A stretch of 64,000 nt of DNA, from assembly GCF_001654835.1 (NCBI RefSeq), contig NZ_LXEP01000031.1, positions 1-64,000 on the forward strand, read 5' to 3'. Position 1 is the first letter of the stretch. Each line of letters begins with the position of its first letter. This document shows positions 1-64,000 of the stretch, one piece after another. The translations under genes and the position numbers were made by a program. Origin of the DNA: Buttiauxella gaviniae ATCC 51604 (GTDB lineage: Bacteria > Pseudomonadota > Gammaproteobacteria > Enterobacterales > Enterobacteriaceae). The notes beneath the pieces were generated by a model. That model did no database searches. It saw nothing but the letters and a program-made list of their open reading frames with translations, and was not told the origin of the DNA.

Positions 1-2958
1 CAACTCACAGCCGAACAAGTTGTGGCAATGAATAGTTTACAGGAGCTGACTAGCGCTCAGTTTGGCTTATTAAATATTTCTGGGTTACCGGTTTCTGTTA
101 TTGCCAATTTAACCTCGACTGAATATGCAGGTCTTAGCGCAAAACAGACAGCGGCATTAAGCGCGGAACAAATTAATGCCCTGCAACACGTAGACTTGCT
201 GTCGGTTGCGGCGGTAAGTGGATTTACAGCCGCTCAAATGCCTGCTTTGAGTGATAACGTGCTTTCGAATTTAAGCGCACAGCAGGTTGCTGCAATAACG
301 CACTTAAGTGCACTGAATAGCCAACAGTTCGGGCTGTTAAATATTTCCCAACTGTCCGAATCAGCTATTAACGGTTTAAGCAAAACGGAATATGAAGGAT
401 TAACTGCACTTCAGGTTGCCACCTTAAGTCCTGCACAAATTAAGGCGATGTACCACCCATCCTGGATGTCGGATGCCACTGCGAGTGCTTTCACACCAGA
501 ACAGGTGCAAAACATCAGTATCGGTATGAACTGGTTCTCGGCGGGTTGGTTAAATAACCTGAGCCTTGAAACATTGCAGGCGATGACGCCTGTTCAGGCA
601 GGCCAGATTTCCAGCGCAACGCTTGCGGCCCTGGATAACGAGCACTTGCACTCCCTTAGTGCAGAACAGATCGGCGGCATGAATAACTTTGGTGGGCTGA
701 GTAGTGCGCAATTTGGCCTGTTAGATCTTTCCAAAATGCAAACGTCAGTCTTTAGTTATTTGAGTGACACCGAATATAAAGGGCTGACAGCTAATCAAAT
801 TGCCACCTTAAGCGCTGAACAAATTAACGCAATGGGCCATGCCGCATGGATGACCGATGATGCTGCATCTGGGTTTACGCCAGATCAGATTAAGAATTGC
901 ACCCAGAATTTTTACTGGTTCTCCCCTGGCTGGTTTAATAACCTGACGACAGAAGCATTCCATGCAATAAAACCTGAACAGATGGGCCAGGTGTACCTTG
1001 ATGCCTTTAATGGGCTGGACGCTGAACGTCGTGCCCAATTAACCGCGGACCAGGTTGGCGGAATTATCTATAATTTTTACTTCTTCTCTTCTGACTGGTT
1101 TAACAGTTTAAGTCCGGATGCGATGAAAGGGATAACTGCCGATCAGCTTGCCCATATTCAGACTGACAATTTTAAGCATTGGGATAACGACCATTTGGCT
1201 GCATTAACGGCAGCACAAGTCGCAGTTGCTCCGCACCTGAATGCACTGACTAGCGATCAGTTTGGGTATTTAAATATTTCCGAACTGCCAGTTTCGTCCA
1301 TTAAGCAATTATCTAAAACTGAATATCAAGGGTTAACCGCTCAGCAAATTGCCTCATTAAGTGCCGAGCAAATTCAGGGATTGCAGCACCTTAGTTGGAT
1401 CTCAGCGGCCGCAACTCAAGGTTTTACCACCGCCCAAATGCAGGCCTTTGGCAATGATTTATCAGGTTTTTCCTCGACATTCCTCAATAACCTGAGTCTG
1501 GATGCAATGAGTGCGCTCACTCCGTCACAGCTTAAGACCCTTACTCCTGTTGCATTTATTGGGCTGGAATATCGACATTTCCTTGCTATGAATAATTTCT
1601 CTGATTTGATTGATATGGTGTCGTCGTTCACTTCCGATCAGCTGTTAACGCTTTCCCCAATGCTGTCTATCGAGCAACAGGGGCTTCTGTCACAAGGCCA
1701 ACAGGCGTTAATTAACAAATCTGTGGATACGGGTTTCTCATTGGTTGACAGTGTGCATGACCCGATACTGAAAACCAGCATGCATAACGCAGTGACCAAC
1801 GACTCTTCTTTGTTTAGCTTTACAACGATTGAGTCAATTCTTAAGGATTTAGCCTCTCAATTAACCGGTGACCTTAACGCAAACCAGTACAACGACATAA
1901 AATATTATGTTCAGCAAGTTGGCAATGTTTGTGGGACTGACTCGGCAGTCTACTCGCTATTAAGCGGGTTGATGGGCACCAATGGCGCATCTGTTTACTG
2001 GAGTGCTACCGGTGACGGGGAGCGAATTGGCAGCTTGAGTGAGGGCTCGTCAGCCACGCAATTTAATCAGTTAATTTCTACCTGGTTTGATGGTGCGAAC
2101 GACCCGAAATCTTCCTCATCTGATCATGTTGATGGGCGCCCACTTTTCGCTAAAGGTGGCCCATCAATTAACGACATCACTCAAGGTTACATTGGGGATT
2201 GTTCGCTCCTGTCCGCACTTCAGGCGGTTGTTGAAACGGCGCCTGACTTCATTAAGTCAATGATTGTTCAGAACCCGAATGATACTTACAGTGTGCGCTT
2301 CTTTAATAAAGGCGTGGCTCAATGGGTCACAGTAGATGGCAATGCTTATAGCAGTGGTACAAATTCAGCAACCTCGAGTTGGGCGGCGATTGTCGAACGG
2401 GCGAACGTTGATTTTGAAGCGACTTATTTGAATGAAGTGAATGCTTACTCAAGTTTGCCTGGTGGCTACGACAAACTGGGGGAAATTACAGGTGACACCT
2501 ACACAACGTTCAGAGCGGTATATACAACTGAGGAAAAATGGAATACCACGGACTTTGATATATTGAAAACCGCGGTACTAAACGGCCAACCTGTGCAGCT
2601 TTCTAGTTGGGATAGCTCCGTAAATGCTGATACTGGGCAAACCAATCTTGTTGGCGGGCATGCTTTTGCGATTATCGGTTTTGATGACGTAACGAATGAT
2701 TTTATTCTTACCAACCCGTGGGGGGCTTTCCGTACTGACGGCGTCCAGGGAACATTTGAAGCCTCAATGGATCAAATGTGGCAGAAAGGAAATTACAATA
2801 CCGGTATTGCTATCGTTAACTCAACGGGAGCATCCGATGCTGCCGGGCAACTTGTTCACGCTATGGCCGCAATGAATACATCACCTTCGGCAGCGCTCAC
2901 AACAGCTGCGTTACCAGTCAATGTGAATAACGGCACTCTTGCTGCTTCACATGCCTGA
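1..2958 (+). CDS. Repeat-rich protein with C-terminal calpain-like (C2) cysteine protease domain, 5'-partial
   Basis: The reading frame is open from base 1 (QLTAEQV precedes the first possible start, a GTG at 22), so the gene begins outside the window. Residues are counted from the codon at 22. About 560 residues consist of leucine-rich units of the type LSAEQIxAL, including four copies of a 49-residue module. A linker follows, then a calpain-type domain (about 690-925). It shows QGYIGDCSLLSAL (oxyanion Gln721, nucleophile Cys727), GGHAFAI (His880) and LTNPWG (Asn898), so the full catalytic set is present. No GGxGxD calcium repeats or membrane segment are visible, and the N-terminal sorting signal lies off the window. 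The family cleaves proteins; bacterial members are poorly characterised. The substrate and export route are unknown. Its AT-richer look and patchy type of occurrence suggest an accessory gene (inference). Confidence 0.85.
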   Translation, partial: QLTAEQVVAMNSLQELTSAQFGLLNISGLPVSVIANLTSTEYAGLSAKQTAALSAEQINALQHVDLLSVAAVSGFTAAQMPALSDNVLSNLSAQQVAAITHLSALNSQQFGLLNISQLSESAINGLSKTEYEGLTALQVATLSPAQIKAMYHPSWMSDATASAFTPEQVQNISIGMNWFSAGWLNNLSLETLQAMTPVQAGQISSATLAALDNEHLHSLSAEQIGGMNNFGGLSSAQFGLLDLSKMQTSVFSYLSDTEYKGLTANQIATLSAEQINAMGHAAWMTDDAASGFTPDQIKNCTQNFYWFSPGWFNNLTTEAFHAIKPEQMGQVYLDAFNGLDAERRAQLTADQVGGIIYNFYFFSSDWFNSLSPDAMKGITADQLAHIQTDNFKHWDNDHLAALTAAQVAVAPHLNALTSDQFGYLNISELPVSSIKQLSKTEYQGLTAQQIASLSAEQIQGLQHLSWISAAATQGFTTAQMQAFGNDLSGFSSTFLNNLSLDAMSALTPSQLKTLTPVAFIGLEYRHFLAMNNFSDLIDMVSSFTSDQLLTLSPMLSIEQQGLLSQGQQALINKSVDTGFSLVDSVHDPILKTSMHNAVTNDSSLFSFTTIESILKDLASQLTGDLNANQYNDIKYYVQQVGNVCGTDSAVYSLLSGLMGTNGASVYWSATGDGERIGSLSEGSSATQFNQLISTWFDGANDPKSSSSDHVDGRPLFAKGGPSINDITQGYIGDCSLLSALQAVVETAPDFIKSMIVQNPNDTYSVRFFNKGVAQWVTVDGNAYSSGTNSATSSWAAIVERANVDFEATYLNEVNAYSSLPGGYDKLGEITGDTYTTFRAVYTTEEKWNTTDFDILKTAVLNGQPVQLSSWDSSVNADTGQTNLVGGHAFAIIGFDDVTNDFILTNPWGAFRTDGVQGTFEASMDQMWQKGNYNTGIAIVNSTGASDAAGQLVHAMAAMNTSPSAALTTAALPVNVNNGTLAASHA
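46..1392 (+). repeat. Four copies of a 49-residue coding module
   Basis: The module lies at 46-192, 313-459, 697-843 and 1246-1392, all in frame within the calpain-like gene. Each copy follows the pattern LxSxQFGLLNIS....LSxTEYxGLTAxQIATLSAEQIxAMxH. The copies are alike in protein but differ at many bases, so the duplication is old and under protein-level selection (inference). Between copies are looser units with F(S/T)xxW(L/F)NNLSxxAxxAxTP. The pattern suggests a solenoid made of short helical or turn units. Confidence 0.8.
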
Positions 2959-2970
2959 TAATTAAACCTT

Positions 2971-3001
2971 AATGTCTCCGTTCATTCTGGGTGGAGACAT
3001 T
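2971..3001 (+). terminator. Hairpin after calpain-like gene
   Basis: A perfect 9-bp inverted repeat (AATGTCTCC / GGAGACATT) with a 13-base loop starts 12 bases after the stop codon. The following T-tract is short (TTTAC), so it may be a weak intrinsic terminator. Confidence 0.45.
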
Positions 3002-3273
3002 TACCCCTACTATTCCCAATGTCTTTTTTCTTGATTTATATATTACTCATCAGTACTTGCAGAATATTAATATTCATCTATGTCGTCTTTAAAATATTTT
3101 TAATTTTTCAAAGCATTATTTGAAACGGGATTAATTAACTAATACTTTTTCCACCACTTCCTTCTCAAAGCACAGCTATGTACTAATGTTACACAAAGTG
3201 TTTCGACAGGTGTTTGTCGTTGTCTTTATGTGTCAGCACGTTATTACTTATTTTGGCTATGCAGAGACTGCTT
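3002..3273. other. AT-rich intergenic region, presumed autotransporter promoter
   Basis: About 270 bases without a gene. It is strongly AT-rich, with tracts such as AAAATATTTTTAATTTTTC around 3090-3112. This is the kind of DNA bound by H-NS in enterobacteria (inference). No single promoter stands out by eye. Confidence 0.4.
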
Positions 3274-6200
3274 ATGAATAATATATATCGCTTAGTGTGG
3301 AGCCATGTTGCAAATAGTTTTATTGCTGTGGCAGAAATTTCTCGGGCAGGGAAAAAAGGCAGCAGGACTGGGCGAGGTAGCAGAAAGCTATTAACGACAG
3401 CAGCATTGATGCTTGCCGGGAGTTATTCAGGTGCTGCCAGTGCAGTTGATGTTATCAGGAATGCTGCATACCCAAACTATGCATTACTGCCTCCCTATGA
3501 TGCCGTGAAAAATACCGGTTATGCGTTTTCCATTGATGGCCAGCCATTGGCGAATCATTATGCTGCGGGCACAACGCTTAATGTTATCGGTGCAATACCT
3601 AATATCGCCACCGGTACCAATGGTAACAGCACGGGCGTTACGGTGCTAAATGGTCTGCCGGGTTCCACCGGGACCGACCCGAATCGCATTATTACTATTG
3701 TTGCAACTGATTCGAATAATAATCCCACACCAATTACCGCGGCTAACATTGGGCAATATACCTATTCACCTTCTCCTGCTGTGCCACAAGAAAGTCAGGA
3801 GCTCAATGTTACTGTTCCAGGTCTTGACGGTAGCTATCAGGTCATCAGTGTTTATGATTCATCGAGCTTTATCTCAGCGGGTGACACACCGGTAAGTAAT
3901 ATGGTGTTACCGGTTTACGATCATAACTCCATTCGGATATTTAATAATTTTGGTATTGCGTATGTGGCTCCGACCGGCGGGCAGGCAAATATTAATGTCG
4001 GTTCAAGCGATCCCAATACTGCCATTGCTGCACCAGAAAATACCATCGATCTGCTGACCAAAAATTCCGTATTGGCAAAAGCTGACGGTAGTGCAGGCGT
4101 TGCCAGTGGCACCCAATGGCTTTCCGATAACTACATCCATTTTCGCCCGGCAATTGTCCTTTCAACCGATACGCAAAGCCTTGAGGCTCAAAGCGCAAAA
4201 TACGACTTCTCAATTACATTGCCCAACTATGAACAGGTCGGGAATCGGGTACTTAAGCTTGGCAATAAAACCTTTGTTATCAACTCATCAAATGATATTG
4301 CCGAAGTTAATGACTTCCTGATAGGGGCGGGTGCATATAGCGGTAAACCGCAAATTCAGTACTGGCTCACAGCGGGTGCTGAGGTGAACGGTGAAGTTAT
4401 CGACTCCACGGTTGAAGCACAAAACACCTACGACGCCATTATTACCGGCATGCTGGGTAAAGAAGAAAACACCAGTATCAATCTCACCTACCACGTCTGG
4501 GATGACAAAGGCGTACACAACAATAACGCCACACAACCCACCGGTGATTTAAACGTTATTTATGCCACTGGAGCACAAGCGACGGGGCTGGTGACTGCTG
4601 ACGGGAGTCTGGCTGTTGATGGCGCATCTGCGGTAATGCGTGCTGATAATGGCGGCGTTATCACGAACGACGGTGCAATCAATGCGTGGCGCAGCAGCGG
4701 CAGCAGCCCAACTTCCGTCGGTATGATGGCAACTAACGCTACTGCGACTAACAATGGCACCTTAAATGCCGGATTGTTTATTGAAAAAAATGGCAGCAAT
4801 CAGAATGTCTCTAACGCGGGTAGCGTGGGGATGGAAGGGGCTGGTAGCAGTACGCTGGTTAACAATGGCCATATTAATACCGCGATTACCGACACCACCA
4901 CCAACAATGCGATTGGTATGCGTGCAACAGGTACGACAAATGCCACCAACGCCGCAACGGGTACTATCGCGGTGGTGGGTAATAGCAATAATGTGAATGG
5001 CAAAGCCGGTGGTTATGGGGTTTGGCTCGACCAAAATGCCACGTTTAGTAATGCCGGCAATATTTACCTCGGCTTCAATCCCGTTCTTAATTCAGCCACG
5101 CCAACTCCGGTGCCAATGACCGGTGGTGACCTTTCAGCTGGGATTCGTACGCAAAGCACGGCCGCCGTGAATAACAGCGGTACGATAACTATTGGTGAAA
5201 TGACGCGTAATGCTGCCGGGATTTCAGTGGAAGGCGCAACGGGTGCGGTTACCAACTCCGGCACGATTAATGTATTAGGCAAACTCACTAACGGATCTGC
5301 TGCGGCAAACTATGGTCTGAACGTTGTCGATAATATTGGTACCGTGACCCACAGCGGCACCATTAACGTTGATGGCGACAACAATATCGCCATTAATGTG
5401 CTGGCGCAGAAAGCAGGTGCTGCGGTGACAACTACCGGAGGAAGTGCCATTACCGTGGGCAAGGCGGGTGACACCGGCGGTAGCGATGGCCAGCCTTATA
5501 CTTACCGAAACTACGCGGTTTATGCCGAAGGGTTAAATACCCAACATGCGCAGGTAGATCTGAATTCCACGATAAGATTGCTATCAGCGGGGGCGATTGG
5601 TGTTCATGCGCGTGGTGATGCGCAAATTGATATTAACCCTGCTTCAACGCTCTCTTTCGAAAACGTTAAACAAATGGGTTATTACGCCTGGGGTAATAAG
5701 GCGAAGATTAATGTTGGCAATGCGAATATCAATGATAACGGCCAGGCTGACTCTATTTTATTTGCCGTTGACCACGGCGCGGTATTTGCTGGCGGCACAG
5801 GGGCTGCGGCGAGTTATCAGTTAACCGTGTCTGGTGATAACGCCACCGGGATTATTGCCAACGGCGTGGATGAAACAACCGGAACCAAGACTTCACTCAC
5901 CACTGGGACCGCAAAAATATTTGTGAATGGTGAAAATGCGGTTGGGGTGAAAGTCACCGGAGGTGCGGTCGGTAATATTAGCGATGGCGGCATTGTGTTG
6001 CAGCATAACAATACAACCGCCGTGTTGATTGATGGGCGTAATTACAATATCGACGGCTCGATTGATACTGACGAATTGCAAACGCTGGTGACATCGAACG
6101 CTTCCGTCACAAGCAGCGCTGGGCAAAGCGGGATTGTTGGCTATAACGTTTCCCATGCGGGTGAGCTGAATCTCAGTGGTAGCGGTATTTCGTTAAATGG

Positions 6201-9200
6201 CACCAACAGTACCGGAATCGTTTTGCATGACAACGGCAAGGCGACGGTAGCTGCACCGGTGACTGTCTCAGGCACCAATAATATTGGCGTCGATATTCAA
6301 AACAATAGCGCACTGACTAACAACAATCTGATTAGTGTCAGCGGTGCGGTGGGCAGCGGGAATGTCGGTGTGCGCGTCGGCGGGACGAACGCGGTGGTGA
6401 ACACCCTGGGCAACGTCAATGCCTCTGGCGGACTTGCCGCCGTTCAGCTGATTGGTGCTGGTGCTAACTTGACGGTTAACGGGACGGGTAACCACATTAC
6501 GGCATCAGGTGGGGCTGATGGTGTACGGATGGATGCCGGAGCTGCATCATTTACCGCAAGTAATACCGTTATCGACATTTCTGGCAGTGGCGCAGGGATT
6601 AATAACAATGCTGACACCTCGAATATCAATCTTAATGGCGTGACCATTAATGCCTCAAATGGCCCGGCGATTCGTACGGCTGTAACGTTTAACGCCGCAG
6701 GCACTAACAACACGCTAAATATCTCCGGTAACGGCCAGGGCTTCGCCTTTATGGATGCAAATGGGGCTCCCACAACCGGGAATCTCACCATTGATAATGG
6801 TTACACCATCAATGGTACGGGGGCTGGCAGTGTCGGTATTCTGGCAAGAACCGCCGGTAATGTGAGTTCCGGCGCCACTATCAATATGGTGGCGGGGGCG
6901 GGGTCTGCGATAGTTGCAACGGATGGTTCTGTGGGCAGCAACCGGACAATCACCAACACCGGAGCAATAACAAGTCTGGGCGCGGGTGCTCCAGTAATTA
7001 ACGCTTCCAGTGCGAGCAATACTACCGTCAATAACAGCGGTACGTTGCTTGCGGCGAATGCCACGGCGCAGGCCATTCTCACCGGGACCGGCAATGATGT
7101 AGTGGCATTAAGCGGTTCGGGGGCGAATACACGCGGCGAAATCAACCTTGGAAGCGGTAATGATAATTTCAGTTGGACGGCGGGTGCTTTCACCGGCGGC
7201 GTCACGTTTACGGGGGCAGATGGCAACGATAGTGCAACTCTTGGTGATGTTTCGCTTGCCAGCGTTACGCATATTTTAAGTGAAGGTGGCACCAATAATG
7301 CCTTAACGCTTAACGGCACCCATCAGGGGGCAGCTCCGGCTTTAATCGGCGCCTTTAACGCTGATGACCTCACGAAGGGCACCAATATTGGCACTGGCTG
7401 GAGTTCTTTAACCTTAAATGGTGATGCCACAGATGCACGTATTGTTGACGACCTGGTGCTTTCCGGTACGCAGGCCATAAACATTAACAACGGTGCGACG
7501 CTGCGCAGTGGCACAAGCGCTGCCACCACCGCTGACTCATCGATTCATAACTACAACGTCACCACTTCGGGAGCGACAAGCCTGCTGTCATTTGATGGTG
7601 CAAGCGATCAGATTTATACCGGGATTATCAGTGGCAGCGGCGGCATGGAACGTATCAACGCGGGCAAAACTACATTGCTTGGCAACAGTACTTACACCGG
7701 AAACACTTATATTGGCTCGGGGGCGGAACTGGCATTGGGTGATGGTGGCACTGTCGGTAGTGTGTCTGAAACCACCAATATCACCGATGATGGCATTTTG
7801 ACGATTGACCGTTCTGACAACATTGCCCTTAACGGCGTGATTTCGGGGAGTGGGGCGTTCCATCAAGATGGCCTCGGGATTACGCGACTGGGTGGTGCCA
7901 ACGCCTGGAAAGGGGCGACAGAAGTTAATCAAGGTACATTGCTGGTCAATGGTAATCAAAGCCAGGCAACTGGGCTTACCACCGTCCATTCGAACACCAC
8001 ATTAGGCGGCAATGGCACCATTGGTGGGGATGTCGCATTTGAAGGCAACACCACTCTGACGCCGGGAGATGGCGGGGTCGGCAAACTGACGATCAATGGT
8101 GATTTGACGTTGGCGAGCACCACCAACAGCAAGTTTGAGCTGGGCGAACCCTATGTGTCTGGTGGGGCACTTAACGATGTCGTGAATGTGGGGGGGGATC
8201 TGGTTCTTGATGGTGATCTTAATGTCACGCTGTCAAGTGGGGGCTATTTCATTCCGGGCGTCTATCGCCTGTTTAACTACGTAGGAGAATTAACCAATCA
8301 CATCATGAATATTGTTTCACTTCCGGCGAATAGTGGTGGTGATTACTATATTCAGACTGCTCTTCCTAATGAAGTTAACCTTATTCTGAATTACTTGAAT
8401 CCTGCTTCAGAACTGCAGTTCTGGGATGGTGGTAGCGCAGCGGGCCATGGGACAGGCGGTGTTGGTGGCGATAATAATGTCAACGGTGGCGATGGAGTCT
8501 GGCGTGCTAATCGATTCGGCCAGACGAATAACTGGACTCAGGGAAATGGCGTCGGTAATGAGCCATGGGCAGCAACTGCCTTTGCTGTATTTGAGGGACA
8601 AAAAGGCACTGTCACTATAAGTAATGACAATGGACGAGTCATCACCTCTGGTATGCAATTCCTGACAGATGGTTATGTACTGCAACAACTTAATGCCATC
8701 TCTCAATTGCATTACATCAGCACCGTAACGGATGCTTTCAATACTACGGCACCAAAACCGGCCAACCGTTTCCAGTCGGATGGGGAAACCGAGGCGGATA
8801 GTTTCTTTGTTATCCGGGTCGGGGCCGCGGGTAGTAATAATGTGACGACGACAATCAATGCGAATTTGGTTCAGGACGAGTTAGACAGCGGTGTAGTGCG
8901 ATTACTGAAAACCGATCCGGGCCGTTTGATCCTCAATGGCATCAATGATTTCAGCGGTGGGGTAGAGATCTGGGGCGGAACTTTGCAGGTCTCTAAAGAC
9001 GAAAGCCTGGGCGATTCAGGGACATCCATAACGATCAGAAATGCTTCGGCTTTGCAGGCGGGGGCTGATTTCACTACTAATCGTAATATTTATCTTGATG
9101 GCGCCACCGGTGGTTCGTTTGATTTATACGGTAACACCTTCACGCCGGCGGGTCTGATTGCCGGCGATGGGCCGCTCAACGTCTATGATACCTCGGGCGG

Positions 9201-12200
9201 CAGCGACAGCAGTTTCCTCGAGATGAACCGGAAAAATATTTATCAGGGCGATACCAATATTGTCGGCAACGACAATAACGGGCAACTGACCGTCAATGCT
9301 AATGCCACTGGTGTGTTTGGCAAGGTGAACAGCCAGGTTTCTGTTTCCAATAATGCATTGCTAAATCTCAATAATTCAGCCTCTGGTGAGGCCCATACCT
9401 TTGAAGTCAATGATGCGAGTCTGGCATTCCACGATACCGCAGGGGCCGGGCAGAGCACCATCAATCTGACACAAGGTGCTAATGCGACATTCACTGATGA
9501 AAGCCACGGTGATAACGCTAATGTAACTGTTGACGCCAGTTCGACACTTGCGCTCGAAGGCAGCGCGGATGCCGGTTCGGCGACGGTTGCTAACAGCGGT
9601 ACGGTTAAGTTTGCCGACAATGCGCAGGGCGCAGGGGCGGTGATTTCAAACCTTGCGGGTGGTTTAGTTGATATCAGCGCGGCACTGGCCAGTACGTCAG
9701 TCGGTTCGTTATCGGGCGCGGGTAACATTGCACTGGGAGCCGCAACGTTGGTTGAAGGGGCATTAGGGCGCAATGACACCATCAGCGGCATTATTGGTGG
9801 CAGTGGAAACCTGGTGAAAACTGGAAACGGTACGCTGAATCTCACCGCAGCCAATACCTGGACCGGCAGTACCACCGCACAGCAAGGCGTGTTGTTGATC
9901 AACGGTAATCAAGTGGCTGCGACGGGTAAAACCACCGTCAATAACGGCGCAACACTCGGTGGTGCTGGCGTGTTGGGTGGCAGCGTTGTTGTTGATGACG
10001 GTGGGCACCTGGCCGCAGGGCAGGACCTGGCAAGCGTAGGTGTGCTGACAATGGGCGCATTAACACTCAACCAAAACTCACAAGTCGACTTCCAGTTTGG
10101 CCAGCCCTACACCGTTGGCGGCGCGCTTAACGATCTGATCAACATCAATGGCGATCTCAACCTTAACGGCAAACTGAATATCACACAGACTCCGGGTGGC
10201 AGCTTTGATGTCGGGGTTTATCGCGTGTTCAATTATACCGGTGCGTTGACCGACAATATTCTGGAGATAGGTTCCGCGCCTCCGGCAGCAGACGATCTCT
10301 ATGTTCAAACCTCAATTGCAGGCCAGGTCAATCTGGTGAATCGCACCGGCTATGTCATGCGCTTCTGGGATGGATTTGGCGGCACGGGTGGGGCGCTGAA
10401 AAACAACGGCGTGATCGACGGCGGCAACGGTATCTGGCAAAGCGGCAGTGGTAATGATAACTGGACGACGGACGTCACTACCCCGGACGGACGTTTTAAT
10501 ACACCGTTTAGCGATGGTTCATTCGCGGTATTTGGCGGCACTGCGGGCAATGTCACGATAGATACAAGCCTGGGCGAAGTCGCGATTAGCGGCGCGCAAT
10601 TTGCCACCGACGGTTACGTAGTTGGCGGTGATAACCTCACCACGCATACCGCCAATACCGTGATTCGCGTAGGCGATGGTACGGCGCCGAGCGCGGGCTA
10701 CACCGCGACTATCAACTCGGTTATCGACGGCGAAGGCGGCATCAACAAGGCCGACCTCGGCACCTTGATTCTTAACGGTAACAACCAATACCAGGGCGGA
10801 ACCCAGGTCAGCGGCGGCGTCCTGCAAGTTGCATCCGACAACAATCTGGGCGCGGCGGGAACCGGGATTGGCCTGAGCGGCGGCACATTGCGTTACGGTG
10901 CCGCCTTTGACACGGCACGCCAGGTCACGCTTTCCGGCGTCGGCGGGGCTATCGATACCAACGGCAACTCGGTTTCACTGTTAAACGCTGTCACCGGCAA
11001 CGGCGACTTCACCAAGCTGGGTAAAGGCACCTTGACGCTCACCCAGGACAGCAGTTTTGCAGGACTTACCACCGTCAGTGATGGTGTGCTGCAATTGGGC
11101 AACGGTGGAACGGCAGGTAATGTGGGCGGCAATATTGTCGACAACGCGACTCTTGCGATTAACCGCAGCGACACCTTTACCCTAAACGGCGATATATCGG
11201 GCAGCGGGCGAGTCTGGCAGCAAGGTAGTGGCACCACTATTCTCAACGGTAGTAATACCTGGAGTGGGATTACTCTTGTCGAGAAAGGGACTTTGCTTGC
11301 GTCGGGCGAGGACCGCTTTAGCCAGAAATCGAGCCATATTGTCAGCAGTGGTGCCACTCTGGATACTGGCGGCTACAGCCAGTCAGTCGCCAATCTGGTT
11401 AACCAGGGAACCATCAATCTGCGTGGCGGTGATGTGGGCTCAACACTCACGGTGAATGGTAGCTATGTGGGTGTCGATGGCACGTTGAAAATTGCTGCGC
11501 AACAGCACAGCCCTGGTGTTGCTGACCGTCTGGTTATCAATGGTGGCACTGCTTCTGGCAGCACGCTTTTGGATATCGATGTTAGCCAGTTGGGCGAGCC
11601 TACTACGGGTGATGGTATTTTGGTTGTTGACGCCGTTAATGGCGCAACTACCACCGCACAGACCACTAAAGATGCCTTTAACATCGGCGGCGATATTCTG
11701 ACTGCCGGAGCCTGGGAATACCAATTGTTTGCCGGAAATGCTCAGGGCGCGGGCGAGGATTGGTTCTTGCGCGCGGGCTATCGACCGGATGTTCCAGGGT
11801 TTGATACGCTGGCCGCGATCATCCGCCAGGCTGATCTTACTGTTCTCGGCACACTTCACCAGCGTGTGGGTGATGAGCAACCGTACAAGGCCGATGTGCC
11901 TGAAGATCAGGAAGGGCGTTTCTGGGCGCGTTACATCGTGAAGTCGGTCGATCAGAAACATGATGACCCAACCCAATCGCAAAGCAGCACCAACTACAAT
12001 GGCATGCAGATGGGGCTTGATCTCTGGCAGAACGATAAATGGCGTGCGGGTTTGTACACCACCTTTATGGATACTGACAGCTCAATCAGTGGCATAACCG
12101 GGATGAGTGGCGGCGACGCTTATAACTCTACATTCTCGTCTTACCTTGGCGGCTACGGAACCTGGACTGATACCAACGGCTTGTATGTCGATAATGTTTT

Positions 12201-12759
12201 GCAGTACGGATACCACTCGGTTGATTTGAAGAATATGTATGATCGCGAGACTTACAATCCTGATGGCAATTCGTTTACGGCATCTGTCGAAGTGGGTAAA
12301 CCGTGGCAACTGGGTGACAGTAACTGGCTGATTGAACCGCAGGCGCAATTAATCTACCAATACAGTGATTTTGATGACGTAACACTCAAGGATCGTGGCA
12401 AAACCAAAGTCTCGGTTAATGCTGACGGTTCTGTTATTGGTCGCCTCGGCGTTCGCCTGGCGGCGGATTACGATACTAACTACGGCAAAGTGAAACCGTA
12501 TGTGCGCGTCAACTACTGGCAGGAGCTCTCTGATGGGCAGGACACCGTGACCTGGAAGAACACGGCGAATAACGCCGCAGCAACGGATATCAATGCCAAC
12601 CAGCGCTTCCAGACTACCGAAGTTGCCGTCGGCACCACATGGGCAGTGACTGCGGATGTACAGGGCTATACTGAAATCGGGAAAACATGGGATGGCGGAG
12701 GTGATACTTCCGTGTCATCAGATGTTTCGGCGTCGGTGGGTATGAAGATCCGCTTCTAA
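3274..12759 (+). CDS. Giant type Va autotransporter adhesin-like protein
   Basis: This is a secreted or surface protein of 3161 residues. The frame is open from a TTG at 3214, but the ATG at 3274 is preferred because it begins an extended signal peptide (ESPR; MNNIYRLVWSHV) followed by a hydrophobic stretch and a likely cleavage after ASA (residue 57). The passenger is low-complexity, rich in G, N, T and S, with beta-helix-type repeats (GxLxLxGxNxYxGxTxV, the passenger-associated transport repeat style). It contains a large tandem-like duplication. The last ~280 residues (from about EGRFWARYIVKSVD) form a 12-strand-type autotransporter barrel ending in aromatic F (KIRF). There is no visible serine protease motif, so adhesion or aggregation is the likeliest role; the ligand is unknown. 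The gene is monocistronic by context, between an AT-rich gap and a REP element. Confidence 0.88.
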   Translation: MNNIYRLVWSHVANSFIAVAEISRAGKKGSRTGRGSRKLLTTAALMLAGSYSGAASAVDVIRNAAYPNYALLPPYDAVKNTGYAFSIDGQPLANHYAAGTTLNVIGAIPNIATGTNGNSTGVTVLNGLPGSTGTDPNRIITIVATDSNNNPTPITAANIGQYTYSPSPAVPQESQELNVTVPGLDGSYQVISVYDSSSFISAGDTPVSNMVLPVYDHNSIRIFNNFGIAYVAPTGGQANINVGSSDPNTAIAAPENTIDLLTKNSVLAKADGSAGVASGTQWLSDNYIHFRPAIVLSTDTQSLEAQSAKYDFSITLPNYEQVGNRVLKLGNKTFVINSSNDIAEVNDFLIGAGAYSGKPQIQYWLTAGAEVNGEVIDSTVEAQNTYDAIITGMLGKEENTSINLTYHVWDDKGVHNNNATQPTGDLNVIYATGAQATGLVTADGSLAVDGASAVMRADNGGVITNDGAINAWRSSGSSPTSVGMMATNATATNNGTLNAGLFIEKNGSNQNVSNAGSVGMEGAGSSTLVNNGHINTAITDTTTNNAIGMRATGTTNATNAATGTIAVVGNSNNVNGKAGGYGVWLDQNATFSNAGNIYLGFNPVLNSATPTPVPMTGGDLSAGIRTQSTAAVNNSGTITIGEMTRNAAGISVEGATGAVTNSGTINVLGKLTNGSAAANYGLNVVDNIGTVTHSGTINVDGDNNIAINVLAQKAGAAVTTTGGSAITVGKAGDTGGSDGQPYTYRNYAVYAEGLNTQHAQVDLNSTIRLLSAGAIGVHARGDAQIDINPASTLSFENVKQMGYYAWGNKAKINVGNANINDNGQADSILFAVDHGAVFAGGTGAAASYQLTVSGDNATGIIANGVDETTGTKTSLTTGTAKIFVNGENAVGVKVTGGAVGNISDGGIVLQHNNTTAVLIDGRNYNIDGSIDTDELQTLVTSNASVTSSAGQSGIVGYNVSHAGELNLSGSGISLNGTNSTGIVLHDNGKATVAAPVTVSGTNNIGVDIQNNSALTNNNLISVSGAVGSGNVGVRVGGTNAVVNTLGNVNASGGLAAVQLIGAGANLTVNGTGNHITASGGADGVRMDAGAASFTASNTVIDISGSGAGINNNADTSNINLNGVTINASNGPAIRTAVTFNAAGTNNTLNISGNGQGFAFMDANGAPTTGNLTIDNGYTINGTGAGSVGILARTAGNVSSGATINMVAGAGSAIVATDGSVGSNRTITNTGAITSLGAGAPVINASSASNTTVNNSGTLLAANATAQAILTGTGNDVVALSGSGANTRGEINLGSGNDNFSWTAGAFTGGVTFTGADGNDSATLGDVSLASVTHILSEGGTNNALTLNGTHQGAAPALIGAFNADDLTKGTNIGTGWSSLTLNGDATDARIVDDLVLSGTQAININNGATLRSGTSAATTADSSIHNYNVTTSGATSLLSFDGASDQIYTGIISGSGGMERINAGKTTLLGNSTYTGNTYIGSGAELALGDGGTVGSVSETTNITDDGILTIDRSDNIALNGVISGSGAFHQDGLGITRLGGANAWKGATEVNQGTLLVNGNQSQATGLTTVHSNTTLGGNGTIGGDVAFEGNTTLTPGDGGVGKLTINGDLTLASTTNSKFELGEPYVSGGALNDVVNVGGDLVLDGDLNVTLSSGGYFIPGVYRLFNYVGELTNHIMNIVSLPANSGGDYYIQTALPNEVNLILNYLNPASELQFWDGGSAAGHGTGGVGGDNNVNGGDGVWRANRFGQTNNWTQGNGVGNEPWAATAFAVFEGQKGTVTISNDNGRVITSGMQFLTDGYVLQQLNAISQLHYISTVTDAFNTTAPKPANRFQSDGETEADSFFVIRVGAAGSNNVTTTINANLVQDELDSGVVRLLKTDPGRLILNGINDFSGGVEIWGGTLQVSKDESLGDSGTSITIRNASALQAGADFTTNRNIYLDGATGGSFDLYGNTFTPAGLIAGDGPLNVYDTSGGSDSSFLEMNRKNIYQGDTNIVGNDNNGQLTVNANATGVFGKVNSQVSVSNNALLNLNNSASGEAHTFEVNDASLAFHDTAGAGQSTINLTQGANATFTDESHGDNANVTVDASSTLALEGSADAGSATVANSGTVKFADNAQGAGAVISNLAGGLVDISAALASTSVGSLSGAGNIALGAATLVEGALGRNDTISGIIGGSGNLVKTGNGTLNLTAANTWTGSTTAQQGVLLINGNQVAATGKTTVNNGATLGGAGVLGGSVVVDDGGHLAAGQDLASVGVLTMGALTLNQNSQVDFQFGQPYTVGGALNDLININGDLNLNGKLNITQTPGGSFDVGVYRVFNYTGALTDNILEIGSAPPAADDLYVQTSIAGQVNLVNRTGYVMRFWDGFGGTGGALKNNGVIDGGNGIWQSGSGNDNWTTDVTTPDGRFNTPFSDGSFAVFGGTAGNVTIDTSLGEVAISGAQFATDGYVVGGDNLTTHTANTVIRVGDGTAPSAGYTATINSVIDGEGGINKADLGTLILNGNNQYQGGTQVSGGVLQVASDNNLGAAGTGIGLSGGTLRYGAAFDTARQVTLSGVGGAIDTNGNSVSLLNAVTGNGDFTKLGKGTLTLTQDSSFAGLTTVSDGVLQLGNGGTAGNVGGNIVDNATLAINRSDTFTLNGDISGSGRVWQQGSGTTILNGSNTWSGITLVEKGTLLASGEDRFSQKSSHIVSSGATLDTGGYSQSVANLVNQGTINLRGGDVGSTLTVNGSYVGVDGTLKIAAQQHSPGVADRLVINGGTASGSTLLDIDVSQLGEPTTGDGILVVDAVNGATTTAQTTKDAFNIGGDILTAGAWEYQLFAGNAQGAGEDWFLRAGYRPDVPGFDTLAAIIRQADLTVLGTLHQRVGDEQPYKADVPEDQEGRFWARYIVKSVDQKHDDPTQSQSSTNYNGMQMGLDLWQNDKWRAGLYTTFMDTDSSISGITGMSGGDAYNSTFSSYLGGYGTWTDTNGLYVDNVLQYGYHSVDLKNMYDRETYNPDGNSFTASVEVGKPWQLGDSNWLIEPQAQLIYQYSDFDDVTLKDRGKTKVSVNADGSVIGRLGVRLAADYDTNYGKVKPYVRVNYWQELSDGQDTVTWKNTANNAAATDINANQRFQTTEVAVGTTWAVTADVQGYTEIGKTWDGGGDTSVSSDVSASVGMKIRF
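7879..11040 (+). repeat. Large internal duplication in autotransporter passenger
   Basis: Two long diverged units are recognisable in translation: about 7879-9195 and 9835-11040. Matching landmarks in order are NxWxGxTxVxQGxLLxNGNQ, (E/Q)PY..GGALND, GVYR.FNY.G.LT, FWDG, G(V/I)W......NW, FAVF.G..G.VTI, QF.TDGYV, and ILNG.N.....GV.I/QV.GG.LQV. The first unit carries an extra ~42 residues near 8677-8805 that are missing from the second. The right-hand limits are approximate. Confidence 0.75.
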
Positions 12760-12807
12760 TATGATTTTGGGGTCAGGATCGTTAGTATGAATGACCCGCT
12801 TTCGCAG

Positions 12808-12833
12808 GTCGGATTAGCGAAGCGACATCCGAC
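12808..12833. repeat. REP-like palindrome
   Basis: GTCGGATTAGCGAAGCGACATCCGAC is an imperfect palindrome with the same core found at 45884, 45929, 50187 and 62239. It lies between the autotransporter stop and cueR. Confidence 0.8.
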
Positions 12834-12849
12834 AAAATCAGGAGGAAAC

Positions 12850-13251
12850 ATGAACATCAGCGATGTAGCGAAAAGGACCGGTTTAACCAGCAAAGCGATT
12901 CGTTTTTATGAAGAAAAGGGGCTCGTGACAGCACCGCTTCGTTCTGAAAACGGCTACCGTAGCTATTCGCAAAAACATCTTGATGAGCTGACCTTGCTGC
13001 GCCAGGCACGGCAGGTGGGGTTTAATCTTGAAGAGTGTCGCGAGCTGGTCAATTTGTTCAACGACCCGGCGCGACACAGTGCGGATGTGAAAACACGTAC
13101 GCTACAAAAAGTGGCGGATATTGAAAAACATATCAGTGAGCTTCAGGCGATGCGCCAACAACTGCTGGCGCTTGCCGAATCCTGTCCAGGAGATGACAGC
13201 GCAGATTGCCCGATCATCGATAACCTTTCGGGCTGTTGCCATCGCCAGTAA
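12850..13251 (+). CDS. cueR: Copper-responsive MerR-family regulator CueR
   Basis: Cytoplasmic Cu(I)/Ag(I) sensor that activates copA and cueO in E. coli by distorting promoter DNA. The protein is 133 residues (E. coli 135). It has the N-terminal MerR helix-turn-helix ([20 protein letters not shown]), the long dimerisation helix, and the metal loop with Cys112 and Cys120 (CPGDDSADC), plus Ser77. The ATG at 12850 was chosen over the GTG/ATG upstream frame because GGAGGAAAC precedes it directly and it matches the family start; the extra upstream codons would run through the REP palindrome. copA is not in the window, so targets must be elsewhere or left of the accessory genes. Confidence 0.93.
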
Positions 13252-13278
13252 TCAGTCGCTACGCAATCTTCGTTTTCC

Positions 13279-13310
13279 GTAGGTAGGATTAGCGTAGCGC
13301 CATCTGATAA
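13279..13310. repeat. Degenerate REP-like element
   Basis: The sequence GTAGGTAGGATTAGCGTAGC and its continuation to 13310 match the REP core of the window with several changes. It lies between the convergent ends of cueR and ybbJ, where a palindrome could stop or protect both transcripts. Confidence 0.6.
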
Positions 13311-13311
13311 C

Positions 13312-13764
13312 TCACGCTTGAATGGCTTTTACCTTCAACGTAATCCCTTCAACAGCTACCACCACAATATCGGTGCCTGCTGCTAAATCGCTATCTGCCA
13401 TCACCGGCCATGAGCTATCGGCTACCCGCACATGGCCGCGGCCATTAACTAACGCGGTTTCCAAACGCAAACGCCTGCCAATAAGCTGGTGACCGCGCTG
13501 ATTGAGCACTTCGCCTGGCTCTTGCTGTTTACGTGTCGACAGCCAGCGCCACCACAGAAAAGCGGCAACCAGTGTGAGCACGGCAAAGCAAACGCCTTGC
13601 CATTCCCAACCCAGTGGCAACACCCACACCAGCAAACCGGTGAGCACTGCCGCAACACCACTCCACAGCAGATAACCACTGGCACCGAGCATTTCAGCCG
13701 CCAGCAGCAGACCTCCCAACGTTAGCCAGAAGATATGCGCGTGGGTAAATATCACGGCAATCAT
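13312..13764 (-). CDS. ybbJ: NfeD-like inner-membrane protein YbbJ
   Basis: A 150-residue protein with hydrophobic segments at about 1-30 and 40-72, then a soluble C-terminal OB-fold-like domain of the NfeD family ([18 protein letters not shown]). NfeD proteins partner stomatin/prohibitin-type proteins in membrane quality control. Its start overlaps the 3' end of qmcA by 4 bases (ATGA type), so the two are co-translated, as in E. coli. The exact molecular function is not known. Confidence 0.9.
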
Positions 13765-14675
13765 CTTTTACGCTCGTTACCGCTTTGCGCGATAAGTTCG
13801 CTAATCCCGGCAATCGAGCCCATCAGGCTTGTGGCATCAAGCGGCATCAGCACCACTTTGCTGTTATTGGCAGAGCCTATCTGTTGCAGTGCGTCAGTGT
13901 ATTTCTGGGCAACAAAGTAGTTAATCGCCTGAATATCACCAGCAGCGATAGCTTCAGAAACCATTTTTGTCGCTGCGGCTTCCGCTTCCGCACTACGTTC
14001 ACGGGCTTCTGCCTGTAAGAACGCTGACTGGCGCTCACCTTCCGCTTTCAGGATTTTTGACTGCTTATCCCCTTCGGCTTTGACAATTTCCGCCTGACGA
14101 ATACCTTCAGCTTCGAGAATGTACGCACGCTTGGTACGTTCAGCTTTCATCTGCGCATTCATCGCGTCAATCAGCTCCGCCGGTGGGCGCACGTCTCGGA
14201 TCTCAATACGGGTGATTTTTATCCCCCAAGGATTGGTGGCTTCATCAACGATATGCAGCAGGCGTGTGTTGATGTTGTCACGCTGCGAGAGCATTTCGTC
14301 GAGCTCCATTGAACCGAGCACGGTACGGATGTTGGTCATGGTGAGGTTCATGATAGCCAGCTCAAGATTGCTGACTTCATACGCCGCGCGCGGGGCGTCA
14401 ACGACCTGAATAAAGCACACCGCGTCGATGGCGACGTTGGCGTTATCTTTAGAGATGATTTCCTGAGAAGGGATGTCGAGCACTTGCTCCATCATATTGA
14501 TTTTGCGGCCAATGCGGTCCATAAACGGCACCACAAGGCTTAAGCCCGGCATCAGAGTTTTGGTGTAACGGCCGAAGCGCTCCACGGTCCATTGGTAGCC
14601 CTGCGGCACGATTTTTACCCCGGCGCCGACGATAATCAGCGCGACGAGGATCAGTACGGGAATGACGATTAGCAT
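13761..14675 (-). CDS. qmcA: SPFH/PHB-domain membrane protein QmcA
   Basis: A 304-residue inner-membrane protein of the stomatin/prohibitin family, which in E. coli (305 residues) interacts with FtsH-related quality control. An N-terminal membrane helix is followed by the SPFH domain ([17 protein letters not shown]) and a long charged coiled coil ([20 protein letters not shown]). An in-frame ATG lies five codons upstream at 14690, but GGAGG sits inside those codons at the right distance from the ATG at 14675, and [10 protein letters not shown] aligns with the E. coli start. Upstream, E. coli has fetAB; here there is only a short gap with a 59-bp palindromic element. Confidence 0.93.
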
Positions 14676-14743
14676 CAAAAAAACCTCCATTGTTTATTTG
14701 ATGTAAGTCTAACCCTTTACGTGGAAAGATTCAGCGACTTCCG

Positions 14744-14802
14744 ATACCCGTCATCCTTCAAGCTGCAGAGGTGTTGGCTGCAACTCGAATGCTAACGGGT
14801 AT
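14744..14802. repeat. 59-bp palindromic repeat element, copy 1
   Basis: It begins ATACCCGT and ends ACGGGTAT (perfect 8-bp terminal inverted repeat) and has an inner GCTGCAG...GCTGCAACT fold. A second copy of exactly the same length is at 35587. Similar CTTCAAG(C/T)TGCAG elements are common in enterobacterial intergenic DNA (general knowledge). Confidence 0.75.
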
Positions 14803-14827
14803 AACAAAGAGGCCATTTGATAAATAC

Positions 14828-15682
14828 TTAATAAAGCAGCGAATACATCTGGCGGCGATACTTAGAGGCCAGCGCATCACCGGTGCCCAAGGCTGCGAGA
14901 ATTTCCATTAGCATTTTGCGCACTTGCCCATCAGCGGCAGCCAGGTCTTTTTTCAGATGGCTAAACAGTAGCTCCAGCGCTTCTTCGTTACGCCCGACCT
15001 GATGCAGTTGCAGCGCCAGTTGGCTGGCTAACAGCGCGTTTTCAGGATCTTGCTCAACTTGTTGCTGCAGTTGCTGAATTTCTGGTGTGTCGGCGGCTTG
15101 TTTCAGTAAATCAATTTGAGCCACCAGACCCTGGTAACGTGTATCTTGATCCTGCAATGGAATGGTTTTCAGCACTGCCTCTGCATCTTCGCTACGGTTC
15201 AGCGCAATTTGTACTTCCGCCAGCATTAGGCCAATTTCACTGTTCTGGTTGGAAATCTGCCAGGCGTCTTTAAGCAACGGCAGCGCTTCAGCGTGCTTGC
15301 CTTCCTGCATCAGTAGCATCGCTTCTTGCGCTTTCAGCTCTTCTTCACGCGGCAGAACTTTTTCCAGCAGCGCGCGAATCGCTTCTTCAGGCTGTGGTCC
15401 CTGGAAGCCATCAACAGGCTGACCATTCTGGAACAAATAAACCGTTGGGATGCTGCGCAAACCAAACTGAGACGCGACCATTTGCTCGGCATCGCAGTCT
15501 ACTTTGGCAAGGATAAACTGCCCTTGATACTGCGCTGCAAGCTTATCCAGAACCGGTGTTAACTGTTCGCAGTGTTGGCTGCGTGCCGACCAGAAATAGA
15601 ACAGAATCGGTGTAGTAACGGACTGTTCCAGCACCTGGTGCATGTTCGCTTCGGTGATATCAATATTGTACGGTGCAGACAT
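14828..15682 (-). CDS. cnoX: Chaperedoxin CnoX (YbbN)
   Basis: A 284-residue cytoplasmic protein, the same length as in E. coli. The N-terminal thioredoxin fold (about 1-115) carries SQHC in place of the redox CxxC, as in known CnoX, with a second Cys in KVDCDAEQM. The C-terminal half is made of TPR-like helical repeats ([31 protein letters not shown]). The family holds chlorine- or heat-stressed proteins and passes them to GroEL or DnaK. It is transcribed alone, with its promoter in the 59-base gap before ybbO. Confidence 0.94.
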
Positions 15683-15741
15683 GGCTTAACTCTCTTTTAA
15701 ATATTTAATAATTACATGGGGGTTGGCGTCAGTTGCTTCAA

Positions 15742-16551
15742 CTAACCACGTAAAATTTTATCCAACATACGGCCTGGTAACAGGCGGCGTAACCACGTTA
15801 AAGCATGGGCAACCAGCGTCACCGGATAACGTAATTTCGGGTTTGAGCTTTCAAAAGCATGGCGCACTTTTTCCACTACCGCTTCCGGCCCGAGCGTAAA
15901 GCGTGCAGCAATTCCTGGGTTTTCTACCGGATGGTCAGCTTGAGTCTGGTTGACGTTCTGCGTGAACTGGGTGCGAATCGGGCCGGGCTCAATCAAGCTG
16001 ACTTTAATTCCACTATGATGCAGTTCCATGCGTAGTGCATCGGACCAGGCTTCCAGCGCATATTTACTGGCGGCATACGCACCACGACCTGGCGTGGAAA
16101 CCAGACCCATAACCGAGCTGGTCATCACAATGCGCCCTTCACGGTGCGGCAGCATGGCCGGCAGTAACAGCATGGTCAGCTGGTGGGTGCCAAACAAATT
16201 GGTTGAAAACTGTTGCTCAAGCTGGTCGCGTGAAAGGGTTTGCAACGGCCCATAAACGCCAAAACCACCGTTGTTAAACAGCCCATACAGGCGGTTTTCG
16301 GTCAGTTCAATGACTTGTTCCGCCGCTGCTTTCACACTCTCGGGCGAGTCGAGATCGAGCAATACGCCGGTAAATCCGGCCTGGTTCATGCGCTCAACAT
16401 CTGCAGGTTTACGGCAGGCAGCCAGAACGTGATAACCCTTCTGCTTTAAATCTTGTGCGCAGGCAAAACCAATACCGCTGGAACAACCTGTAATTAAAAC
16501 TGATTTTTGCATAACTTTACCCGAGAGGTGCCCCGATTGTTCATGAGTCAT
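15742..16551 (-). CDS. ybbO: Short-chain dehydrogenase/reductase YbbO
   Basis: A 269-residue NADP-dependent oxidoreductase. It has the Rossmann motif TGCSSGIG, the NNGG(F) motif and the catalytic S..Y...K set (SSVMGL...GAYAASKYA). The E. coli homologue reduces aldehydes. The start is taken at 16551, which overlaps the tesA stop region by 11 bases; an internal ATG at MQKSVLITG (16512) is the alternative. The pairing with tesA suggests a link to lipid or fatty-aldehyde turnover (inference). Confidence 0.9.
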   Translation of the reverse strand: MTHEQSGHLSGKVMQKSVLITGCSSGIGFACAQDLKQKGYHVLAACRKPADVERMNQAGFTGVLLDLDSPESVKAAAEQVIELTENRLYGLFNNGGFGVYGPLQTLSRDQLEQQFSTNLFGTHQLTMLLLPAMLPHREGRIVMTSSVMGLVSTPGRGAYAASKYALEAWSDALRMELHHSGIKVSLIEPGPIRTQFTQNVNQTQADHPVENPGIAARFTLGPEAVVEKVRHAFESSNPKLRYPVTLVAHALTWLRRLLPGRMLDKILRG

Positions 16552-17170
16552 GTTTAACTAAAGGTGCCAGACGGGAAGACATCCAGTCGGCGATAAACGG
16601 TTGAGCATCACTATTCGGATGTATACCGTCATCCTGCATCCATTGCGGTTTCAAATAGACCTCCTCCATAAAAAATGGCAGAAGAGGAATAGAAAACTCT
16701 TTGGCAAGTTGCGGATAAATAGCGCTAAACGACTCATTATAACGACGACCGTAGTTTGCAGGCAGACGTATTTGCATCAGCAATGGTTGAGCGTTTGCCG
16801 CTTTCACATCGTTAATTATCTGGCGCAAACTTTTCTCGATGGCTTGTGGCTGAAAACCGCGCAGGCCATCGTTACCGCCAAGCTCAATTAATACCCAGCG
16901 AGGCTGATGCTGTTTCAGTAGCGCCGGTAACCGTGCCAGACCTTGTGGTGCGGTGTCGCCACTAATACTGGCGTTCACCACCTTAGTATTTTGCTGGTGC
17001 CACTTCGCATCCAGCAAGGCCGGCCAGGCTGCTGTTGCTGACATTCGGTAACCGGCGCTCAGGCTATCTCCCAAAATCAACAACGTGTCCGCATGCGCGG
17101 CGCGAATGGTTAAGAAAGCCAGAAACAGGAAGGGCAAATGCCAGCGGAAAACATTGTTGAAGTTCATCAT
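16541..17170 (-). CDS. tesA: Multifunctional acyl-CoA thioesterase I / protease I / lysophospholipase L1
   Basis: A 209-residue periplasmic SGNH hydrolase that cleaves acyl-CoA thioesters and lysophospholipids. It has a signal peptide (MMNFNNVFRWHLPFLFLAF, cleavage after HA), then the GDSL block (LILGDSLSAGYR, nucleophile Ser), GGND, and the C-terminal D..H pair (DDGIHP). The start is set at the MMNFNN methionine; the frame is open ten codons further, but the E. coli protein starts here. Its 5' end overlaps the divergent ybbA gene by 33 bases. Confidence 0.94.
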   Translation of the reverse strand: MMNFNNVFRWHLPFLFLAFLTIRAAHADTLLILGDSLSAGYRMSATAAWPALLDAKWHQQNTKVVNASISGDTAPQGLARLPALLKQHQPRWVLIELGGNDGLRGFQPQAIEKSLRQIINDVKAANAQPLLMQIRLPANYGRRYNESFSAIYPQLAKEFSIPLLPFFMEEVYLKPQWMQDDGIHPNSDAQPFIADWMSSRLAPLVKHDS

Positions 17171-17824
17171 CTTAGTAAGTCCGTAGGAACTGGGGAACAT
17201 CAGCTCTCCATCCTTACCGGAGTTGAGCTGGTTGTCAAACAGGCGCAGACCATCGCGCTTATCGGTGAATCCGGTTCAGGGAAGTCTACACTACTGGCGA
17301 TTCTGGCGGGGCTCGATGATGGCAGCGAAGGGGAGGTGCATCTGTGCGGCCAGCCGCTGCATAGTATGGATGAAGAAGCTCGAGCGTCATTGCGGGCGAA
17401 AAACGTCGGCTTTGTATTCCAGTCATTCATGTTGGTTCCCACGCTTAACGCGCTTGAGAACGTTGAACTTCCGGCGCTGCTGCGCGGGGAAAATGACTCA
17501 TCCAGTCGTGCGCAGGCGAAAGCATTGCTCGAACAGCTTGGTCTGGGGAAACGTTTGGATCACCTCCCCGCGCAGCTTTCCGGTGGCGAACAGCAACGTG
17601 TGGCATTGGCTCGCGCCTTTAATGGGCGTCCTTCGGTGCTGTTTGCCGATGAGCCAACCGGTAATCTTGACCGCCACACCGGCGATCGTATTGCGGATTT
17701 ACTCTTCTCCTTGAACCGGGATTTTTCCACTACGCTCATCCTCGTGACGCATGATGAACAGCTCGCCGCCCGCTGCGACCGCCGCCTGCGCTTGCGTGAA
17801 GGTCAATTGTGGGAGGAGGCATGA
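17138..17824 (+). CDS. ybbA: ABC transporter ATP-binding protein YbbA
   Basis: A 228-residue ATPase of the LolD/MacB class, identical in length to E. coli YbbA. It shows Walker A GESGSGKST, Q-loop FVFQSF, signature LSGGEQQRVALARAF, Walker B VLFADEPTGNLD and the H-loop THD. It powers the permease YbbP, with ATGA overlap between them. The gene starts within the 5' coding region of divergent tesA, so both promoters must lie inside the opposite gene. The transported substrate is unproven; the tesA link suggests lipid or hydrophobic cargo. Confidence 0.94.
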   Translation: MPAENIVEVHHLSKSVGTGEHQLSILTGVELVVKQAQTIALIGESGSGKSTLLAILAGLDDGSEGEVHLCGQPLHSMDEEARASLRAKNVGFVFQSFMLVPTLNALENVELPALLRGENDSSSRAQAKALLEQLGLGKRLDHLPAQLSGGEQQRVALARAFNGRPSVLFADEPTGNLDRHTGDRIADLLFSLNRDFSTTLILVTHDEQLAARCDRRLRLREGQLWEEA

Positions 17825-20235
17825 TTGCCCGCTGGTTCTGGCGTGAATGGCGATCGCCATCGTTATTGATTGTCTGGCTGGCGTTGAGCCTGGCGGTGGC
17901 GTGTGTGCTGGCGTTGGGTAATATCAGCGACCGCATGGAACAAGGGCTAAACCAGCAAAGCCGCGACTTTATGGCGGGTGACCGTGCATTACGCAGCTCG
18001 CGAGAAGTGCCTGAGGAATGGCTGGATCAGGCGAAAAAGGACGGGCTGAAAGTCGGCAAACAACTGACCTTCGCCACCATGACATTTGCCGGAGATACGC
18101 CGCAGCTGGCATCGGTAAAAGCCGTGGATGAGGTTTACCCGATGTACGGCCAGCTCGATACCAACCCGCCTGGGCTAAAACCCGAGCCGGGAAGCGTGCT
18201 GTTGGCACCGCGTTTAATGGCGTTGCTCAATCTTAAAGTGGGGGACTCGCTGGATGTGGGCGACACCACATTACGCATTGCCGGAGAAGTGATTCAGGAG
18301 CCGGACTCGGGTTTTAATCCGTTCCAGATGGCTCCGCGCTTGATGATGAACCTGGCTGATGTGGAAAAAACCGGCGCGGTGCAGCCGGGGAGCCGTATCT
18401 CATGGCGCTACAAATTTGGCGGCACGCCGCAGCAGCTCGATAAATTTGAACAGTATGTGGTGCCAAAACTCAAGCCAGAGCAGCGCTGGTACGGTATGGA
18501 ACAAGATGACGGCGCTCTCGGGAAATCTCTGGAACGCTCGCAACAATTCTTGCTGCTATCAGCTCTCCTGACGCTATTACTGGCAGTCGCAGCCGTTGCG
18601 GTCGCGATGAATCATTACTGCCGCAGCCGTTATGATTTAGTCGCCATCTTGAAAACCCTCGGGGCAGGGCGTGCTGCGCTGCGCAAGCTGATTATCGGCC
18701 AGTGGTTGATGGTGCTGGCGCTAGCGGCAATTACCGGTGGTGCCGCAGGGCTGGTGTTTGAAGCGGTGCTAATGCGCCTGCTTAAGCCTGTATTGCCTGC
18801 CGCCCTTCCTCCAGCCAGCCTCTGGCCGTGGGTGTGGGCTGTCGGTTCAATGGTGGTGATCTCCCTGCTGGTGGGTTTGCGCCCCTATCGGTTACTGCTG
18901 GCAACCCAACCGCTGCGCGTTTTACGCCGTGATGCCGTGGCAAACGTCTGGCCGCTGAAAATCTATCTGCCAGTCATCTTCATCGTTGTTGTCGCACTGC
19001 TGGCCGCATTGATGGGTGGGAGCACGCTTTTGTGGGCGGTGCTGGCAGGTACAGTTGTACTCGCGGCTTTGTGCGGCATTGTTGGCTGGGGTGTACTGAA
19101 ACTGCTGAAGAAGCTGACGCTGAAAAACCTCGCGCTGCGCCTGGCCGTAAATCGCCTTCTGCGCCAGCCATGGGCAACCTTAAGTCAGCTTGCGGCGTTT
19201 TCGCTATCGTTTATGTTACTGGCATTGTTGTTGGTACTGCGTGGCGATTTGCTTGACCGCTGGCAGCAACAGTTACCGCCGGAAAGCCCGAATTATTTCC
19301 TGCTAAACATTGCCACCGAGCAGGTTCAGCCAGTGAAAGAGTTTTTAGCTGAGCATCAGATAATCCCGGAATCGTTCTACCCGATTGTGCGTGTGCGTAT
19401 GACGGCGATAAACGGCAAATCCACCGAGGGTAATCCTGATGAAGCACTTAACCGCGAACTCAATCTGACGTGGCAGAGCCAAAAGCCAACGCATAACCCA
19501 ATACTTGCCGGTTCATGGCCGCCGAAAGCGGGCGAAGTGTCCATGGATGAAGGTGTTGCAAAACGGCTGAAGATTAAACTGGGAGATACCGTCACGTTTA
19601 TGGGCGATACCCAGGATTTCTCGGCGAAAGTTTCAAGCCTGCGTAAAGTTGATTGGGAGAGTCTGCGACCTAATTTCTACTTTATCTTCCCCCCGGGTGC
19701 GCTAGACAACCAGCCGCAAAGCTGGCTGACGAGCTTCCATCTGGATGGGAAAAATGGCGTGTTAACGCAACTTAACCGTGAATTCCCTACCGTCAGTTTG
19801 CTGGATATCGGGGCCATTTTGCGCCAGGTAGGGCAGGTGCTAGAGCAGGTGAGCCGGGCATTGGAAGTGATGGTGGTGCTGGTGACTGCTTGCGGTGTGC
19901 TGTTACTGCTGGCCCAGGTTCAAGTAGGGATGCGCCAACGGCATCAGGAACTGGTGGTATATCGCACTTTGGGTGCAGGGAAGCGCTTGCTGCGCACGAC
20001 TTTATGGTGTGAATTTGCGGTTCTGGGGCTGGTTTCCGGGCTGGTGGCGGCGATTGGTGCTGAAACTGCGCTTGGTCTACTGCAAACCCGCGTATTTGAT
20101 TTCCCATGGGAACCAGACTGGCGGCTGTGGGTAATCCTGCCGTTAACCGGTGCTGTGCTACTTTCTCTGTGTGGCGGCTGGTTGGGGATTCGTTTGCTGA
20201 AAGGTAAAGCGCTATTCCGCCAGTTTGTTGCCTGA
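17821..20235 (+). CDS. ybbP: FtsX/MacB-type ABC permease YbbP
   Basis: An 804-residue inner-membrane protein, the length of E. coli YbbP. It has one N-terminal membrane helix, a large periplasmic domain, an FtsX-type segment of three helices (about 245-370), a second cluster near 390-490, another periplasmic domain, and three final helices. This is the layout of two fused FtsX units. The start ATG at 17821 overlaps the ybbA stop. It forms a mechanotransmission-type ABC system with YbbA; the cargo is unknown. Confidence 0.93.
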   Translation: MIARWFWREWRSPSLLIVWLALSLAVACVLALGNISDRMEQGLNQQSRDFMAGDRALRSSREVPEEWLDQAKKDGLKVGKQLTFATMTFAGDTPQLASVKAVDEVYPMYGQLDTNPPGLKPEPGSVLLAPRLMALLNLKVGDSLDVGDTTLRIAGEVIQEPDSGFNPFQMAPRLMMNLADVEKTGAVQPGSRISWRYKFGGTPQQLDKFEQYVVPKLKPEQRWYGMEQDDGALGKSLERSQQFLLLSALLTLLLAVAAVAVAMNHYCRSRYDLVAILKTLGAGRAALRKLIIGQWLMVLALAAITGGAAGLVFEAVLMRLLKPVLPAALPPASLWPWVWAVGSMVVISLLVGLRPYRLLLATQPLRVLRRDAVANVWPLKIYLPVIFIVVVALLAALMGGSTLLWAVLAGTVVLAALCGIVGWGVLKLLKKLTLKNLALRLAVNRLLRQPWATLSQLAAFSLSFMLLALLLVLRGDLLDRWQQQLPPESPNYFLLNIATEQVQPVKEFLAEHQIIPESFYPIVRVRMTAINGKSTEGNPDEALNRELNLTWQSQKPTHNPILAGSWPPKAGEVSMDEGVAKRLKIKLGDTVTFMGDTQDFSAKVSSLRKVDWESLRPNFYFIFPPGALDNQPQSWLTSFHLDGKNGVLTQLNREFPTVSLLDIGAILRQVGQVLEQVSRALEVMVVLVTACGVLLLLAQVQVGMRQRHQELVVYRTLGAGKRLLRTTLWCEFAVLGLVSGLVAAIGAETALGLLQTRVFDFPWEPDWRLWVILPLTGAVLLSLCGGWLGIRLLKGKALFRQFVA

Positions 20236-20249
20236 TAAGCGTGAAACTT

Positions 20250-20281
20250 ACGGGCTGGCAATCTATTTAACGCCAGCCCGT
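20250..20281. terminator. Hairpin between convergent ybbP and selU
   Basis: A perfect 10-bp stem ACGGGCTGGC / GCCAGCCCGT with a 12-base loop lies in the 56-base gap between two converging genes. It is likely a bidirectional terminator, though T-tracts are poor. Confidence 0.6.
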
Positions 20282-20291
20282 TGAAGGTAAT

Positions 20292-21392
20292 TTACGCTGT
20301 ACGTTCGCGAAGCCAGGCTTCCACCTGTTGGTAGTCGCCACGAAAGACAATATTGTGTGCTTTTTTACTTAGTTGATAACGATACATTGGGTCGTAATAC
20401 TCTTCGAGCAACGGCGAAAGCCAGGCGAGATGCCCTTCTACTGAGCCGGTTTTGCGTTGCTCAACCAATGCTTCATCCAGATATGCGCTGAACTGCGCAA
20501 AGCGTTCCATCCCCAGACGGCGGCGGATAGCGAACAGGCCATGATGCAAATACTCGCCATAGTTCTGCCACGCAGTATCTTCATCGCTCACCGACAAAAA
20601 CGCTTCGCTCATTTGCTGGAAATATTCGGTTTTTAAACGCTCTAAACGCTGCTCGAATGGATCGTCAATCACCACAATCGGTGAGCGTTGCATCTGTTCT
20701 CTGAAGCACTCCGGAATGTGGCGAGAGCCAATCATCCGGCCTTCATCTTCAACAACCCAGGTTACTTGCGCTCCATCACTTTTCTTAAGCAACGTCACCG
20801 CGAGATTATTTTCAAAATTTGCCTGAGAGGGTTGCTCGACAATCGTGCGGCCAAACGACGAACCGCGATGATGCGCCAGCCCCTCAAGATCGACACCCGT
20901 TGGTAACGAGCGAATAAGAATGGTTTTGCCGCCGCCAGTATTACCGCTGACGAGAAGCATCGGCCAGCGAGAACGTGACTCAATCATCTCCATCGCATAA
21001 TGACGCAGTGCTTTGTAACCACCTTCAACCAATGGATAGTCAACGCCCGCTTCACGTAGCCACTGCTGCACAATGTGGGAACGCATGCCACCTCTGGCGC
21101 AACACAGGTATCCTTCTGGATTCTGGCGGCATTGCTCAAGCCACTTCTGCAAACGGGCATCACGGATTTCACCCTGGACAAGCTTATGACCTAATTCCAC
21201 CGCAGCCTGCTGCCCGCGCTGTTTATAGCAAGTGCCGACTTGAGCACGCTCATCATCCGACATCAGCGGGAAACTCAGCGCGGCAGGCATCGCCCCCTGG
21301 CTGAATTCAACCGGAGCGCGTACGTCGATAAGCGGGATATCAGCGCGCAGAAGATGTTCATAATCTTGAGTATCGGGACGAGCGTTTTGCAT
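20292..21392 (-). CDS. selU: tRNA 2-selenouridine synthase (S-geranylation/selenation), SelU
   Basis: A 366-residue enzyme (E. coli 364) that replaces sulfur by selenium in 2-thiouridine at tRNA wobble position 34, through a geranylated intermediate. The N-terminal rhodanese domain (about 1-135) carries the catalytic Cys in YLCCARGG (Cys97/Cys98). The second domain has a P-loop GNTGGGKT (about 150-157). It is flanked by hairpins on both sides, so it is probably monocistronic. selD and selA are not in the window. Confidence 0.93.
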
Positions 21393-21478
21393 AGATAAAC
21401 CTTAAAGCGAGTGAGGCGGAATTGTGCGCTTTTGCATGCAAAAAAGAAAGGAAGGGGGGAGTTGGCCTGAATGGAAGG

Positions 21479-21505
21479 GCGGGCAAGCGCTTAGCGCTAC
21501 CCGCC
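21479..21505 (-). terminator. Hairpin after purK
   Basis: The sequence GCGGGCAAGCGCTTAGCGCT followed by ACCCGC folds into GCGGG/CCCGC and AGCGC/GCGCT arms with a small internal loop, 8 bases past the purK stop. There is no clear T-tract. Confidence 0.45.
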
Positions 21506-21512
21506 GTTATGG

Positions 21513-22583
21513 CTACTTAACGAATTTGTGCTGCGCCCAGGCAATACCACTGGCGTATTCCGCTGGCAACAATGGCACGATGGCTTCGAGAGTTGCACTC
21601 AGTCTATCGGTATCGCTGTCATTCAGATTGAGATGACCGACTTTGCGGCCCTCACGTACCTCTTTATCGTACCAATGCAAATGTACCAGTGGGAGTTTCA
21701 GCCAGTCGTAATTTAAATCGGTGCCGATAAGGTTAATCATGACCGACGGCGAATTAACGACAGGCTGTGGCAAAGGCAGGTCAACAATGGCGCGCAGATG
21801 CAGTTCAAACTGGCTGATGGATGCGCCATTTTGCGTCCAGTGCCCGCTGTTGTGTACGCGTGGGGCTAGTTCGTTAATCAGCAACCCGGCTGGCGTGATA
21901 AAGCACTCCATCGCCATGACACCAACATAGTTCAGCTCATGCATGATGGCAGAAAGCATCGCTTCAGCTTGCTGTTGTTGCTCAATATTAGCCTGCGGGA
22001 AAACAACGCTGGTGCGCAGAATACCGTCCTGATGCAGGTTGTGCGTCAGCGGGTAAAACACGGTTGTACCGTCGTGACCACGCGCGCCAACCAGCGACAC
22101 TTCGCCCGAGAAGTTAATGCCTTGCTCAACAATACATTCACCGTAGCAATCGTCCGGCAGTTGCGCGGTTTCATCACTGCGCAAACGCCACTGCCCGCGT
22201 CCGTCATAACCGCCAACGCGGCGTTTCACAATGGCTAACTCGCCGAGGCTTTCAAAAACACCCGCCCATTCATCACGGTTCGCGAGCAGTTGCCACGGTG
22301 CGGTTGCCAGTTCGAGCTTATCGAACAGCTGTTTTTGCGTCAGACGGTCAGCGATGATTGGGAACACATCGCGGTTCACAAACGCATTGTGGCGAGCCAG
22401 TTCACGGGTGAGTGCGGTTTCTGGCCAGCGTTCAATTTCTGCGGTGATGACGCTTTGCGCAAATGGCACGGCTTCAGGTTCTGCATCAAGGCCAACCGGG
22501 TAAACCGCGATGCCCAGCGGTTCGCCTGCCTGGCGCAGCATTCTGCCTAACTGGCCGTTACCCAGCACGCAAACGCGTTTCAT
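21513..22583 (-). CDS. purK: N5-carboxyaminoimidazole ribonucleotide synthase PurK
   Basis: A 356-residue ATP-grasp enzyme (E. coli 355) that makes N5-CAIR from AIR, ATP and bicarbonate in de novo purine synthesis. It shows the N-terminal nucleotide fold ([17 protein letters not shown]), the ATP-grasp core ([16 protein letters not shown]) and ECFI...[13 protein letters not shown]. It overlaps purE by 4 bases (22580-22583), so translation is coupled, and PurE uses its product. Confidence 0.95.
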
Positions 22584-23089
22584 GCTTCACCCCGTGGATC
22601 GGGGTTGTCCAGCACTTCATCGGTCTGGCTTTGACGCCACGCTTCAAGGCGCATAGTGAGTTCTTTATCGTGCAGCGCAAGGATTTGTGCCGCCAGCAAG
22701 GCCGCGTTGGCCGCACCCGCTTTGCCGATTGCCAGAGTGCCAACCGGAATACCACGTGGCATTTGTACAATGGAATAGAGACTGTCTACGCCGCTTAATG
22801 CCGCGCTTTGGACTGGCACACCCAGCACTGGAACCAGCGTCTTTGCCGCGATCATACCTGGCAAATGCGCCGCACCACCCGCGCCCGCAATAATAACCTG
22901 ATAACCGTTACCGCTTGCTTGTTCGGCAAAGCTGAAAAGTTTATCGGGAGTGCGGTGTGCGGAAACCACTTCAACATGGTGTGGGACATCAAGGGCGGTG
23001 AGGATTTCTGCGGCAAACAGCATGGTAGCCCAGTCACTTTTGGAACCCATGACAATGGCGATACGCGCTGGGGTCTGGTTGGAGGACAT
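22580..23089 (-). CDS. purE: N5-CAIR mutase PurE
   Basis: A 169-residue class I mutase, the same length as in E. coli, converting N5-CAIR to CAIR. It contains the diagnostic MGSKSDW, SAHRTPD and [11 protein letters not shown] motifs. The frame is open 14 codons further upstream, but MSSNQTP matches the known start. A PUR box lies 90-105 bases upstream, so PurR repression of purEK is expected. Confidence 0.95.
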
Positions 23090-23178
23090 GCGTCTCAAAA
23101 CTCCTGTGGGTGTGCAAACATCACCGAACATGGCTCGGTCGGTCAGAAGGGCTCAGAGAATAGCATGAACATAGAGCA

Positions 23179-23194
23179 AGGAAAACGGTTGCGT
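23179..23194 (-). promoter_or_regulatory. PUR box (PurR operator) of purEK
   Basis: Read on the minus strand it is ACGCAACCGTTTTCCT. It matches the PurR consensus ACGCAAACGTTTTCNT at nearly every position and has the form known at E. coli purE. Confidence 0.85.
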
Positions 23195-23227
23195 AGCTAA
23201 CAAGGCAGCAAAAAAACGCGATTTTGT

Positions 23228-23950
23228 TTAAAAAGAGAAGGGGATGAGTTCGACGTCTTCGGCAGTGACTTTAATCATCGACCCTTCGCTATGCCAGGCG
23301 CCAAGTACGCAACGAAATGCGGGCTTGCCGTTAGCTGAAAGCGAGTGAATTTCTGGGCGATGCGTATGGCCGTGGATCATCCACTGTACCTGATGGCGGG
23401 TGAGCGCGCGGGTCACGGTGTGTTGATTTACATCCATAATCGCCATTGATTTGCTGCTGTTCGAGGCTTTGCTGCCGGCGCGCATTTTGGCGGCGACGCG
23501 TTTACGAATAAACAGCGGCAGGGCGAGGAACAAACATTGTAGCCAGGGTCGGTGGACTTTCTTGCGGAACGCCTGATAACCGTGGTCGTCAGTGCAAAGG
23601 GTATCGCCATGCAGGATCAGCATTTTGCGGCCATACAGGTCGAGCGTTTTTTCTTCCGGCAATAAAGTCATGCCGCTAAGACGGGCAAAACGTTTGCCGA
23701 GCAGGAAATCGCGGTTGCCATGAATAAAGAAGCAGGGCACGCCGGAATCAACCAGATCTTTAATGGCTAAAGCAATTTGGCGGTGCAGCGGTTCAGGATC
23801 ATCATCGCCAATCCAGGCTTCAAACAGATCGCCAAGGATGTAGAGCGCATCAGCTTCCCGAGCGGTGCCCGCCAGAAAACGCAGAAAACCGGCGGTAATC
23901 GCCGGTTCTTCTGAACACAGATGTAAATCTGCGATAAACAGCGTCGCCAT
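23228..23950 (-). CDS. lpxH: UDP-2,3-diacylglucosamine diphosphatase LpxH
   Basis: A 240-residue peripheral inner-membrane Mn-dependent hydrolase, identical in length to E. coli LpxH, making lipid X from UDP-2,3-diacylglucosamine in lipid A synthesis. All calcineurin-type metal motifs are present: [23 protein letters not shown] and HGHTHRP. It follows ppiB by 7 bases and is probably co-transcribed with it. Confidence 0.95.
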
Positions 23951-23957
23951 GGGCGAA

Positions 23958-24452
23958 TTATTCGCTGACGGTTACGCTTGTGATAACCACGTCTTCTTTA
24001 GGAACGTCCTGGTGCATACCGCTGCGGCCAGTGGACACGCCTTTGATTTTCTCAACAACGTCCATGCCTTCAACTACTTCAGCAAACACGCAGTAACCCC
24101 AACCTTGCATGCTTTCGCTGCTGAAGTTCAGGAAATCGTTGTCAGCCACGTTAATAAAGAACTGGGAACTTGCAGAATGTGGCGCCTGGGTACGAGCCAT
24201 TGCCAGCGTACCTTTCGTGTTTTTCAGGCCGTTATTCGCTTCGTTCTGGATGGTGTCTTTGGTGTCTTTTTGCTTCATACCCGGTTCAAAACCGCCGCCC
24301 TGGATCATGAAACCATTGATCACACGGTGGAAAATGGTGTTCGCGTAGAAACCTTCGCGGCAGTACTCGAGGAAGTTTTTAACAGTTTCAGGCGCTTTAT
24401 CATCAAAAGTTTTGATTACGATATCGCCGTGATTAGTATGAAAAGTAACCAT
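23958..24452 (-). CDS. ppiB: Cytoplasmic peptidyl-prolyl isomerase PpiB (cyclophilin)
   Basis: A 164-residue cyclophilin without signal peptide, the length of E. coli PpiB. It has the catalytic core [13 protein letters not shown] and the QFFIN block. The start at MVTFHTNHG (24452) is favoured over an upstream ATG three codons earlier. It is likely the first gene of a ppiB-lpxH unit, divergent from cysS. Confidence 0.95.
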
Positions 24453-24628
24453 GCTGTGCATCCTATATTAGTCAGACAGTGTTCGGGCAGACGGTGCCGC
24501 GACACAAGGTGGTTGTTATAGCATAACTGCACATGATCATCACCTTGCAAAGCGTGCTGCTTCCGTGTGAAATTTTGATGTAACATATAGCCTAATTTTG
24601 AAATCACACGCTTACATGGAATCCCCTG

Positions 24629-26017
24629 ATGTTAAAAATCTTCAATACAATGAGTCGCCAAAAAGAGGAATTCAAACCTATTCATGCCGGAGAAGTTGGC
24701 ATGTACGTGTGTGGTATCACCGTTTACGATCTGTGTCATATCGGCCATGGCCGTACTTTTGTCGCTTTCGATGTGGTCGCGCGTTACCTGCGCTTTATCG
24801 GCTATAAGCTGAAGTATGTGCGCAACATTACCGACATCGACGATAAAATCATCAAACGCGCCAATGAAAACGGCGAAGATTTTGTTGCGCTCGTAGACCG
24901 CATGGTTGCCGAAATGCACACCGATTTCGACGCGCTGAATATTTTGCGCCCGGACAGTGAGCCACGCGCCACCAAACATATTCCGGACATCATCGAAATT
25001 GTTGAACAGCTTATCGCGCGCAATCACGCCTATGTTGCCAGCAATGGTGATGTGATGTTCTCGGTAGAAAGTGATGCCGATTACGGCAAACTTTCCCGCC
25101 AGGATCTGGAACAACTGCAAGCCGGTGCCCGTGTTGAAGTCGAAGCAAACGTTAAGCGCAACCCGATGGATTTCGTGCTGTGGAAAATGTCGAAACCAGG
25201 CGAGCCAAGCTGGTCATCCCCGTGGGGCGAAGGTCGTCCAGGCTGGCACATCGAATGTTCTGCAATGAACTGCAAACAGCTCGGTAACCATTTTGATATT
25301 CATGGTGGCGGTTCGGACTTGATGTTCCCGCACCACGAAAACGAAATCGCCCAGTCAACCTGTGCGCACGGCGGCGAATACGTTAACACCTGGATGCACT
25401 CCGGAATGGTGATGGTTGACCGTGAGAAAATGTCCAAATCACTGGGCAACTTCTTCACCGTGCGCGACGTGCTTAAGTATTACGACGCCGAAACCATTCG
25501 CTACTTCCTGATGTCTGGCCATTATCGTAGCCAGTTGAACTACAGTGAAGAGAACCTGAAACAGGCGCGTACCTCGCTTGAGCGTTTGTACACCGCATTG
25601 CGTGGTACAGACGGTAGCGTTCAGCCTGCGGGTGGCGAGGCGTTTGAAGCGCGTTTCCGTGAAGCGATGGACGATGATTTCAATACGCCGGAAGCTTACT
25701 CTGTACTGTTTGATATGGCGCGTGAAGTTAACCGCCTGAAAACTGAAGATTTGGCAGCAGCAAATGGCCTGGCTGCGGCATTGCGCCAACTTTCTGGCGT
25801 GCTGGGTTTACTGGAGCAAGATCCAGAAGCCTTCCTGCAAGGTGGTGCGCAGTCTGACGACGGCGAAGTGGCTGAGATCGAAGCGCTAATCAAACAGCGT
25901 AATGATGCCCGTCAATCAAAAGACTGGGCGCTGGCGGACAAGGCTCGTGACCGCTTGAATGAAATGGGAATTGTGCTGGAAGATGGCCCACAAGGGACAA
26001 CCTGGCGCAGAAAGTAA
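24629..26017 (+). CDS. cysS: Cysteine-tRNA ligase CysS
   Basis: A 462-residue class I aminoacyl-tRNA synthetase (E. coli 461) charging tRNA-Cys. It shows the HIGH motif in CHIGHGRTF, zinc-binding Cys/His residues ([21 protein letters not shown]), the KMSKSLGN signature near residue 266, and the C-terminal DALR and anticodon-binding domains. It is monocistronic, ending at a strong terminator. Synteny with E. coli (next ybcI/ybcJ/folD) stops here. Confidence 0.97.
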
Positions 26018-26040
26018 TCGTTATTTAATCACTCATTCAG

Positions 26041-26064
26041 AAAGCGGCTTAGGCCGCTTTTTTT
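26041..26064 (+). terminator. Intrinsic terminator of cysS
   Basis: AAAGCGGC TTAG GCCGCTTT forms a perfect 8-bp stem with a 4-base loop followed by a run of seven T, 23 bases after the stop. Confidence 0.9.
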
Positions 26065-26107
26065 ATCAGCCATGATATTGGTGATAAGAATTAAAAAAGG
26101 TTAACTC

Positions 26108-26770
26108 ATGGTTAGCGAAAATGATTTTAGCAACGACTCCGCTTCCCCATCTTTCTATCCGCCGAGGCCATTGGCGGAGATAGACATGTTGCACAAGCTC
26201 CTTTGCCCGCTTGGCACCCTGCGCACTTTTAAAGCTAAAGAAGAACTTAACGCGGTTCACGACGATGAAAAATACCTCTATTTATTCCCCACTGGGCATT
26301 TCACTTTTATTCGTGCAATTGATGACCTCGTCCTTTCCTCAGTGCGAGGCAGAATGATATTTGGTCTGGCTGAGTGTTTGCGCCCCCGTGGTGGCTGGTT
26401 TCTTAAAGTTGAGGAAGATTGCAAGGGTTATGTCGTGCCTTATGAGCTGGCAAAAAAAGTGATCACTGAAAAGCAGTTATGGGAGACGGTAGCCAGCTTT
26501 CTCGCCTGGTCATTGCAGATTTATTCACTGCGTGAAGAGCACCTGGTCGGCGTAACGGCTTATGTCATGGTGCGCAATAAACTGCTCGAGCTGTATTCAC
26601 AAGCTCCCGATTTACGCAGTGACATCAATGCAGCAGATTTTATTCAGGAGCGTACGCAACTGGCGCGCAGCACGATTATGGCGATTTTCGGGGAGTTACG
26701 TCGTGGTGATTACATTGAGATTAAGCGTGGGAAACTGGTAGCGATTCGGCATTTGCCGAAGGAGTATTAG
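26108..26770 (+). CDS. IprA/YaiV-like winged-helix transcription regulator
   Basis: A 220-residue protein. The N-terminal half looks like a degenerate cyclic-nucleotide-fold domain (YLYLFPTGHFTFIRAIDDLVL, MIFGLAEC). The C-terminal part is a helix-turn-helix (FIQERTQLARSTIMAIFGEL) with a wing ending GKLVAIRHLPKEY. That end closely matches the end of E. coli YaiV/IprA (GKLISINRLPSEY); IprA is linked to peroxide resistance. It is not an orthologue by position. It converges on torZ across a bidirectional terminator and its targets are unknown. Confidence 0.75.
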   Translation: MVSENDFSNDSASPSFYPPRPLAEIDMLHKLLCPLGTLRTFKAKEELNAVHDDEKYLYLFPTGHFTFIRAIDDLVLSSVRGRMIFGLAECLRPRGGWFLKVEEDCKGYVVPYELAKKVITEKQLWETVASFLAWSLQIYSLREEHLVGVTAYVMVRNKLLELYSQAPDLRSDINAADFIQERTQLARSTIMAIFGELRRGDYIEIKRGKLVAIRHLPKEY

Positions 26771-26803
26771 TAAGACTGGGTCGCAAGAATACGTAAGTGA
26801 AAA

Positions 26804-26835
26804 TAAACCCCTAAGGCTATTACCGAAGGGGTTTA
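26804..26835. terminator. Bidirectional terminator between regulator and torZ
   Basis: TAAACCCCT / AGGGGTTTA is a perfect 9-bp stem with a 14-base loop, placed between two convergent genes. Confidence 0.75.
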
Positions 26836-26845
26836 CTGTCTTATG

Positions 26846-29287
26846 TTACGCTCCGACAGGAGGCGTAAATGCACTAAGTGTTAACTCCGCTCCTGAATAC
26901 TTCTCTAGTTTCACCAATGACGTATTTGCAGAGCAGCCATTTGCCAGGCGTGATGTTGGAATATCTTTGGTCAGCACGTTAGCGCTACCGTTCTTGCAAA
27001 TACCGGTTGCTGGATCAAGATCCGGCCAGGCCCCTTCGTGAATGCAGACTACTCCGAGTTTGATCCCATCAGTAACCACAACGCCCGCTAAAACCTGGCC
27101 ACGATCGTTCCACACTCGTACCGTATCCCCATTCTTAACACCGCGTTTTGCAGCATCATCAGAATGGATATAGACAGGTTCGCGGTTCGCTACGGCATAC
27201 TTGTTACGCAATTCGGCATAATTAAGCTGACTATGCAGACGGTGAGCCGGGTGCGCGGTTAAAAGTTGCAGCTGACCCGGTTGAGCGTTGCCTGCCCATT
27301 CATCTGGTTCAAGCCAGGTCGGGTGCGCCGGGCAATCTTTATAGCCAAACTCTTCGATAGTTTTTGAGTGGATCTCTATTTTTCCGCTCGGTGTACCTAG
27401 TGGGTTCATCACCGGGTCTTTGCGGAAATCCGCATAGCGTACGAAGGTTTCATTTTTCGGGTTTTTACGCATTTCGATAAGCTTGTTTGCCTGCCAGAAA
27501 GCAGAGAATTGCGGCATATTGACGCGCTGTGCACGGGCTCCTTTCTGCGCGGCATCGTAGAACTCGCGCAGCCAGGCCATTTCGTCTTTCCCTTCGGTGT
27601 AAACGGCTTTTCCTCCTGCTTTGAGCAGTTCTGCCAGATCGGCAAATACGTCAAAGTCATTACGCGCTTCAAACTGTGGTGCAATGGCCTGCTTCATCGG
27701 CACCAGGTGTTGGTTGCTATAGTCGCCGGTCATGGTCAGATCGTTGCGTTCAAAGGAGGTCGTTATCGGCAGCACGATATCCGCGTGTTTTGCAGCAGCT
27801 GTCCAGTAGCATTCAGAAATAACCACCAGCTCTGGCTTCTGCCAGGCGGCAATAAGCCTGTTGGTATCCTGGTGATGGGTGAAGTTACCGCCGCCTGCCC
27901 ACCAGATCATTTTGATATCAGGGAAGGTTTGTTCCTTACCGTTGTGTTGGTATTTAACGCCAGGGTTCTCCAATGCTTCGACAATACGCGCCACCGGAAT
28001 ATTAGTGACAGCATCGGATGTAGCCCAGTCATTCCCAGCTGAAGAGTTGCCTGCAATGGTTGCAGAAATTGCCGTGAGTACGCCGCCACTACGCGTTGGG
28101 TTACCACCATTTGAATAGTGATAGGAGAAGCCGAAACCACCACCCTCACTGCCAATTTGCCCAAGCATTGCTGCGAGTGTCACCAGCATCCAGTGGCGCT
28201 GTTCGCCATACTGCTGACGCTGGATACCCCATCCAGCCATAAGCATGGTTTTATTTTTGGCGAATATCTCAGCCAGCAGCGTGATTTGTTTGGCAGGAAC
28301 CCCGCATATTTTTTCAGCCCAGGCGGCGTTTTTAGGCGTTTTGTCAGCACTACCAAGAAGGTAGGACTCAAACTCCGCGTATCCGGTGGTGTATTTCTCG
28401 ATAAAGGCCTTATCGTGCAGGTTTGCTTCAACCAGCGTATGGGCAATCCCCAACATCAGTGCAACGTCAGTACCTATGTTGGGAGCAATCCACTGAACTT
28501 TATCACCAAAGAAACCGATGGTTTCTGAACGCATAGGATCGATGGCAATCACCGTTTTGCCAGAAGCTTTCAACTGATTGAAATATTCCAGGCCTTGTTC
28601 ATCGGTACTGCTCCAGGCAATTTTCAGCGTATTTAGCGGGTTCATTCCCCACAGAACAACGACCTGGCTATTTTTAAGGATCATGGGCCAGACGGTTTGC
28701 TGTTCGTAAACCTCAACGGAACCGACAACGTGCGGCAGAATCACTTGGGCAGCACCGGTGGAATAATCCCCAGTGTGACCAGCGTAACCACCAGCCATAC
28801 TCATATAACGTTGTAATAGTGTTTGTGCTTTATGCAGCACTCCGCTGGAGCGCCAGCCATAAGAGCCCGCAAAGATAGATGCCGGGCCATGAGTGGTACG
28901 AATACGAGCATGCTGTTCGTGAATGAGCTTTAGCGCGTCATCCCAGGAGACGCGGACAAACTCATCTTTACCGCGTTTTCCATCTGCTGTTCCTGGTGCG
29001 GCGAGATAACTTTTACGTACCATAGGGTACTTAATTCGACAGGCGGTATGAGCTTGATCAGGTGCGCTGCTCTGTAGTGAGTTCTCGATGGTTTTAGCCA
29101 GAACGCCTTTCGAAGAGACTATCTTCCCATCTTTCACTTCAACTTCAATTGCTCCCCAGCGAGCTGCGGTAAGTACTGTACCTGCGGGTGTTTCAGCCCA
29201 TGCAGGAAGCGGGATTGCTGAGGACACCACCATGGCGCCCGCGGTACCGCCTGCCGTTTTCAAAAAACTACGTCGTGTTAACTTCAT
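26846..29287 (-). CDS. torZ: Periplasmic TMAO/biotin-sulfoxide reductase TorZ
   Basis: An 813-residue molybdopterin (bis-MGD) terminal reductase for N- and S-oxides in anaerobic respiration. It has a Tat signal ([11 protein letters not shown], cleavage after AWA), the family blocks [23 protein letters not shown] with the Mo-binding Ser, GDYSTGAAQ, and the C-terminal MGD-binding [12 protein letters not shown]. The short signal and length match TorZ (809) rather than TorA (848). The second of two adjacent ATGs is chosen because it sits 6 bases after GGAG and matches the E. coli start. It is downstream of torY by 38 bases, in one operon. Confidence 0.92.
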
Positions 29288-29325
29288 CATTCTCTCCTTA
29301 AATGAACATGGCTATGACGTACGGC

Positions 29326-30414
29326 TTACCGGGCAGCATCTTTAGCGTGGTACTGGAACCAACGCGTAAGAATGTCCAGATCGTCATCACTGATATCTGT
29401 GCGGGCCCCCATTCCTTTAGCAATAGAAGGCCAGGCGTTGAGGGTGTAGTGGTCTGCGGCTATAGGGGCGTGGCAACCGGAGCAGTAAGCGGTGTCGAGG
29501 GATTTTGCATATCGCCAAAGAGGTTCGCGGCTTGCCAACGAGTGCTCTGTGACCGGACCTTGCAGGCTAACGTCGCGCCAGACATTGCCGTAACTGTCTT
29601 TTTGCCATTCACCCAGTGGCTTAAGCGCTTGCATTCCTTCAGGGGTAAGAGAGGCAATGACCAGCCTTTGGCCTGTTGCAAGGTAGATAACCTGCTCTGC
29701 ACCCTGCATCTGGCTGCCAGTAATCTCAACTTCTTGCCCATCATCTATTTGGCGCAAAACTTTCATTTTTGTCGCTGGATAGACAGTGCCCAATGTGCCC
29801 AACGGCGTTGGGGTTACGGCAAAGCGTTCTGGGGAATCGACTGGGGTTTTAACGGCTTCTGTCATCATTGTATCCAACGCTTTGCTATCTACGCTGACTT
29901 CAGGTGGGAAGTGGGCGACACCTTTGTGGCAATCAATACAGGTTTGGTTCTCTTTCACCGCCAAAGCATGCATTTTCTGCGCATCGCTACTCTGTTTTTG
30001 CAGGTCCATCGCTTCCATGCTGTGGCAGGAACGACAGGTGGCAGAGTTGTTGTTTTTCATCTGGTTCCATACGGTTTGCGCCATCTCAAGGCGATGGGCT
30101 TCGTATTGCTCAGGGGTGTCAATTTTGTTGGTGATAAATTGGTGATAAACGTCCTTGCTGGCGCGAAGCTTAGTCACGAGGTAATCGAGCCCACCTTCCG
30201 GAATATGGCAATCTTTGCACTCGGTGCGAATACCCTTTTGATTCATAAAATGAACCGACCCTTGATACTCTTCGTAGGGTGCTTGCATGGTATGACATGA
30301 GAGGCAAAATTCTGTTTGTGAGGTCTTTTTTAAACCCCATCCGGTGAGTGCGGTTAACATAACTCCAACGACGATACTTGCCATACAAACCACAAAAATC
30401 CATTTCTTGTTCAT
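29326..30414 (-). CDS. torY: Pentaheme c-type cytochrome TorY
   Basis: A 362-residue NapC/NirT-family protein (E. coli TorY 366) that carries electrons from menaquinol to TorZ. An N-terminal membrane anchor (WIFVVCMASIVVGVMLTAL) is followed by four CxxCH motifs (CLSC, CKDC, CRSC and CIDC, each followed by H) and a fifth in the C-terminal domain (YCSGCHA). This is the five-heme layout of TorC/TorY. The ATG at 30414 (MNKKWIF) is preferred over 30447. No torR, torS, torT or torD is present nearby, as expected for the torYZ rather than the torCAD system. Confidence 0.92.
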   Translation of the reverse strand: MNKKWIFVVCMASIVVGVMLTALTGWGLKKTSQTEFCLSCHTMQAPYEEYQGSVHFMNQKGIRTECKDCHIPEGGLDYLVTKLRASKDVYHQFITNKIDTPEQYEAHRLEMAQTVWNQMKNNNSATCRSCHSMEAMDLQKQSSDAQKMHALAVKENQTCIDCHKGVAHFPPEVSVDSKALDTMMTEAVKTPVDSPERFAVTPTPLGTLGTVYPATKMKVLRQIDDGQEVEITGSQMQGAEQVIYLATGQRLVIASLTPEGMQALKPLGEWQKDSYGNVWRDVSLQGPVTEHSLASREPLWRYAKSLDTAYCSGCHAPIAADHYTLNAWPSIAKGMGARTDISDDDLDILTRWFQYHAKDAAR

Positions 30415-30585
30415 ATTATTCTCATTGAACTTTTTAATATAAAACATTGGTTATTTTATGTGTATTTGAACAGTGAGCCGAAATATGTCAATGGCACTTA
30501 ATAGAAAATGAGGTGTAGATAGAAAAAGTTATTTATTACATTTAGTTAATGAATAATGGGGGGTATTTGATTCATTTAAAGAATG

Positions 30586-30611
30586 AAAAAAGCGGCCGAA
30601 GCCGCTTTTTA
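30586..30611 (-). terminator. Intrinsic terminator of ahpF
   Basis: AAAAAGCGGC CGAA GCCGCTTTTT forms a 10-bp stem with a tetraloop. It lies 23 bases past ahpF on the minus strand, and the A-run on the plus strand gives the U-tract. Confidence 0.88.
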
Positions 30612-30633
30612 ATATGCAGGTAAATAATGATTT

Positions 30634-32202
30634 TTAATTATCGATAGGAGTGCGAATCAAATAATCAAACGCGCTCAGAGAGGCTTTTGCACCTTCACCC
30701 GTCGCAATAATAATTTGTTTATAAGGCACGGTAGTGCAGTCACCCGCAGCAAACACACCTTTAACGGTAGTTTCGCACTTCGCATCAATAATGATTTCAC
30801 CCATGCGGTTGCGTTCAACGCTGCCTTCAAGCCAGTTGGTATTAGGCAGCAGGCCTATTTGTACGAAAATACCGGCCAGCTCAATTTCATGCACGTTTTC
30901 AGTCACGCGGTCTTTATACTGCAACCCGGTGACTTTGCTGCCATCGCCTTTCACTTCCAGCGTCTGCGCATTCAAAATGATGTCGACGTTTTTCAGGCTG
31001 CGAACTTTGTTCTGCAAAACCTGGTCGGCTTTCATTTCTGGGGCAAACTCCAGCAGCGTAACGTGTTCAACAAGACCCGCCAGGTCAATCGCTGCTTCCA
31101 CACCGGAGTTACCGCCACCGATAACCGCCACGCGTTTACCTTTAAACAGCGGGCCGTCGCAGTGCGGGCAATATGTCACGCCTTTGGTGCGGTACTGTTC
31201 TTCGCCCGGTACGTTCATGTTGCGCCACTTGGCACCGGTCGCAATGATGATGCTGCGTGCACTAAGTGTTGCTCCAGACGCCGTTTGAATCTGGTGCAAA
31301 CCGCCTTCAGTCTTAGCCGGGATTAACTTGCTGGCACTTTGCGTATCAATAACATCCACGTCGTAGTCATCAACGTGAGCTTTCAGTGCGCCAGCCAGTT
31401 TTTGGCCTTCCGTTTTTGGTACGGAAATGTAGTTTTCGATATCAACAGTATCTAAAACCTGGCCGCCAAAACGCTCGCCCATCAAACCGGTGCGAATGCC
31501 TTTACGTGCCGAGTAAACCGCTGCGGCAGCCCCCGCAGGGCCGCTACCGACGATCAATACATCGTAAGCTTCGCGTTTGTTCAGCGCTTCGGCCGCACGT
31601 TTTTCAGCGCCTGTATCAATTTTGCTGACGATTTCAGCCAGCGTCATGCGGCCCTGGCCGAACTCTTTACCGTTCAGGAACACAGCAGGCACGCCCATTA
31701 CGTTGCGATCCGCAATTTCATTCTGGTACACGCCACCGTCAATCGCGGTGTGGCTGATGCGCGGGTTTAGCACCGCCATCAGGTTCAGCGCCTGCACCAC
31801 ATCCGGGCAGTTGTGGCACGAAAGCGAGTAATAGGTTTCAAAATGGAAATCGCCGTCGATTTCACGGATCTGCTCAAGCAAATCTTGTGACTCTTTCGAC
31901 GGATGTCCTCCGGTTTGAAGCAAAGCCAAAACCAGAGAAGTAAATTCGTGGCCGAGTGGGGAACCCGCAAAGCGTGGGCCTTTATCGGAGCCTGGGTTGG
32001 TGATCAAAAATGACGGTTTGCGCACCGGCAAATCGTTATTAATGGTGAACGAAACTTTGTCAGATAACTCAGCAATTTCTGCCAGCAGTTCCTTTATCTC
32101 GGCTGATTTTGCACTGTCGTCCAGCGTGGCAATCAACTCAACAGGTTTGGTTAATCTCTCAAGGTAAGCCTTGAGCTGGGTTTTCATGTTGTTGTCGAGC
32201 AT
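30634..32202 (-). CDS. ahpF: Alkyl hydroperoxide reductase subunit F
   Basis: A 522-residue NADH:peroxiredoxin reductase (E. coli 521), a flavoprotein that reduces oxidised AhpC. An N-terminal double thioredoxin fold with the redox pair in SLSCHNC is followed by the FAD domain ([18 protein letters not shown]), the NADH domain ([17 protein letters not shown]) and the second redox pair CPHC. It lies 99 bases downstream of ahpC in the same operon. Confidence 0.97.
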
Positions 32203-32301
32203 GTGTAAATCTCCCTGATGGCGAGAATAACCAGGGTGGACAGGCTTGCGCGCTGCCCACCGCTGAGTTAGTTATTGCAGGTGTTCATTGTCTTATTGTT
32301 T

Positions 32302-32865
32302 TTAGATCTTACCGACGAGGTCCAAAGATGGAGAAAGCGTTGCTTCACCTTCTTTCCATTTAGCCGGGCAAACTTCACCTGGGTGAGAAGCAACGTATTG
32401 AGCCGCTTCCACTTTACGCAGCAGGTCAGAGGCGTCACGGCCAATGCCTTCAGCAGTCACTTCGATAGCCTGAATGATGCCCTGTGGGTCAACGATAAAG
32501 GTACCGCGATCCGCCAGGCCTTCATCTTCACGCATGTTTTCGAAGTTACGAGTCAGTGCCCCAGTTGGGTCGCCGATCATCGCATATTTGATTTTAGCGA
32601 TGGTGTCAGAGCTGCTGTGCCATGCTTTATGCGTGAAATGGGTGTCAGTTGAAACAGAGTAGATATCCACGCCCAGTTTCTGGAATTCTTCGTAGTGGTC
32701 AGCAACATCGCCCAGTTCAGTTGGGCATACAAAAGTAAAGTCAGCTGGATAGAAGAAGAAAACGCTCCAGCGGCCTTCTACATCCTTCTCGGTTACTTCA
32801 ATGAATTCACCGTTTTTAAAAGCGCTGTTTTTGAATGGTTTGATTTTTGTGTTAATTAAAGACAT
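32302..32865 (-). CDS. ahpC: Alkyl hydroperoxide reductase subunit C (2-Cys peroxiredoxin)
   Basis: A 187-residue cytoplasmic peroxiredoxin that detoxifies H2O2, organic peroxides and peroxynitrite. It has the peroxidatic Cys in [10 protein letters not shown] and the resolving Cys in [10 protein letters not shown]. The frame is open 49 codons further upstream, but [11 protein letters not shown] is the E. coli start and has a strong GGAGGAAG ribosome-binding site. E. coli has dsbG divergent from ahpC; here opgB takes that position. Confidence 0.97.
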
Positions 32866-32979
32866 CTGTACTTCCTCCGTTTTGCGATGGGAGAAAGGTA
32901 CCGAATATTCGCATTTGGCTCTAATGGGTAGACCGTATCGAATTGATAAGTAATACCTTACAAGCGAAATGGCAGGCAT

Positions 32980-33007
32980 AAAAAAAGCCACCCGTTGCGG
33001 GGTGGCC
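32980..33007 (-). terminator. Terminator-like hairpin in the ahpC leader
   Basis: On the minus strand GCCACCC and GGGTGGC form a 7-bp GC-rich stem with a 6-base loop, immediately followed by seven T. It lies 114 bases upstream of the ahpC start and points in the same direction. It could be a leader attenuator or the end of a small RNA. Confidence 0.65.
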
Positions 33008-33119
33008 TTCATGTTGCGCGTTACAATTCCACTTTAAAAAATTATAACAGCGGCGCGATTAAATCATTTGCGCGCAGTATTGGTCAATCCACTCAACCGT
33101 TGTATTAACGATGGTTCTG

Positions 33120-33134
33120 ATAGCTATTTACTAT
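33120..33134. promoter_or_regulatory. Possible OxyR-binding element
   Basis: ATAGCTATTTACTAT fits the OxyR half-unit ATAG-N7-CTAT exactly. A clear second unit at the expected 22-base spacing is not seen. The location upstream of ahpC, a known OxyR target, supports it. Confidence 0.45.
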
Positions 33135-33298
33135 CGAACAATGCAATACCCATATTTACAGCGGGTACAATTCCGAAATAGAGCACATTTTCATGTCAGG
33201 GAAATTGCAGGACTGTGACAACAACGTTAGATTTAGCGCTCACTAATCTCTGAGTACAGCTTTGTGCCATTGTGCGCATCTATTTCGAGGGTCAGGCG

Positions 33299-35587
33299 TT
33301 GTCGGAAATGCTTTCAATTGTGTTGTTTGTCGCAGCTATTGCCGTATACGCCGTAAAAGCAGGTCGTAACGCCTGGTGGTTTAGCGCTATCCTTCTGATT
33401 TTAGGACTCTATATTGTCCTGAACGTGACCTTTGTTGCTAGTAACTACTTCACAGGCGATGGGATCAACGATGCTGTGCTTTACACCCTTACCAGCAGCC
33501 TGACTGGGGCAGGGATCGGGAAGTATATCTTGCCAGGTGTCGGGGTGTTTGTTGCGCTGGTGGCCGTTTTCAGCGGTTTGACCTGGATTTTACGCCGCCG
33601 TAAAAACTACCCTCACCATTTTGGCTACAGCCTGTTGGCGCTTGCGTTAGCGATGGGTTCGGTCGATGCCTCGCCAGCATTTCGCCAGGTCACAGAATTG
33701 GTGAAATCACAGACTCGTTCTGGTAACTCAGATTTTGATGTTTATTACAAAGTCCCGCAGGGGAGCATTAAAGATCCTAAATTAAACCTGGTTTATATTT
33801 ACGGTGAAAGTCTGGAACGTACTTATTTACAGCCAGAGTTCTTCCCTGATTTAGCGCCGGAATTAACCGGGCTTAAAGATGAAGCAATAGATTTCAGCCA
33901 TACGGTGCAATTACCCGGCACCGATTACACCATTGCCGGAATGGTCGCCTCGCAATGTGGTATTCCTTTATTTGCACCATTTGAGGGGAATTCATCAGCT
34001 TCAATGTCGAGTTTTTTCCCAAAAAATATCTGCCTTGGCGATATTCTGAAAGCCTCGGGATATGAAAACTACTTTATGCAGGGCGCAGACTTACGCTTTG
34101 CGGGCAAAGACATTTTTTTACAGTCTCATGGCTTCGACCATATGTACGGCGCGCAAGAGCTGAAAAGCATGGTCGCAGACCCGGAATACCGCAATAACTG
34201 GGGTTTCTACGACGATACGGTTCTGGACGAGGTCTATGAAAAGTATGTTGAGCTGTCGAAAAAGAATAAGCGTTTCTCACTGTTTACGCTGACCGTCGAC
34301 ACGCATCACCCGGACGGCTTTATCTCGAAAACCTGTAAGCGCCGTAGCTACAATTTTGACGGCAAAGAAAACCAATCCTTCAGCGCCGTGGCTTGCAGCC
34401 AGGAACATGTCGCTGCACTTATCGAAAAGATAAAAGCATCACCGTATTTTAAAAATACCGTCATTGTAGTAAGTTCCGACCATTTGGCAATGAATAACAC
34501 CGCGTATAAATACCTCAATCAGCATGAAAGAAATAACCTGTTCTTTATTATTCGCGGTGATAAACCACAGGCCGATCTGGTGCCAGTTAAACGCAGTACG
34601 TTGGATAACGGTGCAACGGTATTAGATGTTTTAGGCGGCGATAATTATCTTGGCTTAGGGCGCAGTAGTTTGTCCGGGCAGTCGATTGCATCGGTATTTC
34701 TTAACGTCAAAGAAAAGGTGATGGAGTGGAAACCGGACGTAATCGATCTGTGGAACTTCCCGAAAACTATTAGCCAGTATGAGATTGATCAGAAGAAAAA
34801 TACCTTTAGCTATTCAGGCGCGCATTTCAAAATGCCTTTATTGCTGCGCATTATGGATAAAAAAATAGAGCCGTTGCCTGAAAGCGAATATTCAGCACCA
34901 TTGCGCTACCAACTTGCTGACTTTAAAGAAAATGACAAGTTCATTTGGGCCGATCGCTGCTTCAAAATGGCGCGTTTATGGGAACCTAAACTGGTACTTT
35001 CGACCGGACTGTGCGTGGCTCAGGGGCAAGTTGGCGGCCAACCGTCAGTGCGTTTGATTGAACAACAGCAGGAACAGCATGCGGTTGAATTTGCCAAACA
35101 GGATATCGACCAAACGCGCTTTAAAAAGAATGTCGCGTTACTGAAAGTGGATGAAAACGCCATCCGCTACCAGGCAGATAGCTTTATTTTCAATGTGCCG
35201 GGTGCGCCACTTAATGTGAAAGAGTATGCCGGTATTTCTCGTCCGGAAGAGTGGGGACGTTGGTCGAATGCGAATCTGGCACCGGAAGTGAAAATTGAAT
35301 ATGCCGAGCCGCTGCCCGAGAAATTTGACCTGGTAATAACAGCTAAAGCGTTTGGCCAGAATATCGGACAACCGGTGCCGGTCAAAGTCGGGAACCAGCA
35401 GCAGACACTAACGCTTGGCGAAGAGTTAAGTACCACGACGCTGCATTTTGATAATCCAGAGCGCAGTAATCTGCTGGAGATTATTCCGCCGCAGCCGCAG
35501 TTATCTAATGAAGGCAATATTCTTGGCCACGAACCGCGCAAGATTGGGATTGGGATGGGTGATATTAAGGTCGTTCCGGCAACGTAA
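33299..35587 (+). CDS. opgB: Phosphatidylglycerol-membrane-oligosaccharide glycerophosphotransferase OpgB (MdoB)
   Basis: A 762-residue inner-membrane enzyme (E. coli 763) that transfers phosphoglycerol from phosphatidylglycerol to osmoregulated periplasmic glucans. Three to four N-terminal membrane helices precede an alkaline-phosphatase-superfamily (sulfatase-like) domain: [11 protein letters not shown] with the catalytic Thr/Ser region, DTHHPDGF, and SSDHLAMNN. The start is placed at TTG 33299: GAGG lies 8 bases upstream and the protein then aligns with the E. coli start (MSELLSF / MSEMLSI). The frame is open 9 codons further. In E. coli the gene is far away near dnaC, so its place beside ahpC is unusual. 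Confidence 0.92.
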
Positions 35588-35645
35588 TACCCGTCATACT
35601 TCAAGTTGCAGCTGTGTTGGCTGCAACTCGAATTATTTAGGGTAT
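35587..35645. repeat. 59-bp palindromic repeat element, copy 2
   Basis: It begins ATACCCGTCATACTTCAAG and ends GGGTAT, with a perfect inner stem AGTTGCAGC / GCTGCAACT. It has the same length and layout as the copy at 14744. It lies between convergent opgB and gdhA and may serve as their shared terminator. Confidence 0.75.
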
Positions 35646-35668
35646 TGTCAGATTTTTCTAAAGGCGTC

Positions 35669-37012
35669 TTATAAAACGCCTTGCCCTAACATCGCATCGG
35701 CCACTTTTACAAAGCCCGCAATATTCGCACCGCGAACATAATGCGTTTGCTTATCTTCGCCACCGTAATTCACACAGGCTTCGTGAATATCCAGCATGAT
35801 GTGATGCAGGCGAACATCAACTTTTTCGGCCTTCCATCCCATACGAGCGGCGTTTTGTGCCATCTCCAGACCTGAAGTGGCCACGCCGCCTGCGTTTGCC
35901 GCTTTGCCCGGTGCGAACAACACGCCCGCGTCCAGGAACAGATTGGTCGCTTCGATGGTGGTCGGCATATTCGCGCCTTCTGCCACGGCTTTCACGCCAT
36001 TGGCGATAAGCGCACGTGCGGCTTCGGTATCCAGTTCGTTTTGTGTGGCACACGGCAGCGCGATATCAACCGGTACGCTCCACGGTTGTTGCCCTTCGAG
36101 ATATTGCAGGCCATACTCTTTCGCGTAATCGGCTACGCGCCCGTCGCGGCTGGATTTGATCTCAGCCAGACGCGCCAACTTCTCGGTAGTGAAACCCGCT
36201 TCATCCACGACAGTGCCGTTGGAATCCGACGCCGTTACCACGCGCGCACCCAGTGATAATGCTTTTTCAATGGCGTATTGCGCCACGTTACCGGAACCAG
36301 AAACGGCAACGCGCATTCCTTCAAAGCCCAGGCCATGACGTTTGAGCATCGCATCGGTGAAGTAGATCAGACCGTAACCGGTCGCTTCCGGGCGAATCAG
36401 GCTTCCGCCGAACGACAAACCTTTGCCGGTAAACACGCAGGCTGTGTTGTTGGAGAGTTTTTTCATCATCCCCGCCATAAAGCCAACTTCACGGCCTCCA
36501 ACGCCAATATCACCTGCTGGAACATCGGTATCCGGCCCGAGATGGCGATACAGTTCCGTCATCAGTGCCTGGCAAAAACGCATGATCTCGCCTTCGCTTT
36601 TGCCTTTCGGGTTAAAATCGCTACCGCCTTTACCGCCGCCCATTGGCAATGTGGTCAGCGCATTTTTGAAGGTTTGTTCAAAGCCGAGGAATTTCAGAAT
36701 TGAGAGGTTCACTGACGGGTGGAAACGCATCCCACCTTTGAATGGCCCAATCGCCGAGCTAAATTGTACGCGCCAGGCGCGGTTAACTTGCACCTGATTT
36801 TGGTCATCAACCCAGGTGACGCGGAATTGAATCACACGTTCTGGTTCAACAAGGCGCTCTAAAAGAGCCAAACGGCGATATTGCGGATTTTGCTCCAGGA
36901 ACGGCCACAGAGTGGTCATGACTTCGCGAACGGCCTGAGCAAATTCAGGCTGGTTTGGGTCGCGTTGTTGTACAGAGGTGAGGAATGATTCGAGAGAAAG
37001 CGAGTTTTCCAT
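35669..37012 (-). CDS. gdhA: NADP-specific glutamate dehydrogenase
   Basis: A 447-residue cytoplasmic enzyme, identical in length to E. coli GdhA, that makes glutamate from 2-oxoglutarate and ammonium. It contains the substrate motif LPMGGGKGGSDF, PAGDIGVGGRE, and the coenzyme fold VSGSGNVAQYAIEKA. It is monocistronic, with the promoter in the 103-base AT-rich gap before entD. Confidence 0.97.
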   Translation of the reverse strand: MENSLSLESFLTSVQQRDPNQPEFAQAVREVMTTLWPFLEQNPQYRRLALLERLVEPERVIQFRVTWVDDQNQVQVNRAWRVQFSSAIGPFKGGMRFHPSVNLSILKFLGFEQTFKNALTTLPMGGGKGGSDFNPKGKSEGEIMRFCQALMTELYRHLGPDTDVPAGDIGVGGREVGFMAGMMKKLSNNTACVFTGKGLSFGGSLIRPEATGYGLIYFTDAMLKRHGLGFEGMRVAVSGSGNVAQYAIEKALSLGARVVTASDSNGTVVDEAGFTTEKLARLAEIKSSRDGRVADYAKEYGLQYLEGQQPWSVPVDIALPCATQNELDTEAARALIANGVKAVAEGANMPTTIEATNLFLDAGVLFAPGKAANAGGVATSGLEMAQNAARMGWKAEKVDVRLHHIMLDIHEACVNYGGEDKQTHYVRGANIAGFVKVADAMLGQGVL

Positions 37013-37115
37013 AGATTAAGAAGTCCTTGTTATAAGTGATGTTGTAGATGTGTTGTGTTCTTTCGAATATAACATTCACTTATTACCAGGCCGCAAGTGA
37101 TTTATCTTATGCTGT

Positions 37116-37790
37116 TTATAACTGTATTAGCGTTATTAATTGCGCAGCGTGACTTTCCCATATCACTTTGAATTTTATTTCTTTTTCAAATGGTCCGAGT
37201 GAATGATTGAGCGTCAGAATAAGATTCTTGTCATCTATTTTTCTTATGGATGCAGCTGAAAAATCAAAATAGCGCCCAACGTGGCGAAACAAGGCTTTGA
37301 ATAAACTTTCTTTGGCAGAGAATGCCAGCGTTAATGCGTAATGAAAGGGGAGGGCGGTCGAGCACAGAACTTCTCTTTCCGCGCTATCAATTATGCCAGG
37401 GTAAATTTCCCCGGCGACATCTGGCGTAATAATTTCAGCACAATCAATGCCAATTCCCACACGCATTTGCGCCGAGTCAGCGATTACTGTTGCCAGCGCC
37501 ACATTGCCGCTGTGAGTCATGCTGCCGGTAAACCCTGGCGGCCAGCAAGGTTCACGGTGCAGGCCAATGCCCGGAATATGATGGCTTATTCCATGAAGAC
37601 GCAGCGCTTCTCTGGCAGCAATCCGGCCAGCGAGATGCTCGGCTTTGCGTTGCCTGACAGCATTTTCAAGACGCTTGTGATGCGGAAGTAACAGCAGGTC
37701 ATCGGGTTGAAAAGTGGCGGCGTCAAAATCCACCCGCACGATAGTTTGCGTCGTGTCACAGAGGCTGAAATGGGTGAGCTGAGTATTCAT
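37116..37790 (-). CDS. entD: Enterobactin synthase phosphopantetheinyl transferase EntD
   Basis: A 224-residue Sfp-type enzyme that attaches 4'-phosphopantetheine to the carrier domains of EntB and EntF. It has the family blocks TGSMTHSGNVALA, GIDCAEI and FSAKESLFKALF (Mg-binding D and E residues). It sits 105 bases beyond fepA on the same strand, as in E. coli fepA-entD, so it probably shares Fur-controlled transcription. The sequence is more diverged from E. coli than its neighbours, which is usual for entD. Confidence 0.92.
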   Translation of the reverse strand: MNTQLTHFSLCDTTQTIVRVDFDAATFQPDDLLLLPHHKRLENAVRQRKAEHLAGRIAAREALRLHGISHHIPGIGLHREPCWPPGFTGSMTHSGNVALATVIADSAQMRVGIGIDCAEIITPDVAGEIYPGIIDSAEREVLCSTALPFHYALTLAFSAKESLFKALFRHVGRYFDFSAASIRKIDDKNLILTLNHSLGPFEKEIKFKVIWESHAAQLITLIQL

Positions 37791-37843
37791 AAGATATTTT
37801 CTCCTTCTACCATGGGGAGAAGGTTGGGATGAGGGCAGTTATC

Positions 37844-37875
37844 GCAGTTCCCTCTCCCAAAAGGAGAGGGACTGC
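37844..37875. repeat. Palindrome in the fepA-entD gap
   Basis: GCAGT and CCCTCTCC pair with GGAGAGGG and ACTGC around an AAAA loop, giving a 13-bp stem with one bulged base. There is no T-tract, so it may be an RNA-stabilising or partial-termination hairpin. A CCATCTCCCC/GGGGAGATGG relative is at 58631. Confidence 0.6.
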
Positions 37876-37895
37876 ATGGCCTAAGCGGAGGTCTA

Positions 37896-40178
37896 TCAGA
37901 AATGCGTATTCAAACTGACATAGTAAGTACGTCCTGACTCGTTATATGTTTCGGCACCTGCACCGTACATATAACCGGCATCGCCACCCGTTGTTTGGGC
38001 ATTACCTGCGCGCCAGTGGCGTTCATCGAAGACATTGTCGATACCCGTAGTCAGGCTGACATTCTTCGTTGCGTCCCAGGTCCCACTCAGGCCAACAATG
38101 CTATAAGGGCTAACTTCGTTGGTTTCTGTTCCCGTTGCAGGCAAACCTTTGTAGTTGTATTTCTTCGGCTGTTGTTTGCCGTACCACGTAAAGGTCGATT
38201 GCACAGAGATGTCCTGGCGAATCTGCCAGCTCAGGGTAGAGTTTACCGTATATTCCGGAATAACGGACAGGCGCTCGCCGGTCTCTTTATTCTTACTTTC
38301 CAGCATGTAAGTGATGTTATTCGTCCAGTTCACTGTATTGGAAACCGGTACGTTTAACGTGCCTTCCAGCCCTTCTACCAGTGCCTTAGGAATATTTTCC
38401 CACTGGTAAATATCGGTTTTGGTTTTGCCTGAAGAAGTCTGGCCGATTGGCGCGTAACCCGCTTCGATTTTGTCTTTATAATCATTGCGGAACCACGTAA
38501 CACCAGCTAGCCAGCCGTCACGTTTGAACTCAAGACCAATCTCTTTGTTGACGCTGGTTTCAGCTTTAAGGTCTTCGTTACCCATCATGTAACAGCCCAC
38601 GCCGGTGCCGCTTGCATAGCAACCCTGGCCTTTGCTGTAGAGGATGTAGTTCGGGTTGGTCTGATACAGGCTCGGTGCTTTATACGCCTGAGCAATACCC
38701 ATTTTCAGGGTGAAGTCATCACCCAAACCTTGAGACAGGTTCAGAGATGGGCTCCAGTTATTACCCACGATGCTGTGATGATCAAAGCGTAGACCCGGAG
38801 TCAACATGGTGCTGTCGGTCAGTTCCATATTGTCTTCAGCAAACAGTGAGAAGATCTCTGCCTGAGAATATGGGCTACGGTTGGTGCTGTTCGACCCAGG
38901 AATTGGGCCGCCCATAAAGGTTTGACCGTTTGACGACAAATCTTTCATCTTTTGCTGGTTCCATTCGGTACCCAGCGTCAGGTTTTGGTTAAACACGAAA
39001 TCAATCGGGATATTCACTTCGCTGTGCAAGAGCACATCGCTCAGATCGATATCGCTGAATTTATCGCTGGAGAAAATCCCTTCGGTGCCACCGGCCAGAC
39101 CTTCACGCATACGTGAGTTGCGGGTGTGTTCGTACTGCACCCAGTTGCTGGTCGTCAGGCCGCTGTCCCAACCACCATTCCAGGTCATGGAGTAGCTCTG
39201 GCGGTAGAGGCGGTTAGTCTCCTTGCCATAGTTATCTTTCACGATTTGGTTGGTATTGGTGTTTTGGGTATCGCCGGAATACAGGTTGCCCTGGCGGCTG
39301 TAACCCGCTTCCAGTTCCAGAGATTGCATTGGTGCGAAGTCCCAACGCACGACGCCGTTGATATCTTTGTTAATTACCCCTTCGCGCCCGGCGGGCAGCG
39401 TATCGGCATAAATACCGGTGCGTTCAGACTGATGGCCCTGGTTGATGTCCCACGCATCGGCCTGAGTTTTATCGAGGTTGCCGTACAGACGGAAGCTGAA
39501 ATCTCCACCCAGTGGGCCGTTCAGGCTGAAGTTGGTGCGCTTAGTGGAGCCTTCATCTTTGTGCTCAGGGGCATTGAGATAGGTGTTCCAGGTACCATGC
39601 CATTCACCGGTACCTTTTTTGGTGATGATATTGACTACACCGCCTGCCGCACCGTTACCGTAACGCGCTGCGGCCGGGCCACGAATGACTTCGATACGCT
39701 CGACCATTTCAGGTGGTACCCAGCTTGCATCACCACGTGTATCACGTTCGCCACGCCAGCCAAGTCGTACCGAGTTGCGGCTGGTGACCGGTTTGCCATC
39801 GATAAGAATCAGGGTGTTTTCCGGGCCCATACCGCGAATATCAATCTGGCGGCCGTTGCCACGTTGACCACTGGTGGAGTTACCGGTCAGGTTAACGCCT
39901 GGCATAGTGCGGACGATTTCAGAAATATCACGCGCTGGTGGGCGTTTTTTCAGCTCTTCAGCGGTGATGGTTGAAACGCCTGGTGCCTGCAAATTTTGCG
40001 CGGCGGCGGTAACAACCAGAGTGTCTTCATCAGCGTGATTTTGCGTGTCGTCATTGTTGGCTGCAGCGGTCTGAGCCGTTGCTGGTGCCGCTTGCTCTGC
40101 CGCAAAGACAGGTGCAGCAACACCGTAGATTCCCAGATTGATTAGCATTGCGAGGGAATAGTTAATTTTCTTATTCAT
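37896..40178 (-). CDS. fepA: TonB-dependent ferric enterobactin receptor FepA
   Basis: A 760-residue outer-membrane receptor importing Fe-enterobactin. It has a signal peptide (cleavage after PVFA, residue 26), a TonB box near EDTLVVTAA, a plug domain (TMPGVNLTG, RNSVRLGWRGERDTRG), and a 22-strand barrel ending in YVSLNTHF with the terminal Phe needed for outer-membrane insertion. The ATG at 40178 is chosen over an open frame from 40277, as it begins the signal peptide MNKKINYSLAML. It is divergent from fes across a Fur-like control region. Confidence 0.97.
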   Translation of the reverse strand: MNKKINYSLAMLINLGIYGVAAPVFAAEQAAPATAQTAAANNDDTQNHADEDTLVVTAAAQNLQAPGVSTITAEELKKRPPARDISEIVRTMPGVNLTGNSTSGQRGNGRQIDIRGMGPENTLILIDGKPVTSRNSVRLGWRGERDTRGDASWVPPEMVERIEVIRGPAAARYGNGAAGGVVNIITKKGTGEWHGTWNTYLNAPEHKDEGSTKRTNFSLNGPLGGDFSFRLYGNLDKTQADAWDINQGHQSERTGIYADTLPAGREGVINKDINGVVRWDFAPMQSLELEAGYSRQGNLYSGDTQNTNTNQIVKDNYGKETNRLYRQSYSMTWNGGWDSGLTTSNWVQYEHTRNSRMREGLAGGTEGIFSSDKFSDIDLSDVLLHSEVNIPIDFVFNQNLTLGTEWNQQKMKDLSSNGQTFMGGPIPGSNSTNRSPYSQAEIFSLFAEDNMELTDSTMLTPGLRFDHHSIVGNNWSPSLNLSQGLGDDFTLKMGIAQAYKAPSLYQTNPNYILYSKGQGCYASGTGVGCYMMGNEDLKAETSVNKEIGLEFKRDGWLAGVTWFRNDYKDKIEAGYAPIGQTSSGKTKTDIYQWENIPKALVEGLEGTLNVPVSNTVNWTNNITYMLESKNKETGERLSVIPEYTVNSTLSWQIRQDISVQSTFTWYGKQQPKKYNYKGLPATGTETNEVSPYSIVGLSGTWDATKNVSLTTGIDNVFDERHWRAGNAQTTGGDAGYMYGAGAETYNESGRTYYVSLNTHF

Positions 40179-40373
40179 TATGGCGGCCTGCTTTTCCGCT
40201 GGGCCCGGTGTCATTCCATTCCCAGAGGGATCGGGCGCAGCATGGATGTTACGAAGCGATACCGAAACTGTCTGCAACAGCCTCGAAATGAGGGAATCGT
40301 GCGTTCAAGTCCGGCAATTAATTGTTTTTGCACCAGTAAGCTGGTAGCCCAAAGCGCGGAAATACGCTATTGC

Positions 40374-40434
40374 AAATGCAAATAATTATCAATAGTATTA
40401 TCAATATATTTCAGCTTAATTGATCGTTATCAAT
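40374..40434. promoter_or_regulatory. Fur-binding region, fepA / fes divergent promoters
   Basis: Three ATTATCAA-type units occur (40385-40392, 40397-40404, and GTTATCAA at 40426-40433) within AT-rich DNA. This is the pattern of overlapping Fur hexamers and is expected here from the E. coli fepA-fes control region. Confidence 0.6.
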
Positions 40435-40456
40435 ACTTTCATGGGGTTATGTTCGA

Positions 40457-41671
40457 GTGGTGAATTTGCTGACAGGAAGTGAGAGCTGGTGGCAGGAAAA
40501 ACAGGCGCAAGGGATACCCGCCGTTACCTGTGAAAATGATGGTCTATGTGAAGTGACTTTTTTGTGGCGTGACCCTAAGGGTTGCGAGCAAATGTCACCG
40601 ACAAAGCGAGTCTGGATTTACATCACGGGCGTAACGGATCACCACCAACGCTCGCGTCCGCAAACGCTAGAACGCATTGCCGGAACTGATGTCTGGCAAT
40701 GGCAAACGCAGCTAACTGCTACATGGCGCGGCAGTTATTGCCTCATTCCAACAAACAGCGAAGATGATTTCCCGGCAGAGGCTTTTGAAGGCATCGTGCC
40801 GGAGCGCATGGCGCTGCGCGAAGGTTGGCGAAAACTGCTGCCACTTGCGATTGCCGACCCGCTAAATTCTGAAAGCTGGCTCGGTGGGCGAGGGCATCCA
40901 ATGTCAGCACTCCATCTCCCTCATGCGCCGAAACAAGAGGGCTGGACTCAACCCGACACGCTGTATGCCGCAGCACGTTGCATAACCTGGACAAGTTCGC
41001 GCCTGAAAAATCAACGTAACGTCTGGATTTTTGCAACCGGTGACGTCCAGCCAGAGCAGCGCCCGTTGGCAATTTTGCTCGACGGGCAATTCTGGGCCGA
41101 AAGCATGCCGGTGTGGTCTGCGCTCCAGGCTCAAACCGATGACGGAGTATTGCCTCCCGCGGTTTACGTGCTTATTGATGTCATCGACAATTCAACGCGC
41201 AGTGATGAACTGCCCTGTAATGCGCAGTTTTGGCTGGCGGTGCAGGAAGAGCTATTGCCGCAATTACGCTCGCTCACCAGCTGGAATGAAACCCCGCAAA
41301 CCACGGTCGTCGCCGGCCAAAGCTTTGGTGGGCTTTCTTCGCTTTATGCTGCTCTCCATTGGCCGGAACAATTTGGCTGCGTGCTCAGTCAGTCCGGTTC
41401 TTACTGGTGGCCACGTCGTGAAAACAACCAGCAAGGCGGGCAATTGATACGGCAACTGGAAGATGGGCTTGCGTGTGGAAAACCGCTGCGTATCTATCTT
41501 GAGGCAGGGGTCAGAGAACCTCTCATTTATCAAGTTAATCAACGAATTTACCCCTTACTACAACAAACACAGCGAGCTGTTTTCTACCGTCAGGTTGATG
41601 GTGGGCACGATGCGCTTTGCTGGCGAGGCGGTCTTTTGGACGGTCTCGCCTGGCTTTGGAAAGCGCCTTAA
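40457..41671 (+). CDS. fes: Enterochelin esterase Fes
   Basis: A 404-residue cytoplasmic serine esterase that hydrolyses Fe-enterobactin to release iron. It has an N-terminal immunoglobulin-like domain (RVWIYITGVTDHHQ), then an alpha/beta-hydrolase with nucleophile GQSFGG and the C-terminal His in VDGGHDALCWRGG. The start is a GTG at 40457 (a second GTG follows at 40460); GGGG lies about 10 bases upstream. It heads the fes-ybdZ-entF operon. Confidence 0.94.
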   Translation: MVNLLTGSESWWQEKQAQGIPAVTCENDGLCEVTFLWRDPKGCEQMSPTKRVWIYITGVTDHHQRSRPQTLERIAGTDVWQWQTQLTATWRGSYCLIPTNSEDDFPAEAFEGIVPERMALREGWRKLLPLAIADPLNSESWLGGRGHPMSALHLPHAPKQEGWTQPDTLYAAARCITWTSSRLKNQRNVWIFATGDVQPEQRPLAILLDGQFWAESMPVWSALQAQTDDGVLPPAVYVLIDVIDNSTRSDELPCNAQFWLAVQEELLPQLRSLTSWNETPQTTVVAGQSFGGLSSLYAALHWPEQFGCVLSQSGSYWWPRRENNQQGGQLIRQLEDGLACGKPLRIYLEAGVREPLIYQVNQRIYPLLQQTQRAVFYRQVDGGHDALCWRGGLLDGLAWLWKAP

Positions 41672-41686
41672 AGAGCGGAGTTAACT

Positions 41687-41908
41687 ATGGAATTCAGTAA
41701 CCCTTTCGACTCATTGCAGAGCCGTTTTTTCATCCTTGAAAATGCGCAGCAACAGTTCAGCTTATGGCCGGAACATTGTGCATTGCCCGATGGCTGGCAG
41801 GTGGTTTGTGAACCCGCATCAAATGATGAATGTAACCACTGGCTGCTTGCCAACTGGAGCAATCTTCAACCCGCCTCCTTTGCAAAAGAAGAGGTTATTG
41901 GTGAGTGA
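41687..41908 (+). CDS. ybdZ: MbtH-like protein YbdZ
   Basis: A 73-residue MbtH-family chaperone that binds and activates the adenylation domain of EntF. It shows NPFD, then LPDGW and the W-rich C-terminal half (CNHWLLANWSNLQP) typical of the family. GGAG precedes the ATG. It starts 15 bases after fes and overlaps the entF start by 8 bases. Confidence 0.93.
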   Translation: MEFSNPFDSLQSRFFILENAQQQFSLWPEHCALPDGWQVVCEPASNDECNHWLLANWSNLQPASFAKEEVIGE

Positions 41909-44900
41909 AGTAATGATGACGCAAGAACTGGAACAACAGATCAAAACCATGCCGCTTGTGGCAGCACAGCCTGGAATCTGGATGGCTGATCAGCTGTCAC
42001 AACAGTCCAATATGTGGAGCGTGGCACACTATGTTGAGCTAAATGGAGAACTCAACGAAGCGTTACTGTGCCAGGCGATAGTGGCAGGCATGAAAGAGGC
42101 CGATACCCTTTGCATGAGCTTTAGCGAAGTGGACGGCGAAGCGCGCCAGTGGATAGAGCCCAACGCGTCGTTTGTTGCTCCTTGTTGTGTTGATCTGCGC
42201 AACGAAATCGATCCTAACACCACCGCACAAGCGATGATGCGCGACGATCTCGACGGGGATTTGCGCATTTCCAGCGGCAAACCGCTCTACCACCACCAGT
42301 TGCTGCGTATCAGCGACACACGCTGGTTCTGGTATCAACGTTTTCACCATTTAGTGGTTGATGGCTTCAGTTTCACCGCCATTACCCGCCGAATTGCCAA
42401 TATTTATAGTGCACTTTGCCAATGCGAATCGCCAGAACCCTCGCCGTTTACACCATTTAGCGACGTGGTTGCCGAGTACCAAAAATACCGCGAAAGCGAC
42501 GCGTGGAAACGCGATGCGACGTTCTGGGCTGAGAAAGCCAAACAACTGCCGCCACCCGCCACGCTTTCAACACAACCGCTCACCAGCCATGGTTCCACCA
42601 CACAACTTATCCGTCAGTCGCTGAGTTTTGGCCGTGCAGATTTTCAGTGTCTGGTTGAACACGCACGGCTTCACAACCTGACGCCCGCTGATATGGCATT
42701 AGGGCTGGTGGCGTTGTGGCTCGGGCGTTTAAGTGGCAGCAATGAGTATTCCGCTGGTTTTATCTTTATGCGCCGCATGGGTTCCGCGGCACTTTGTGCC
42801 ACTGGCCCGGTGCTGAATGTGCTGCCGTTTGGTGTGCGTATCGAACCCGGCTTCACCCTCGTGGATCTGGCGGCAAACCTGGCTAAAGAGCTGAAAGGTA
42901 TGCGCCGTTATCAGCGCTACGATGCCGAGCAAATCCAGCGTGATTTGGGGCAGGCCGCAAGTTCAGAGCCATTATTCGGCCCGGTGCTGAATCTGAAAAT
43001 GTTCGATTACCGTCTGGATTTCAACGGTATCGAAGGCATTACACATCAACTGGCCTCCGGCCCGGTACGTGATTTAGAAATTGCGCTGTATATCAGTGAA
43101 CAAGGCGACTTCTCCCTTGAAATGCTGGCAAATTCCGAGCGTTATGATGCAAAAACTTTGCAGCAGCATATTGCGCGCTTGCCACTTTTGTTGCGCCAGT
43201 TTGCGGCCAATCCCGCATTACGATGCGCCGATGCCCAGTTGTTGCATGAATCCGAAATCTCGCTGCTGGAAAGCGTGAATGCCACGCAAACTCCAGTCCC
43301 GGCGACAACGTTAAGCGAGCTTATTGCGAAGCAAGCGGAGCGCACACCGGATGCCCGGGCGCTGGCGGATGAAAATCACCAGTTCAGTTATCGCGAGATG
43401 CGTGAACAGGTTCGGGCATTGGCGAGTGAGCTGCTGTTACGCGGCGTAAAACCGGGTGATGTGGTTGCCGTGGCACTCCCTCGTTCGGTCTTTTTATCCC
43501 TGGCGCTGCAAGCGATTGTTGAAGTCGGTGCGGCCTGGCTTCCGCTGGATACCGGCTATCCCGATGAGCGCCTTCATATGATGCTTGAAGATGCCGGGCC
43601 ACGTTTATTGCTCACTTCTCAAGAGCAGTTGCCACGTTTTAGTGCTGTTCATGGCCTGCAAACTTTCTGCTATCAAAACGTGCTGGCAACGCTTGCGCCG
43701 CCGCAGACTCACAATCTCTCACGCCCTGCACATACCGCTTATGTGATTTTCACATCAGGCTCAACCGGCCGCCCGAAAGGGGTAATGGTCGGGCAGCAGG
43801 CCATCGTGAACCGGCTGTTGTGGATGCAAAACCACTATCCGTTAAATGGCGATGATGTAGTTTTGCAGAAAACGCCATGCAGTTTTGATGTGTCGGTTTG
43901 GGAATTCTTCTGGCCGTATATTGTGGGTGCTCAACTGGTGATGACTCCGCCAGAAGCACACCGTGACCCGGAAGCGTTGCAGCAGTTATTTTCCCGCTAC
44001 CGGGTGACGACCACGCACTTTGTGCCGTCGATGTTAGCGGCGTTTGTTGCTGCTTTAAACGATGCCGACGCAGTGGCGAAATGCGCCAGTCTGAAACGCG
44101 TATTCTGTAGCGGCGAAGCGCTGCCGACCGAACTTTGCCGCCAGTGGGAGCAGCTCACCCATGCGCCGCTGCACAACCTTTACGGGCCAACGGAAGCCGC
44201 CGTTGATGTGAGCTGGTATCCGGCATTTGGTGACGAGTTAGCGCAAGTCTCTGGCAGCAGCGTGCCAATTGGCTGGCCGGTGTGGAATACCGGGCTGCGA
44301 ATTCTGGACTCGGCAATGCGCCCGGTTCCACCGGGTGTTGCTGGTGATCTTTACCTTACCGGGATCCAACTGGCGCAGGGCTATTTATCCCGCCCGGATC
44401 TTACCGCCAGTCGCTTTGTTGCCGATCCTTTTGTTGCGGGCGAGCGTATGTATCGCACGGGCGATGTGGCTCGCTGGCTTGATAATGGCGCGGTGGAATA
44501 CCTTGGGCGCAGTGACGATCAACTTAAAATTCGTGGCCAGCGCATCGAACTGGGTGACATCGACCGCGCTTTGCAGGCGCTGCCGGGTGTGGTTCAGGCA
44601 GTCACGCATGCTTGCGTGCTCAATAAAGAGGCCGCAAGCGGTGGCGATGCCCGCCAACTGGTGGGCTATCTGGTCTCGGCCTCAGGCGAGGTTTTGCCAG
44701 TCGACACTCTGCTTGAACAATTGAGCGACGTGCTCCCGGCGCATATGGTGCCGGTCGCGCTTATTCAGCTTGATGATTTCCCATTGAGCGCGAACGGCAA
44801 ACTGGACAGAAAAGCGCTGCCGTTGCCGGAACTGGCGTTACGTGGCTCAGGGCGCGCACCGGAATCTTCTTTAGAAATCACCATTGCTGACGCTTTTGCC

Positions 44901-45836
44901 CATTTGCTGGGCTGCGAAATTCACTCCATAGACGACGATTTCTTTGCCCTCGGCGGCCATTCACTATTGGCTATGCGCCTCGCGGCTCAACTTCGCCGTA
45001 CGCTTGAAAGGCCAGTAACCGTGGGGCAAGTGATGGTGGCGTCGACAGTCGGCCAGCTTGCTGAAATTTTGGCGCATGATTGCGACGAAGAAGAAGCGAA
45101 TCGGGCAGGGTTTGAAGCCGTGCTGCCGCTGCGTAAAAGCACCGGACCAACGCTTTATTGCTTCCACCCGGCGTCTGGCTTTGCCTGGCAATTTAGCGTG
45201 TTGCAGCGCTATCTCGACCCACGCTGGTCGATAACCGGCATTCAGTCCCCGCGCCCGAATGGCCCAATGCAGCAAGCTGAAAACCTGGCGCCGGTTTGTG
45301 AAATGCATCTGCAAACCCTGCGTGAACTTCAGCCGCATGGCCCGTATTACCTGATGGGATATTCGTTAGGCGGTACGCTCGCGCAAGGTATTGCAGCGCG
45401 TCTTGAAGCGGCGGGTGAAAAGGTGGCGTTCTTAGGACTGTTAGATACCTGGCCACCGGAAACGCAAAACTGGGCTGAAAAAGGTGCCAACGAACTCGAC
45501 CCGGCGGTGCTTGATGAAATCAACCGCGAACGTGAGGCTTTTGTCGCCGCACAGCAGGGGCAAGCCTCAGGTGCTTTGTTCGAGGCTATCGAAGGGAACT
45601 ATGGTGATGCGGTGCGCCTGCTGACCACGGCGCAAAGTGTGCCGTTTGCGGGTAAAGCCACATTGTTTGTTGCCGAACGGACGTTGCCAGAAGGAATGGA
45701 CCCGCAGCAAACCTGGGCTCCGTGGGTGGGTGAGCTTGATGTGTTCCGCCTCGATTGCGCCCATGTCGATATCATATCCCCCCATGCTTTCGAGGAAATT
45801 GGGCCGGTATTGCAGCGAGTGTTAGCGTTGGATTAA
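41901..45836 (+). CDS. entF: Enterobactin synthase component F (seryl-NRPS)
   Basis: A 1311-residue four-domain synthetase (E. coli 1293) that activates serine, condenses it with dihydroxybenzoate and cyclises three units. Condensation domain: HHLVVDG (His149/His150). Adenylation domain: FTSGSTGRPKG, YGPTEAA, YRTGD. Carrier domain: GGHSLL with Ser1021. Thioesterase: GYSLGG with Ser1155 and His1288. The start is set at GTG 41901, six bases after AAGAGG and overlapping ybdZ; ATGs at 41913 and 41916 are alternatives. A longer open frame from 41736 is only the other frame of ybdZ. Confidence 0.95.
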   Translation: MSEVMMTQELEQQIKTMPLVAAQPGIWMADQLSQQSNMWSVAHYVELNGELNEALLCQAIVAGMKEADTLCMSFSEVDGEARQWIEPNASFVAPCCVDLRNEIDPNTTAQAMMRDDLDGDLRISSGKPLYHHQLLRISDTRWFWYQRFHHLVVDGFSFTAITRRIANIYSALCQCESPEPSPFTPFSDVVAEYQKYRESDAWKRDATFWAEKAKQLPPPATLSTQPLTSHGSTTQLIRQSLSFGRADFQCLVEHARLHNLTPADMALGLVALWLGRLSGSNEYSAGFIFMRRMGSAALCATGPVLNVLPFGVRIEPGFTLVDLAANLAKELKGMRRYQRYDAEQIQRDLGQAASSEPLFGPVLNLKMFDYRLDFNGIEGITHQLASGPVRDLEIALYISEQGDFSLEMLANSERYDAKTLQQHIARLPLLLRQFAANPALRCADAQLLHESEISLLESVNATQTPVPATTLSELIAKQAERTPDARALADENHQFSYREMREQVRALASELLLRGVKPGDVVAVALPRSVFLSLALQAIVEVGAAWLPLDTGYPDERLHMMLEDAGPRLLLTSQEQLPRFSAVHGLQTFCYQNVLATLAPPQTHNLSRPAHTAYVIFTSGSTGRPKGVMVGQQAIVNRLLWMQNHYPLNGDDVVLQKTPCSFDVSVWEFFWPYIVGAQLVMTPPEAHRDPEALQQLFSRYRVTTTHFVPSMLAAFVAALNDADAVAKCASLKRVFCSGEALPTELCRQWEQLTHAPLHNLYGPTEAAVDVSWYPAFGDELAQVSGSSVPIGWPVWNTGLRILDSAMRPVPPGVAGDLYLTGIQLAQGYLSRPDLTASRFVADPFVAGERMYRTGDVARWLDNGAVEYLGRSDDQLKIRGQRIELGDIDRALQALPGVVQAVTHACVLNKEAASGGDARQLVGYLVSASGEVLPVDTLLEQLSDVLPAHMVPVALIQLDDFPLSANGKLDRKALPLPELALRGSGRAPESSLEITIADAFAHLLGCEIHSIDDDFFALGGHSLLAMRLAAQLRRTLERPVTVGQVMVASTVGQLAEILAHDCDEEEANRAGFEAVLPLRKSTGPTLYCFHPASGFAWQFSVLQRYLDPRWSITGIQSPRPNGPMQQAENLAPVCEMHLQTLRELQPHGPYYLMGYSLGGTLAQGIAARLEAAGEKVAFLGLLDTWPPETQNWAEKGANELDPAVLDEINREREAFVAAQQGQASGALFEAIEGNYGDAVRLLTTAQSVPFAGKATLFVAERTLPEGMDPQQTWAPWVGELDVFRLDCAHVDIISPHAFEEIGPVLQRVLALD

Positions 45837-45883
45837 ACAAATGCGGCGGCACGATTTTTTGTCTTCCGACGTTGTTGAAGAAT

Positions 45884-45960
45884 GTCGGATGTCGCTGCGC
45901 TAATCCGACCTACGGATGAGCAGGTTTTGTAGGGGGGATTAGCGTAAGCGACATCCACCG
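45884..45960. repeat. Pair of REP-like palindromes in opposite orientation
   Basis: One unit is at 45884-45909 (GTCGGATGTCGCTGCGCTAA onward) and a second, inverted, is at 45929-45960. They fill the 129-base gap between convergent entF and fepC, where E. coli carries fepE. Confidence 0.75.
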
Positions 45961-45965
45961 ATACT

Positions 45966-46766
45966 TCACGTCCGTCCGAGCGGCACCACCAGCGGCGTAT
46001 GCGCCACCGGATCTTCAATAATCATGCAGCGCAGGCCGTAAATCGCTTCGATAAGTTCAGGGGTGACAATCTCGGTCGGTGCCCCTTCGGCGATAATCTT
46101 GCCGTCCCGCAAGGCGATTAAATGCGTGGCGTAACGGCAGGCCTGGTTCAAATCGTGCAGCACGGCGGCAAGCGTGTAACCTTGTTTTTGGTTGAGGTCG
46201 CGCAGCAATTCCAGCAAATCAATCTGGTGGCTTATATCAAGCCAGGTGGTCGGCTCATCAAGCAGTAAAATGGAGGTTTCCTGCGCCAGCACCATCGCAA
46301 TCCAGGCTCGTTGCCGCTGGCCGCCAGAAAGCGTATCCACCGGCTGATCGGCCAAATCTTCAATGTTTGTCGCTTTTAATGCCCGCTCGACCGCTTGGCT
46401 GTCTTCTTCGCGCCAGCGCGAAAACATCGGCTGGTGCGGGTAACGGCCGCGAGCCACCAGTTCCGCCACACTAATATCCCCCGGAGCTGTGGAATTTTGT
46501 GCCAGCAAACCCACACGCCGCGCCACTTCTTTGGTGGCAAAACGGTGGATTTCATTGCCGTCGAGCCACACCTGGCCGTGCATCGGTTTCATCAGGCGGC
46601 TTAACGTGCGCAGCAGCGTGGATTTCCCGCAGCCGTTAGGGCCGATAATCGCGGTAAATTTCCCGTCAGGAATGGCAACGGTCAGGCCGTCGGCCACCAC
46701 ATGATTGCCATATCCAAGCCGTAATTTTTCGCCTTGCAGGCGCGATGGAGTGGAAATCTGGCTCAT
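45966..46766 (-). CDS. fepC: Ferric enterobactin ABC transporter ATPase FepC
   Basis: A 266-residue ATPase (E. coli 271) powering FepDG. It has Walker A GPNGCGKST, signature LSGGQRQRAWIAM, Walker B ILLLDEPTTWLD and the H-loop LHD. It overlaps fepG by 4 bases and closes the fepD-fepG-fepC operon. Confidence 0.96.
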   Translation of the reverse strand: MSQISTPSRLQGEKLRLGYGNHVVADGLTVAIPDGKFTAIIGPNGCGKSTLLRTLSRLMKPMHGQVWLDGNEIHRFATKEVARRVGLLAQNSTAPGDISVAELVARGRYPHQPMFSRWREEDSQAVERALKATNIEDLADQPVDTLSGGQRQRAWIAMVLAQETSILLLDEPTTWLDISHQIDLLELLRDLNQKQGYTLAAVLHDLNQACRYATHLIALRDGKIIAEGAPTEIVTPELIEAIYGLRCMIIEDPVAHTPLVVPLGRT

Positions 46767-47755
46767 TTCTTACGGGACTCCTGAATCAACAACGCAATAA
46801 GATAAATACCGCCGAGACTTACGGTGACGACGCCGACCGGTAATTGATACGGCATAAACAGATGTTGAGCGCACAGGTCTGCTGCGAGCAACAGCGTTGC
46901 GCCGCATAATGCAGATTGCAGCAAACCCCAGCGTGAAGTGCCGCTCAAACGGCGGGCGATATGTGGTGCGACAAGTGCGACAAACGAAATCGGCCCGGCG
47001 AGTGCCGTTGCGGCGGCGGTGAGGATAACCCCCGTTAGCATCAACAGCAGGCGAGATCGCTCCACGGAAACACCGAGCGCGCAGGCGCTGTCATCGCCCA
47101 TTTCCAGCAAACGCATGCGCCGCACTAACAATGCGCCAGCCACTAATGCCAGCAACATTAACGGTGCTGCCGGGAATAATTTCCCCCAGGTTAAACCGTT
47201 CAGGGAACCCGCATTCCACAGCCCTGCGGAAATAGCGGTTTCAAGCGAGGCATGCAGCAATAGCCAGGTATTGAACGCCACCAGCATGGCTCGCACGCCA
47301 ATACCGATGATTATCAAACGGAAAGTTTCAATGCCGTTTCGCCACGCGAGCAGCCAGACCACCAGCGCAGTAATAATGCCACCAGCCATGGCGGAGGTAG
47401 CAATTGCAGTCTGGTGCTGGCCGAACAGCACCATGGCGACCAGAACACCACTCCACGCCCCGGTATTAAAACCCATCACGTCCGGACTGCCGAGCGGGTT
47501 GCGCATCAGTGACTGGAAGATGGCACCACTCACGCCCAGCGCTGCACCAATCAGCAGCGCCATGACAACGCGTGGTAAACGCCATTCAACGACGACCAGT
47601 GAGATATTGCGTGGTGCGGAGCCGAGTAGTGCGTCAATCACCTGGTTGACTGATAGTGGCAAAACGCCACTCCCCAGACTCCACAATCCGAGAATAATAC
47701 TGAGCATTAATAGCATCAGGCTGCTGATTAACAGGCGAGGGGAGAGGCGGTTCAA
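46763..47755 (-). CDS. fepG: Ferric enterobactin ABC transporter permease FepG
   Basis: A 330-residue inner-membrane permease of the FecCD/BtuC family with about ten hydrophobic helices. It has the family block GAALGVSGAIFQSLMRNPLGSPD and the coupling region PISFVALVAPHIARRL. Four-base overlaps with fepD and fepC show a tight operon. It pairs with FepD to form the channel. Confidence 0.96.
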   Translation of the reverse strand: MNRLSPRLLISSLMLLMLSIILGLWSLGSGVLPLSVNQVIDALLGSAPRNISLVVVEWRLPRVVMALLIGAALGVSGAIFQSLMRNPLGSPDVMGFNTGAWSGVLVAMVLFGQHQTAIATSAMAGGIITALVVWLLAWRNGIETFRLIIIGIGVRAMLVAFNTWLLLHASLETAISAGLWNAGSLNGLTWGKLFPAAPLMLLALVAGALLVRRMRLLEMGDDSACALGVSVERSRLLLMLTGVILTAAATALAGPISFVALVAPHIARRLSGTSRWGLLQSALCGATLLLAADLCAQHLFMPYQLPVGVVTVSLGGIYLIALLIQESRKK

Positions 47756-48759
47756 ATTCCTGCTCCTTTACGCTGGCGGCGGACTAAGTAAATGAGCATC
47801 GGTGCGCCAATAAATGCGCTCACCACTGAAACACGTAATTCGCCAGGAACCAGCATGCGGCCAACAATATCGGCGAACAGCAATAGCACCGGTGTGGCAA
47901 TCAAGGTGACGGGAAGCGACCATCGGTGGTCAGCGCCCACCAGCCAACGTGCCAGATGCGGCATCATCAGGCCAATAAAAGCAATTGGTCCGACAGCGGC
48001 GGTCGCGCTGCCACACAATAAAGTGATGGCGATTAAACCGAGCAACTGAGTGCGTGCCACTTTGCTGCCAAGTGCAGTTGCAGTGTCGGTGCCCATGCTC
48101 AGGCTGTTTAGCGAACGACTGATAAGCAGCGCAATCGCACCGCCAGCCAGCACGGGCAAGACAATGACTTTCAACGTTGAGAGCGTACGGATATCGAGTG
48201 AACCGGCCTGCCAGAAACGTAGCTGGTCATAGACCACCGGGTTAAGTAGCGCGATGCCATTGCTTAAACCTTCGAGCACCGCACCGAGTGCAACACCTGC
48301 CAGCGTTAAGCGCACCGGGCTGAGTTGGCCGCCACCCTGACTACCGGTAAATGCCACCACCAGGGCAGCAAACAGCGCGCCTGAAAAGGCAAGCCCAAGG
48401 AGCGCCAGAGGAGAGGTCAGACTCCAGACGGCCGCACCCAACACAATGGCAAAACTTGCTCCGGCATTAACGCCAAGCAGACCGGGGTCAGCCAGTGGGT
48501 TTCGGGTCAGGGTTTGCATCAACGCACCGGCAAGGCCCAGCGCGCCGCCCGCAAGAATACCGGCGAGCGTGCGGGGGAGGCGAGCGTCGAGCACGATAGT
48601 GCAATCTGCACTTTGGCATTGGCTGCTAAGTGCATCGATAACCACTTCGGCAGGGAGGGATTTGGCACCTAATAACAAACTGAGTATTGCCATTAAAACG
48701 AGTAAAAACAGCAAACTCAGCAGGATGAACCAGCGTGACATACGTTGTATATCCTTCAC
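47752..48759 (-). CDS. fepD: Ferric enterobactin ABC transporter permease FepD
   Basis: A 335-residue FecCD-family permease, first gene of fepDGC. It has the family block GGALGLAGALMQTLTRNPL and the coupling segment PIAFIGLMMPHLARWLVG. It is divergent from entS, with a strong Fur-box-like sequence between them. Confidence 0.96.
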   Translation of the reverse strand: MKDIQRMSRWFILLSLLFLLVLMAILSLLLGAKSLPAEVVIDALSSQCQSADCTIVLDARLPRTLAGILAGGALGLAGALMQTLTRNPLADPGLLGVNAGASFAIVLGAAVWSLTSPLALLGLAFSGALFAALVVAFTGSQGGGQLSPVRLTLAGVALGAVLEGLSNGIALLNPVVYDQLRFWQAGSLDIRTLSTLKVIVLPVLAGGAIALLISRSLNSLSMGTDTATALGSKVARTQLLGLIAITLLCGSATAAVGPIAFIGLMMPHLARWLVGADHRWSLPVTLIATPVLLLFADIVGRMLVPGELRVSVVSAFIGAPMLIYLVRRQRKGAGI

Positions 48760-48793
48760 TTCGTAGCCCTACAAAAATCATGTAAAATTAAAT

Positions 48794-48812
48794 GATAGTT
48801 ATTATCATTATC
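48794..48812. promoter_or_regulatory. Fur box, fepD / entS divergent promoters
   Basis: GATAGTTATTATCATTATC matches the 19-base Fur consensus GATAATGATAATCATTATC at 16 positions. Confidence 0.85.
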
Positions 48813-48882
48813 ACTCTTATTTGTTTATGTTAGCATGAGCCGCCTCGTACCCGGAAAGAAAAATTCGCTTTAAGGCCATGTA

Positions 48883-50115
48883 ATGAACCGCAATTCTTTG
48901 CTGCTTAATCTCAGTTTACTCAAGACTCATCCCGCTTTTCGTGCGGTCTTCCTCGCCCGTTTTATCTCCATTGTTTCGTTGGGGTTGTTGGGCGTTGCGG
49001 TGCCGGTACAAATTCAGACCCTGACGGGTTCTTCTTTGCAGGTCGGTCTTGCGGTGACGCTAACCGGTTCGGCGATGTTTATCGGTTTGATGATGGGGGG
49101 TGTGCTGGCAGACCGCCACGAGCGCCGCCGCCTGATTCTTCTGGCCCGTTCTACCTGCGGCGTCGGCTTTATTGGCCTGACGATTAACGCCGCATTACCT
49201 GAACCATCGCTGGCGGCGATTTACCTGCTTGGCGTGTGGGATGGGTTCTTTGGTGCGCTCGGTGTGACTGCGCTTTTAGCCGCAACACCTGCGCTGGTGG
49301 GGCGTGAAAACCTGATGCAGGCAAGTGCGATTACCATGCTCACAGTGCGCCTGGGCTCGGTGATTTCACCGATGATCGGCGGGCTGCTGCTGGCGTCGGG
49401 CGGCGTGGTGTGGAACTACGCGCTGGCTTCCGTCGGCACCTTTATCACTTTGCTGCCGTTGCTGAGTTTGCCGAAACTGGCACCGCCACCACAAGCGCGT
49501 GAAAACCCGCTGCTGTCACTGTGGAATGGTTTACGTTTTCTGGTTGGCCACCCGATTATCGGCGGCATTGCGTTAGTCGGCGCGTTGCTCACGATGGCGA
49601 GTGCGGTGCGCGTGTTATATCCGGCGCTCGCCGGGCACTGGCAAATGAGTGCGGCGCAAATCGGCCTGATGTATGCCGCCGTACCACTGGGAGCCGCCAT
49701 TGGCGCGTTGACCAGCGGGCGTATTGCCCATCACGCGAGTCCGGGCATGATCATGCTGGGAACGGGTATTGTGTCGTTTATCTCGATTGGCATTTTCAGC
49801 CTGATGCCGGTTTGGGGGCTTGGGCTGGCGTGCCTTGCGCTGTTTGGTTATCTCAGTGCGATTAGCTCTTTGTTGCAATACACGCTAATTCAGACGCTTA
49901 CCCCGGACGGGATGTTAGGGCGTATCAACGGCCTGTGGACTGCGCAGAACGTGACGGGTGATGCGATTGGTGCTGCGATTTTGGGCGGAATGACCGTTGC
50001 TATGACGCCTGTTGCGGCTGCAAGCTCGGGTGGTTTTGCGCTGACGATATGCGGGGTTGTGCTGGCGATTGTGCTGGTGCAATTGCGACGTTACCAGCAA
50101 ACCGTTCCTGCTTAA
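48883..50115 (+). CDS. entS: Enterobactin exporter EntS
   Basis: A 410-residue major-facilitator transporter with about twelve hydrophobic helices that pumps enterobactin to the periplasm. The loop motif [17 protein letters not shown] between helices 2 and 3 is typical of the superfamily, and the start [23 protein letters not shown] closely follows E. coli EntS within its first residues. It is monocistronic, ending at REP palindromes. Confidence 0.95.
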
Positions 50116-50124
50116 AACATGAAC

Positions 50125-50213
50125 CATGTCGGATGTCGCTGTGACATCCGACATGGAAAAACCACGCAATCACCTCAAAGCAGTAGGTCGGATTAGCGTT
50201 AGCGACATCCGAC
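50125..50213. repeat. Two REP-like palindromes between entS and fepB
   Basis: The first (50125-50155) is a near-perfect palindrome CATGTCGGATGTC...GACATCCGACATG. The second (50187-50213) has the usual core GTCGGATTAGCGTTAGCGAC. They separate two convergent genes and may act as terminators. Confidence 0.8.
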
Positions 50214-50223
50214 ATGCAATCCA

Positions 50224-51168
50224 TTACTTACTGGCAAACAGCTTACTCATCCGCTCCAGAATCTGAGTGGCACTGTAATAATCCAGACGGAAAGTTTCAG
50301 TGCCCAGCGCATAAACTTGCTTGTGCTGCACGGCAGGCAAATGCGAAAGCAGCGGGTTGTTTTCCAGCGCGGTGGCATCTTTTTCATCGCTGGCAAACAG
50401 GAACAGACTTTCACCGTTCAAACCTGCGGCCAGGTTTTCCCCACCAAGTTGCACAATGTCATGACGTTTCCCCATGCTCTTACTGGCCTGAATTGTCGCG
50501 GGTAACGTCGACAACGTGAAGCCAAGCTGCTGAAGCAATTTCCCTTGCGCAGATTCTGACGTCCACAAGTTCGCCGAATGTGAGGCAGGGGTATAAACCA
50601 GCGCGGTCACCGGCTGCGGTGGCAATGTCATATGCATTTTTGCTTCGCTCAGATGCTTATCAAAACTGGCAATTCGCCCGGCGGCTTGCTTCTCATGCCC
50701 GGTGATGCCACCAAGCTGAGTCAGTAATTGCTGCCAGCTCTTGTCGTCATAATTAATCACAAGCGTTGGTGCGATGGCAGAGAGCTGCTCATAAAGGGCG
50801 AGGGCAGAATCACCACCGGTTGCACTAATCAAAATCAGATCCGGCATTTGTGCGGCAACGGCTTCGGCGCTGGCTTCGCCAATATATAAGCGTTGAACGT
50901 TACGCTCCTTAGCCACATCTCCCCACTGGCGCAGAAAACCCTGCGCGTCACCCATTCGGTTGCCAGGCGTCGTTGCACCGCTTGCGATAACGGGCGCATC
51001 AATGGCCAGCAGCGAGCCGGTTAACGTCACGCTGGTTGAAACAATACGCTGCGGTGCCTGCTCAAACGTGTGCGTACCGTGGCTGTCGGTGATGGTGCGC
51101 GGCCAGTCGGCGGCGTGGGCAAAGCTGCTCAGGCAGAAAAGGATTAGTGCGGAGAATCTGATTTTCAC
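50224..51168 (-). CDS. fepB: Ferric enterobactin periplasmic binding protein FepB
   Basis: A 314-residue class III solute-binding protein delivering Fe-enterobactin from FepA to FepDGC. It has a signal peptide ([19 protein letters not shown]), then the siderophore-binding fold ([27 protein letters not shown]). It is divergent from entC and carries its own Fur-box-like sequence upstream. Confidence 0.95.
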
Positions 51169-51205
51169 TCAATGACATCCTGTAGGAAATTATGCGCAAA
51201 GTTAT

Positions 51206-51224
51206 GGTAATGCTTCTCATTTTC
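51206..51224 (-). promoter_or_regulatory. Fur box upstream of fepB
   Basis: On the minus strand GAAAATGAGAAGCATTACC matches the Fur consensus at 15 of 19 positions, 38 bases before the fepB start. Confidence 0.7.
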
Positions 51225-51327
51225 ACTGTTATGCCATCAGGGTGCAAGCGGCACAATTGTTAAAATAAATTTGCCTTTGTTGACAGCGCGGCGGTTTCTC
51301 TTTAGGTTACGACTCCGAAATACAAAT

Positions 51328-51346
51328 GATAATTATTATTAATATC
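51328..51346 (+). promoter_or_regulatory. Fur box upstream of entC
   Basis: GATAATTATTATTAATATC matches the Fur consensus at 15 of 19 positions, 26 bases before the entCEBAH start. Confidence 0.75.
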
Positions 51347-51372
51347 TTTTATCATTTTTTGACGGAGGATGG

Positions 51373-52554
51373 ATGGATACGTTACTGGCCCGGCAGCCGC
51401 AAGAAAAACAGCTAACTTCTTGTGCCGATAGTTTTTTCTTTATGTCGCCTTATCGAAGTTTCTCGACAAGCGGCTGCTTTACTCGACTCGACTGCCCGGC
51501 ACTTGATGGTGAAAACCTCAATGCTGGGCTGCAAAAACAGTTGCGTGAAGCGTTCAAAAACGCCAAAAAGCACGGTATCGAGAAGCCCGTTGCCGTAGGC
51601 GCAATCCCCTTCGATCCCCGCCAACCATCAGCATTGTTTATTCCTGAAAGCTGGCAGACGTTTTCACGTGCTCAACGCCAGATTGATTCCAGCCAGTGTG
51701 GTGCGGCCCAACCGCTGAACATTGCCGCGCGTAAAGCTGTCCCTGAACAAGATAAATTTATGGAAATGGTGGCTCACGCCGCTGCCGCCACAGCACTGCC
51801 GGACATCGACAAAGTGGTGCTCTCGCGCCTGATTGATATTGAAACGGATGCGCCCGTTGACCTCGATGCTTTGCTCAATCGCCTGATTAGCCAAAACCCG
51901 ACCAGCTACAACTTCCACGTGCCGCTAGCCGATGGCAGCTCGCTGGTGGGTGCCAGCCCGGAATTGCTGCTACGCAAATCGGGCAAGAATTTCAGCTCCT
52001 TGCCGCTGGCAGGTTCGGCGCGTCGCGATACAAACAATATCCAGCGCGACAGCGAAATTGGTGCGCAGCTGCTGCGCTCAAGCAAAGACCGCCACGAACA
52101 CGGCCTCGTGACCCAGGCGATGCGCGATGTTTTGCAGCCGCATAGCCAACATTTAACGCTTTCCGATACGCCGGAACTTATCACCACGCCAACTTTATGG
52201 CACCTCGCGACCCCGATTTACGGCCAGGTTGAAGACCATCAACACAACGCGCTTTCGCTTGCCTGCCTGCTGCACCCAACCCCGGCGTTGAGCGGTTTCC
52301 CGCACGATGTGGCGCAAAAATTAATTGCCGAACTGGAACCGTTCGACCGCGAACTGTTTGGCGGCATCGTCGGCTGGTGTGACGCCGAAGGTAACGGCGA
52401 GTGGGTAGTCACTATTCGCTGCGCCCGCGTGGGCGGTAACCAGGTGCGCCTGTTCGCTGGAGCAGGGATTGTGCCTGCTTCCTCTCCTGAATCGGAATGG
52501 CGCGAAACCGGCGTCAAACTTTCCACCATGCTCAACGTATTTGGACTTAATTAA
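51373..52554 (+). CDS. entC: Isochorismate synthase EntC
   Basis: A 393-residue Mg-dependent chorismate-binding enzyme that starts dihydroxybenzoate synthesis. Family blocks include [18 protein letters not shown], and C-terminal [15 protein letters not shown] and [19 protein letters not shown]. It is the first gene of entCEBAH; entE starts directly after its stop codon. Confidence 0.96.
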
Positions 52555-54171
52555 ATGGCGATTCAATTCACTCGCTGGCCGGATGAACTGGCCGCTCGCT
52601 ACCGCGAAAAAGGTTACTGGGCCGACTTGCCTCTTACCGATATTCTCAGCCGCCAGGCCAAAAACGACGCGATTGCGTTAATCGAAGGTGAGCGCCATTA
52701 CAGCTATCGCGAACTCGAACTGGCCGCTACGCGGCTGGCCTGCGCACTACAGCGCCGTGGCCTGAGCCGTGGTGAAACCGCGCTGGTTCAACTTGGCAAC
52801 GTGGCAGAACTTTATATCACACTGTTTGCACTGCTGAAGATTGGCGTGGCTCCGGTTAACGCGCTGTTCAGCCACCAGCGCACCGAAATGGAAGCCTACG
52901 CTAAGCAAATCGAGCCGGTGGTGCTGATTGCCGATCGCAAACACAGTTTGTTCGCTCATGATGATTTTCTCGAGTCGCTGTGCCAGCAAAACGCATCGCT
53001 ACGCATGGCTGTGTTGCTCAATGAAAACGATCGTGAACGTTCGCTAAGTGCCTTCATCAACGAAGCGGAAGACAACTTTGTCGCTTCGCCATCGGCGGCC
53101 GATGAAGTGGCCTTTTTCCAGCTTTCTGGCGGTAGTACCGGCACGCCAAAACTGATCCCTCGCACTCATAACGACTACTACTACAGCATTCGCCGTAGCG
53201 TAGAAATCTGCCGCTTTGATGCGAACACGCGCTTTCTGTGCGCGATCCCGGCGGCACACAACTACGCGCTAAGTTCGCCTGGTTCGCTGGGCGTGTTTTA
53301 TGGCGGCGGGCGCGTGGTGTTGGCAAATGACCCGAGTGCCACGCTCTGTTTCCCGCTGATTGAACGCCACCAAATCAATGCCACCGCGCTGGTGCCGCCG
53401 GCCGTCAGCCTGTGGCTGCAAGCGATTGGCGAGTGGGGCAGCAATAAATCCCTTGAGTCGCTGGCGTTGTTGCAGGTGGGCGGCGCACGTTTGAGCGAAG
53501 CGCTGGCCGCCCGCATTCCCGCTGAAATTGGCTGCCAGTTACAGCAAGTTTTCGGCATGGCCGAAGGCCTGGTGAACTACACGCGCCTTGACGACGATAA
53601 CGACCACATCTTCAAAACCCAGGGCAAACCAATGTGCCCGGACGACGAAGTCTGGGTGGCCGATGAGCAGGGAAACCCGTTACCACACGGCGAAGTCGGC
53701 CGCCTGATGACGCGTGGGCCATACACCTTCCGTGGCTATTACCGCAGCCCGGAGCACAACGCCAGCGCCTTTGATGCCAACGGTTTCTACTGCTCGGGCG
53801 ATCTGATTTCGATTGCCGAAGACGGCTACATCACCGTGCAGGGGCGCGAGAAAGATCAGATCAACCGTGGCGGGGAGAAGATCGCCGCCGAGGAGATCGA
53901 AAACCTGTTACTGCGCCACGAAGAGATCGTGCATGCCGCATTGGTTTCGATGGAAGACAGTTTATTGGGCGAGAAAAGCTGCGCGTTTATCGTCGGCAGC
54001 CGCCCGTTCCGCCCGGTGGAAATTCGCCGTTATTTGCGTGAGTTAGGTATTGCCGACTTCAAGCTGCCGGATCGTATTGAAATCGTTGAGAACCTGCCGC
54101 TAACCGCGGTGGGCAAAGTGGACAAAAAACGTTTGCGCCAGTTGATTGCTGATAAGCAACTGGCTTCCTGA
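52555..54171 (+). CDS. entE: 2,3-Dihydroxybenzoate-AMP ligase EntE
   Basis: A 538-residue adenylating enzyme (E. coli 536) that activates 2,3-dihydroxybenzoate and loads it on the EntB carrier domain. It shows [30 protein letters not shown] and the C-terminal lysine in [11 protein letters not shown]. It begins immediately after entC (TAAATG), so translation is probably coupled. Confidence 0.96.
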
Positions 54172-54185
54172 TTGACGGAGAATTT

Positions 54186-55046
54186 ATGGCTATTCCAAAA
54201 CTGAACGCATACACCTTACCGACAGCTGCCGACATCCCGGAAAACAAAGTGAGCTGGGCGTTAGAGCCCGAGCGTGCGGCACTGCTGATTCACGATATGC
54301 AGGAATATTTCATCGATTTCTGGGGCGACAATTGCCCGATGATCCAGCAGGTTATCGCCAACATTGCCGCGCTGCGCGATTACTGCAAGCGCCACAATAT
54401 TCCGGTCTACTACACCGCGCAGCCTAATGCCCAGAGCGATGAAGACCGTGCGCTGCTCAACGACATGTGGGGGCCGGGCTTAAACAAATACCCTGAACGC
54501 CAGAAAGTGGTGGCAGAACTTGCGCCAGACGAACACGACACGGTGCTGACCAAATGGCGGTACAGCGCGTTTATCCGCTCGCCGCTGGAGCAAGCTTTAA
54601 AAGAAACGGGACGCAACCAGCTCATTATCTGCGGTGTATACGCGCACATTGGCTGCATGACTACGGCAACTGACGCGTTTATGCGTGATATCAAACCTTT
54701 TATGGTGGCCGACGCGCTGGCTGATTTCAGCCGCGAAGAGCACATGATGGCGCTGAAATACACTGCAGGCCGTTCCGGGCGCGTGGTGATGACCCGCGAT
54801 TTATTGCCGGAAAGCGCGCCGCAAAACAAACAGCAACTGCGTGAAATCGTCCTGCCGCTGCTTGATGAATCTGATATCCCTGAAGATGACGAAAACCTGA
54901 TTGATTACGGTCTTGATTCCGTGCGCATGATGGCGCTGGCGGCACGCTGGCGCAAAATCCACGCCGACATTGATTTCGTGATGCTGGCGAAGAACCCGAC
55001 GATTGACGCCTGGTGGGTGCTGCTGTCGCGGGAAGTCGCGGCATGA
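54186..55046 (+). CDS. entB: Isochorismatase / aryl carrier protein EntB
   Basis: A 286-residue bifunctional protein. The N-terminal isochorismatase (about 1-210; LLIHDMQEYFIDFW, CGVYAHIGCM) hydrolyses isochorismate to dihydrodihydroxybenzoate. The C-terminal carrier domain has the phosphopantetheine serine in YGLDSVRMM, the target of EntD and EntE. ACGGAG precedes the ATG. It overlaps entA by 4 bases. Confidence 0.96.
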   Translation: MAIPKLNAYTLPTAADIPENKVSWALEPERAALLIHDMQEYFIDFWGDNCPMIQQVIANIAALRDYCKRHNIPVYYTAQPNAQSDEDRALLNDMWGPGLNKYPERQKVVAELAPDEHDTVLTKWRYSAFIRSPLEQALKETGRNQLIICGVYAHIGCMTTATDAFMRDIKPFMVADALADFSREEHMMALKYTAGRSGRVVMTRDLLPESAPQNKQQLREIVLPLLDESDIPEDDENLIDYGLDSVRMMALAARWRKIHADIDFVMLAKNPTIDAWWVLLSREVAA

Positions 55047-55795
55047 ACATCGATTTTAGCGGCAAACAAGTTTGGGTAACGGGGGCAGGCAGAGGCATTG
55101 GTTACCACACCGCGCGGGCGTTTAGCGACGCGGGTGCGACGGTTGTCGGCTTTGATCTGGCGTTCCCGTTGGATATTTATCCGTTCGCCACCGAAGTGGT
55201 CAACGTGGCGGATGCAGACCAGGTGGGCCGCGTGACTCAAAGAATACTTAGCGACGAACAGCAACTGGATGTGTTGGTGAACGCAGCGGGAATTTTGCGC
55301 ATGGGCGCAACCGATGCCCTGGCGTTGCAGGACTGGCAGGACACATTTGCGGTCAACGTCGGCGGCGCGTTCAATATGTTCCGCGCCGTGATGCCACGCA
55401 TGCGCGAACAGCGCAGCGGGGCGATTGTCACCGTTGCATCCGATGCGGCACACACGCCGCGTACAGGAATGTCGGCTTATGGTGCGTCGAAAGCGGCGCT
55501 AAAAAGCCTCGCGCTAACCGTTGGCCTGGAACTGGCTCCGTTTGGTGTGCGCTGCAATGTGGTGTCGCCGGGTTCGACGGATACCGATATGCAACGCACG
55601 CTATGGAAAACGCCAGATGCCGAACAGCAGCGTATTCAGGGCTTCCCGGAACAGTTCAAACTGGGTATTCCGCTGGGCAAAATCGCTTGCCCGCAGGAGA
55701 TCGCCAGCACGATTTTGTTCCTCGCTTCAACGCACGCCAGCCACATCACGTTGCAGGATATTGTGATTGATGGCGGCGCAACGCTTGGAGCCTGA
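55043..55795 (+). CDS. entA: 2,3-Dihydro-2,3-dihydroxybenzoate dehydrogenase EntA
   Basis: A 250-residue short-chain dehydrogenase (E. coli 248) that oxidises the EntB product to 2,3-dihydroxybenzoate using NAD. It has the Rossmann motif VTGAGRGIG, the NAAG motif and the catalytic YGASK. The start ATG at 55043 overlaps the entB stop; the open frame ten codons upstream lies inside entB. Confidence 0.96.
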   Translation: MNIDFSGKQVWVTGAGRGIGYHTARAFSDAGATVVGFDLAFPLDIYPFATEVVNVADADQVGRVTQRILSDEQQLDVLVNAAGILRMGATDALALQDWQDTFAVNVGGAFNMFRAVMPRMREQRSGAIVTVASDAAHTPRTGMSAYGASKAALKSLALTVGLELAPFGVRCNVVSPGSTDTDMQRTLWKTPDAEQQRIQGFPEQFKLGIPLGKIACPQEIASTILFLASTHASHITLQDIVIDGGATLGA

Positions 55796-56212
55796 ATGAG
55801 TATCTGGAAAAGGGAACTTACGCTCGAGGCGCTAAATAAAACCAGCGTCGGAACGATGGTTGAGCATCTCGGTATTGTTTACACACGCATGGATGACGAA
55901 AGTCTGGAAGCGCAAATGCCTGTTGATCACCGCACCCAACAGCCATTTGGTTTGCTACATGGCGGCGCGTCTGTGGTGCTGGCAGAAACGCTGGGGTCTA
56001 TGGCTGGATTTCTGACGACGAGCGAAGGGCAGTGCGTGGTGGGAACGGAGATAAACGCCAGCCATCATCGCGCGGTGGCATCAGGAACGGTGCGTGGAGT
56101 ATGCAAACCGCTGCATTTAGGACGGTCTTCCCAGGTGTGGGAAATTACGATTTTTGATGCTCGCGGGAAAAGGTGCTGTACGAGTCGGTTGACGACGGCG
56201 ACGTTGGGGTGA
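55796..56212 (+). CDS. entH: Proofreading thioesterase EntH (YbdB)
   Basis: A 138-residue hotdog-fold thioesterase (E. coli 137) that clears wrongly loaded aryl groups from EntB. It has the active-site block [19 protein letters not shown]. It starts at the base after the entA stop and ends the entCEBAH operon. No clear terminator follows. Confidence 0.95.
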
Positions 56213-56260
56213 ACGTTTATGGTGGATTCAGCCGCATACATTGTCAGGGTTGTGATTGTT

Positions 56261-56312
56261 CCGTTCACCGTTCACCGATATCTATGGGATCGAATAACGT
56301 TCGGGTGAACGG
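56261..56312. repeat. Inverted repeat in the entH-cstA gap
   Basis: CCGTTCACC (56261-56269) is repeated inverted as GGTGAACGG (56304-56312), and CGTTCACCGTTCACC contains a direct repeat. No T-tract follows on either strand. The role is unknown; it may stop entH readthrough. Confidence 0.5.
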
Positions 56313-56371
56313 AAAACCTCCGGCTTGTTATATCCAATAACTCCCTGCTGGGACAGCGGATCCCCCCACAT
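56282..56371 (-). CDS. Possible 29-residue small protein, opposite strand
   Basis: On the minus strand AAGGAG lies 6 bases before an ATG that opens a 29-codon frame (MWGDPLSQQGVIGYNK...). The frame is also open upstream to 56542, but those codons run into cstA. I do not recognise the product. The same DNA can be read as a CRP site for cstA, which would explain part of the apparent ribosome-binding site. Confidence 0.25.
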   Translation of the reverse strand: MWGDPLSQQGVIGYNKPEVFRSPERYSIP

Positions 56372-56387
56372 CGTGATCTCCTTAACA
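56372..56387. promoter_or_regulatory. Possible CRP site upstream of cstA
   Basis: CGTGATCTCCTTAACA fits TGTGA-N6-TCACA at 8 of 10 positions, about 130 bases before the start. cstA is CRP-activated on carbon starvation in E. coli. Confidence 0.4.
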
Positions 56388-56516
56388 AGCTGATGTAAAG
56401 ACCTGGTCAAACCACTGTATTCCAATGTTTCAATGTTGTTAAATCCATGTGCTTGTTCTAGAACAAAACGGTAATACCGTCTGCCTCTACCTCTGGCTCT
56501 ACACATGGAAAACAAT

Positions 56517-58622
56517 ATGAATAATCCAGGGAAACACCTCATATGGGCTGTGCTTGCACTGATAGGTGCATTCGCGCTCGGCTACATCGCACTCAATCGT
56601 GGCGAACAGATAAACGCATTGTGGATTGTAGTTGCCTCAATCTGCGTTTACCTCATCGCTTATCGTTACTACGGCCTGTTTATCGCTAAACGGGTGTTAA
56701 CTGTTGATGCCACTCGTATGACGCCAGCTGTGCGCCATAACGACGGGCTTGACTACGTACCTACCGACAAGAAAGTGTTGTTCGGTCACCACTTTGCTGC
56801 GATTGCTGGTGCGGGACCGCTTGTCGGGCCGGTGCTTGCCGCGCAAATGGGTTACTTGCCTGGTATGCTCTGGCTTCTGGCTGGTGTGGTGTTAGCCGGT
56901 GCAGTACAAGATTTTATGGTGCTGTTTGTCTCAACCCGTCGTGACGGGCGTTCACTGGGCGAACTGGTGAAAGAAGAGATGGGCAACACGGCGGGTGTGA
57001 TCGCGCTAGTGGCCTGCTTTATGATCATGGTTATCATCCTCGCGGTGCTGGCGATGATTGTGGTGAAAGCGCTGACCCATAGCCCGTGGGGCACCTACAC
57101 CGTGGCGTTCACCATTCCGCTGGCGTTGTTTATGGGTGTCTATATCCGCTACCTGCGCCCTGGCCGCATTGGTGAAGTGTCAGTTATCGGCCTGGTGATG
57201 CTGATATTTGCCATTATTTCTGGCGGTTGGGTTGCCGAAAGCCCAATCTGGGCACCGTACTTCGACTTTACTGGTGTGCAACTGACCTGGATGTTGGTGG
57301 GTTATGGTTTTGTCGCAGCAGTTCTGCCAGTTTGGCTGCTGCTGGCACCGCGTGATTACCTCTCAACCTTCCTGAAAATCGGCACCATTATTGGGCTGGC
57401 GATTGGCATCTTGATTATGCGCCCAACGCTGCAAATGCCATCACTAACAAAATTCATTGACGGTACTGGCCCGGTCTGGACTGGTGACCTGTTCCCGTTC
57501 TTGTTTATCACCATTGCATGCGGTGCAGTTTCAGGCTTCCACGCGCTGATTGCCTCTGGCACCACGCCGAAAATGCTGGCTAACGAAAACCAGGCTTGCT
57601 TCATCGGTTACGGTGGCATGTTGATGGAATCGTTTGTGGCGATTATGGCGCTGGTGGCGGCCTGTGTTATCGACCCAGGCGTCTACTTCGCAATGAACAG
57701 CCCGATGGCGGTGCTGGCTCCGGCAGGGACGGTGGATGTCGTCACCTCTGCGGCAAGTGTTGTCAGTAGCTGGGGCTTCCATATCACTCCAGACACCTTA
57801 ACCAACATTGCCAATGAAGTGGGCGAGCAAAGCATCATTTCCCGTGCAGGCGGTGCACCAACGCTTGCGGTTGGTATGGCGTATATTCTGCATGGCGCGT
57901 TGGGCGGCTTGATGGATGTGTCGTTCTGGTATCACTTCGCTATCCTGTTTGAAGCACTGTTCATTTTGACTGCGGTCGACGCCGGTACACGCGCGGCGCG
58001 CTTTATGCTGCAAGACTTGTTGGGCGTAATCTCCCCAAGCCTCAAGCGTACAGATTCGTTGCCTGCGAACTTACTGGCGACGGCACTTTGCGTGCTGGCA
58101 TGGGGTTATTTCCTGCATCAGGGCGTTGTTGACCCCCTTGGCGGTATTAACACCCTGTGGCCTCTGTTTGGTATTGCTAACCAGATGCTGGCGGGTATGG
58201 CGCTGATGCTGTGTGCGGTCGTGCTGTTTAAGATGAAGAAACAGAAATACGCCTGGGTGGCGCTGGTGCCAACGGCCTGGCTGCTGTTCTGTACGCTGAC
58301 TGCTGGTTGGCAAAAAGCGTTCAGCGACAACCCGAAAGTGGGCTTCCTGGCTATCGCTAACAAGTTCCAGGCAATGATAGACAGCGGCAATATTCCCGCG
58401 CAATACACTCAGTCTCAGCTTACCCAACTGGTGTTTAACAACCGTCTGGATGCTGGGCTGACCATCTTCTTTATGGTGGTTGTGGTGGTGATTGGTCTGT
58501 TTGCGATTAAAACCGCGCGCCAGGCGCTGAGATCGGACACGCCAACGGCGAAGGAAACGCCTTACCAGAAGATGCCTGAAGATGTTGAGCAGATTGTTGC
58601 GCAGGCGAAAAGTGCGCACTAA
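56517..58622 (+). CDS. cstA: Carbon-starvation peptide/pyruvate transporter CstA
   Basis: A 701-residue inner-membrane protein with about 16-18 hydrophobic helices, exactly the E. coli length. E. coli CstA imports peptides and pyruvate when carbon is short. Family blocks include DGLDYVPTDKKVLFGHHFAA, GAGPLVGPVLAAQMG and CGAVSGFHALIASGTTPK. The ATG at 56517 (MNNPGK) is preferred to one at 56505 because it matches E. coli MNKSGK and has GGAAAA upstream. It is followed by ybdD and a GTPase gene. Confidence 0.95.
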   Translation: MNNPGKHLIWAVLALIGAFALGYIALNRGEQINALWIVVASICVYLIAYRYYGLFIAKRVLTVDATRMTPAVRHNDGLDYVPTDKKVLFGHHFAAIAGAGPLVGPVLAAQMGYLPGMLWLLAGVVLAGAVQDFMVLFVSTRRDGRSLGELVKEEMGNTAGVIALVACFMIMVIILAVLAMIVVKALTHSPWGTYTVAFTIPLALFMGVYIRYLRPGRIGEVSVIGLVMLIFAIISGGWVAESPIWAPYFDFTGVQLTWMLVGYGFVAAVLPVWLLLAPRDYLSTFLKIGTIIGLAIGILIMRPTLQMPSLTKFIDGTGPVWTGDLFPFLFITIACGAVSGFHALIASGTTPKMLANENQACFIGYGGMLMESFVAIMALVAACVIDPGVYFAMNSPMAVLAPAGTVDVVTSAASVVSSWGFHITPDTLTNIANEVGEQSIISRAGGAPTLAVGMAYILHGALGGLMDVSFWYHFAILFEALFILTAVDAGTRAARFMLQDLLGVISPSLKRTDSLPANLLATALCVLAWGYFLHQGVVDPLGGINTLWPLFGIANQMLAGMALMLCAVVLFKMKKQKYAWVALVPTAWLLFCTLTAGWQKAFSDNPKVGFLAIANKFQAMIDSGNIPAQYTQSQLTQLVFNNRLDAGLTIFFMVVVVVIGLFAIKTARQALRSDTPTAKETPYQKMPEDVEQIVAQAKSAH

Positions 58623-58630
58623 GCCATTCA

Positions 58631-58660
58631 TCCATCTCCCCGTAAGGGGAGATGGATTTT
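58631..58660 (+). terminator. Hairpin between cstA and ybdD
   Basis: TCCATCTCCCC GTAA GGGGAGATGGA is a perfect 11-bp stem with tetraloop, followed by TTTT. It could stop part of the transcription after cstA and so lower ybdD and GTPase expression. Confidence 0.7.
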
Positions 58661-58675
58661 ACGCCCGGAGCTACC

Positions 58676-58873
58676 ATGTTCGACACACTCGCTAAAGCTG
58701 GAAAATATCTCGGCCAGGCCGCTAAACTGATGGTTGGCGTCCCTGATTACGACAACTACGTGCAACACATTCGTCTGACCCATCCGGAGCAGACGCCGAT
58801 GACATATGAAGAGTTTTTCCGTGAGCGTCAGGATGCGCGCTACGGCGGAAAAGGCGGCGCTCGCTGCTGCTAA
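58676..58873 (+). CDS. ybdD: YbdD/YjiX-family small protein
   Basis: A 65-residue DUF466-family protein nearly identical to E. coli YbdD, including the C-terminal [11 protein letters not shown]. The ATG at 58676 is chosen over the frame start at 58652, which lies inside the hairpin. Members always neighbour CstA/BtsT transporters, and YbdD/YjiX are reported to be needed for transporter activity. Confidence 0.93.
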
Positions 58874-58888
58874 ACGAAGGAATTTGAC

Positions 58889-59911
58889 ATGAATCAAGCG
58901 GTATCTGTCACCCTGTTAACGGGTTTTCTCGGCTCCGGGAAAACCACACTTCTCAACTATTTTCTCGCCCATTGCGACAACGCCCCCGTCGCTATTCTTG
59001 AAAACGAATTTGGCGCAGTAAACATTGACGGCGCATTGCTCAGAGGCGGTGAAAACGTCAACGTTGTGGAATTGAGCAATGGTTGTGTCTGTTGCAGCGT
59101 GCGCGGGGAATTCACCGCAGCATTAAGAGAAATGCTGGAAAAGCGTGCTGCCGGAACGCTGAAATTTGAGCGTCTGATTGTTGAAACTACGGGCCTTGCG
59201 GACCCAGCACCTATCGTCCAGACCTTCTTTGTCGATGAACACCTGCGTGAAGCGCTGCGCCTGGATGCGGTTATCGCACTTGCTGATGCCGAACATATCT
59301 CACGCCAGCTTGATGAGCATGCGGTTGCGGCGTCACAGCTTGGCTTTGCCGATCGTATTTTGCTGACTAAAGCGGATCGTGTTGATGAAGAGACAAAACA
59401 GCTGGCGCTCGATCGGATTAATCGGATCAATAACAAAGCGGATCTATTTGAGATCGTAAACGGTGAGTGTCCGGAAGAGTTTTGGCTTGATCTTAACGCT
59501 TTTGAACTCACCGATAACATCGACGTGGCCGCAGGGTTCCATGTGATTCGTGCTGATACCAGCCACCCCGATCGTTTCCAGCCGTTCCGTAAAATGCCGG
59601 CCAAACGCTCCTGGGATGATGCCATTCAGGCGCATGTTTTTGATGCCGGAATGCTGGATGTGAAAAAAATCGGCGCATTTATGGAAAGCTGCATCGCGCG
59701 TTTTGGCAACGACATGCTGCGTTATAAAGGTGTACTGGCGATTGCCGATCATCCGCAGCGCTTGATTGTGCAGGGTGTGCATAAAGTGGTGGGTTTTGAT
59801 TATGGCTCGATGTGGCACCCGTCCGAGTCACGCGTTTCGCGCTTAGTGATTATCGGGCGTTACCTGCCGATTGATGAGCTGCGTCAGGAGTTTGCTGCAA
59901 CAACCATTTAA
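58889..59911 (+). CDS. CobW/YjiA-type G3E GTPase
   Basis: A 340-residue metal-chaperone-like GTPase. It has Walker A GFLGSGKTT (about 11-19), the metal-binding NGCVCCS (CxCC), ETTGLADPAP, the base-recognition TKAD, and a C-terminal CobW domain (RYKGVLAIADHPQRLIVQGV). It resembles E. coli YjiA (318 residues) without being a close copy. GAAGGAATTTGAC precedes the ATG. The order transporter-YbdD-GTPase mirrors E. coli btsT-yjiX-yjiA, which suggests a functional link with CstA. Zinc or another transition metal is the likely ligand (family knowledge). Confidence 0.88.
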   Translation: MNQAVSVTLLTGFLGSGKTTLLNYFLAHCDNAPVAILENEFGAVNIDGALLRGGENVNVVELSNGCVCCSVRGEFTAALREMLEKRAAGTLKFERLIVETTGLADPAPIVQTFFVDEHLREALRLDAVIALADAEHISRQLDEHAVAASQLGFADRILLTKADRVDEETKQLALDRINRINNKADLFEIVNGECPEEFWLDLNAFELTDNIDVAAGFHVIRADTSHPDRFQPFRKMPAKRSWDDAIQAHVFDAGMLDVKKIGAFMESCIARFGNDMLRYKGVLAIADHPQRLIVQGVHKVVGFDYGSMWHPSESRVSRLVIIGRYLPIDELRQEFAATTI

Positions 59912-59926
59912 ACGCTGAAACGCGGA

Positions 59927-59942
59927 TGTGATCTCACGCACG
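59927..59942. promoter_or_regulatory. Possible CRP site of the ilvB operon
   Basis: TGTGATCTCACGCACG has a perfect left half and a weaker right half of the CRP consensus. ilvBN is CRP-dependent in E. coli, and the site is about 100 bases before ivbL. Confidence 0.4.
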
Positions 59943-60038
59943 ATTTTCATCCATGGCGAATAAAGCTGTTGTGCGAAACGAAGCAGTATGTTTGTATGAA
60001 ATTCGCTGTTAAAAACACACAACACATTCAGGACCCAA

Positions 60039-60140
60039 ATGACAACTAACCTGCACACATCAGCCCTACTACTAACCGCGCTACCAGCCGCGGTGGTCGT
60101 CGTGCGTGTGGTGGTGGTCGTCGTCGGCAATGCGCCGTAG
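60039..60140 (+). CDS. ivbL: ilvB operon leader peptide IvbL
   Basis: A 33-codon leader, MTTNLHTSALLLTALPAAVV and on, with runs of Val (VVVVRVVVVVV) and several Leu codons, ending GNAP like E. coli IvbL (32). Ribosome stalling at these codons when Val- or Leu-tRNA is short prevents formation of the downstream terminator. AGGAC precedes the ATG. Confidence 0.95.
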   Translation: MTTNLHTSALLLTALPAAVVVVRVVVVVVGNAP

Positions 60141-60165
60141 GGTCTGAATCAACACATCGATTCCA

Positions 60166-60205
60166 AAACCCCGCCGGCGCAAACCGGGCGGGGTTTCTTG
60201 TTTTA
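60166..60205 (+). terminator. Attenuator terminator of ilvBN
   Basis: AAACCCCGCC / GGCGGGGTTT is a perfect 10-bp stem with an 11-base loop followed by TTCTTGTTTT, located between the leader peptide and ilvB. Confidence 0.93.
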
Positions 60206-60251
60206 GTCCCCCGGCCAAAAGCGAAACGGCATAAGAAGAAGGACTGGAGCA

Positions 60252-61940
60252 ATGGCAATTTCGGAAAACCCACCGCAAGCAAACCGTATTACGGGTGCAC
60301 AATTAATTGTGCAAATGCTTGAACATCATGGCATCACCACCGTTAGCGGTATACCCGGTGGCACCGTTCTGCCGCTCTACAACGCACTCAGTCAAAGCCA
60401 AAAAATCCGCCACATTCTGGCGCGCCACGAACAAGGCGCGGGCTTTATGGCGCAGGGCATGGCACGAACGCAGGGCAAAGCGGCGGTATGCATCGCCTGT
60501 AGCGGCCCTGGTGCCACAAACCTGGTCACAGCAATTGCCGATGCGCGACTCGATTCCATCCCGCTGGTGTGTATCACCGGGCAGGTGCCGAAATCGATGA
60601 TTGGCACCGACGCATTCCAGGAAGTCGACACATACGGCATCTCCATTCCTATCACCAAACACAACTATCTGGTTCGCGATATTACGGAACTGCCACAGGT
60701 AATTTGCGACGCGTTTCGCATTGCTGAATCTGGCCGCCCTGGTCCGGTGTGGATTGATATTCCAAAAGATGTGCAGACCGCAGAAATCGACATCAACGAG
60801 TTGCCGTCTGTTTCCGCACATACTCCTGCACCACAATTTGAAGCCCAACAAATTGCCGATGCTGCCGCGATGATTAACCAGGCGCAGCGCCCGGTGCTGT
60901 ATCTTGGCGGCGGGGTGATTAATGCCCATGCTGATGCGCGAGCATTGGCCGAAAAAGCTAACTTGCCCACCACCATGACGTTAATGGCTCTCGGCACCGT
61001 TCCTGCTAAACACCCGTTATCGTTGGGCATGTTGGGTATGCACGGTGCGCGTAGCACCAACTACATTTTGCAGGAAGCGGATTTGCTGATTGTGCTGGGC
61101 GCACGTTTTGATGACCGCGCGATTGGTAAAACCGAAGAGTTCTGCCCGAACGCGAAAATCATTCATGTTGATATCGACCGCGCTGAGCTGGGTAAAATTA
61201 AACAAGCTCATGTTGCCATTCGCGCCGACGTGGGTGAAGTGCTTGAACAATTACTGCCAAAAATCGACGCGAAACCACGTGAGGCATGGCTGCAACAAGT
61301 AGCCGGTTTGCAGCATGAATTCCCGTTCAATATGCCTGGTGCAGATAACCCGTTGACGCCATACGGCCTGATTAACGCGGCGGCCGCCTGTGTGGATGAT
61401 GAAGCCGTTATCACCACTGACGTAGGCCAACACCAAATGTGGGTGGCGCAAGCGTATCCGCTGAACCGTCCGCGCCAGTGGCTGACTTCTGGCGGCCTGG
61501 GAACCATGGGCTTTGGCCTACCAGCAGCGGTAGGTGCGGCATTAGCTGAACCGAATCGCAAAGTGCTGTGCTTCACTGGCGACGGCAGCATCATGATGAA
61601 TATTCAGGAGATGGCGACTGCTGCTGAACACAATCTGGATGTAAAAATTATTTTGCTCAACAACCAGGCTTTGGGGCTGGTGCATCAACAACAAACATTG
61701 TTCTATCAACAAAATGTTTTTGCCGCGACCTATTCAGGGCAGACAAACTTCCTGAAAATTGCCGAAGGTTTTGGCCTCGCAACGTGCGATTTAAACGCCG
61801 CAGAAAACCCGCAACAGGCATTGCAAGACGCAATTTCACGACCAGGCCCATGTCTGATCCACGTGCGTATTGATGCCAGCGAAAAAGTATTCCCGATGGT
61901 GCCGCCAGGCGCTGCCAATATTGAGATGATTGGAGAGTAA
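60252..61940 (+). CDS. ilvB: Acetolactate synthase I catalytic subunit IlvB
   Basis: A 562-residue thiamine-diphosphate enzyme, the exact length of E. coli IlvB, for the first common step of Val/Leu (and Ile) synthesis. It has the catalytic Glu region (ARHEQGAGFMAQG), the FAD-domain segment, and the ThDP motif GDGSIMMNIQEMATAAEHN ending in NN. It is translated after attenuation by ivbL and lies three bases upstream of ilvN. Confidence 0.97.
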   Translation: MAISENPPQANRITGAQLIVQMLEHHGITTVSGIPGGTVLPLYNALSQSQKIRHILARHEQGAGFMAQGMARTQGKAAVCIACSGPGATNLVTAIADARLDSIPLVCITGQVPKSMIGTDAFQEVDTYGISIPITKHNYLVRDITELPQVICDAFRIAESGRPGPVWIDIPKDVQTAEIDINELPSVSAHTPAPQFEAQQIADAAAMINQAQRPVLYLGGGVINAHADARALAEKANLPTTMTLMALGTVPAKHPLSLGMLGMHGARSTNYILQEADLLIVLGARFDDRAIGKTEEFCPNAKIIHVDIDRAELGKIKQAHVAIRADVGEVLEQLLPKIDAKPREAWLQQVAGLQHEFPFNMPGADNPLTPYGLINAAAACVDDEAVITTDVGQHQMWVAQAYPLNRPRQWLTSGGLGTMGFGLPAAVGAALAEPNRKVLCFTGDGSIMMNIQEMATAAEHNLDVKIILLNNQALGLVHQQQTLFYQQNVFAATYSGQTNFLKIAEGFGLATCDLNAAENPQQALQDAISRPGPCLIHVRIDASEKVFPMVPPGAANIEMIGE

Positions 61941-61943
61941 GCG

Positions 61944-62225
61944 ATGCAACAACTAACCGTTATTCTGGAACTTACGGTGCGTAACCATCCGGGCGTGATG
62001 TCTCATATTTGTGGCCTGTTTGCCCGCCGTGCGTTCAATGTTGAAGGCATTCTCTGCCTTCCTCTCCCACAGGGTGATCAGAGCCGAATCTGGCTACAAG
62101 TGGCAGACGACCAGCGCCTTGAGCAGATGATTAGCCAGATCGACAAGCTTGAGGATGTGGTGCAAATCAGGCGTGATGCCGATGGCGCAGGCGTATTTGG
62201 CAAGCTGACTGCGCTGGTGCAGTAA
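61944..62225 (+). CDS. ilvN: Acetolactate synthase I regulatory subunit IlvN
   Basis: A 93-residue ACT-domain subunit (E. coli 96) that gives valine inhibition to IlvB. It shows the ACT core [19 protein letters not shown] and [16 protein letters not shown] lies at the end of ilvB, before its ATG. It is the last gene of the ilvBN operon, with REP palindromes following. Confidence 0.96.
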
Positions 62226-62238
62226 AAAGATGGTGTAA

Positions 62239-62306
62239 GGTGGATTAGCGCAAGCGACATCCACCGTTTATGCCGATGGTTTCGGATGTTGTTTCGCTAA
62301 TCGGGC
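62239..62306. repeat. REP-like pair downstream of ilvN
   Basis: The unit at 62239-62265 is GGTGGATTAGCGCAAGCGAC plus CATCCACC. A diverged inverted unit follows at 62282-62306. The rest of the 312-base gap up to the toxin-antitoxin genes holds nothing recognisable except the operator near 62500. Confidence 0.7.
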
Positions 62307-62499
62307 CTGGGGAAAGGTTTGTCATCAGTCTCATTATTCACTGCAATATCCCATCGTTTTTTCATAATCCTGAAAGCTTCTCGCAAAACCATTCATTGGT
62401 TGAAATAAAGCCAACCTAAGTTCACCCATCCAGGATAGATTTGCCGGCACAGACGTTAAACGAACAAGAAGTGAGCTTGTTTGATGTGTTCCATTGGCA

Positions 62500-62513
62500 T
62501 ATGCTATGGCATA
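62500..62513. promoter_or_regulatory. Candidate VapB operator
   Basis: TATGC TATG GCATA is a perfect inverted repeat, embedded in a GGCATA...GGCATA direct repeat, 25-38 bases before the antitoxin start. Autorepression at such palindromes is usual in this family. Confidence 0.5.
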
Positions 62514-62537
62514 GGCCGATGAGTGTCAGGAGATCCC

Positions 62538-62801
62538 ATGGAACGCGTCGCAAAGCTTTTTAAAAACGGCAGAAACCAGGCGGTGAGGTTACCGGTGGAA
62601 TTTGAGTTTGATACCGACAGGGTGTATATCCGCAAAGACAAGGACGGGAACGTGATTCTTTCAAAAACACCAGCTAAACCAGAAGGATGGGACAACGTTT
62701 TTGCTTTATTGAAAAAAGCAAAAGTGCCGGGTAACTTCCTTGACGAGCAAGAACGTAACCAGGGTACTGCAGACCGAGATCCTTTCGCAGGGATGGACTG
62801 A
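62538..62801 (+). CDS. vapB: VapB-type antitoxin
   Basis: An 87-residue antitoxin with an N-terminal SpoVT/AbrB swapped-hairpin DNA-binding domain (AKLFKNGRNQAVRLPVEFEF) and a flexible acidic C-terminus (DRDPFAGMD) that would wrap the toxin. CAGGAG precedes the ATG; the open frame five codons upstream lacks a site. vapC follows after 2 bases. Confidence 0.9.
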   Translation: MERVAKLFKNGRNQAVRLPVEFEFDTDRVYIRKDKDGNVILSKTPAKPEGWDNVFALLKKAKVPGNFLDEQERNQGTADRDPFAGMD

Positions 62802-62803
62802 CC

Positions 62804-63193
62804 ATGTATATGCTCGATACCAACACGGTGAGCTATCTTTTCCGCCAGCACCCAAAGGTGCTGGAAAAGCTTGCCCAAATGCGTCCTTTAGAAATCTGTA
62901 TATCGAGTATCACGGAAGCTGAGTTGTTGTATGGCGTTGCTAAGCGCAAGAGCAAAGCCTTAACTGCTGCAGTGCAGGGTTTTCTGGAAACAGTCACCGT
63001 ATACGCCTGGGATAGTGAAGCCGCAAAATGCTACGGTCAGCTCCGCGCGGCAATGGAACAAAAAGGCCAAGTCATGGGCCACCTTGATCAGTTAATTGCC
63101 GCGCATGCCCTTAGCCGAAACGCGACGATTATCACCAGCGATCGTGCGTTTACTATGGTGGCGCGTTTGCGTGTCGAAGACTGGACGGTCTAA
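62804..63193 (+). CDS. vapC: VapC-type PIN-domain ribonuclease toxin
   Basis: A 129-residue PIN nuclease. The acidic active-site residues are all visible: Asp5 (MLDTN), Glu38/Glu40 (SITEAELLYG), Asp95 (GHLDQLIAAHA) and Asp113 (TSDRAF). Enterobacterial homologues (Shigella MvpT, Salmonella VapC) cleave initiator tRNA-fMet; the same target is likely here. The pair looks intact and was probably gained as a mobile module between ilvN and the next chromosomal gene. Confidence 0.92.
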   Translation: MYMLDTNTVSYLFRQHPKVLEKLAQMRPLEICISSITEAELLYGVAKRKSKALTAAVQGFLETVTVYAWDSEAAKCYGQLRAAMEQKGQVMGHLDQLIAAHALSRNATIITSDRAFTMVARLRVEDWTV

Positions 63194-63247
63194 GCGTGCA
63201 CTTTGCAATTTTTGCCTGTGGGCAAGCAAAGTTGCTGCCTGCCTGAA

Positions 63248-64000
63248 CTAAGCTCCGATTGTACTTTGTAGCCGCTCGGCGACTTGACTGACTTGTTCCT
63301 CAGAACCATGCCCAATCACCATAAACTGGTGGTTCGCACTTGCCCAATAAACAATATTCATGCCGAGCCGTTGTTCGTTCATCTTTTGCATCCCGCGGCC
63401 TGAATTTTTTGTAATGCATAACGCCATAGGGCCGTGCACTACATCAAGCCAGGTAATTTGCGCAATTTTCTGGTTATCATATGCCAGCATTCGTGCGTTT
63501 TTTAATACAGCACCTGGTAGCGACAGACTCGAAGAGGAAAGAACGAGGCCTAGCTGCTCGCCCGTTGTCTGCAATTGCGCATCCATAGCCTGGTTTGATG
63601 GCGTTTCCGCCAGTGTTTCCGGCGTATAAAGCGCCATATACTGCGCAACTAATTCGCGCCAGTTATCTTCGGGTTGCGTTAAATGAATAATCACTCGATC
63701 GCCCACCACGCCAAGTGCCAGGAAACCGACCGCGGCTGCAATCAAATGCCGTCGCGAAACCCCTGAGGTTTTGCGAATTTCAGGAGGGAGGCGCTGTTGT
63801 AAGCGCTTAGCCGGGGCCATCTCCAGTAGCGGTTCAAAAGCCGTTTTAAAAGGCAGATTACTGCGTTCCAGTAAAGCCAGGCGCTGAGTAAGAGCCTCGT
63901 CCTCAATCAGCCGTTTTTCCAGATCTTTGCGCTGCGCATCACTGAGCTCATTATCCAGATACGCCACCAGCATTTCGTCCGAACCCAGCGGTAGGCTCAT
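63248..64000 (-). CDS. Membrane-anchored anti-sigma-factor-like protein, start at window edge
   Basis: A 250-residue protein whose ATG uses the very last bases of the window, so a longer form cannot be excluded. The N-terminus (DEMLVAYLDNELSDAQRKDLEKRL) looks like the helical domain of anti-sigma factors, but no HxxxCxxC zinc motif is present. One membrane helix lies near residues 85-105 (HLIAAAVGFLALGVVGDRVI), preceded by SRR, followed by a periplasmic domain of about 145 residues. A partner ECF sigma gene, if any, would be directly upstream, outside the window. Confidence 0.7.
   Translation of the reverse strand: MSLPLGSDEMLVAYLDNELSDAQRKDLEKRLIEDEALTQRLALLERSNLPFKTAFEPLLEMAPAKRLQQRLPPEIRKTSGVSRRHLIAAAVGFLALGVVGDRVIIHLTQPEDNWRELVAQYMALYTPETLAETPSNQAMDAQLQTTGEQLGLVLSSSSLSLPGAVLKNARMLAYDNQKIAQITWLDVVHGPMALCITKNSGRGMQKMNEQRLGMNIVYWASANHQFMVIGHGSEEQVSQVAERLQSTIGA

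Follow-up and report, generated by a model that had tools for sequence, protein, structure and literature searches.

Calpains have mostly been studied as cytoplasmic enzymes of eukaryotes. In bacteria, the C2 calpains are described as rare, with the peptidase domain mostly in C-terminal position and predicted signal peptides in three of 66; some are multidomain and possibly secreted, and the calcium sites of the protease core are reported to be absent from the bacterial homologues (Rawlings 2015, PMC4631099). Neither "type I secretion" nor "leucine-rich" occurs in the text of PMC4631099. The gene of Buttiauxella gaviniae described here shares with these bacterial calpains the calpain core and its catalytic residues, the rarity and the often C-terminal peptidase domain. 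It differs from them by an ALTTAQ repeat solenoid, by linkage to a HlyB-type exporter and by belonging to a multicopy family.

Two other described systems are close. The repeats score above the cut-off of the Pfam ALTTAQ repeat family (PF20080), which is here fused to a calpain. As in the HlyB/HlyD/TolC exporters of RTX proteins, ABC transporter and adaptor genes above the NCBIfam cut-offs lie beside the gene in relatives and on contig C29 of the same genome; unlike in those systems, 17 Buttiauxella proteins lack RTX nonapeptides and the channel scores just under its cut-off. Our literature search, with most subscription journals outside its coverage, found no ALTTAQ–calpain architecture. It also returned nothing for ALTTAQ as a name string, no relation to a protein family for the string PF20080, and nothing on point for Buttiauxella with calpain or with type I secretion, as judged from titles and opening lines.

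The calpain domain and its repeat scaffold

The DNA analysed (the window, 64,000 nucleotides) is C31:1-64000, the beginning of one contig in a genome of 5,068,083 bases and 133 contigs. Its first gene is a single open frame on the forward strand (frame +1, 1-2958; 985 aa left; stop codon 2956-2958), which is open from the first base. Since the window starts at base 1 of contig C31, this frame is incomplete: the gene was cut by the assembly and its 5' end is missing. The remaining protein part is acidic (87 Asp+Glu vs. 33 Lys+Arg).

Residues 713-914 (2137-2742, forward strand) match Pfam Peptidase_C2 (PF00648) with 47.2 bits, for a cut-off of 23.8. The calpain relationship put forward in the initial annotation from the letters alone is thus supported by sequence, and solved calpains are also matched by sequence profile. 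We aligned the seven paralogous calpain domains of the Buttiauxella gaviniae genome (profile A1); the best PDB match of A1 in a sequence profile search is calpain-9 (E 2e-9), and its QG..GDC, GHA and NPWG blocks coincide with blocks of solved calpains in the alignments shown. The catalytic set, which had been read as intact, is complete in the window protein: Gln728 at the oxyanion-hole glutamine position (codon 2182-2184), Cys734 at the nucleophile position (2200-2202), His887 (2659-2661) and Asn905 (2713-2715), all on the forward strand. These residues are counted from base 1; the numbers given previously (Cys727, His880, Asn898) were counted from a GTG at base 22.

The four residues are conserved in 17/17 domains, namely the seven of this genome and ten from six other Buttiauxella genomes, at pairwise identities down to 42%. 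For ten sequences (last 295 codons, Nei-Gojobori), dN/dS lies between 0.03 and 0.24 in all pairs with a computable dS (43 of 45), many dS values being near saturation. As judged from these sequences, the conserved calpain site is under purifying selection. The structure model of the catalytic domain (mean pLDDT 48.5) is too poor for a fold search, and the presumed proximity of Cys, His and Asn therefore rests on the sequence alignment to solved calpains.

A conserved segment precedes the calpain domain (about residues 576-706, 1726-2118, forward strand, borders approximate). It is kept in A1 and is common to a calpain of a distant proteobacterial genus (L064); in BLASTP, the window protein and this distant protein share 26% identity (E 1e-26), and the match starts ahead of the calpain core. 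Behind the domain, the C-terminal tail (residues 915-985, 2743-2955, forward strand) is partly conserved in A1 and is a candidate type I secretion signal.

The initial annotation had placed the calpain on a large repeat region, and about 560 residues of repeats do lie ahead of the calpain part (residues 1-560, 1-1680, forward strand). Its description of this region as a leucine-rich repeat scaffold was not supported. The repeats match Pfam ALTTAQ_rpt (PF20080; 54.9 bits for a cut-off of 26.4). Over the first 555 residues, shifts of 311, 128 and 183 residues give peaks of sequence identity, all three above the maximum of 50 shuffles (0.258 at shift 311, vs. at most 0.163 at any shift in the shuffles). 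A lesser peak at shift 8 is below this maximum in the window chain (0.154 vs. 0.163) and above it in the longer relatives tried. A structure model of residues 1-560, built from the window protein and four Buttiauxella orthologues, reaches a mean pLDDT of 89.6, with no strands and 55 helices of at least 4 residues; 52 of these helices are 4-6 residues long, and the spacing from one helix start to the next is 8 residues in 35 of 54 cases. Leucine-rich repeat proteins are built of strand-turn units that form a parallel sheet, and we rejected this reading on the predicted all-helical fold.

No leucine-rich repeat profile matched the window protein in the Pfam scan. Among its paralogues, the one on contig C58 matches LRR_EndoS above the cut-off (35.7 bits for 27.9) and the one on C57 below it (20.5 bits), and three exceed the cut-off of CAAP1, a eukaryotic family, in the same scan. 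These LRR_EndoS and CAAP1 matches would reflect repeat composition, and the leucine-rich label fails because the predicted fold is helical, despite the score on C58. The top fold matches of the repeat model are short-helix superhelices of the mesothelin type; they are weak (query TM-score 0.18, identity 10-20% in the rows listed), the tool cautions that such Z-scores may reflect a mere common arrangement, and we claim no relationship. No leucine-rich repeat entry is among the 50 VIA-align matches listed, which mainly cover residues 279-560 of the model and to which we give no weight as evidence.

Exporter linkage and gene copies in Buttiauxella

A scan of named species genomes for the calpain region, with two short peptide patterns that may miss relatives, gave four loci, all in Buttiauxella: B. 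brennerae (98% identity), B. noackiae (93%), B. massiliensis (84%) and B. izardii (72%). Each of these four species has a complete calpain gene in divergent orientation to an exporter set (HlyB-type ABC transporter, HlyD adaptor and TolC-like channel), and copA lies on the far side of this set. The same gene order is found on contig C29 of our genome, where copA is named by its NCBIfam match and the contig runs out within a gene of this type, of which the N-terminal 349 aa are present. The ABC transporter on C29 exceeds the type_I_sec_HlyB cut-off of 725.55 with 968 bits, and the adaptor that of type_I_hlyD (208.65) with 303.8 bits; the TolC-like channel is below its cut-off (type_I_sec_TolC, 204.1 for 225.15).

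In the window, the calpain gene is followed by a type V autotransporter with ESPR and PATR (3274-12759, forward strand; listed frame from TTG 3214, likely start ATG 3274) and then by cueR (12850-13251, forward strand; NCBIfam CueR 208.1 bits for a cut-off of 147.4, match from residue 22; listed frame from 12787), which marks the right-hand flank of the copA-cueR site. In B. noackiae, the exporter and the calpain gene lie between copA and a cueR-like gene. We located copA in all five genomes of the genus without a calpain gene and read its upstream flank: the calpain gene is absent there, and cueR is directly next in three genomes, a GGDEF gene lies between in one, and an autotransporter is next in one (far side unread). 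Exporter and calpain therefore come and go together at the copA site, being both present in B. noackiae and both missing in the gene-less genomes. This synteny makes it very probable that the window and C29 represent opposite sides of a single locus, and it is through synteny with C29 and the relatives that the window gene is tied to an exporter.

Of the 12 Buttiauxella genomes, seven contain a calpain match, and exactly these seven also have a HlyB match above the cut-off. The lowest HlyB match above the cut-off reaches 921.9 bits vs. 447.5 for the best of the weaker ABC matches, which occur in 12/12 genomes. By chance alone, such agreement would have an exact probability of 1/792, a value that ignores shared ancestry and concerns 12 genomes of one genus. 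In addition, the six other genomes together have ten calpain domains, each lying about 12 kb or less from a HlyB-type transporter over the cut-off. Within our genome, exporter genes lie beside gene parts on contigs C29, C53, C57 and C60 (the channel on C53 being named by likeness only), and none was seen on C31, C52, C58 and C61 or on C42 as far as read.

Type I exporters require no N-terminal signal. A secretion signal had been thought invisible because the 5' end is missing; probably there is no classical one, since none is apparent by eye in 12 complete proteins, three from this genome and nine from other genomes, and the locus of the relatives carries a type I exporter. This HlyB/HlyD/TolC-like exporter does support the secretion that had been considered probable. 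The GGxGxD motif of RTX nonapeptides is absent from 17/17 proteins, and an RTX protein is ruled out by this lack of glycine-aspartate repeats.

Seven places in the Buttiauxella gaviniae genome match Peptidase_C2. Three of these genes are complete (1829, 1013 and 1609 aa); the other four, including the window gene, are C-terminal parts cut by a contig end. N-terminal gene parts terminate contigs C29, C53 and C61. The orthologues at the same site measure 814, 1170, 1475 and 1530 aa, so the number of repeats changes fast, and this rapid change may account for the contig breaks at these genes. Gene copies are multiplied and the repeat number is quickly variable, as with surface-exposed proteins. 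A second genome (G004) contains five calpain domains, four of them in one island. In this island (L058, L059, L129), three HlyB-type exporters score above the cut-off, and further genes encode a GH18-like protein, a small RTX protein and two autotransporters.

Distribution of calpain domains and ALTTAQ repeats

Calpains had been described as rare in enterobacteria, and our counts agree: A1 matches 5 of 392 sampled Enterobacteriaceae genomes, all of them Buttiauxella (one of 154 genera). At the level of the order, Peptidase_C2 was found in 6 of 394 genomes and three of 114 genera; besides three Buttiauxella genomes, these are three genomes from two genera in two further families. In two of these three other loci (L049, L051), which were read, the calpain frames are 454 and 456 aa long with no such repeats seen.

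At the level of the phylum, A1 matches 5 of 398 genomes. Of these, two are Buttiauxella, two come from a single distant genus and one is marginal (8e-4). The proteins of the distant proteobacterial genus (L062, L064) share with ours the calpain domain and the preceding segment, within large repeat proteins. They differ in architecture: in the two of three proteins that were scanned, the calpain occupies the N-terminus, with Calx-beta repeats, not ALTTAQ, behind it; the ALTTAQ–calpain fusion is thus absent among the two calpain proteins outside Buttiauxella scanned with Pfam. The Calx-beta stretches number 10-11 (L062 83-6778, L064 5159-10609), and one protein also has RCC1-like repeats; here the calpain domain is joined to a different type of repeat scaffold. 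A type I-style ABC gene lies near the calpain gene in one genome of this genus (HlyB 660.6, under the cut-off of 725.55).

ALTTAQ repeats were detected in 27 of 388 genomes of the phylum. Counting the best-scoring locus per genome, an ABC + HlyD pair accompanies the ALTTAQ gene in 6 of 25 non-Buttiauxella genomes (G790, G800, G827, G831, G886, G1082) and is lacking from the stretch read in the other 19, several of these stretches ending at contig ends; two extra loci without exporter (L102, L105) are excluded from this count. Three of the six positive loci match by construction, because the ABC and HlyD profiles were built partly from loci first seen by eye (L099, L101, L107). One of the six ABC transporters is a PrtD-type exporter (722.4, over the cut-off of 510.15), and another of the six that was tested fits HlyB best (581.6, under the cut-off). 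Type I export is therefore not supported as a rule for ALTTAQ proteins at large. In six other proteobacterial genomes, giant ALTTAQ proteins without calpain match adjoin ABC + HlyD genes (L099, L106, L107, L112, L126, L100-L101).

Mobile elements were also considered as carriers of the gene. Phage cargo was rejected, with no phage match, as was plasmid cargo, for which the three matches were distant (query coverage 41-62% and identity <30% in each).

Proposed function and neighbouring genes

The product of the gene is probably an extracellular cysteine protease that is free of RTX repeats and leaves the cell by type I secretion; its predicted helical solenoid would bind or position targets. 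We favour this reading because the protein is acidic and RTX-free, linked to HlyB in relatives, and carries a conserved calpain site under purifying selection. As gene linkage suggests, the HlyB-type ABC transporter, HlyD adaptor and TolC-like channel of the divergent operon would move the acidic RTX-free chain across the envelope by means of a C-terminal signal. Outside the cell, the N-terminal part is predicted to fold as a short-helix solenoid, which may bind or space a target, and the C-terminal calpain-like domain, related to calpains in sequence and in its Cys-His-Asn residues, would cleave target proteins. Possible targets are proteins of other microbes, proteins of invertebrate or plant hosts, and matrix proteins.

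Protease and scaffold are on one chain with the protease C-terminal, an arrangement that would also suit a self-processing module: after export, the calpain domain might cut its own chain or sister copies and free the solenoid as the real effector or adhesin, by analogy with the MARTX cysteine protease domain (PMC3034196). We regard this as unlikely; the several near-complete copies per genome, each with an intact site, neither require nor exclude self-cleavage. Less likely still, the protein could be first of all an exported adhesin or structural repeat protein, in which the calpain domain would now serve for binding or folding and would cleave proteins little or not at all. Repeats do occupy more than half of the chain in 13 of the 17 proteins listed, the exceptions including two truncated at contig ends, but the invariance of Gln, Cys, His and Asn across the 17 divergent domains and the low dN/dS argue against such a loss of activity. 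That the protein stays cytoplasmic or leaves by another route, the exporter serving other substrates nearby, is very improbable: the window has no exporter gene, 19 of the 25 ALTTAQ genomes outside the genus have no pair in the stretch read, and one island offers alternative candidates beside its exporters (the GH18-like and small RTX proteins), but HlyB and calpain agree in 12/12 genomes of the genus, are jointly absent at the copA site and are directly and divergently linked in the named relatives.

A secreted multicopy calpain in culturable enterobacteria would allow testing how the core is harmless within the cell yet works outside it, and also what the ALTTAQ repeat family does; type I export would be the first functional lead for part of this family. 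More tentatively, and with slightly less than even confidence, we propose that ALTTAQ solenoids are a so far unrecognised scaffold for RTX-free type I secretion. Buttiauxella would have armed this scaffold with an active calpain and built from it a multigene, repeat-variable secreted family, with seven and five domains in two genomes and up to three HlyB-type exporters in one island. On this reading, there would be a system for calpain secretion outside eukaryotes.

Other genes recur around the calpain loci. The autotransporter located 3' of the calpain gene in the window (about 3,160 aa) has calpain-adjacent counterparts in L027, L029 and L030, and not in L028. Genes encoding EAL-domain (cyclic-di-GMP) proteins lie near three calpain loci (L010 3-647, L011 5670-7862, L060 12309-13910), and two related winged-helix regulators (HTH_46) are encoded close to calpain genes (L009 5650-6291, L012 10271-10984).
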